Of a stretch of 20,347 nt of DNA, positions 1 to 20,347 are shown one piece after another; position 1 is the first letter of the stretch, and each line of letters begins with the position of its first letter. The DNA comes from a virus. Where the stretch lies: positions 1 to 20,347 of IMG/VR virus record IMGVR_UViG_3300021961_000805. The stretch is one strand, 5' to 3'. Under the pieces are notes generated by a model. That model saw nothing but the letters and a program-made list of their open reading frames with translations. It was not told where the DNA came from and ran no database searches. The position numbers and the translations under genes are program-made.

Positions 1-1
1 C

Positions 2-337
2 CCTAGGATTAGAAATCCGCACGGTCAAATTGATTATTTTGCCGGTGAAGGTGTGAGAAAGATTATTACCTCTTTTCAGGATCTTCTGAAGGAGTATACA
101 TCAGATAAGCATGAGAATTACGATATGGTCGTGTACATGCCTCTTGGTGTCCTTTCATTCCTTTTGACAACTGAGGAGTTGGAGGAACTTGCTGAAAACA
201 CTGACGACAAGTTTTGGAAGGCAGTTCCTGGCTGGTTTAATTACAGAGTTCAATACACTAAAGAGCATGGATATGATCGAGAGTACTTAAACGAGCAGGC
301 TGTGTCCATCGGAAAGAAATTAGTTTTTAGTGAATAA
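2..337 (+). CDS. Hypothetical protein, 5' end outside window
   Basis: The reading frame is open from the left edge (first full codon at base 2) to the TAA at 335-337. An internal GTG at 53 could serve as a start, but it has no good ribosome site and the residues before it (PRIRNPHGQIDYFAGEG) look like ordinary protein, so I treat the gene as 5'-truncated by the window. The visible 111 residues are soluble, with no signal peptide or membrane segment. A central stretch MVVYMPLGVLSFLL is hydrophobic, followed by an acidic helix (TTEELEELAE) and a Trp/Tyr-rich part (FWKAVPGWFNYRV). I do not recognise the family. About 100 bases separate it from the next ORF, so it may end an upstream operon. Confidence 0.6.
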   Translation, partial: PRIRNPHGQIDYFAGEGVRKIITSFQDLLKEYTSDKHENYDMVVYMPLGVLSFLLTTEELEELAENTDDKFWKAVPGWFNYRVQYTKEHGYDREYLNEQAVSIGKKLVFSE

Positions 338-437
338 TAATTTTTATAAAAACGTTCAAACTCCCACAAACGGAAAGAATATCTGATAGGATTCTTTTGC
401 TGAACCGAATGTTCCCTACTTCCTAGAGAGGGGGTAT

Positions 438-566
438 ATGAAAATTAAGATTGTTAAGGAAAACTTGGAAAAGTATTCCGAAAACGAATCTTTCACTATT
501 TACAAAGTAGTAGAAGAAAATGAGAAGCAAAATCTGCTGGAGAGCACTGTCAAAGAGCAAGGCTGA
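438..566 (+). CDS. Small ORF (42 aa) overlapping the glycosyltransferase start
   Basis: ATG at 438 follows a purine-rich ribosome site (GAGAGGGGG, 425-434), the best one between 338 and 520. The 42-residue product (begins MKIKIVKENLEKYSE, ends LLESTVKEQG, TGA at 564-566) is charged and probably helical, with no Cys pairs, signal peptide or membrane segment. It overlaps the first 47 bases of the glycosyltransferase gene in another frame. The glycosyltransferase start at 520 has little ribosome site of its own and a TAG just upstream at 511-513, so translating this ORF may deliver ribosomes to it. It may be a real small protein or a leader peptide. Family unknown. Confidence 0.45.
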   Translation: MKIKIVKENLEKYSENESFTIYKVVEENEKQNLLESTVKEQG

Positions 567-1587
567 CGGCTACGGTTATGCTTCATGGAGAGTATCCTCT
601 GGGTTGAGGGCTTGCGGTTTGCCAGTCTTCTACCCAGAGGAACTTTCATGTTATAAAGGGTCTTACGAGAGAAGTATCCATATTTCTCTTACTGATGGTC
701 TTGTTTATCAAACAACGCCTGATTTTAAAGACGTTGATATTATGATCAACAATACATTGCCTGTTGATTACAAACTTGGTCCTTCTTATAATATTGGTTT
801 TTCTTACTGGGAAACTGATACTCTGCCACCAAACTGGCGTTCTAGAATTCTTGAGTGCGATGAGGTTTGGACAACATCATCTTGGGCTAAACAAGTATTT
901 GAAGAAAACACAGGTCATCACAATGTTCAAGCTTTTGATCTTGGTGTTCAGTCAGAAATATTCCACCCAAGTTCTGAGCCTTCTTCGAATAAAGTTTTCA
1001 CTTTCACTCACGTTGGAAGTCCTTCACTAAGAAAAAACACACAAATGGCAGTTGATGCTTTTACTGAGACTTTTGGAAACAATAAGGACTTTAAGTTGAT
1101 TATCAAGTCAATCGGTCCTCCTGATGCTAGGTATCGTGTCGGTGGAATGAACTTAGGTGCCATCTCTCAGCATCCAAGAATTGAAGTAATAGATTATGAA
1201 ATCTCAGAGCATGAACTTGCTGAGTTGTATAGAAGCACCGATTGTTTAATCTACCCAACAATGGGTGAGGGCTGGGGAATGATTCCTTTCAATGCTATTG
1301 CGTGTGGTACGCCCACTATTTGTACAAATGCTACTGCCTGTACTGAGTACGCGGAGATGTCTGTACCTTTGAATTACACTTGGTCTAGTCAAGGCACCTC
1401 GGGTATTTATGCTGGAGGAAGATGGGCTTATCCTGACTTTGATGATCTATGTGATAAGATGCGGTACGTTGTAAATAATTACGATCAAGTCAAGCAAAAG
1501 ACTATGGAATCTGCTAAAATTATTCATAAGGAATATTCTTGGGACAACGTTGTCTCTAAGTATGAGGAACGGCTATGTCAGATTTAG
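520..1587 (+). CDS. Glycosyltransferase, GT4-like (GT-B fold)
   Basis: A 355-residue protein resembling family 4 glycosyltransferases, which transfer a sugar from a nucleotide donor. The N-terminal half has the glycine-rich acceptor-side start (KADGYGYASWRVSSGL, about residues 14-28) and a Trp/Glu segment (SYWETDTLPPNW, 95-106). The C-terminal half has the donor-side strand FTHVGSPSLRKN (162-173) and the signature GEGWGMIPFNAIACGTPTI (249-267). In that E-x7-E motif the first Glu is E250 but the second position is Asn (N258), a departure from the classical form. ATG 520 is the only start after a TAG at 511. The gene overlaps the small terminase gene by 13 bases. Its position beside packaging genes suggests decoration of virion, host surface or DNA; the acceptor is unknown. 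Confidence 0.85.
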   Translation: MRSKICWRALSKSKADGYGYASWRVSSGLRACGLPVFYPEELSCYKGSYERSIHISLTDGLVYQTTPDFKDVDIMINNTLPVDYKLGPSYNIGFSYWETDTLPPNWRSRILECDEVWTTSSWAKQVFEENTGHHNVQAFDLGVQSEIFHPSSEPSSNKVFTFTHVGSPSLRKNTQMAVDAFTETFGNNKDFKLIIKSIGPPDARYRVGGMNLGAISQHPRIEVIDYEISEHELAELYRSTDCLIYPTMGEGWGMIPFNAIACGTPTICTNATACTEYAEMSVPLNYTWSSQGTSGIYAGGRWAYPDFDDLCDKMRYVVNNYDQVKQKTMESAKIIHKEYSWDNVVSKYEERLCQI

Positions 1588-2180
1588 AAAGATTTGAAGA
1601 TAAAACTCTTCTACAGAAGTTAAAAGATGTGGAGAGAGTTGGAAGTTTACACATCAAGGGATATAGTAATCATGAAATATCTTCTTTGATGTCGATAGAT
1701 AGTAAGCAGGTTAAGTCTTATATTAATGAGTATAAGTCTATAATTACCAAGCAAGCAGAAGATGATCCATATTTTCTTGAGAGAATTCAGTACAATACAA
1801 TCAAGGCTTTAAATGAATTCGATGAGATTAGCAAGGAGGCTTGGGAAACAGTTTCAATTGCAACTGATCATGGCATGGTTGCTCAAAGACTACAGGCTTT
1901 GAAACTTGCCGGGGATATTGCTACCAAGAAAGCTCAACTTCATAAGTTGATGACTAGCGGAAATGCCGCTGATGGTGAATACATTCAGAGAATGCAAAAA
2001 GCTGAGAGTGTAAACCAAATTCTTTCCAAGGTTCTTAGGGATGTAATTGCCAAGCATCCAGTTATTGCAGAAGAGGTTCGTAAAGAACTCTCTATCGCTT
2101 TTGATTTAATGGGTCAAGAAGATGATTTTCCTGATCGTGAAATTCACGATGTTGAAGTCGTAGATGGTCCATCCGATTGA
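1575..2180 (+). CDS. Probable terminase small subunit
   Basis: A 201-residue protein directly upstream of the large terminase. Its N-terminal third looks like a helix-turn-helix (about residues 21-60: SLHIKGYSNHEISSLM then DSKQVKSYINEYKSI), as expected of a small terminase that recognises the packaging site. The middle is a long helical region (residues 65-130), followed by an acidic C-terminal tail (DREIHDVEVVDGPSD) that may contact the large subunit. Start ATG 1575 lies inside the 3' end of the glycosyltransferase gene with a GAGGAACGG ribosome site. No catalytic motif is expected in this family. The call rests on gene order, size and the HTH. It could instead be another DNA-binding protein. 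Confidence 0.65.
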   Translation: MSDLERFEDKTLLQKLKDVERVGSLHIKGYSNHEISSLMSIDSKQVKSYINEYKSIITKQAEDDPYFLERIQYNTIKALNEFDEISKEAWETVSIATDHGMVAQRLQALKLAGDIATKKAQLHKLMTSGNAADGEYIQRMQKAESVNQILSKVLRDVIAKHPVIAEEVRKELSIAFDLMGQEDDFPDREIHDVEVVDGPSD

Positions 2181-2215
2181 GCGCAAAGTGCGCAAATAAA
2201 GGTTAAAAAAATAGT

Positions 2216-3946
2216 ATGTCTGATTTCTTTGGTGTAAACTTAAACTTTGAAGATTTTGATCGACTCTTAAGACAAGAAGAGTTGGAAGAGGAACCGGTTT
2301 CGATACAAACCTTTGTTCAAGATAAGAAGTACCTGGGCTTGCCAGAGCTATCTCCTATTCAGTTGGAGATAGTCCGACACAGCACTCAGATATTTAAAGA
2401 GAAGACTCTTCAAAAATTATATGGCGAAGAAGCTGGTACTGAGTGGTACAACAAGTACACAGATAATGAAGTCATATGTATGTTGGGTAAGGGCAGTGGA
2501 AAAGATCACTGCGCACGTATTTCAATTGCTTATACGGCGTACTTGCTTCATTGTCTTAGAGATCCGCTGTCGTATTTCGGTAAGGCGAACGGTGTCTATA
2601 TTGACCTCCTGAACCTCGCTGTGAACGCTCAGCAGGCACAGAGGGTTTTCTTTGAGCCATTGAAGAACCTTCTGCTGTCATCCCCTTTCTTTAACGAGGT
2701 TGGGTTTGAACCTAGAGTTTCTGAAATCTTTTTCTTCTCTAGACCGGTGAGATGTTTCTCTGGTCACTCTGAAAGTGAAGGTTGGGAGGGTTATGAAGTA
2801 TTGACTGTAATCCTTGACGAAATTGCTGCGTTCAAGACTGATGCGGAGTTACGAGGAGAAGTTAGGTCTAAGGGTTCCGCTTCAGCGATTTACAATATGA
2901 GTAAGTTGTCTGTCATGTCTCGTTTCCCTGAAGTGGGGAAAGTTATTCTCCTTTCGTTCCCGCGTTACAAGGGTGACTTTATTCAGACAAGATTCATGAA
3001 TGCGAATGAAAAGAACGAGCCTAAGACTTGGACTATCAAAGCTGCTACGTGGGAAGTTAATCCAACTATTGAGAGACACCAGTTGGAGTCGGAATACATT
3101 CGCAATCCTATTGAGGCCAGGGCTAGGTTTGAATGTGAACCACCTAATATGGAAGATGCGTATTTCCGTGACCCTGATCTTGTAAGGAAGGCTTTCAACT
3201 ATGCTGATAGCCCAATTGATGAGGATGATGGTTCATTCAAGAGATGGTTTAATGGCTCTGATGGTAGGACAAGATTTATTCACGTTGACTTGGCGTTGAA
3301 GCGTGACCGCGCTGCTCTTTGTATGGTTCATGGGGACGGTATGAAGGAAATCCAAACATCTATGGGTGTTGAGACGCTTCCGGTTGTGAATATGGATCTT
3401 GTTTATTCTTGGGAAGCTAGTGTCGGTAATGAAATCAACTTTGCTTCTATCAGGCAGATGATCATTGATCTATGTAGGAAGTTCCAAGTTGCAACGGTCA
3501 CGTTTGACCGCTGGCAATCGGTAGAGATGATCCAGTCTCTAAGAGCTCAGGGTATCAATGCTGATTTCCATAGCGTAAAGAAGTCGGACTATGACACTTT
3601 GTTGACTGCTATTTACGATACCAGGCTGCGTGGGTATTGGAACGAGATTCTTGTGGAAGAAGAGTTGTTGAAATTGAGGCTCTTTGGCAACAACAAGATT
3701 GATCACCCTGCTACTGGATCAAAAGACTTAGCGGACGCTTTAGCCGGGGCGGTTTCAATGTGTGTAAAAAATATTGGTTTAGATCAGGAAATTGATATCG
3801 AATTGATGTATCCTGATAGGAGCTTCGATCCAGAAGATGAAGAAATGCCTGAGTTTGGGAAGGTACAAAGATATTCCCCAGAACTTGGAGAATTTCATGA
3901 TGTTAGTAATAAGAAAGGAGATTCACTATGGCTAGAAAATCTGTAG
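2216..3946 (+). CDS. terL: Terminase large subunit (packaging ATPase and nuclease)
   Basis: A 576-residue motor that pumps DNA into the prohead and cuts it at start and finish. The ATPase domain has a Walker A loop GKGSGKD (residues 91-97) and a Walker B strand VLTVILDE (195-202, D201/E202). The C-terminal RNase H-like nuclease has acidic residues in HVDLA (D358), TFDRWQS (D431) and GSKDLADALA (D504/D507). The adenine-binding/Q-motif region is probably around SPIQLEIVRH (46-55). Length is normal for TerL. ATG 2216 follows AAAGG (about 2198-2202). The gene overlaps the next small gene by 19 bases. No intein or split is visible. This is the most secure call in the window. Confidence 0.97.
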   Translation: MSDFFGVNLNFEDFDRLLRQEELEEEPVSIQTFVQDKKYLGLPELSPIQLEIVRHSTQIFKEKTLQKLYGEEAGTEWYNKYTDNEVICMLGKGSGKDHCARISIAYTAYLLHCLRDPLSYFGKANGVYIDLLNLAVNAQQAQRVFFEPLKNLLLSSPFFNEVGFEPRVSEIFFFSRPVRCFSGHSESEGWEGYEVLTVILDEIAAFKTDAELRGEVRSKGSASAIYNMSKLSVMSRFPEVGKVILLSFPRYKGDFIQTRFMNANEKNEPKTWTIKAATWEVNPTIERHQLESEYIRNPIEARARFECEPPNMEDAYFRDPDLVRKAFNYADSPIDEDDGSFKRWFNGSDGRTRFIHVDLALKRDRAALCMVHGDGMKEIQTSMGVETLPVVNMDLVYSWEASVGNEINFASIRQMIIDLCRKFQVATVTFDRWQSVEMIQSLRAQGINADFHSVKKSDYDTLLTAIYDTRLRGYWNEILVEEELLKLRLFGNNKIDHPATGSKDLADALAGAVSMCVKNIGLDQEIDIELMYPDRSFDPEDEEMPEFGKVQRYSPELGEFHDVSNKKGDSLWLENL

Positions 3947-4110
3947 ACGTAAATGAGTTGATGGCTGTCGATGCGAATTCCCTGCTTCAGTCCTTGAGCC
4001 AGGAGAATGCTGCTTTGCGTCTTGAAAATCTTGCGCAAAAAACCGTCATCGACCGGATGAAGAATTACATCGAGTCTTTGAGTGAGAATAAGAGCGAAGA
4101 ATTCGAGTGA
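3928..4110 (+). CDS. Small coiled-coil protein after terL
   Basis: A 60-residue acidic protein with an excellent ribosome site (AAAGGAG, 3915-3921) that starts within the last 19 bases of terL, so it is translationally coupled to it. After a short N-terminus (MARKSVDVNELMAV) the chain is almost all helical, with heptad-spaced Leu/Ile/Met (LLQSLSQENAALRLEN, then LAQKTVIDRMKNYIESL), typical of a short dimeric coiled coil. It has no Cys, signal peptide or known domain. Small acidic helical proteins next to terL can be packaging or portal-assembly accessories, but that role is inference. The gene is followed by 225 bases of non-coding, GC-rich DNA. Confidence 0.75.
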   Translation: MARKSVDVNELMAVDANSLLQSLSQENAALRLENLAQKTVIDRMKNYIESLSENKSEEFE

Positions 4111-4335
4111 GGGCCATCCTAACATGCTTTCTAACATCCGTCCTAACACCCTGACACCCTGCCCCGACCGGCTCTAGTTAGGTAGGCCATATGGTGCTTG
4201 TACATTTTGTAAAAATCCTCGTTCGACCTGCGAGCGCTGGTTGGGGGCGATAGAGTTCTCGTTACCGGATGGAGCGACCGCCTCATCCGAAACGATCCTC
4301 GTTGGAAAATGAGGACAGAGAAATAGGAGAACAAT
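4111..4335 (+). other. GC-rich structured leader or possible ncRNA
   Basis: No gene fits in these 225 bases, which are clearly richer in G+C than the flanking genes. The left part carries CTAAC words (near 4119, 4131 and 4142) and one reverse copy in TAGTTAGG (near 4176-4183), the same word that dominates the array at 5683-5864. The right part can fold: CGGATGG (4266-4272) pairs with TCATCCG (4283-4289), and TCCTC (4296-4300) with GAGGA (4311-4315). TCCTCGTT occurs twice (near 4216 and 4296). This could be the 5' UTR of the next gene, a packaging or recombination site, or an unassigned RNA. I cannot match it to a named RNA family. Confidence 0.5.
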
Positions 4336-4680
4336 ATGTTCAGCATTCAGAAGGTAGATCATTTCCCAGAGATTACCCGTGAGGGTAGGGTTTCAGAGGA
4401 ACTTCAGGCAATTGTTGATTGCTTGAATGACTCCGCTAGCAAGGGTGAGCGTTTTTGCATTGAGGGAATTGAGGCAGGTAATGCTTACAATTCGATGCAA
4501 CAGCGTATTCGTGCGCAGGCTAAGAAGTTGGGCTACAAGGTAATCATTCGTTTCGACAAGAATGAGAACAAGCTTTACTTCAAGGCTACTAGCGCAACTG
4601 GTAGCGCAAAGGTTCCGACTGGTGTTGTAGCATCGGATGCTGGTGCGACTACCGCAAAGCGTACCGCTAAGGCTTCCTGA
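4336..4680 (+). CDS. Small protein with basic C-terminal tail, possibly nucleic-acid binding
   Basis: A 114-residue protein whose start at 4336 follows a TAGGAG ribosome site (4324-4329). The first 84 residues look like a small folded domain: helices (SEELQAIVDCLND), a basic helix (MQQRIRAQAKKLGYK) and two strands (VIIRFDKNENKLYFKA). The last 25-30 residues are Ala/Thr/Ser/Lys-rich (AGATTAKRTAKAS), like the disordered basic tails of DNA-bridging proteins. It sits alone between a structured leader and a strong terminator, and its codons favour G/C-ending choices more than the later small genes, suggesting a separate, strongly expressed unit. DNA or RNA binding is inferred from composition only; no family recognised. 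Confidence 0.8.
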   Translation: MFSIQKVDHFPEITREGRVSEELQAIVDCLNDSASKGERFCIEGIEAGNAYNSMQQRIRAQAKKLGYKVIIRFDKNENKLYFKATSATGSAKVPTGVVASDAGATTAKRTAKAS

Positions 4681-4690
4681 TAGCCTCAAT

Positions 4691-4740
4691 AAAAACCTAA
4701 AGGTTTTTGCCCCCCAGCGCAGGCTGGGGGGTTTTTTTTT
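4691..4740 (+). terminator. Strong intrinsic terminator, preceded by a smaller hairpin
   Basis: The main hairpin has a perfect 9-bp stem CCCCCCAGC (4710-4718) / GCTGGGGGG (4723-4731), a GCAG loop, and nine T (4732-4740). Just before it a weaker hairpin AAAAACC / GGTTTTT (4691-4708) also ends in T. It starts about 10 bases after the stop of the preceding gene and should end that transcript before the glycosyltransferase. Confidence 0.95.
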
Positions 4741-4755
4741 GCTATAATTTCGGTG
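4740..4755 (+). promoter_or_regulatory. Extended -10 promoter for the second glycosyltransferase
   Basis: TGCTATAAT at 4740-4748 is a perfect TATAAT with the TG of an extended -10. No -35 match lies 16-18 bases upstream, where the terminator stem is. A start 7 bases after the -10 would be base 4755, the G of the in-frame GTG that begins the glycosyltransferase. That predicts a leaderless mRNA, a common type in Actinobacteria. The TG of the motif abuts the terminator T-tract. Confidence 0.7.
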
Positions 4756-5579
4756 TGCTTGAAAGAAACACTCAGAAAATCGAAATTAGTCATGAACAAA
4801 TAAATAGTTGGTATCCTTTGATTGCGGTTCCATGTTACGATCAACAGTTGACCGAGCCTTTCTATATGTCGTCCATAAAGATGGCAATGGGCTTCAAGGA
4901 TGCTGGATTGAAGTTTGCCATCAGTACTATTTCAGACTCTCTCATAAACCGTGCAAGAAACAATTTGATCGCTAAGTTCATGTCTAATCCAGACTTTACT
5001 CACATAATGTTTATAGATGCGGACATTGGTTTTGATTACGAAGATATCATAAAGATGCTATGGCACGAAAAAGATATTATGACTGGTTCGTATCCGATCA
5101 AGAGTATTCGCTGGGATAAAGTGGCTAAACTTGTAAATGAGAATACTCCCGTAGATCAGCTTATGGCTAAGAGTTTGAGGTATGTTGTAAATCCTGTAAA
5201 AGATCAAAGAGGTGTTGTCCAGGTTGATAATGGTGCTATCAATATTTATGATGCGGGTACTGGGTTTATGTTGATTAAGCGGGAAGTCATTGAGAAAATG
5301 ATTGAAGAATACCCGCACCTCAAGTTCAAGGATGATACTGGTTCTTTGTCAGAGGAAGAGAAGAAGTGGACTTATGCCTTCTTCAATTCTTATATTGATA
5401 CAGATGGCCGGTTTCTTTCAGAAGATTATGGCTTCTGTAGATACTGGCAAGATATGGGTGGCAGTGTTTGGGTTGATCCAAGTATTGATATGCTTCATAT
5501 TGGTAGAATGAAGTTTGAAGGTCGTATGATGGATTACCTTGAGACTATAGCTCAGCCTGAACCGACTGGTTCTGAATAA
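4755..5579 (+). CDS. Glycosyltransferase, GT-A fold, DxD type
   Basis: A 274-residue (from GTG 4755) family-2-like glycosyltransferase. The N-terminal nucleotide-binding strand is YPLIAVPCYD (20-29), followed by a helix with NRARNNLIAKF (65-75) and the metal-binding DxD in HIMFIDADIGFD (D88/D90). Later come TGFMLIKREVI (169-179) and SEDYGFCRYWQDMGG (222-236), which is placed like the usual catalytic ED segment. No membrane segment or signal is present, so it acts in the cytoplasm. The frame stays open upstream to a TTG at 4707, but that lies inside the terminator; GTG 4755 matches the expected transcript start and has no Shine-Dalgarno. The gene is alone, followed by the repeat-rich interval. 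Acceptor unknown; surface or DNA modification is plausible. Confidence 0.88.
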   Translation: MLERNTQKIEISHEQINSWYPLIAVPCYDQQLTEPFYMSSIKMAMGFKDAGLKFAISTISDSLINRARNNLIAKFMSNPDFTHIMFIDADIGFDYEDIIKMLWHEKDIMTGSYPIKSIRWDKVAKLVNENTPVDQLMAKSLRYVVNPVKDQRGVVQVDNGAINIYDAGTGFMLIKREVIEKMIEEYPHLKFKDDTGSLSEEEKKWTYAFFNSYIDTDGRFLSEDYGFCRYWQDMGGSVWVDPSIDMLHIGRMKFEGRMMDYLETIAQPEPTGSE

Positions 5580-5682
5580 AGTCCTAGATTTAGTTTGGGA
5601 TTTAGATTTTTTTTGGATTTGCTTATTCCGAAAAAAATATATACTAAAATTTATATAGATATTGAGTTAGTTTCGAACCAGT

Positions 5683-5864
5683 CTAACCTAACCCTAACCG
5701 CGCCGCTGTCTAACCTAACCGCTCGAAACTAACCTAACCTCCCCCTCCCGCGCCGCCCCGCCCTAACCTAACAACCGGGCCGCAACTAACAGCCGACCTA
5801 ACAGCCGAGCTAACAGCGCAACTAACAGCGCAACTAACAGCGCAACCATTCCTGCACCGCTAAC
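5683..5864 (+). repeat. CTAAC word array (15 copies)
   Basis: The pentamer CTAAC occurs 15 times in 182 bases, all on this strand. The first nine form pairs or triplets such as CTAACCTAACC (5683 onward), separated by GC-rich spacers like GCGCCGCTGT. Later copies are spaced 12 bases apart. The array is almost without T outside the motif and has strong strand asymmetry. The same word is over-represented at 4111-4190. Such clusters usually bind a protein in multiple copies (origin iterons, partition or packaging sites), but which one applies here cannot be read from sequence. Confidence 0.85.
5786..5845 (+). repeat. Five phased 12-bp tandem repeats
   Basis: Five contiguous 12-bp units start at 5786, 5798, 5810, 5822 and 5834. 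The first two are CTAACAGCCGAC and CTAACAGCCGAG; the last three are identical, CTAACAGCGCAA. There are no spacers, so this is not a CRISPR array. A 12-bp period places each unit a little over one helical turn from the next, as in iteron-type binding arrays. It lies at the right half of the CTAAC array. Confidence 0.95.
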
Positions 5865-5953
5865 AAGAAACATATCGAACCATTTTGTCACCCTATTCCA
5901 ACCTGCTAAGGTGGTCTCGATGGCCCGGAAATACATCGACAATAGGCTCCAAA

Positions 5954-5990
5954 TAACAGCGCACAATAGGTGCGCTGTTACTTGTCGTTA
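5954..5990 (+). terminator. 11-bp hairpin with T-rich tail, reuses the repeat word
   Basis: TAACAGCGCAC (5954-5964) and GTGCGCTGTTA (5970-5980) form a perfect 11-bp stem with a five-base loop AATAG. The following bases (CTTGTCGTTATTGTT) are T-rich but not a clean T-tract, so it may be a weak terminator or a cruciform/protein site. The left arm repeats TAACAGCGCA, the core of the 12-bp tandem units 110 bases upstream. Confidence 0.6.
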
Positions 5991-6055
5991 TTGTTCATAT
6001 TTATTTTCACTTCCATCATTGCTTTGCGTTTTACATCGACTAGGGAGGTTGAGTT

Positions 6056-6397
6056 ATGCGTAGTTTGGAAGCTCAGATTCAGGATTACATTGGCAAAAGT
6101 TTGGTGATCAGTAATCGTGATCTAGGTGTTGTTGTGTCTTACTTGTCCATTAGTGATGGGTATTCCACAAGGTACATCTTGGAAACGGATACTGGTAAGC
6201 GTATTGATTTCGCTTCGGTTGTCAGACATTTTGCGGCTATGCGTCGTAAGTCAGTTTCTCCTGACGGTTCAGATTATTCTGCTCGTTCTGTTGGTGCTAA
6301 GAAGCTGTATCGGTATCAGGTAATGTGTCCAGCTAATATTGAGAGTACGGTTCGTGTTGGTACTGTCAATGTTTCTATTGTTTCACGGGAGAAGTGA
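6056..6397 (+). CDS. Hypothetical protein, first gene of the small-gene block
   Basis: A 113-residue basic protein with a strong ribosome site (AGGGAGG, 6043-6049) before ATG 6056. Predicted features are an N-terminal helix (SLEAQIQDYIGK), several strands (LVISNRDLGVVVSYLSI, TRYILETDTGKRIDF) and a second strand pair at the C-terminus (TVRVGTVNVSIVS), so a small mostly-beta fold is likely. It has one Cys, no signal peptide and no membrane segment. Two bases separate it from the next gene. As first gene after the repeat interval it should be among the first translated from any promoter there. Family not recognised. Confidence 0.8.
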   Translation: MRSLEAQIQDYIGKSLVISNRDLGVVVSYLSISDGYSTRYILETDTGKRIDFASVVRHFAAMRRKSVSPDGSDYSARSVGAKKLYRYQVMCPANIESTVRVGTVNVSIVSREK

Positions 6398-6398
6398 C

Positions 6399-6725
6399 AT
6401 GGCTATTGATTTTGACAATATCAGTTTTGATGATGTTCAGTTTATCTCTGAGGATGAGGTTGAGCATTCGCGTGGAGGTAAGCGTAAGCTTCCAGAATGG
6501 ACTCCGATTTTGAGTTGGACTAGACCTCAGGTTCCCGATTTCTTTTGGGAATGGCGTGGCTATGGTCAGCCGACTGAGAAAGACTTTGAAGAAATTGAGA
6601 AAACAAAGTCTGAATCCCTGGCTAAGCAGAATGATCAGATTGATCGTCAGATTGAAGTTCTGCGTATTCGTAAGAAGACAGTTCTGGAAATTCGTAATCA
6701 GAAAGAAGTGAGGATCAAGCTGTGA
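6399..6725 (+). CDS. Hypothetical acidic/helical protein
   Basis: ATG 6399 is preferred over upstream starts because it follows GGGAGAAG (6388-6394) and lies two bases after the previous stop. The 108-residue product starts acidic (MAIDFDNISFDDVQFISEDE), has a Trp/Pro-rich centre (LPEWTPILSWTRPQVPDFFWEW) and ends in a charged helix of about 45 residues (from EKDFEEIEK to the end) with coiled-coil spacing (QIDRQIEVLRIRKKTVLEI). The Trp cluster may be a binding surface. It overlaps the next gene by four bases (GTGA). Function unknown. Confidence 0.8.
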   Translation: MAIDFDNISFDDVQFISEDEVEHSRGGKRKLPEWTPILSWTRPQVPDFFWEWRGYGQPTEKDFEEIEKTKSESLAKQNDQIDRQIEVLRIRKKTVLEIRNQKEVRIKL

Positions 6726-6955
6726 GTATTGATAACGCATTCAGTTATGTCAAGGGTTTTGATGAGGATCAGTTGATCGAATTCGTTAATCACAACCTTG
6801 ATGTTTCGACTCGTAATTTCGAAAGGGCTTTGGAGATCACTAAGGAAATCCAGGCGCTTATTGAAAAGAGAGACGAATACCGTAAGGTTGGTCAAATGTT
6901 TCAGAAACTGGCAAAGCAGGGTATTTCGGAATTGAGTGAAAGGAAGGGAATCTGA
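6722..6955 (+). CDS. Hypothetical helical protein
   Basis: A 77-residue protein starting at GTG 6722 through a GTGA overlap with the preceding stop, a sign of translational coupling. The sequence is almost entirely helical and charged: EDQLIEFVNHNLDVSTRNFERAL, then EITKEIQALIEKRDEYRK, then QMFQKLAKQGISELSERK. A helical hairpin or coiled coil is likely, perhaps pairing with the coiled C-terminus of its upstream neighbour. It has no Cys, signal or membrane segment. Family not recognised. Confidence 0.75.
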   Translation: MSIDNAFSYVKGFDEDQLIEFVNHNLDVSTRNFERALEITKEIQALIEKRDEYRKVGQMFQKLAKQGISELSERKGI

Positions 6956-6956
6956 A

Positions 6957-7169
6957 ATGAGTAGCGTAAGGGTTAGCACTCCGAAGTGCTTTTACTGTTT
7001 TCAGTACGGTGAAGTTGTCGTTGACAGTGATGGATTCGATAAGTGGATGGCTGGGTATTTGATTCAGGATGCGTTTCCTGATTTGGATTTGGAAAGCCGT
7101 GAGCAGTTGATTTCTGGTACTCATTCGGAATGTTGGGACAAAATGATGAAAGGTGATGAAGATGAATAA
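6957..7169 (+). CDS. Small CxxC protein
   Basis: ATG 6957 is chosen because GGAAGGGAA precedes it and it directly follows the previous stop; starting farther upstream would add seven residues inside the preceding gene. The 70-residue product has an N-terminal Cys pair (KCFYCFQYG, Cys12/Cys15) and a C-terminal His/Cys pair (SGTHSECWDKM). Together these could bind one zinc, with an acidic helical insert (FPDLDLESREQLI) between them. It overlaps the next gene by eight bases. It belongs to the series of tiny metal-binding-like proteins in this block. Function unknown. Confidence 0.75.
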   Translation: MSSVRVSTPKCFYCFQYGEVVVDSDGFDKWMAGYLIQDAFPDLDLESREQLISGTHSECWDKMMKGDEDE

Positions 7170-7347
7170 TCATGATCTGAGAGAAAAAGTTCTTGTTTGG
7201 GCAAGACAGAATGCTCGGGAAGATCTTTACTATGGAACTCCTTATTCTTTTTGTAGGAGTGCTTTGATCAATGGTTTCATTACTCAGGATGAGTTTGATA
7301 CCCTGGAAATCATGTACGGAAAACTTTGGACTTATAGAGGTGACTGA
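7162..7347 (+). CDS. Hypothetical small protein
   Basis: Of the close starts GTG 7153, ATG 7156 and ATG 7162, the last has the best spacing to AAAGG (about 7149-7153). The 61-residue product (begins MNNHDLREKVLVWARQ) has a helix, a Tyr-rich turn (EDLYYGTPYSFCRSAL) and a short acidic helix (TQDEFDTLEIMYGKLW). It ends in TGATGG, overlapping the next ATG by one base. The fold may resemble a small helix-turn-helix (SALINGFITQDEFDTL), but the match is too weak to name. Function unknown. Confidence 0.7.
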   Translation: MNNHDLREKVLVWARQNAREDLYYGTPYSFCRSALINGFITQDEFDTLEIMYGKLWTYRGD

Positions 7348-7565
7348 TGGCTATTTGTGTTTACTGTCAATCTGAGTATTCCGATGAGCGTTTGGATGCT
7401 GGATACGATTACTGTCTGGCTGAAGAATGTCAGAAGCTTGGTCTTGATAAGTCGGAGCGTGAATTTCGTAAGGAATACACTCCCGCTTTACTTCACAAGT
7501 CAAACTACTTCTGGATCAAGAAGTCGGAATTGAAAACGTTGAATGTCAGGAGTGATTTGCTGTGA
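7347..7565 (+). CDS. Small zinc-finger-like protein
   Basis: A 72-residue protein starting at ATG 7347 in a TGATG overlap, with AGAGG upstream. The N-terminus has a zinc-binding pattern: C4-x2-C7 (CVYC), then C23 and C28 (YDYCLAEECQ). This spacing (C-x2-C-x15-C-x4-C) fits a treble-clef-like finger. The remainder is a basic helix (LDKSEREFRKEYTPALLHK) and an Arg/Lys-rich tail. Binding of nucleic acid is possible from charge but not shown. It overlaps the next GTG by four bases. Confidence 0.78.
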   Translation: MAICVYCQSEYSDERLDAGYDYCLAEECQKLGLDKSEREFRKEYTPALLHKSNYFWIKKSELKTLNVRSDLL

Positions 7566-7738
7566 AGCGTTTGAAGTGCTTTATCAAGAAGATGAAGTGG
7601 AAGTCAATGGGTGTCAAATGGGATGGCCATTGCTGGATGAATGTAGTTACCTCTGATGGTTTCTACGGAACAAAATGTATGGATTGCGGTAAGCGTGTTG
7701 CTTTCACCGCTGAGGAAATGAAAGAGGAGGATTACTGA
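7562..7738 (+). CDS. Small basic CxxC protein (58 aa)
   Basis: GTG 7562 opens through a GTGA overlap with the previous stop and runs to TGA 7736-7738. The 58-residue product starts strongly basic (VKRLKCFIKKMKWKS), has His/Cys in WDGHCWMN, a clear Cys pair in GTKCMDCGKRVAF, and ends acidic (EEMKEEDY). With Cys24, Cys40 and Cys43 plus His23 it could hold one zinc ion. The gene completely fills the interval between its neighbours, which supports it. The next ATG lies one base after its stop. Function unknown. Confidence 0.75.
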   Translation: MKRLKCFIKKMKWKSMGVKWDGHCWMNVVTSDGFYGTKCMDCGKRVAFTAEEMKEEDY

Positions 7739-7739
7739 A

Positions 7740-8099
7740 ATGAATCAGAACAAAGGAAGTTGTTTCATCTGTAATCGGGAAATCATTCTTGGTTGGGATC
7801 ACTTCATGACTGATGATCAGAAAAAAGACAATCCGGTTGATGCTGTGACAAGTATTGTCACTGGTGGCTATACTTCTCGCTTTGATTGTCTGTATGGAAG
7901 GATCTTTATTTGTGATCCTTGCTTTATGGATAGGATTGAGCGTGTCATTGATGTTCGTGACTATTTTGAAGAGATGGCTGACAAGCTGGATGAAGATGGC
8001 TTCTATGATGAAGATGACGAAGCCAGTAAGGAATTGTGCAAGTTGAATCATCCTTCTAGTAAGAGCATTTGGGACAATCTGAAAGGCAGGTTCAGGTGA
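7740..8099 (+). CDS. Zinc-ribbon-like protein with acidic tail
   Basis: A 119-residue protein with a strong AGAGGAGG ribosome site. It has two Cys pairs, CFIC (residues 8-11) and CDPC (about 58-61), separated by 46 residues, the arrangement of a zinc finger with a long insert. After them comes a very acidic helix-rich stretch (EEMADKLDEDGFYDEDDEASKE) and a basic end (LKGRFR). Neighbouring genes carry similar Cys pairs, so this may be part of an expanded set. It overlaps the next gene by four bases (GTGA). No named family. Confidence 0.8.
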   Translation: MNQNKGSCFICNREIILGWDHFMTDDQKKDNPVDAVTSIVTGGYTSRFDCLYGRIFICDPCFMDRIERVIDVRDYFEEMADKLDEDGFYDEDDEASKELCKLNHPSSKSIWDNLKGRFR

Positions 8100-8281
8100 G
8101 GGTTTACGTTGACATTTCAACTGGAACTTTTGGTGCTGAGGACGATTTAGTTTTTGTTGATGTTGATGATTGGAGCAACGACGAATTTGTTGCTTTTGGT
8201 GAAATGACTGATGATGATCGTTCTGCTTTAGGGTGGGAGATCGCTTCACTTCAAAAGAAAGAAGAGAACAATGCCGTTTGA
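8096..8281 (+). CDS. Hypothetical small acidic protein
   Basis: GTG 8096, in a GTGA overlap with the previous stop, is preferred over a TTG at 8069 that lies deep in the preceding gene. AAAGGCAGG lies just upstream. The 61-residue product begins with strands (VRVYVDISTGTFG, LVFVDVDDW) and continues with an acidic helix (NDEFVAFGEMTDDDRSAL), giving a strongly negative protein. It has no Cys and no membrane part. Small acidic phage proteins can act as DNA mimics, but nothing specific supports that here. It overlaps the next gene by 11 bases. Confidence 0.7.
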   Translation: MRVYVDISTGTFGAEDDLVFVDVDDWSNDEFVAFGEMTDDDRSALGWEIASLQKKEENNAV

Positions 8282-8519
8282 AAAGACCAATGATGGAGTT
8301 GTCATTACTGGTGATGATACACAAAAGTATGCGATGATGACTCAGATCAAAGCTTTAGAGCTTGAAGCAAAAACTGGTATGACTATGAGCCGGGGTATTC
8401 CTTTGCTGAAATATTTGAAGCAGGCATACGGTCTACAATCTCGTAGCAAAAAGGATGCGGTTGTTGAAATGAAGAGACTTTTTAATTATCGCTTTGATGT
8501 GGAGTTCTATCAGGTATGA
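8271..8519 (+). CDS. Hypothetical basic helical protein
   Basis: An 82-residue protein; ATG 8271 follows AAAGAAGAG and sits within the 3' end of the previous gene. After a polar N-terminus (MPFEKTNDGVVITGDD) come helices MMTQIKALELEAKTG and IPLLKYLKQAYG, then a basic segment (LQSRSKKDAVVEMKRLF). The two helices joined by TGMTMSRG resemble a small helix-turn-helix in size and charge, but I cannot confirm it. It overlaps the next ATG by four bases (ATGA). Function unknown. Confidence 0.75.
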   Translation: MPFEKTNDGVVITGDDTQKYAMMTQIKALELEAKTGMTMSRGIPLLKYLKQAYGLQSRSKKDAVVEMKRLFNYRFDVEFYQV

Positions 8520-8656
8520 GTCAGTATATCTGTAGAGAATGCGGTGAGGAATACGATGATGTTCCAGAAGATCGTATCTGTGCAGTATGCTTTGAAGTTG
8601 TTGTTGATTCAGAGTATGGCAATGACTATCTTTCTGAACTGGAAGAGTTTTTCTAA
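8516..8656 (+). CDS. Zinc-ribbon microprotein (46 aa)
   Basis: ATG 8516 (ATGA overlap with the previous stop) opens a 46-codon gene ending TAA 8654-8656, which overlaps the next ATG by one base. The product has a textbook four-Cys pattern: C6-x2-C9 (YICRECG) and C22-x2-C25 (RICAVCF), as in rubredoxin-like or RanBP-type knuckles, then an acidic helical tail (DYLSELEEFF). Without the gene a clear gap would remain in an otherwise gap-free operon. It probably binds one zinc; partner unknown. Confidence 0.82.
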   Translation: MSQYICRECGEEYDDVPEDRICAVCFEVVVDSEYGNDYLSELEEFF

Positions 8657-9192
8657 TGCGTAAACATCTTTGCACCTATTGCTCGACTTTCAAGGATAAG
8701 GATCAGTTTTATCCTACGAATCTTTCTCGTTGTAAAGCTTGTATTCGTGCTTACAACAAAGAATGGAGGATGGCTCATGCTTCTGATCTTGATAAGAGAA
8801 AGCCGAAGCACAAAGCTAGGATTCACTGTCAGAGTTGCAATAAGGTGATGAACAGAGTTGTTTGCATCATTTGTGAAAAGTGTTCTCGCAACGAAGAAAT
8901 CAGGAAAAAGTTTGACATTTTGACTGCTGCTGATGTTCAGCTAAAAGATGGTGATGTGTTTCACAATCAGATGGCTTTCATCTTTGCTTGTGGTCGATTT
9001 GATGAGTTTGTTGAAAATGCATACTCTGCTCAAATGGCTTTTGTTGATGACATGAAGTTGTATGAGAATATTGATGAGGGTTTTGTTAGTGACAAAACTC
9101 TTGATGATTATGAAGATGCCGGTTCGTCCTGGTATGTTCATACTCTTTTACAATCCCCTAGTAGAATGAGAAGGAGAAAGAAAAGTGATTGA
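8656..9192 (+). CDS. Two-zinc-ribbon protein, endonuclease VII-like N-terminus
   Basis: A 178-residue protein. The N-terminus has C6-x2-C9 and C26-x2-C29 around DQFYP and LSRCKACIRAYNKEW, a pattern seen in zinc-binding parts of phage endonuclease VII-like and HNH-associated proteins. A second set follows at about residues 58-76 (HCQSCNK and CIICEKC). The nuclease residues of the endonuclease VII core are not visible, so it looks like only the metal-binding module joined to a helical acidic domain (residues 85-165) and a basic tail (RMRRRKKSD). ATG 8656 overlaps the previous TAA by one base. Nucleic-acid binding is likely; catalysis is not supported. Confidence 0.8.
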   Translation: MRKHLCTYCSTFKDKDQFYPTNLSRCKACIRAYNKEWRMAHASDLDKRKPKHKARIHCQSCNKVMNRVVCIICEKCSRNEEIRKKFDILTAADVQLKDGDVFHNQMAFIFACGRFDEFVENAYSAQMAFVDDMKLYENIDEGFVSDKTLDDYEDAGSSWYVHTLLQSPSRMRRRKKSD

Positions 9193-9505
9193 TAACTTTT
9201 ACCTTGGGCCTGTGCCTGCGGAAGAAGATTGTGCTCAGGTTGGAGATCCTGATTACAATATGAAAGCAACACGTGAAATGAATGCCTATATTGGTCAACT
9301 TCAGCGTGAATTTTCTGATTATGCTGATTACGGTCTTTTCCGTATCAAGTGGCAGAATCATGATTTTGGTAGGTATGGTGATGTCGTTTTCGCTTTTGAT
9401 GATGAAACCGAAGGCGCTCTTGATTACGCTATCAAGGTCGAAAACAATACTCCTATGAATTGGGATGACATGGCTCTCCTCTATTTGAAAGATGGTGCAG
9501 AATGA
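9185..9505 (+). CDS. Hypothetical protein
   Basis: GTG 9185 lies nine bases after GGAG in a good ribosome site (GAAGGAGAAAG) and overlaps the previous gene by eight bases. The 106-residue product is acidic and soluble: an N-terminal loop (YLGPVPAEEDCAQVGDPD), a helix (TREMNAYIGQLQREF), two strands (GLFRIKWQNHDFG, DVVFAFDDE) and a C-terminal helix (NWDDMALLYLKD). No catalytic pattern is visible. It ends in ATGA shared with the next gene. Family not recognised. Confidence 0.78.
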   Translation: MIDNFYLGPVPAEEDCAQVGDPDYNMKATREMNAYIGQLQREFSDYADYGLFRIKWQNHDFGRYGDVVFAFDDETEGALDYAIKVENNTPMNWDDMALLYLKDGAE

Positions 9506-9960
9506 TTATAGATGAAAACACTAGTATCTCAAGCAATATTGAGGCTTTTGATTATGTAGAAAAGCATCTCCTTGATCAGAATGAACAAGCTTTAGGTACC
9601 GCTGGAGATTGCTTTTATCATGACGGCAATCATGCTTGCGCTATTGGTTGTCTTATTTCAAAAAGCAACTATCATGATGATATTGAATTTAGAGGGCTTG
9701 ACGGTATCATTATTGATGCTCTAGAGAAGAGTAATCCTGACTGGGACATTAATAATGGTCAAACGTTGGCCATGCTTTTTTGTCTTCAGTATGTTCATGA
9801 TAATAGAACTCCTTATACTTGGGAGCATGATTTTGCTTTCTTGAGAGATCGTCTTTTTGATGACGACAATAATCTTAGAAGCAATGTTCCTTACTATTCT
9901 GAAGATCTTGCACATGAAGTGAAAGATTACGCTAAAGGTGTTTTCTTTGTGGGGTACTGA
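9502..9960 (+). CDS. Hypothetical protein with CAIGC motif
   Basis: A 152-residue acidic protein coupled to its upstream neighbour by an ATGA overlap. A His/Cys-rich motif (GDCFYHDGNHACAIGCLI, about residues 35-52) resembles the conserved Cys-Gly turn of a family of small phage and actinobacterial proteins of unknown function (possibly DUF6197, recalled, not checked). The rest is helical and Asp-rich (FLRDRLFDDDNN, SEDLAHEVKDYAKG). The genes at 19754 and 20227 may be distant relatives, since the former has a similar Cys-turn (CTTAGCVAGWAV). No enzymatic role can be named. Confidence 0.78.
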   Translation: MIIDENTSISSNIEAFDYVEKHLLDQNEQALGTAGDCFYHDGNHACAIGCLISKSNYHDDIEFRGLDGIIIDALEKSNPDWDINNGQTLAMLFCLQYVHDNRTPYTWEHDFAFLRDRLFDDDNNLRSNVPYYSEDLAHEVKDYAKGVFFVGY

Positions 9961-9965
9961 TAAAT

Positions 9966-10205
9966 ATGTATGATTTTGACAAGGGCGACTTGTTTATTGA
10001 GATTGGAGATGATGGTGAGTGTTTTAAGTTTTTCGATACTACAAGGAACATCTACATTACTGTCGGTGGTATTCTTCGTTTTCAGATTACAAAGACGAAC
10101 GATTTGATGAAGAATCATTTCGTTTCTTATTCTGCAAACGGGCAAACTAAATTGTCTTGCTTTGAAATTATTGATCCCTCTACGATTGGAGAAGATAATG
10201 ACTGA
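9966..10205 (+). CDS. Hypothetical small beta-rich protein
   Basis: A 79-residue protein starting at ATG 9966, five bases after the previous stop; GGGG near 9950 may serve as ribosome site. The sequence alternates as strands: GDLFIEIGDDGECFKFFDTT, IYITVGGILRFQIT, KLSCFEIIDP, suggesting a compact beta barrel or sandwich. It has two Cys, far apart, and no signal or membrane part. It overlaps the following gene by eight bases. Function unknown. Confidence 0.72.
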   Translation: MYDFDKGDLFIEIGDDGECFKFFDTTRNIYITVGGILRFQITKTNDLMKNHFVSYSANGQTKLSCFEIIDPSTIGEDND

Positions 10206-10923
10206 TTCATTTGAGCGTGGTATCTGGTTGGTTGAAAAAGCAGAAGAGTGTTTGACTCGACCTGATGATTTCGGTTGGTTTGGTGGCGATGAAATGTTTG
10301 TCACTTGGTCTTTTGCTGGAATCAATTGGACAAAGAATTCTGACGATGTTCTGAATGAGTCAAACTTTCATGTCATCAGTAAGGATCTGATGGAGCGTTT
10401 CCCTGACGATTTCGATATTGTTGGTACTAATCATTGGGCTGTTGGTTCTTTGGATCAGTTGCGTGTTCGTGTTTTGAAGCATGAAGGTGAAGTTGATTAT
10501 CAGAATTTGACTGAAGCTTTCAAAGCTCTTATGGAATGGCATGATGCGCTGATGGATTATCCTCTTGCCGATGAAAGCGATTATTATGATCGTCAGTATA
10601 TTGCTGAAATCAAAGATCTTGCTTATCGTCTTCAGTATGATGATCCTTTGAAGTATGTGATTCATGTTGCTGGTGATTATGAAGAACTTGCTGGCGATTT
10701 GATTTATCAGATCAATCAGTATGATTATTCTTCTTATACTGAGCCTGCTTCTGATGAGCAATTGTTGGAGGCTGCTTTTGAACTTGGTCTTTGTAAGTTT
10801 GATGAGGCTGAGTTTTGGAATGAGTGGGCTGAGAACAATAAGAAGTTGATTGTTTGGAATCACTATACAAATCTTGGTGGGATGAGGCATGAGATTCCGG
10901 GGCAGATGAAACTTGAGGTATAA
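10198..10923 (+). CDS. Hypothetical acidic protein (241 aa)
   Basis: ATG 10198 is chosen over an upstream in-frame start at 10162 because it overlaps the previous stop in the usual coupled way and follows GGAGAAG. The 241-residue product is very acidic and rich in Trp, Tyr and Asp: GWFGGDEMFVTWSFAG (N-terminal), then an Asp/Tyr-rich helical middle (ADESDYYDRQYIAEIKDLAY) and a C-terminal helix with Trp (FWNEWAENNKKLIVWN). It has no Cys-pair, nucleotide-binding or membrane motif. It ends just inside the deaminase-like gene. It is among the longer genes of the block and likely has a specific role, but I do not recognise it. Confidence 0.8.
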   Translation: MTDSFERGIWLVEKAEECLTRPDDFGWFGGDEMFVTWSFAGINWTKNSDDVLNESNFHVISKDLMERFPDDFDIVGTNHWAVGSLDQLRVRVLKHEGEVDYQNLTEAFKALMEWHDALMDYPLADESDYYDRQYIAEIKDLAYRLQYDDPLKYVIHVAGDYEELAGDLIYQINQYDYSSYTEPASDEQLLEAAFELGLCKFDEAEFWNEWAENNKKLIVWNHYTNLGGMRHEIPGQMKLEV

Positions 10924-11359
10924 GTTCAAGAGCTACGATTTTGATTCGCTGTATATTTCCTGCAAGGATTTTTCTTTTTTGAGACTTGCTGGTAAGGTTG
11001 CGGCTATGTCTGATCATCACCGTTTCCGTTTAGGTGCGGTTGTTGTAAAGAGTGGTCGAGTGCTTTCGCAAGGTGTAAACGTTGCGAAAAAGAGTCCAGA
11101 TACTCCACCTGAAAGGGAAAGTGTTCATGCTGAAGTCAATGCTATGCGTGGCGTTACTAGTTTACAAGGTGCAACTATTTACGTTGCTCGTTTGGATTCG
11201 TTTGATGGTTTAGCTCTTGCTAAGCCTTGTGAATACTGTATTCATCACATGATGGAGAATGGTATCGCCAGGGTTGTTTTTAGTACATCAGAAAATGATG
11301 CGGAGTCGTTTTATCTTGATTCCGTTTCTTGGAAAGGATATAGGTACAAGAATGCCTAG
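10913..11359 (+). CDS. Cytidine/deoxycytidylate deaminase family protein
   Basis: A 148-residue zinc deaminase. The catalytic pair is HAEVNAM (H72, E74) and PCEYC (C106, C109), the H-A-E / P-C-x-x-C zinc site. HAE-x-NA is the form usual in dCMP deaminases, which convert dCMP to dUMP for thymidylate synthesis. Strand LGAVVVKSGRVLSQG (40-54) precedes the site as in the family. The start is uncertain: TTG 10913 keeps the expected N-terminal helix (FLRLAGKVAAMSDHH) and overlaps the previous stop by 11 bases, whereas the first ATG (11006) would cut that helix. It is shorter than T4 dCMP deaminase. Another free-nucleotide or base deaminase is possible. Confidence 0.82.
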   Translation: MRYKFKSYDFDSLYISCKDFSFLRLAGKVAAMSDHHRFRLGAVVVKSGRVLSQGVNVAKKSPDTPPERESVHAEVNAMRGVTSLQGATIYVARLDSFDGLALAKPCEYCIHHMMENGIARVVFSTSENDAESFYLDSVSWKGYRYKNA

Positions 11360-11582
11360 AAAAGATAGAAGAAAGTATGGAAGCGATTATGATGCTCTCA
11401 TTGATTATCTTGATCAGATGGGTGCTGATGTAGTCAAATCGTTTTCGATCAAGGATGTACCTGGGTTTTTGAGAAAGAACCAGGATCATCCTTTGTACAA
11501 CAAAGCCGTTTTTAGGCTTTCTAAAATTATGAGCGTCAAAGGTTTAGGTCTAATCAAAACACCACAAGGGAGAATGAAATGA
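11352..11582 (+). CDS. Hypothetical small basic protein
   Basis: ATG 11352, overlapping the deaminase stop by eight bases, is preferred over an upstream frame-open start at 11259 inside the deaminase gene. The 76-residue product is basic, with N-terminus MPRKDRRKYGSDYDAL, helices (LIDYLDQMGADVVKSF, VPGFLRKNQDHPLYNKAVFRL) and a basic C-terminus (LIKTPQGRMK). The size, helical order and final Gly/Lys turn could suit a winged-helix DNA-binding fold, but no signature is definite. It overlaps the next gene by four bases. Confidence 0.75.
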   Translation: MPRKDRRKYGSDYDALIDYLDQMGADVVKSFSIKDVPGFLRKNQDHPLYNKAVFRLSKIMSVKGLGLIKTPQGRMK

Positions 11583-11737
11583 AAGAGTATTTGACAATGG
11601 AAGATGATTATACTGAAGATGATCGTTACGATTGGGATCGTAATGATAGTTCTCAATACTGTAAGCATGGCAATTTTATTGGATCTTGGTGGGGTCCAGA
11701 TTTGATGTGCTTTGCTTGTGAAATGGGTGATGACTGA
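11579..11737 (+). CDS. Acidic zinc-knuckle microprotein (52 aa)
   Basis: ATG 11579 (ATGA overlap; GGGAGAATG just upstream) opens a 52-codon gene ending TGA 11735-11737, exactly abutting the next ATG. The N-terminal half is extremely acidic (YLTMEDDYTEDDRYDWDRND). The C-terminal half carries C28-x-H30 (YCKHGNF), a Trp pair, and C44-x2-C47 (LMCFACEMG), a CxH...CxxC pattern typical of single-zinc knuckles in phage small proteins. It fills a gap that would otherwise be non-coding. Function unknown. Confidence 0.8.
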   Translation: MKEYLTMEDDYTEDDRYDWDRNDSSQYCKHGNFIGSWWGPDLMCFACEMGDD

Positions 11738-11956
11738 ATGTTTTCAATCAATGCCGCTGAGGTAAATGAACTTCAGAAGATAATCAGTCAAGTAGTTGGG
11801 AATCCTGACTTTTATTCAATCATGTTGAGAAGGTCAAATATCGACCGTCTTGAAAAGCTCAACGATGCGTTTGAAGCTTTTCTTGCGGCTGAAGAAAGTT
11901 GGGCTGATTGCGCCCACGATGAACCAGATACAAACATTATCCTAGGAATGGAGTGA
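11738..11956 (+). CDS. Hypothetical small helical protein
   Basis: A 72-residue protein whose ATG directly abuts the previous TGA. The sequence is helical throughout: AAEVNELQKIISQVVG, then YSIMLRRSNIDRLEKLNDAFEAFLAAEESW, and a short acidic end (CAHDEPDTNIILGME). It has single Cys and His residues but no zinc pattern. A helical bundle or dimer is likely. The following gene starts six bases later. Family not recognised. Confidence 0.72.
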   Translation: MFSINAAEVNELQKIISQVVGNPDFYSIMLRRSNIDRLEKLNDAFEAFLAAEESWADCAHDEPDTNIILGME

Positions 11957-11961
11957 TAAGA

Positions 11962-12612
11962 ATGCCTAATTGGTGCAGTAATACAACGAATGTCTTTGGT
12001 AAGACTGAGAATGTCAAAGCCTTTGAGGATGAGATCAACAAGCGTGATGAGGATGAAGGTTTTATTTCTCATCTGTATCCTGTTCCGCAGGAGTTGAAAG
12101 ATTCTCCGGCTAATTTTGTAAACATGACTGATCCTATTCCTGAGAATTGGAAGAATCTTGTTGCTGAGGGAACTTGGACGCAAGAGCAATATGATGAGCG
12201 TGTTGCTGAGACTCTTGCTGATGTTGAGAATAAGAAAATTCTTATCGACAAGTATGGCGCTAAAGATTGGTATGACTGGTGCATTGATCATTGGGGTACG
12301 AAGTGGGGTGATTGTGATCTTTATATTGATGGAGGTCCTAATCGTGAAGAAGGTACTTCGACTTTAGAGTTGCAATACGAAACTGCTTGGGGTCCTGCTT
12401 TGGAAGCGTTGACTCATATTTCAACGATGTTCCCTAAGTTGGTTTTCTATACTTTCTATCGTGAAGAAGGTATGGGTTTCTCTGGATATCACAAAGTTTG
12501 CAATGGCGATATTCTTATTGATCAGCAGGCTGAGTTTATTCCTGATGGGGATGACTATGATCGTATTCTTGAATCTGAAGATGAGCAACAAATTGATGGG
12601 ATGATTGGTTGA
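11962..12612 (+). CDS. Api92-like ferredoxin-fold protein (MPNWC family)
   Basis: ATG 11962, spaced well from GGAG (about 11949-11953), starts a 216-residue protein opening with MPNWCSNTTNVFG. That N-terminus is the hallmark of the Api92/YubB-type ferredoxin-like domain family (formerly grouped with DUF1281), found on phages and plasmids and of unknown function. Other family-like features are the loop LYPVPQEL, the Trp/Cys-rich WYDWCIDHWGTKWG (about residues 101-114), and LELQYETAWGPALEAL, where Trp and Pro recur in relatives. The C-terminal part (SGYHKVCNGD and an acidic tail) fits the usual length. It overlaps the next ATG by one base. Confidence 0.85.
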   Translation: MPNWCSNTTNVFGKTENVKAFEDEINKRDEDEGFISHLYPVPQELKDSPANFVNMTDPIPENWKNLVAEGTWTQEQYDERVAETLADVENKKILIDKYGAKDWYDWCIDHWGTKWGDCDLYIDGGPNREEGTSTLELQYETAWGPALEALTHISTMFPKLVFYTFYREEGMGFSGYHKVCNGDILIDQQAEFIPDGDDYDRILESEDEQQIDGMIG

Positions 12613-12962
12613 TGCAAAATGAATTTGAAGAATTTCTAAGTAAAACAGAAAATGAGATGCCGGATGGTTTGATGGATGCTTCATCTTATGTAAATAAGAT
12701 TGAATCTATTGTCAAAGCGATGGCTTCCTTTATTGATCACGAATCAGATGTAAGCAGAATGTCTTTTATGATGAAGCTATTTAGCATATGTTCTGATAGC
12801 GATGAGGGTATTGTTGCTGTTCTTTACATTCTGAGTCTTATCATTACATCTCTTGATGATCTATCTGATGGGTCTTATCACTCTATGATTAGTTCATTCG
12901 AAGATGATATTATTCCTATTTTGAAGGAGAATCAATCTAGTGTCCCATACTGGAAGAACTGA
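12612..12962 (+). CDS. Hypothetical acidic helical protein
   Basis: A 116-residue protein starting in a TGATG overlap (ATG 12612). The sequence is helical and acidic: NEFEEFLSKTENEMPDGLM, YVNKIESIVKAMASFID, a hydrophobic helix (EGIVAVLYILSLIITSLDDL, about residues 66-85) and SMISSFEDDIIPILKENQ. The hydrophobic helix could be a membrane segment but is flanked by acidic residues and is more likely a buried bundle helix. It overlaps the WhiB gene by 23 bases, and AAGGAGA for WhiB lies within it. Function unknown. Confidence 0.72.
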   Translation: MQNEFEEFLSKTENEMPDGLMDASSYVNKIESIVKAMASFIDHESDVSRMSFMMKLFSICSDSDEGIVAVLYILSLIITSLDDLSDGSYHSMISSFEDDIIPILKENQSSVPYWKN

Positions 12963-13227
12963 TTGGGGTAAAAACGGTCTGTGTAAAAACTATGACACAG
13001 AGTTGTTTTATCCAGAACCAGGTCAATCTGAACAGAGTAAGAAGGCTTGTTCTATTTGTAAGAACTGTCCTGTTCGTATTGAATGCCTTACTGAAGCACT
13101 TGTGTCTCAGGAACAGTTTGGTGTTTGGGGTGGGTTCACTATTAGGCAACGTAGAAAAATTGCTAATGCCTTGAGCAAAAATCTAAACTTAGATTCAGTA
13201 AGGAGGTTTATTGAGAATGTCAACTAA
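12940..13227 (+). CDS. whiB-like: WhiB-family iron-sulfur transcription regulator
   Basis: A 95-residue WhiB-like protein starting at GTG 12940 with AAGGAGA upstream. The four cluster ligands are C15, C40, C43 and C49 in the pattern C...C-x2-C-x5-C (CKNCPVRIEC); C37 is an extra Cys. The G-V-W-G-G turn is at 61-65, followed by a basic DNA-binding helix (RQRRKIANALSK). These proteins hold a 4Fe-4S cluster and bind the housekeeping sigma factor region 4 to redirect transcription. Phage versions can block host WhiB action, as shown for mycobacteriophage TM4 WhiB. The family is actinobacterial, so this gene is the main host clue in the window. Confidence 0.95.
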   Translation: MSHTGRTDWGKNGLCKNYDTELFYPEPGQSEQSKKACSICKNCPVRIECLTEALVSQEQFGVWGGFTIRQRRKIANALSKNLNLDSVRRFIENVN

Positions 13228-13387
13228 GTATCTCATTCAGATTACTAAAGATACTGTGGTTGAACTTGATTCCGATTATGAAGCTCAACAGGTAGCAGAT
13301 ATGCTTGCTGATAGAGAAGCAACAAAGTCTATGCTTGGTTTAGTATCAACAATCAAGAGCAACTATAGGATTCTATCTAATGTCTAA
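13217..13387 (+). CDS. Small hypothetical protein (56 aa)
   Basis: ATG 13217 follows AGGAGG (13200-13205) and overlaps the WhiB stop by 11 bases. The 56-residue product ends TAA 13385-13387, overlapping the next ATG. It looks like a beta strand (KYLIQITKDTVVELD) followed by one long helix (SDYEAQQVADMLADREATKS) and a short basic end (TIKSNYRILSNV). The strand-helix-strand order resembles small accessory domains of DNA-binding proteins. It has no Cys, so it is not part of the zinc set. It could modulate its WhiB neighbour, but that is only positional inference. Confidence 0.72.
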   Translation: MSTKYLIQITKDTVVELDSDYEAQQVADMLADREATKSMLGLVSTIKSNYRILSNV

Positions 13388-13517
13388 TGATAATGGTCCT
13401 CTCAACTTTGATGCAAAGGTTCCCATAAAGAATCTTTTTGAATATAGTATTCCATGCATCATTGATAAGAGTGAATCAATAGATGAAGAAGATGAAGGTA
13501 ATAATTCCGATGAGTAA
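13380..13517 (+). CDS. Small acidic hypothetical protein (45 aa)
   Basis: ATG 13380 overlaps the preceding stop by eight bases, and the frame ends TAA 13515-13517, overlapping the next gene by eight bases. The 45-residue product (begins MSNDNGPLNFDAKV) has a short hydrophobic centre (IKNLFEYSIPCIID) and an acidic end (SIDEEDEGNNSDE). Its ribosome site is weak. Support comes from the exact fit between neighbours and the shared overlap style; nothing indicates its role. Confidence 0.6.
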   Translation: MSNDNGPLNFDAKVPIKNLFEYSIPCIIDKSESIDEEDEGNNSDE

Positions 13518-13707
13518 ATCGTCTTCATTTGTAAGCAAGTATTGGTTCGCTAGAGGGTACGCTGATAGGATCTTGGATTTGGACCTGGATGCGCCGAAGA
13601 TAGAAGTCAATGATTACTACGAGGAAATCACGGGAGTAAACATCATTGAAGAATATAATCTTGGTTATCAAGAAGCACAGAAAGATAAGGTGAATCATGT
13701 CATCTAA
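13510..13707 (+). CDS. Hypothetical small protein
   Basis: ATG 13510 is preferred over an in-frame ATG at 13483 because it overlaps the previous stop in the usual way and follows GAAGG (about 13494-13498). The 65-residue product begins MSKSSSFVSKYWFARGYADRI and has acidic turns (LDLDLDAPKIEVNDYYEE) and a polar helix (IIEEYNLGYQEAQKDK). Ala/Arg/Gly with aromatic residues (YWFARGYADR, YNLGYQEA) occur twice, suggesting two similar helix turns. Family not recognised. It overlaps the next gene by 11 bases. Confidence 0.7.
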   Translation: MSKSSSFVSKYWFARGYADRILDLDLDAPKIEVNDYYEEITGVNIIEEYNLGYQEAQKDKVNHVI

Positions 13708-14071
13708 ATGCGCTGATGTAATTGCTGACAGACTCAAAGGTAGAGAAGATCTTCTTTCAAAGATCTACGAAGCAATTGATGATGAAAGCAAGACTGAAGA
13801 AATTTGTGAGAGTGAAGGTATTGTTGATCCTGAGGATTTCTTGTATGAACTTCCTTTGGGTATAAGCAAGTTTTTGCTTGTCACAATTCATCTATCAACA
13901 GGTGGGCCTGGTGATTGGTTGGAATGTCATGTTGATGAACATGGTCAAGGTCTTTTCCGTGTAGTTTATCACTACAATGATTGGTTTGATCATGCGGAAA
14001 AGGAAGTAGAAACGTCATCCTCTTTGTGGAGGTATGCCGAACAAGTTGTTGAGTCAGTAGTTTATTCATAA
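13697..14071 (+). CDS. Hypothetical protein with STGGPGDWLEC motif
   Basis: A 124-residue protein; ATG 13697 follows AAGG (13687-13690). The N-terminal half is helical and acidic (ADRLKGREDLLSKIYEAIDDES, TEEICESEGIVDPEDFLYE). The C-terminal half starts with a strand and the distinctive loop LLVTIHLSTGGPGDWLECHV (about residues 65-84), then strands (GQGLFRVVYHYNDWFDHAE). Proteins with a similar STGGPG-D-x-EC loop occur in other phages, and the fold looks like a small mixed sheet; I cannot name the family or role. 19 bases separate it from the next gene. Confidence 0.78.
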   Translation: MSSKCADVIADRLKGREDLLSKIYEAIDDESKTEEICESEGIVDPEDFLYELPLGISKFLLVTIHLSTGGPGDWLECHVDEHGQGLFRVVYHYNDWFDHAEKEVETSSSLWRYAEQVVESVVYS

Positions 14072-14090
14072 CTAGTAGAAAGATAGAGAA

Positions 14091-14735
14091 ATGGAAGTTA
14101 CAGTAGATATTGACACAGACGAAATTGTAAGCGAGATTATGGATGATCTTGACTATCGTGATATTCGCGATAAGGTTCTTGAGCATCTTGATATTGCTGA
14201 TCTGGCTAATGATGTCATTGATAATATTAGTTACTCAGATATGGCAGAGTATGTAGTTCGGGAAATTGAGTACTCGGATCTTGCTTCTGAGGTCAGGGAT
14301 TACATTGAAATCGAGGATGAAGTTTACAATCTGCTTGAGCAATATGATCCTACTCGTAACTGTTCAACTGGTAACGCTTTTACTGAGGCAGTAAGGAAGG
14401 CTATTGCTCATTTGAATAGCGTACCTGTTGCTGATACGGTTGTTCCTGAAAATACTGAGCAGACAGTTGCTGTTCCTGATCAAGAAAGTGTTGAGGTTCC
14501 GGCTGTGGATTCTCCTAATGTTTCCGATTCCCTGGTTTCTCAGGAATTCGTTTTTACTAATGGCGAGAAGGCTAAGTTGAAGGATATCGGTATCACAATG
14601 ACTAAGCGTGTTGTGAACGAGTTGTTCAATCAGTATGTTCCTGATTTTGGAACAGATCCGCTTATGCGTATTCGGTTGGAAGCGAAGGCTTTTGACATTC
14701 TCAACGAGGAATTTGATAAGGAGTTCAATGTCTAA
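14091..14735 (+). CDS. Protein with six 13-residue repeats
   Basis: A 214-residue acidic protein with AGAAAGATAGAGAA before its ATG. Residues 7-84 form six consecutive units of exactly 13 residues, each roughly [IL]-[DE]-[YI]-x-D-[LI]-[AR]-x-x-V-x-[DE]-x. Examples are LDYRDIRDKVLEH, LDIADLANDVIDN and IEYSDLASEVRDY. After this comes a Pro/Val/Glu/Thr-rich linker (about 105-150: VADTVVPENTEQTVAVP) and a small folded C-terminal domain (residues 152-214: FVFTNGEKAKLKDIG, then helices MTKRVVNELFNQYV and MRIRLEAKAFDIL). No enzyme motif is visible. It overlaps the following ATPase gene by eight bases, so the two are probably made together. Confidence 0.85.
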   Translation: MEVTVDIDTDEIVSEIMDDLDYRDIRDKVLEHLDIADLANDVIDNISYSDMAEYVVREIEYSDLASEVRDYIEIEDEVYNLLEQYDPTRNCSTGNAFTEAVRKAIAHLNSVPVADTVVPENTEQTVAVPDQESVEVPAVDSPNVSDSLVSQEFVFTNGEKAKLKDIGITMTKRVVNELFNQYVPDFGTDPLMRIRLEAKAFDILNEEFDKEFNV

Positions 14736-16368
14736 GTACATCAAAATTACAAACTATCTGGGGTCAGACGAGATTGTTTCTCGTCTGGCTCTAGAAAAGC
14801 TTGGTCTCTCAACTAAGAGAAACGATGCTGAAACCATTGGTCAGTTTGGTTCAGGTATCAAGTTTGCTCCTATTGCGGCTTTGCGTAATGGATGGGAGTG
14901 GTGGTTTACTGGTCGTGATCACAAAGGACCATACTTCATGCAATACATTTCTCGTGAAGAGGATGGTATTGATTGCATTTGGTATGACTATGGTGATGAA
15001 GTAAAGCCATCTTCTTTCACTGTTGGTGCCGGTGAACTTTCTTGGACTGATCCGTTTCAGATTATTCGTGAGGCAATCTCTAATGCAATGGATGGAGCTA
15101 AACTGTCCGATAGCAGTTGGGACTTCTCTTTTGTTGATGAGGTTGATTACCGTGAGGGGCAGTTCAATGTTTACATTACGGCTGCTCCTGAACTTGTAGA
15201 TATCCTCAACAATTACGATAAGTATTTTGCTGATGGAACAGAGCGTATCAACAGTTTCGGTAATTATGAGATGTTGAAGAAAGCTGGTGACAAGTTCAGG
15301 GTATTCTGTCACAACGTCCTTGTAAGTGAGAAAGAAACTGAGTCAATGTTTGATTACAACTTTGACTCGATCTCTTTGAACGAGGAAAGAACAGTCAAGA
15401 ATGAATATGAACTGACTTCTTCTGTTGCTCGGACTGTTGCTAATGCTCCGGCTAAAGTCATTCCTAGCATCATCAAAAATGCTCTAAACATTACTATGTT
15501 TGAGTGGAATTCTTTGACTGCTCCTGCGTATAAGTATCAGCATTTTGTTGAGGATTGGTTTGCCATCTTCAAAGAGATGTACGGTGAAAATGCTGTTCTT
15601 GTAAAGAATGATGCTTATGCCCAGGTTGTTGCTAAGGCTTTGAAGTACCGAGATAGGACTGCTGTATTTGTAAATACTGATTTCGGTGGTTCTCTGCTTG
15701 AAGCTGCTGGTATTCCTACCGCTGAGAGTGTCATTGGTGAAGAGGCTAATTTTCAGATTGATGATGATATCGAAGATTATTCGACTCTTATGACTGCGAT
15801 TTCTATTGCAACTATTGCTGAGCCTAAACTGTCTGATTATGTTGATCATATGGGTGTTCTTGAAGGTGATGCTGCAAGAGATTGTCGTGGCATGACTATC
15901 AATATCAACAATGACAAGCCAGTCAGAATTCTTATTTCTGAGAATCATTTGCAGACTGGATCTGTTAGCGACATTGTTGCTACTTTGATTCATGAGTATG
16001 ATCATGCGTCAAGCGGTATCTTTGATGGTTTTTCCGATGAAGGCAAGTTGTTTAGGAATCTTGCCGACGAGAGAATCGGGAAAATGATTATGGAAAATTA
16101 CAAGCCTAATCCGTTCTTTATTCAGGATGGTGTGGTATGCTTCAAAGCATCTGATATGGCAATGATTGGTGATGGCCTTTATGCCACTACTGAGCATGTC
16201 AGAATGCTTGATTGTTTTCTGATGAAAGTGGGCCGGTTTGTTTTGAAGTTGACTGGTGATGCTATTGAGGAAAACTTTGGTCATGAGCATCAACCTCACT
16301 TTGCTCAGGATGCTACGGTAATTTGTTATCCAACGATGATTAATGTAGAAAGTGTTGAGATTGTATAG
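14728..16368 (+). CDS. GHKL-like ATPase with C-terminal HExxH motif (RIIA-like?)
   Basis: A 546-residue protein starting at ATG 14728 after AAGGAG (14718-14723). Residues 37-46 (IGQFGSGIKF) look like a glycine-rich ATP-binding loop. Residues 114-122 (REAISNAMD, with E115, N119, D122) match the E-x3-N-x2-D N-box of GHKL ATPases. A strand GDKFRVFCHNVLV (187-199) fits their ATP-side sheet. Near the C-terminus, LIHEYDHASSG (421-430) is an HExxH zinc-peptidase motif (H422, E423, H426), with E438 or E448 as possible third ligand. I recall phage proteins of this build annotated as ATP-binding or RIIA-like, but cannot check. It is the largest unexplained protein here, and a short ORF follows in its 3' overlap. 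Confidence 0.75.
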   Translation: MSKYIKITNYLGSDEIVSRLALEKLGLSTKRNDAETIGQFGSGIKFAPIAALRNGWEWWFTGRDHKGPYFMQYISREEDGIDCIWYDYGDEVKPSSFTVGAGELSWTDPFQIIREAISNAMDGAKLSDSSWDFSFVDEVDYREGQFNVYITAAPELVDILNNYDKYFADGTERINSFGNYEMLKKAGDKFRVFCHNVLVSEKETESMFDYNFDSISLNEERTVKNEYELTSSVARTVANAPAKVIPSIIKNALNITMFEWNSLTAPAYKYQHFVEDWFAIFKEMYGENAVLVKNDAYAQVVAKALKYRDRTAVFVNTDFGGSLLEAAGIPTAESVIGEEANFQIDDDIEDYSTLMTAISIATIAEPKLSDYVDHMGVLEGDAARDCRGMTININNDKPVRILISENHLQTGSVSDIVATLIHEYDHASSGIFDGFSDEGKLFRNLADERIGKMIMENYKPNPFFIQDGVVCFKASDMAMIGDGLYATTEHVRMLDCFLMKVGRFVLKLTGDAIEENFGHEHQPHFAQDATVICYPTMINVESVEIV

Positions 16369-16486
16369 ACTAATCTACCTACAGATTATTCTGATTCTTT
16401 CGATCATCTCTATTTCTATGATTCCATTGTTCATATTCCTATTGCTAATCTATGCAATAGGTATGCTGATTGCGGTGCTAATCTAA
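16352..16486 (+). CDS. Small membrane peptide (44 aa), holin-sized
   Basis: The frame from GTG 16352 (or TTG 16355/16361) to TAA 16484-16486 encodes 44 residues of which nearly all after the first six are hydrophobic: a basic-tipped start (VLRLYRLIY) and then LQIILILSIISISMIPLF and IFLLLIYAIGMLIAVLI, enough for one long or two short membrane helices around a Pro. It fills the only gap between two genes and its stop overlaps the next ATG as TAATG, the coupling used all through this operon. Ribosome site is weak (AGAAAG), with eight bases to TTG 16361. It is too short for most holins but could be a holin, antiholin or membrane-targeting peptide. Confidence 0.65.
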   Translation: MLRLYRLIYLQIILILSIISISMIPLFIFLLLIYAIGMLIAVLI

Positions 16487-16803
16487 TGCCTAAATACAAC
16501 AAATACTTCGTAATTGAATACAGACTACCTATCCAGGTGGATGATGTATCTTCAATTCCTGAAGCTGTCTCAAGAGCTAAAAGGATTGTTGAGAATAGGT
16601 TTGGATTTGCTCCAGACAATTGGAATGCTAGAGTGTTTGAATATGATCCAGAGGCTGATGTTGTTGGTCATGTAAAAGAATACTTTTACAATCCACATTC
16701 AGCTTCGTTCAGAGAGATTACAAAGAATTTAGAGTATCACAAAGACATGGTTGAAAAAGGTATTGACCCGAGTAAAATTGAAGGAGATGAAGATGCTAGT
16801 TGA
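16486..16803 (+). CDS. Hypothetical protein
   Basis: A 105-residue protein starting in a TAATG overlap with the small membrane ORF. It begins with a strand (KYFVIEYRLPIQV), then a helix (SIPEAVSRAKRIVENRF), a second strand set (NARVFEYDPEADVVGHVKEYFY) and a C-terminal charged helix (REITKNLEYHKDMVEKG). A small ferredoxin-like beta-alpha-beta fold is plausible. It has no Cys and no membrane segment. It overlaps the next gene by 11 bases, and the next ribosome site GAAGGAG lies inside it. Family not recognised. Confidence 0.75.
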   Translation: MPKYNKYFVIEYRLPIQVDDVSSIPEAVSRAKRIVENRFGFAPDNWNARVFEYDPEADVVGHVKEYFYNPHSASFREITKNLEYHKDMVEKGIDPSKIEGDEDAS

Positions 16804-17047
16804 TTTTAAAGTAAGTGAAATTAACTCTAGTAACATCAAGAGAGTTGAGTTTAGAAATTTCTCAGAAGATGGTTGGAGCGCAGATTCTAAAGGTCACATG
16901 AGAATTACCTTTCAGAATAATCAGGCTTACATCTATGAGGAAGTTCCTTTCACAGAGGTTTTGAATCTTGTTGGATCTGAGTCTGTTGGTTCTTACTTCA
17001 ATAAGAATATTGCCAGGGCAGACTACAAGTTTACAAAGCAGTTGTGA
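16793..17047 (+). CDS. KTSC-domain protein
   Basis: Three closely spaced ATGs exist; ATG 16793 gives seven bases to AAGGAG (16780-16785) and is chosen (84 residues). The sequence fits the KTSC domain: strands with IKRVEFRNF and MRITFQNNQAYIYEEVP, then the signature LVGSESVGSYFNKNIARADY near the C-terminus, where S-V-G-S-Y-F-N-x-x-I is typical. The domain is found alone in many phages and also fused to lysyl-tRNA synthetase relatives; its molecular role is unknown. It overlaps the HNH gene by four bases (GTGA). Confidence 0.85.
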   Translation: MLVDFKVSEINSSNIKRVEFRNFSEDGWSADSKGHMRITFQNNQAYIYEEVPFTEVLNLVGSESVGSYFNKNIARADYKFTKQL

Positions 17048-17481
17048 GAAAGGTTGTATGTTGTGGTTGTGAGTTGATTTACACTGTTGATAGAACAGCA
17101 ATGTACCGTAGCAAAAGATGGTGCGGTTCTGATGATTGTAAGAATATTATTGACACTAAAGTAAAACACAGCAACTACAAGAAAAAGATGAGAAAGATTG
17201 AGAACGGGACTTACAGATCAGGTGTGACTCCAGAAATTAGAAAATATATTTTGAATAGGGATTCCTACTGTTGTGGTAAATGTAAGAGTTCTTATTCGGA
17301 TGATAGGATGATGCAGGTTCATCATATTATTCCTGTGTCAGATGGTGGTGGTGATGATCTTACAAATCTAATTACTGTTTGTAGGAATTGCCATAGAAAG
17401 ATTCACAATGATGATTGGAGAAAGTATGTCGATTCGTTCACAAAGATTGTTGAAAAAATGGAGGCAAACTCGTCATCCTGA
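17044..17481 (+). CDS. HNH endonuclease
   Basis: A 145-residue protein starting at GTG 17044. The HNH site is QVHHIIPVSDGGGDDLTNLI (91-110) followed by VCRNCHRKIH (112-121): H93/H94, N108 and H117 are the catalytic and metal residues. Two Cys pairs (C77/C80 and C113/C116) form the structural zinc site. The N-terminus has another Cys-rich segment (VVCCGCEL, WCGSDDC) that looks like a separate zinc knuckle. Free-standing HNH enzymes in phages act as homing endonucleases or as packaging-associated nickases. It is far from terL and inside a small-gene operon, so homing or a cos/repair role are open. It overlaps the next gene by 56 bases. Confidence 0.92.
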   Translation: MRKVVCCGCELIYTVDRTAMYRSKRWCGSDDCKNIIDTKVKHSNYKKKMRKIENGTYRSGVTPEIRKYILNRDSYCCGKCKSSYSDDRMMQVHHIIPVSDGGGDDLTNLITVCRNCHRKIHNDDWRKYVDSFTKIVEKMEANSSS

Positions 17482-17674
17482 TGAGGATGAAGAACTTACT
17501 TATGTTTGTAAGTGGGTTGATGAGTTGCATTCTGTAATGACTAGACACTCTGGAGATTCTAATTTTAGAATGGATCTACTGGATGCCGCAGGAGCTTTCT
17601 TTGATGAAAGACTTACCGATGGTCAGAAGCGTGACGCTTTTGTTTACACTCTAGGTTTACTTGGTAGAAAGTAA
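17426..17674 (+). CDS. Hypothetical protein
   Basis: ATG 17426 is preferred over ATG 17408 since GGAGAAAG ends just before it at usual spacing; both lie inside the HNH gene in another frame, giving a 56-base overlap. The 82-residue product starts basic (MSIRSQRLLKKWRQTRHPD), then is helical: EELTYVCKWVDELHSVMTRH and NFRMDLLDAAGAFFDERL, with a final helix DAFVYTLGLL. It looks like a small helical bundle. The end lies eight bases before the tRNA-Leu. Family not recognised. Confidence 0.72.
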   Translation: MSIRSQRLLKKWRQTRHPDEDEELTYVCKWVDELHSVMTRHSGDSNFRMDLLDAAGAFFDERLTDGQKRDAFVYTLGLLGRK

Positions 17675-17682
17675 TTGGTATT

Positions 17683-17755
17683 ACCCCAGTAGCCCAATGG
17701 CAGAGGCAGAAGACTTAAAATCTTTCAAGTATGGGTTCGAGTCCCATCTGGGGTA
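17683..17755 (+). tRNA. tRNA-Leu (anticodon TAA), short variable loop
   Basis: The cloverleaf is complete: acceptor ACCCCAG (17683-17689) / CTGGGGT (17748-17754), T8-A9, D arm, anticodon stem GAAGA / TCTTT with one G-T pair and loop CTTAAAA, and T arm ATGGG-TTCGAGT-CCCAT. The anticodon TAA reads UUA (Leu). The variable loop is about five bases, unlike the long arm of bacterial Leu tRNAs. CCA is not encoded. The next gene starts four bases after the end. Confidence 0.9.
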
Positions 17756-17758
17756 CTT

Positions 17759-17977
17759 ATGAAGAAAAAGATAGCACCTAAATGGGTTCTTCATGAAGTT
17801 CTTGATCTTATAGATCAAGGTGTTGATGTTCATAATTGGGAAATTGTGAACGACTTCTTAGAAGGACAATCACGCTTTACTATGCTAGACTGGATAAGGC
17901 ACAATAGATCTTTGTTTACTTACTGCGTTATGAGTAAACAATATGATCACATTGAGTTTTATCATGGACCTAAGTAA
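17759..17977 (+). CDS. Hypothetical protein
   Basis: A 72-residue protein whose ATG starts four bases after the last base of the tRNA-Leu. The only ribosome-site-like sequence is GGGG inside the 3' acceptor strand of that tRNA (17750-17753). The product is helical with basic start (MKKKIAPKWVLHEVLDLID) and aromatic/His-rich middle and end (VHNWEIVNDFLEGQSRF, QYDHIEFYHGPK). It has no recognisable motif. It overlaps the next gene by 14 bases. It could be read only from a transcript not processed at the tRNA. Confidence 0.65.
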   Translation: MKKKIAPKWVLHEVLDLIDQGVDVHNWEIVNDFLEGQSRFTMLDWIRHNRSLFTYCVMSKQYDHIEFYHGPK

Positions 17978-18326
17978 AAAGAAAGAAGCTGATCTGTACA
18001 CAGATATAGTCTTAGAGCTATTCACTGCTTATGTATTAGATGATAATTCGTCTCCTGATGATTTGTCACGTATGGTGATGGATGCTGTGAGAGATGACGA
18101 TTTAGTCAATGGTCCAGGTTTGATGGAAGGTCTGATTTTTTCATGTATTTTACACATGGCGATGATCATTACCTTTACTGCTCTAAAGACAGGGATGACA
18201 AGAAAGGAAGTTCTTGAGCAATATGCTTTGGTTTATCAAGGAACAAAAGAAAGCATTGCATGTATGCCACAAGTCCACCCAGAAATTGTTAATAAGATAG
18301 TTCAAAACTTTGAAGGTTTGATTTAG
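17964..18326 (+). CDS. Hypothetical helical protein
   Basis: ATG 17964 is chosen over an in-frame start at 17943 because it leaves a normal 14-base overlap; no strong ribosome site is visible, so coupling to the upstream gene is likely. The 120-residue product is mostly helical: DLYTDIVLELFTAYVLDD, an acidic turn (SPDDLSRMVMDAVRDDD), a hydrophobic helix (GLIFSCILHMAMIITFTAL, about residues 57-75) that may be buried or membrane-associated, and KEVLEQYALVYQGT. The gene ends four bases before the tRNA-like gene. Function unknown. Confidence 0.72.
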   Translation: MDLSKKKEADLYTDIVLELFTAYVLDDNSSPDDLSRMVMDAVRDDDLVNGPGLMEGLIFSCILHMAMIITFTALKTGMTRKEVLEQYALVYQGTKESIACMPQVHPEIVNKIVQNFEGLI

Positions 18327-18330
18327 TCTA

Positions 18331-18409
18331 CCCTGTCAGGTTCACCCGGTAGGTGAACTGTGTCTTATAAACACAGTCTAAACAAGTGGTTCAACTCCAC
18401 TGACAGGGA
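18331..18409 (+). tRNA. tRNA-Ile-like gene (anticodon TAT), irregular
   Basis: Acceptor CCCTGTC (18331-18337) pairs perfectly with GACAGGG (18402-18408), discriminator A. T arm AGTGG-TTCAACT-CCACT and anticodon arm TGTGT-CTTATAA-ACACA are good; anticodon TAT would read AUA. Odd points: A instead of T at position 8, a D arm that can pair for up to seven bases (GTTCACC / GGTGAAC), no clear base 26, and a nine-base variable loop. A run of T follows (ACTTTTTT). Either a divergent tRNA or a tRNA-like RNA. Confidence 0.65.
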
Positions 18410-18435
18410 CTTTTTTATTATAAGGAGGAAGTACC

Positions 18436-19014
18436 ATGAAACTTCTGATATTATTTACATCTGCGCTGATAGCGCTATCGTTTTCAATAGAGAAAGAGAG
18501 AGGAGAAAATGTCTCACCTGCTGTTGAAATTACAGCAACACAAGAGATTGGGCAAAGCAGGAGGGATCATCCTATTGCTACTCTTGTTCACGTAGATATT
18601 GTTCCTGAGCCAGTCAAGTCTGTAAGAATTTATTCTGTTACGACAACGACTACAACAACGGTTCCAGTTGAACCTTATAGATCTAGTTCTCCTGATTGGA
18701 TTTGTCCTGAATGGCATGATCTAGCATCACTTGCTGGATGGCCTGAAGAAGAAATCTCAAAGGTTTCTTATGCTATTTATAGAGAAAGTCGATGCCGTCC
18801 TGATCAGCATAATCCTGATGATCCTATGGGCGGTAGTAATGGTCTTATGCAAATCAATAAGTTTTGGTGTAAGCCTAGTAAGTTCTGGCCTAATGGCTGG
18901 TTGCAAAGTCATGATGTTTTAGAAACTTGTGACGATCTTTTTGACCCTGAAATAAATCTGAGAGCAGCTTTTGCTATTTGGCAAAACTCTGGCTGGTCTC
19001 CTTGGAACCTATAA
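18436..19014 (+). CDS. Secreted lysozyme-like transglycosylase
   Basis: A 192-residue protein with AAGGAGG before ATG 18436. Residues 1-18 (MKLLILFTSALIALSFSI) form a signal peptide or a signal-arrest-release anchor. A polar linker follows, with seven Thr in a row at 69-75 (SVTTTTTTTVPV), a linker type common in exported actinobacterial proteins. The catalytic domain (about 86-192) has YAIYRESRCRPD with E117 as general acid, and GLMQIN (137-142) plus a C-terminal AFAIWQNSGWSPW, as in SLT/lysozyme-like folds. It probably cleaves cell-wall glycan from outside the membrane: an endolysin exported by the host Sec route, or a cell-wall modifying protein. Paired Cys (C90, C120, C145, C164) could form disulfides. 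Confidence 0.88.
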   Translation: MKLLILFTSALIALSFSIEKERGENVSPAVEITATQEIGQSRRDHPIATLVHVDIVPEPVKSVRIYSVTTTTTTTVPVEPYRSSSPDWICPEWHDLASLAGWPEEEISKVSYAIYRESRCRPDQHNPDDPMGGSNGLMQINKFWCKPSKFWPNGWLQSHDVLETCDDLFDPEINLRAAFAIWQNSGWSPWNL

Positions 19015-19026
19015 GAAAGGTTGATT

Positions 19027-19125
19027 GTGAAAGTGAAGTGCGTAGAGTGTGGTCGTGAGTTTGATCTTCTTGATGAAGATGATGCTCAGGAGTGGTATTA
19101 CGGTCATGATTGCGAGGTTGATTGA
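19027..19125 (+). CDS. Zinc-ribbon microprotein (32 aa)
   Basis: GTG 19027 with AAAGG upstream opens a 32-codon gene that ends TGA 19123-19125, overlapping the next ATG by one base. The product starts with a knuckle C5-x2-C8 (VKCVECGREF), then an acidic stretch (DLLDEDDAQEWYYG) and ends H27-x-C29 (GHDCEVD). That gives C-x2-C...H-x-C, a complete ligand set for one zinc in a very small protein. The tight fit between neighbours and shared overlap style support it. Function unknown. Confidence 0.72.
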   Translation: MKVKCVECGREFDLLDEDDAQEWYYGHDCEVD

Positions 19126-19490
19126 TGGATACTGAGTCTAAGATGATTGCTCCCATTTGGGCTATCAAAAGGTATGAACATGAGGAAGAATCTCCTGTTG
19201 AGCCTACTGGATATCCTGGGTATGATCATGCCATTTGGTATTGGTGGGATGCAAGGATTGGAAACAATATTTATAATCAAGCAACTTGGGATGCAGTCTT
19301 AGATAGGATTACGCATCACAACAAAATTCTTACGCAGAGTCCGTATACAAAGATAGACTGGGAAAGGCTAAATGAAGGAACTTGGAGAGTTATTGCTATT
19401 GCTGGCGGGAATAGGACTGTTCTTGCTACTTTGCGAAAGGTTTCTAGGATAGCAAATCCTGAGTCTACGTATCGCTGGTATAAAGAGTGA
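19125..19490 (+). CDS. Hypothetical protein
   Basis: A 121-residue protein starting at ATG 19125 in a TGATG overlap with the microprotein gene. It is Trp- and Tyr-rich: IAPIWAIKRYEHEEES, GYDHAIWYWWDARIG, WDAVLDRITHHNK, IDWERLNEGTWRVIAIAGG, RWYKE. The alternation of strands and turns (WRVIAIAGGNRTVLATLRKVS) suggests a small sheet. It has no Cys and no signal. The gene ends 13 bases before tRNA-Arg. Family not recognised. Confidence 0.75.
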   Translation: MDTESKMIAPIWAIKRYEHEEESPVEPTGYPGYDHAIWYWWDARIGNNIYNQATWDAVLDRITHHNKILTQSPYTKIDWERLNEGTWRVIAIAGGNRTVLATLRKVSRIANPESTYRWYKE

Positions 19491-19503
19491 TTTAGTTTCG
19501 GTT

Positions 19504-19576
19504 GCCCTTATAGCTCAATGGATAGAGCAAATGACTTCTAATCATTAGGTTGTAGGTTCGAGTCCTACTAAGGGCG
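19504..19576 (+). tRNA. tRNA-Arg (anticodon TCT)
   Basis: A regular 73-base cloverleaf: acceptor GCCCTTA (19504-19510) / TAAGGGC (19569-19575), T8-A9, D arm GCTC...GAGC, anticodon stem AATGA / TCATT with loop CTTCTAA, T arm GTAGG-TTCGAGT-CCTAC, discriminator G. The anticodon TCT reads AGA, an Arg codon rare in most actinobacterial genomes. CCA is not encoded. Confidence 0.96.
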
Positions 19577-19753
19577 CTGAGTGGGCTAAGCATAAACTCC
19601 TTTCTTGTGTTAAGGGAAACCTGCAAACAATTGTTTTTTTTGTTGGTTGTTTTTTGGGCAATTGTTTGTTAAAGATGTTTTGCATGGTTTTGCATCCAAG
19701 GTTTTCCGCCCACTCTATTTCGTATAAATACAAGCAAGCAACTGGAGGTTGCA
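19577..19753 (+). other. Non-coding interval with nested inverted repeats
   Basis: No gene is visible here. The outer repeat GAGTGGGC (19579-19586) / GCCCACTC (19708-19715) encloses the inner perfect 10-bp repeat CAAACAATTG (19624-19633) / CAATTGTTTG (19659-19668), whose 25-base loop is nearly all T and G. The direct repeat TTTTGCAT occurs twice near 19677-19695. TATAAA at 19723-19728, then GGAGG ahead of the 19754 ATG, could give a promoter for the paralog pair, although no -35 matches. The nesting suggests a folded RNA directly after tRNA-Arg, or a paired protein site. Confidence 0.6.
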
Positions 19754-20200
19754 ATGAATAAAGAAAGAATGCTATTGCTGGCTGATCTTCTAGAAGGACT
19801 GCCAGAGTATAAGTTCAGTATTGAGTATTGGGCTTCTGAATGGGATGATGAATCTCAAGAGCATGTCAATCAGGATGATGGCTATGTTTATCTTAGTGGC
19901 TATGATTGCACAACTGCTGGCTGTGTTGCTGGCTGGGCTGTTGCAATGAAGAATGATATGGCAATTAAGAATGAACATGAAATGGATGCTTGTGATATTG
20001 AGCATGGTGCTGCTACATACCTTGGTCTGAATCATGTTCAGGCTAATGATCTTTTCTATTATGGTAATGATAGTGTTTATGCTAGGTACGCTGGTGAGCT
20101 TGGTCTAAATACAGATCAGTTGCTTGGTCGTCAGATTACGCAAAAGCACGCATCTATTGTCGTTCGTAAGGTAGCAGAAGGAGAATGGTCTCTCGTATGA
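19754..20200 (+). CDS. Hypothetical protein, CTTAGCVAGWA family, paralog 1
   Basis: A 148-residue acidic protein with GGAGG before its ATG. It begins MNKERMLLLADLLEGL, then an aromatic region (EYWASEWDDESQEH), strands (GYVYLSGYDC) and the motif CTTAGCVAGWAVAMK (about residues 55-69), a Cys-Gly turn into a helix seen in many small phage and actinobacterial proteins of unknown function. The C-terminal half has two helix units (AATYLGLNHVQANDLFYYG and YAGELGLNTDQLLGRQI) and a final basic helix (HASIVVRKVAEGEW). A truncated close paralog follows. Role not known. Confidence 0.82.
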   Translation: MNKERMLLLADLLEGLPEYKFSIEYWASEWDDESQEHVNQDDGYVYLSGYDCTTAGCVAGWAVAMKNDMAIKNEHEMDACDIEHGAATYLGLNHVQANDLFYYGNDSVYARYAGELGLNTDQLLGRQITQKHASIVVRKVAEGEWSLV

Positions 20201-20226
20201 GAGACTTCAGCTGAATAGGAGATATG

Positions 20227-20347
20227 ATGAACAAAGAAAGAATGTTTCTACTAGCCGATTTGCTTGATGCTATCAAGCCGATGAAGTTCAACATGAATGA
20301 CTGGTTTTCGGTCTATGTTGGTGATGATGAAGATTATGATGGAGCAC
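20227..20347 (+). CDS. Paralog 2 of the preceding gene, cut by window edge
   Basis: ATG 20227 is preferred over ATG 20224 since it gives five bases to AGGAG (20217-20221) and aligns with the upstream gene: MNKERMFLLADLLDAI against MNKERMLLLADLLEGL, then a second match at FNMNDWFSVYV against FSIEYWASEW. The visible 40 residues run to the window edge with an acidic loop (GDDEDYDGA). This is a tandem gene duplication; the two copies have already diverged well beyond the N-terminus. Confidence 0.8.
   Translation, partial: MNKERMFLLADLLDAIKPMKFNMNDWFSVYVGDDEDYDGA

Follow-up and report, generated by a model that had tools for sequence, protein, structure and literature searches.

A circularly permuted GHKL-type ATPase domain joined to a zincin-like domain in a phage protein family

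The ATP-binding domains of GHKL proteins ordinarily follow a single order: the N-box helix comes first, followed by the G1 strand, the ATP lid and the G2 loop. Hsp90 and HtpG have this order, with an Asp in G1, a C-terminal dimerization domain of their own and no protease; the phage T4 protein RIIA likewise has the ordinary order and the canonical G1 Asp, is paired with rIIB and carries another kind of C-terminal part. Wss1, SPRTN and the minigluzincins, such as selecase and abylysin, share a zincin-like fold with an HExxH helix; free minigluzincins such as selecase are regulated by self-association. In a survey of jumbo phages RIIA appears as a GHKL ATPase whose C-terminal domain varies (PMC7824862). 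The protein that we describe here is assembled from these known kinds of building block, a GHKL ATPase and a zincin; a permuted GHKL/Bergerat order, and its fusion to a zincin, were not found in the open-access papers that we searched and are new to that literature.

The window, i.e. the whole stretch of DNA analyzed, is a virus record of 20,347 bases. An earlier note on it had singled out one gene (14728..16368, + strand, as are all features below whose coordinates are written with two dots) as a GHKL-like ATPase with reversed motif order joined to an HExxH peptidase motif. Going by translation, full-length homologs and an AlphaFold2 model, this gene codes for a 546-aa protein combining a permuted GHKL ATPase domain, a middle domain resembling that of Hsp90, a zincin-like domain and a small C-terminal β domain. 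Its ATG lies at 14728 and its stop codon at 16366-16368; a longer frame opens at 14635, and the ATG at 14728 is preferred because the homologs begin there. Translation places the three motifs where the earlier note had them: the G2 glycine loop of the ATP lid, IGQFGSGIKF (residues 37-46; 14836..14865), the N-box REAISNAMD (residues 114-122; 15067..15093) and HEYDH (residues 422-426; 15991..16005). In a lone sequence such motifs would be weak evidence, since shuffled copies yield HExxH at 1.5%, GxxGxG at 14% and E-x3-N-x2-D at 17%. What decides the matter is conservation in an alignment of 144 sequences, from which all our conservation counts are taken and which joins a first set of 67 to a second, short set of 77. 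G38, G41 and G43 of the loop and R114, E115, N119 and D122 of the N-box are invariant; by profile the loop aligns with IGQFGVG of HtpG and IGGFGLG of RIIA, and the N-box with those of the same two proteins. Hsp90/HtpG share with the window protein the IGQFGxG loop, a RELISNAxD-like N-box and the fold match detailed below, and their middle-domain Arg loop resembles one in this protein.

In the window protein the order along the chain is G1-G2-N-box, with the N-box about 105 residues after the starting G1 strand. Profile comparison in the native order gave half-domain matches only, and this prompted a rotation test, in which the 144-member profile was compared with RIIA (9 sequences), HtpG (6) and PHROG 6077 (6). 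Against RIIA the score rises from 35.3 in the native order (E = 1.7e-4) to 69.6-70.9 in the N-box-first order (E = 4e-10), wherever the cut is made from residue 50 to residue 110; against HtpG it rises from 32.4 to 50.6 (E = 6e-7), and against PHROG 6077 from 154 to 207 (E = 1.3e-28), with the maximum at a cut at residue 100. Rotated in this way, the profile aligns with PHROG 6077 without a break up to residue 327. The test is specific, because rotating RIIA itself, with cuts inside the motif region, lowers its score to HtpG from 82 to 45-68; hhalign comparisons with single template sequences were too weak. Given that rotation raises the scores to RIIA, HtpG and PHROG 6077 alike, the rearrangement is a real circular permutation within the GHKL/Bergerat domain. 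The relocated segment, residues 100-141 (15025..15150; best cut at residue 100 against PHROG 6077, plateau from 50 to 110 against RIIA), comprises the conserved W106, the N-box helix and the next strand; the permutation does not extend beyond the ATP-binding subdomain, since the last strand and the middle domain keep their place. The reversed motif order is thereby supported by the rotation test, and also by Hsp90, GyrB, MORC2 and TopoVI-B, whose fold matches all start from residue 1 of the model. The profile comparison to RIIA that the earlier note had called for finds a distant relative once the profile is rotated; the PHROG of RIIA itself, phrog_612, weakly matches four of 53 members (best E = 0.0014), the window protein not being among them.

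PHROG 6077, with examples in Erwinia phage pEp_SNUABM_01 (gene 197) and Edwardsiella phage IW-1 (ORF-15), is homologous to the window protein across the ATPase and middle domains (residues 1-327); both have a Trp ahead of the N-box, an LDRDR/LNEER loop and a residue other than Asp at G1. It differs in being N-box-first, in its length of 307-408 aa and in the absence of HExxH or EExxH from all six members read. The order can be read directly from its sequences: HWGWWQGVREILQNAVD ... IRIVSRGG ... LLLGKTTKADDDSTIGKFGEGMK. PHROG 6077 was considered as another permuted group and ruled out, as the six members show the ordinary order; one of the six is annotated as an RIIA lysis inhibitor and another as sacsin-like. 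By alignment its G1 position is Ser, Thr or Asn. Because this unpermuted group also lacks the G1 Asp, the loss of that residue may, on these alignments, be older than the permutation.

In the window protein the G1 strand and motif read YIKITNYLG (residues 4-12; 14737..14763), and position 9 is Asn in 141 of the 144 sequences and Thr in one, the other two being truncated. In structural alignments N9, if these are taken as ungapped, opposes residue 79 of yeast Hsc82, 73 of E. coli GyrB, 79 of M. tuberculosis GyrB, 88 of HSP90-beta, 149 of GRP94 and 158 of human TRAP1, each of which we take to be the adenine-binding Asp; the profile alignment of the window protein puts the G1 Asp one column off N9. 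Going by the structural alignments, N9 probably replaces the adenine-binding Asp of GHKL proteins. In Hsp90 the corresponding exchange, D79N, abolishes ATP binding. As the family lacks the canonical G1 motif, DxGxG with the adenine-binding Asp, the window protein is a divergent GHKL relative and not a canonical member.

The AlphaFold2 model of the window protein, built with 53 aligned relatives, has a pLDDT of 90.6 and a pTM of 0.73. Its top Foldseek matches in the PDB are Hsp90 chains (Hsc82, E = 1.6e-8, with a low global TM-score), followed by minigluzincins; rows for AriA and fluorescent proteins were set aside as noise. With VIA-align, residues 1 to about 340 match TRAP1, Hsp90, MORC2, GyrB and TopoVI-B at Z 5-7; the tool cautions on Z under 8, and the GHKL assignment rests mainly on the sequence profiles. 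A fold with no Bergerat ATP site, which the earlier note had named as fatal to its reading, is not what these matches indicate. A putative structural protein of Sulfolobales Beppu filamentous phage 1 (BFVD A0A3Q8Q6V3) also matches the model (E = 9e-9), and this archaeal virus Hsp90-like protein may, on predicted structure, be related to the window family. The last strand of the ATPase, a middle/transducer domain resembling that of Hsp90 and a linker domain occupy residues 142-345 (15151..15762): this region aligns to PHROG 6077 (E = 2.5e-13), and residues 1-337 of the model align to the N-terminal and middle domains of TRAP1; the profile match of residues 142-345 to HtpG is not significant. 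E219 and R221 are invariant in the 144 sequences, and the L217-N-E-E-R221 loop resembles in sequence the LNxSRE loop of Hsp90 with its catalytic Arg. In RIIA, too, a region carrying an S-R-E loop comes after the GHKL domain.

The domain that follows, residues 346-459 (15763..16104), models as zincin-like, resembling the minigluzincins and Wss1/SPRTN. VIA-align matches it to SPRTN (6mdx; Z 8.1 over 97 residues, 3.7 Å), selecase, jannalysin, Wss1, BlaR1 and HtpX, and the model of the M6 phage protein ORF071 (pLDDT 90.6), which has EExxH, returns the same two groups of fold matches as the window protein. Single-protein searches of Pfam, NCBIfam, PHROG and the PDB gave weak or unnamed matches only (one to LicM2 at E = 0.68 was discarded as chance): the SprT-like Pfam score of the window protein is 13.1 bits, below the gathering threshold of 25.6, and the best Pfam E-values among the members are 0.0013 for SprT-like and 0.00076 for WLM. 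With the family profile Wss1 is the only family found among PDB sequences, at a weak E of 0.037, aligned over residues 351-451. HEYDH lies within helix 413-429 of the model, the active-site helix of a zincin by the SPRTN and Wss1 matches. Its placement in an unconserved, non-zincin helix, the other objection anticipated in the earlier note, is at odds with this zincin-like model and with the conservation of E423 in 144/144 and of H426 in 143/144. The His that serves Wss1 as third ligand is absent at the aligned position; one position further on, D433 (16024..16026; 143/144) is a candidate, completing an HExxH-x6-D pattern, and is probably the third metal ligand, judging by its conservation. 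The family thus differs from Wss1, SPRTN and the minigluzincins in this ligand, in the fusion to an ATPase and in having EExxH in half of its members.

This last difference divides the family. In the first set, 63 of 67 sequences have His at position 422, the other four being distant members with Glu, or in one case Lys; in the short set all 77 have Glu there. On a tree of the ATPase and middle part, HExxH and EExxH clades are split by one change (SH-aLRT 100), the former including the window protein and the latter phages YuA and M6. A further loss on the tree is KExxL, in a huge-phage relative (LR756500.1, 2956-4215) whose metal motif reads KEQEL and which is the sole member read that has lost both His. 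All of the EExxH clade keeps this motif unchanged, also at loci in Bacteroidetes genomes, and such constancy speaks for an altered site rather than a decaying one. PHROG 8203 (YuA gp29/M6 ORF071) belongs to the same family and has the same permuted order, but differs in having EExxH for HExxH, in its length of about 390 aa and in lacking the C-terminal β domain. The latter (residues 460-546; 16105..16365) is seen in the AlphaFold2 model and is found in only part of the HExxH clade, shorter relatives lacking it.

Pattern-limited scans of IMG/VR with two queries confirmed 213 and 376 relatives, in overlapping sets. Members in cultured phages are those of Pseudomonas phages YuA (gp29), M6 (ORF071), LKO4, AN14 and MP1412, of Bordetella phages CN1, CN2, FP1 and MW2, and of Synechococcus, Stenotrophomonas and Bradyrhizobium phages; they are mostly annotated as hypothetical and sometimes as ‘HATPase’ or ‘metallopeptidase’. 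A scan of 84,980 species genomes, pattern-limited as well, found just 23 loci, some of them near-identical to M6 and possibly contamination; hence, this is a phage family. Short-clade genes lie close to genes for polymerase, primase, exonuclease and ERF/YqaJ, in replication and recombination modules, and that of YuA sits in the replication region, well ahead of the terminase and portal genes. Their neighbors are otherwise scattered, and we found no partner gene common to both clades; a small gene adjacent to YuA gp29, checked as a possible counterpart of a window neighbor, proved unrelated.

Around the window gene a block of neighbors is conserved across 66 non-identical loci: a WhiB-like regulator upstream in 56 (12940..13227; Pfam WhiB, E = 2.3e-21), a 124-aa gene in 52, a 214-aa gene upstream in 35, mostly immediately adjoining, and a 105-aa gene of no assigned function (16486..16803) downstream in 60. 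The last is the most constant neighbor of the window protein's clade and nearly always the next gene. The WhiB-like regulator suggests an actinobacterial host. The 214-aa gene (14091..14735) overlaps the start of the ATPase-zincin gene, its stop sharing 8 bp with the start codon region of the latter; its product is very acidic (pI 4.05), counting 28 D/E and 5 K/R over its first 85 residues, and carries loose I-E-x-S-D-L-A-like repeats. It may be a partner or client of the ATPase, or a DNA mimic. Downstream of the ATPase-zincin gene lie three tRNA genes: Leu-TAA (17683-17756), Ile-TAT (18331-18410) and Arg-TCT (19504-19577); by eye only, glycosyltransferase-like ORFs (520-1587 and 4707-5579) flank the terminase genes.

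We propose, with a probability of roughly one half, that the protein is a nucleotide-operated clamp with an attached metalloprotease domain, used early in infection. Much as in Hsp90 or MutL, a dimer would close on nucleotide binding, through the ATPase and middle domains; the closed state would present or unlock the protease domain, which would cut the client that the clamp holds (in all likelihood a host or defense protein), and hydrolysis would reset the clamp. By the permutation the N-box helix comes to lie immediately ahead of the last strand and middle domain, and this may alter how hydrolysis is coupled to handling of the client. Expression is probably early, because the gene is surrounded by small genes for regulation and DNA metabolism. 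The proposal is supported by the invariance of E115, N119, D122, G38, G41, G43 and R221, by the homology to RIIA, HtpG and PHROG 6077 restored on rotation, by the two groups of fold matches (GHKL-type for residues 1 to about 340, zincin for 346-459) repeated for M6 ORF071, by the near-invariant E423, H426 and D433 with the Wss1 profile match, and by the proximity of short-clade genes to replication and recombination genes. Against it stand the probable placement of N9 at the adenine-Asp position, given the effect of D79N in Hsp90, and GHKL Z-scores under the tool's caution level, which the zincin match at 8.1 exceeds. The EExxH clade without the first His, and the KExxL relative, further imply that standard protease chemistry is not essential in all members.

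The earlier note had suggested a weapon against host or rival-phage proteins, akin to RIIA: this is plausible but speculative. RIIA is a distant relative by profile, the matches to phrog_612 are few and weak, and no rIIB-like gene was recognized among the neighbors scanned. An RIIA-like factor, in which the clamp itself protects from exclusion or superinfection while the zincin-like domain serves as a metal-stabilized binding or scaffold module and not as a protease, is unlikely. PHROG 6077, one member of which is annotated as an RIIA lysis inhibitor, has the same ATPase and middle domains without a protease, the rotated profile matches T4 RIIA, and the EExxH clade retains the domain without a classical HExxH; however, E423, H426 and D433 are retained almost throughout the 144 sequences, beyond what a scaffold needs, and that no rIIB homolog was recognized among the neighbors scanned weighs against this reading as well.

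The clamp might instead close round DNA, like MutL or MORC, with the Wss1/SPRTN-like domain stripping bound or crosslinked proteins such as defense proteins or covalent adducts. The nearest protease folds do include the crosslink proteases SPRTN and Wss1, the ATPase part aligns to MORC2, TopoVI-B and GyrB as well, and short-clade genes lie in replication and recombination modules. Yet DNA repair is not specifically indicated by the fold, because minigluzincins such as selecase match about equally, and the window protein is acidic (computed pI 4.6) with no DNA-binding motif found in it; we regard this as unlikely, slightly more so than the RIIA-like reading. A chaperone-protease folding or processing structural proteins during virion assembly would fit the Hsp90-like architecture and the putative archaeal virus structural protein among the fold matches, but is very improbable: the window neighbors are WhiB, HNH and small genes without known function, with no head or tail genes, and the YuA gene lies in the replication region. 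That the motifs arose by chance in a protein of some unrelated fold, each alone occurring in 1.5-17% of shuffled sequences, is refuted by their invariance in 144 sequences, the high-confidence models and the independent profile matches, leaving it a negligible chance. Beyond the clamp-and-protease proposal itself, we tentatively entertain, as a rather unlikely extension, a new class of nucleotide-gated phage protease: a permuted GHKL lineage without the adenine Asp, using another nucleotide or a tuned site, that would drive a protease with one HExxH/EExxH switch.

The unpermuted sister group PHROG 6077 allows a side-by-side comparison in which the mechanical effect of the permutation is testable, and the clean HExxH/EExxH split is a natural experiment on the need for catalysis. 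The zincin-like fusion points to a protease gated by nucleotide in hundreds of phages, among them the laboratory phages YuA and M6, for a gene that has been without a known function.
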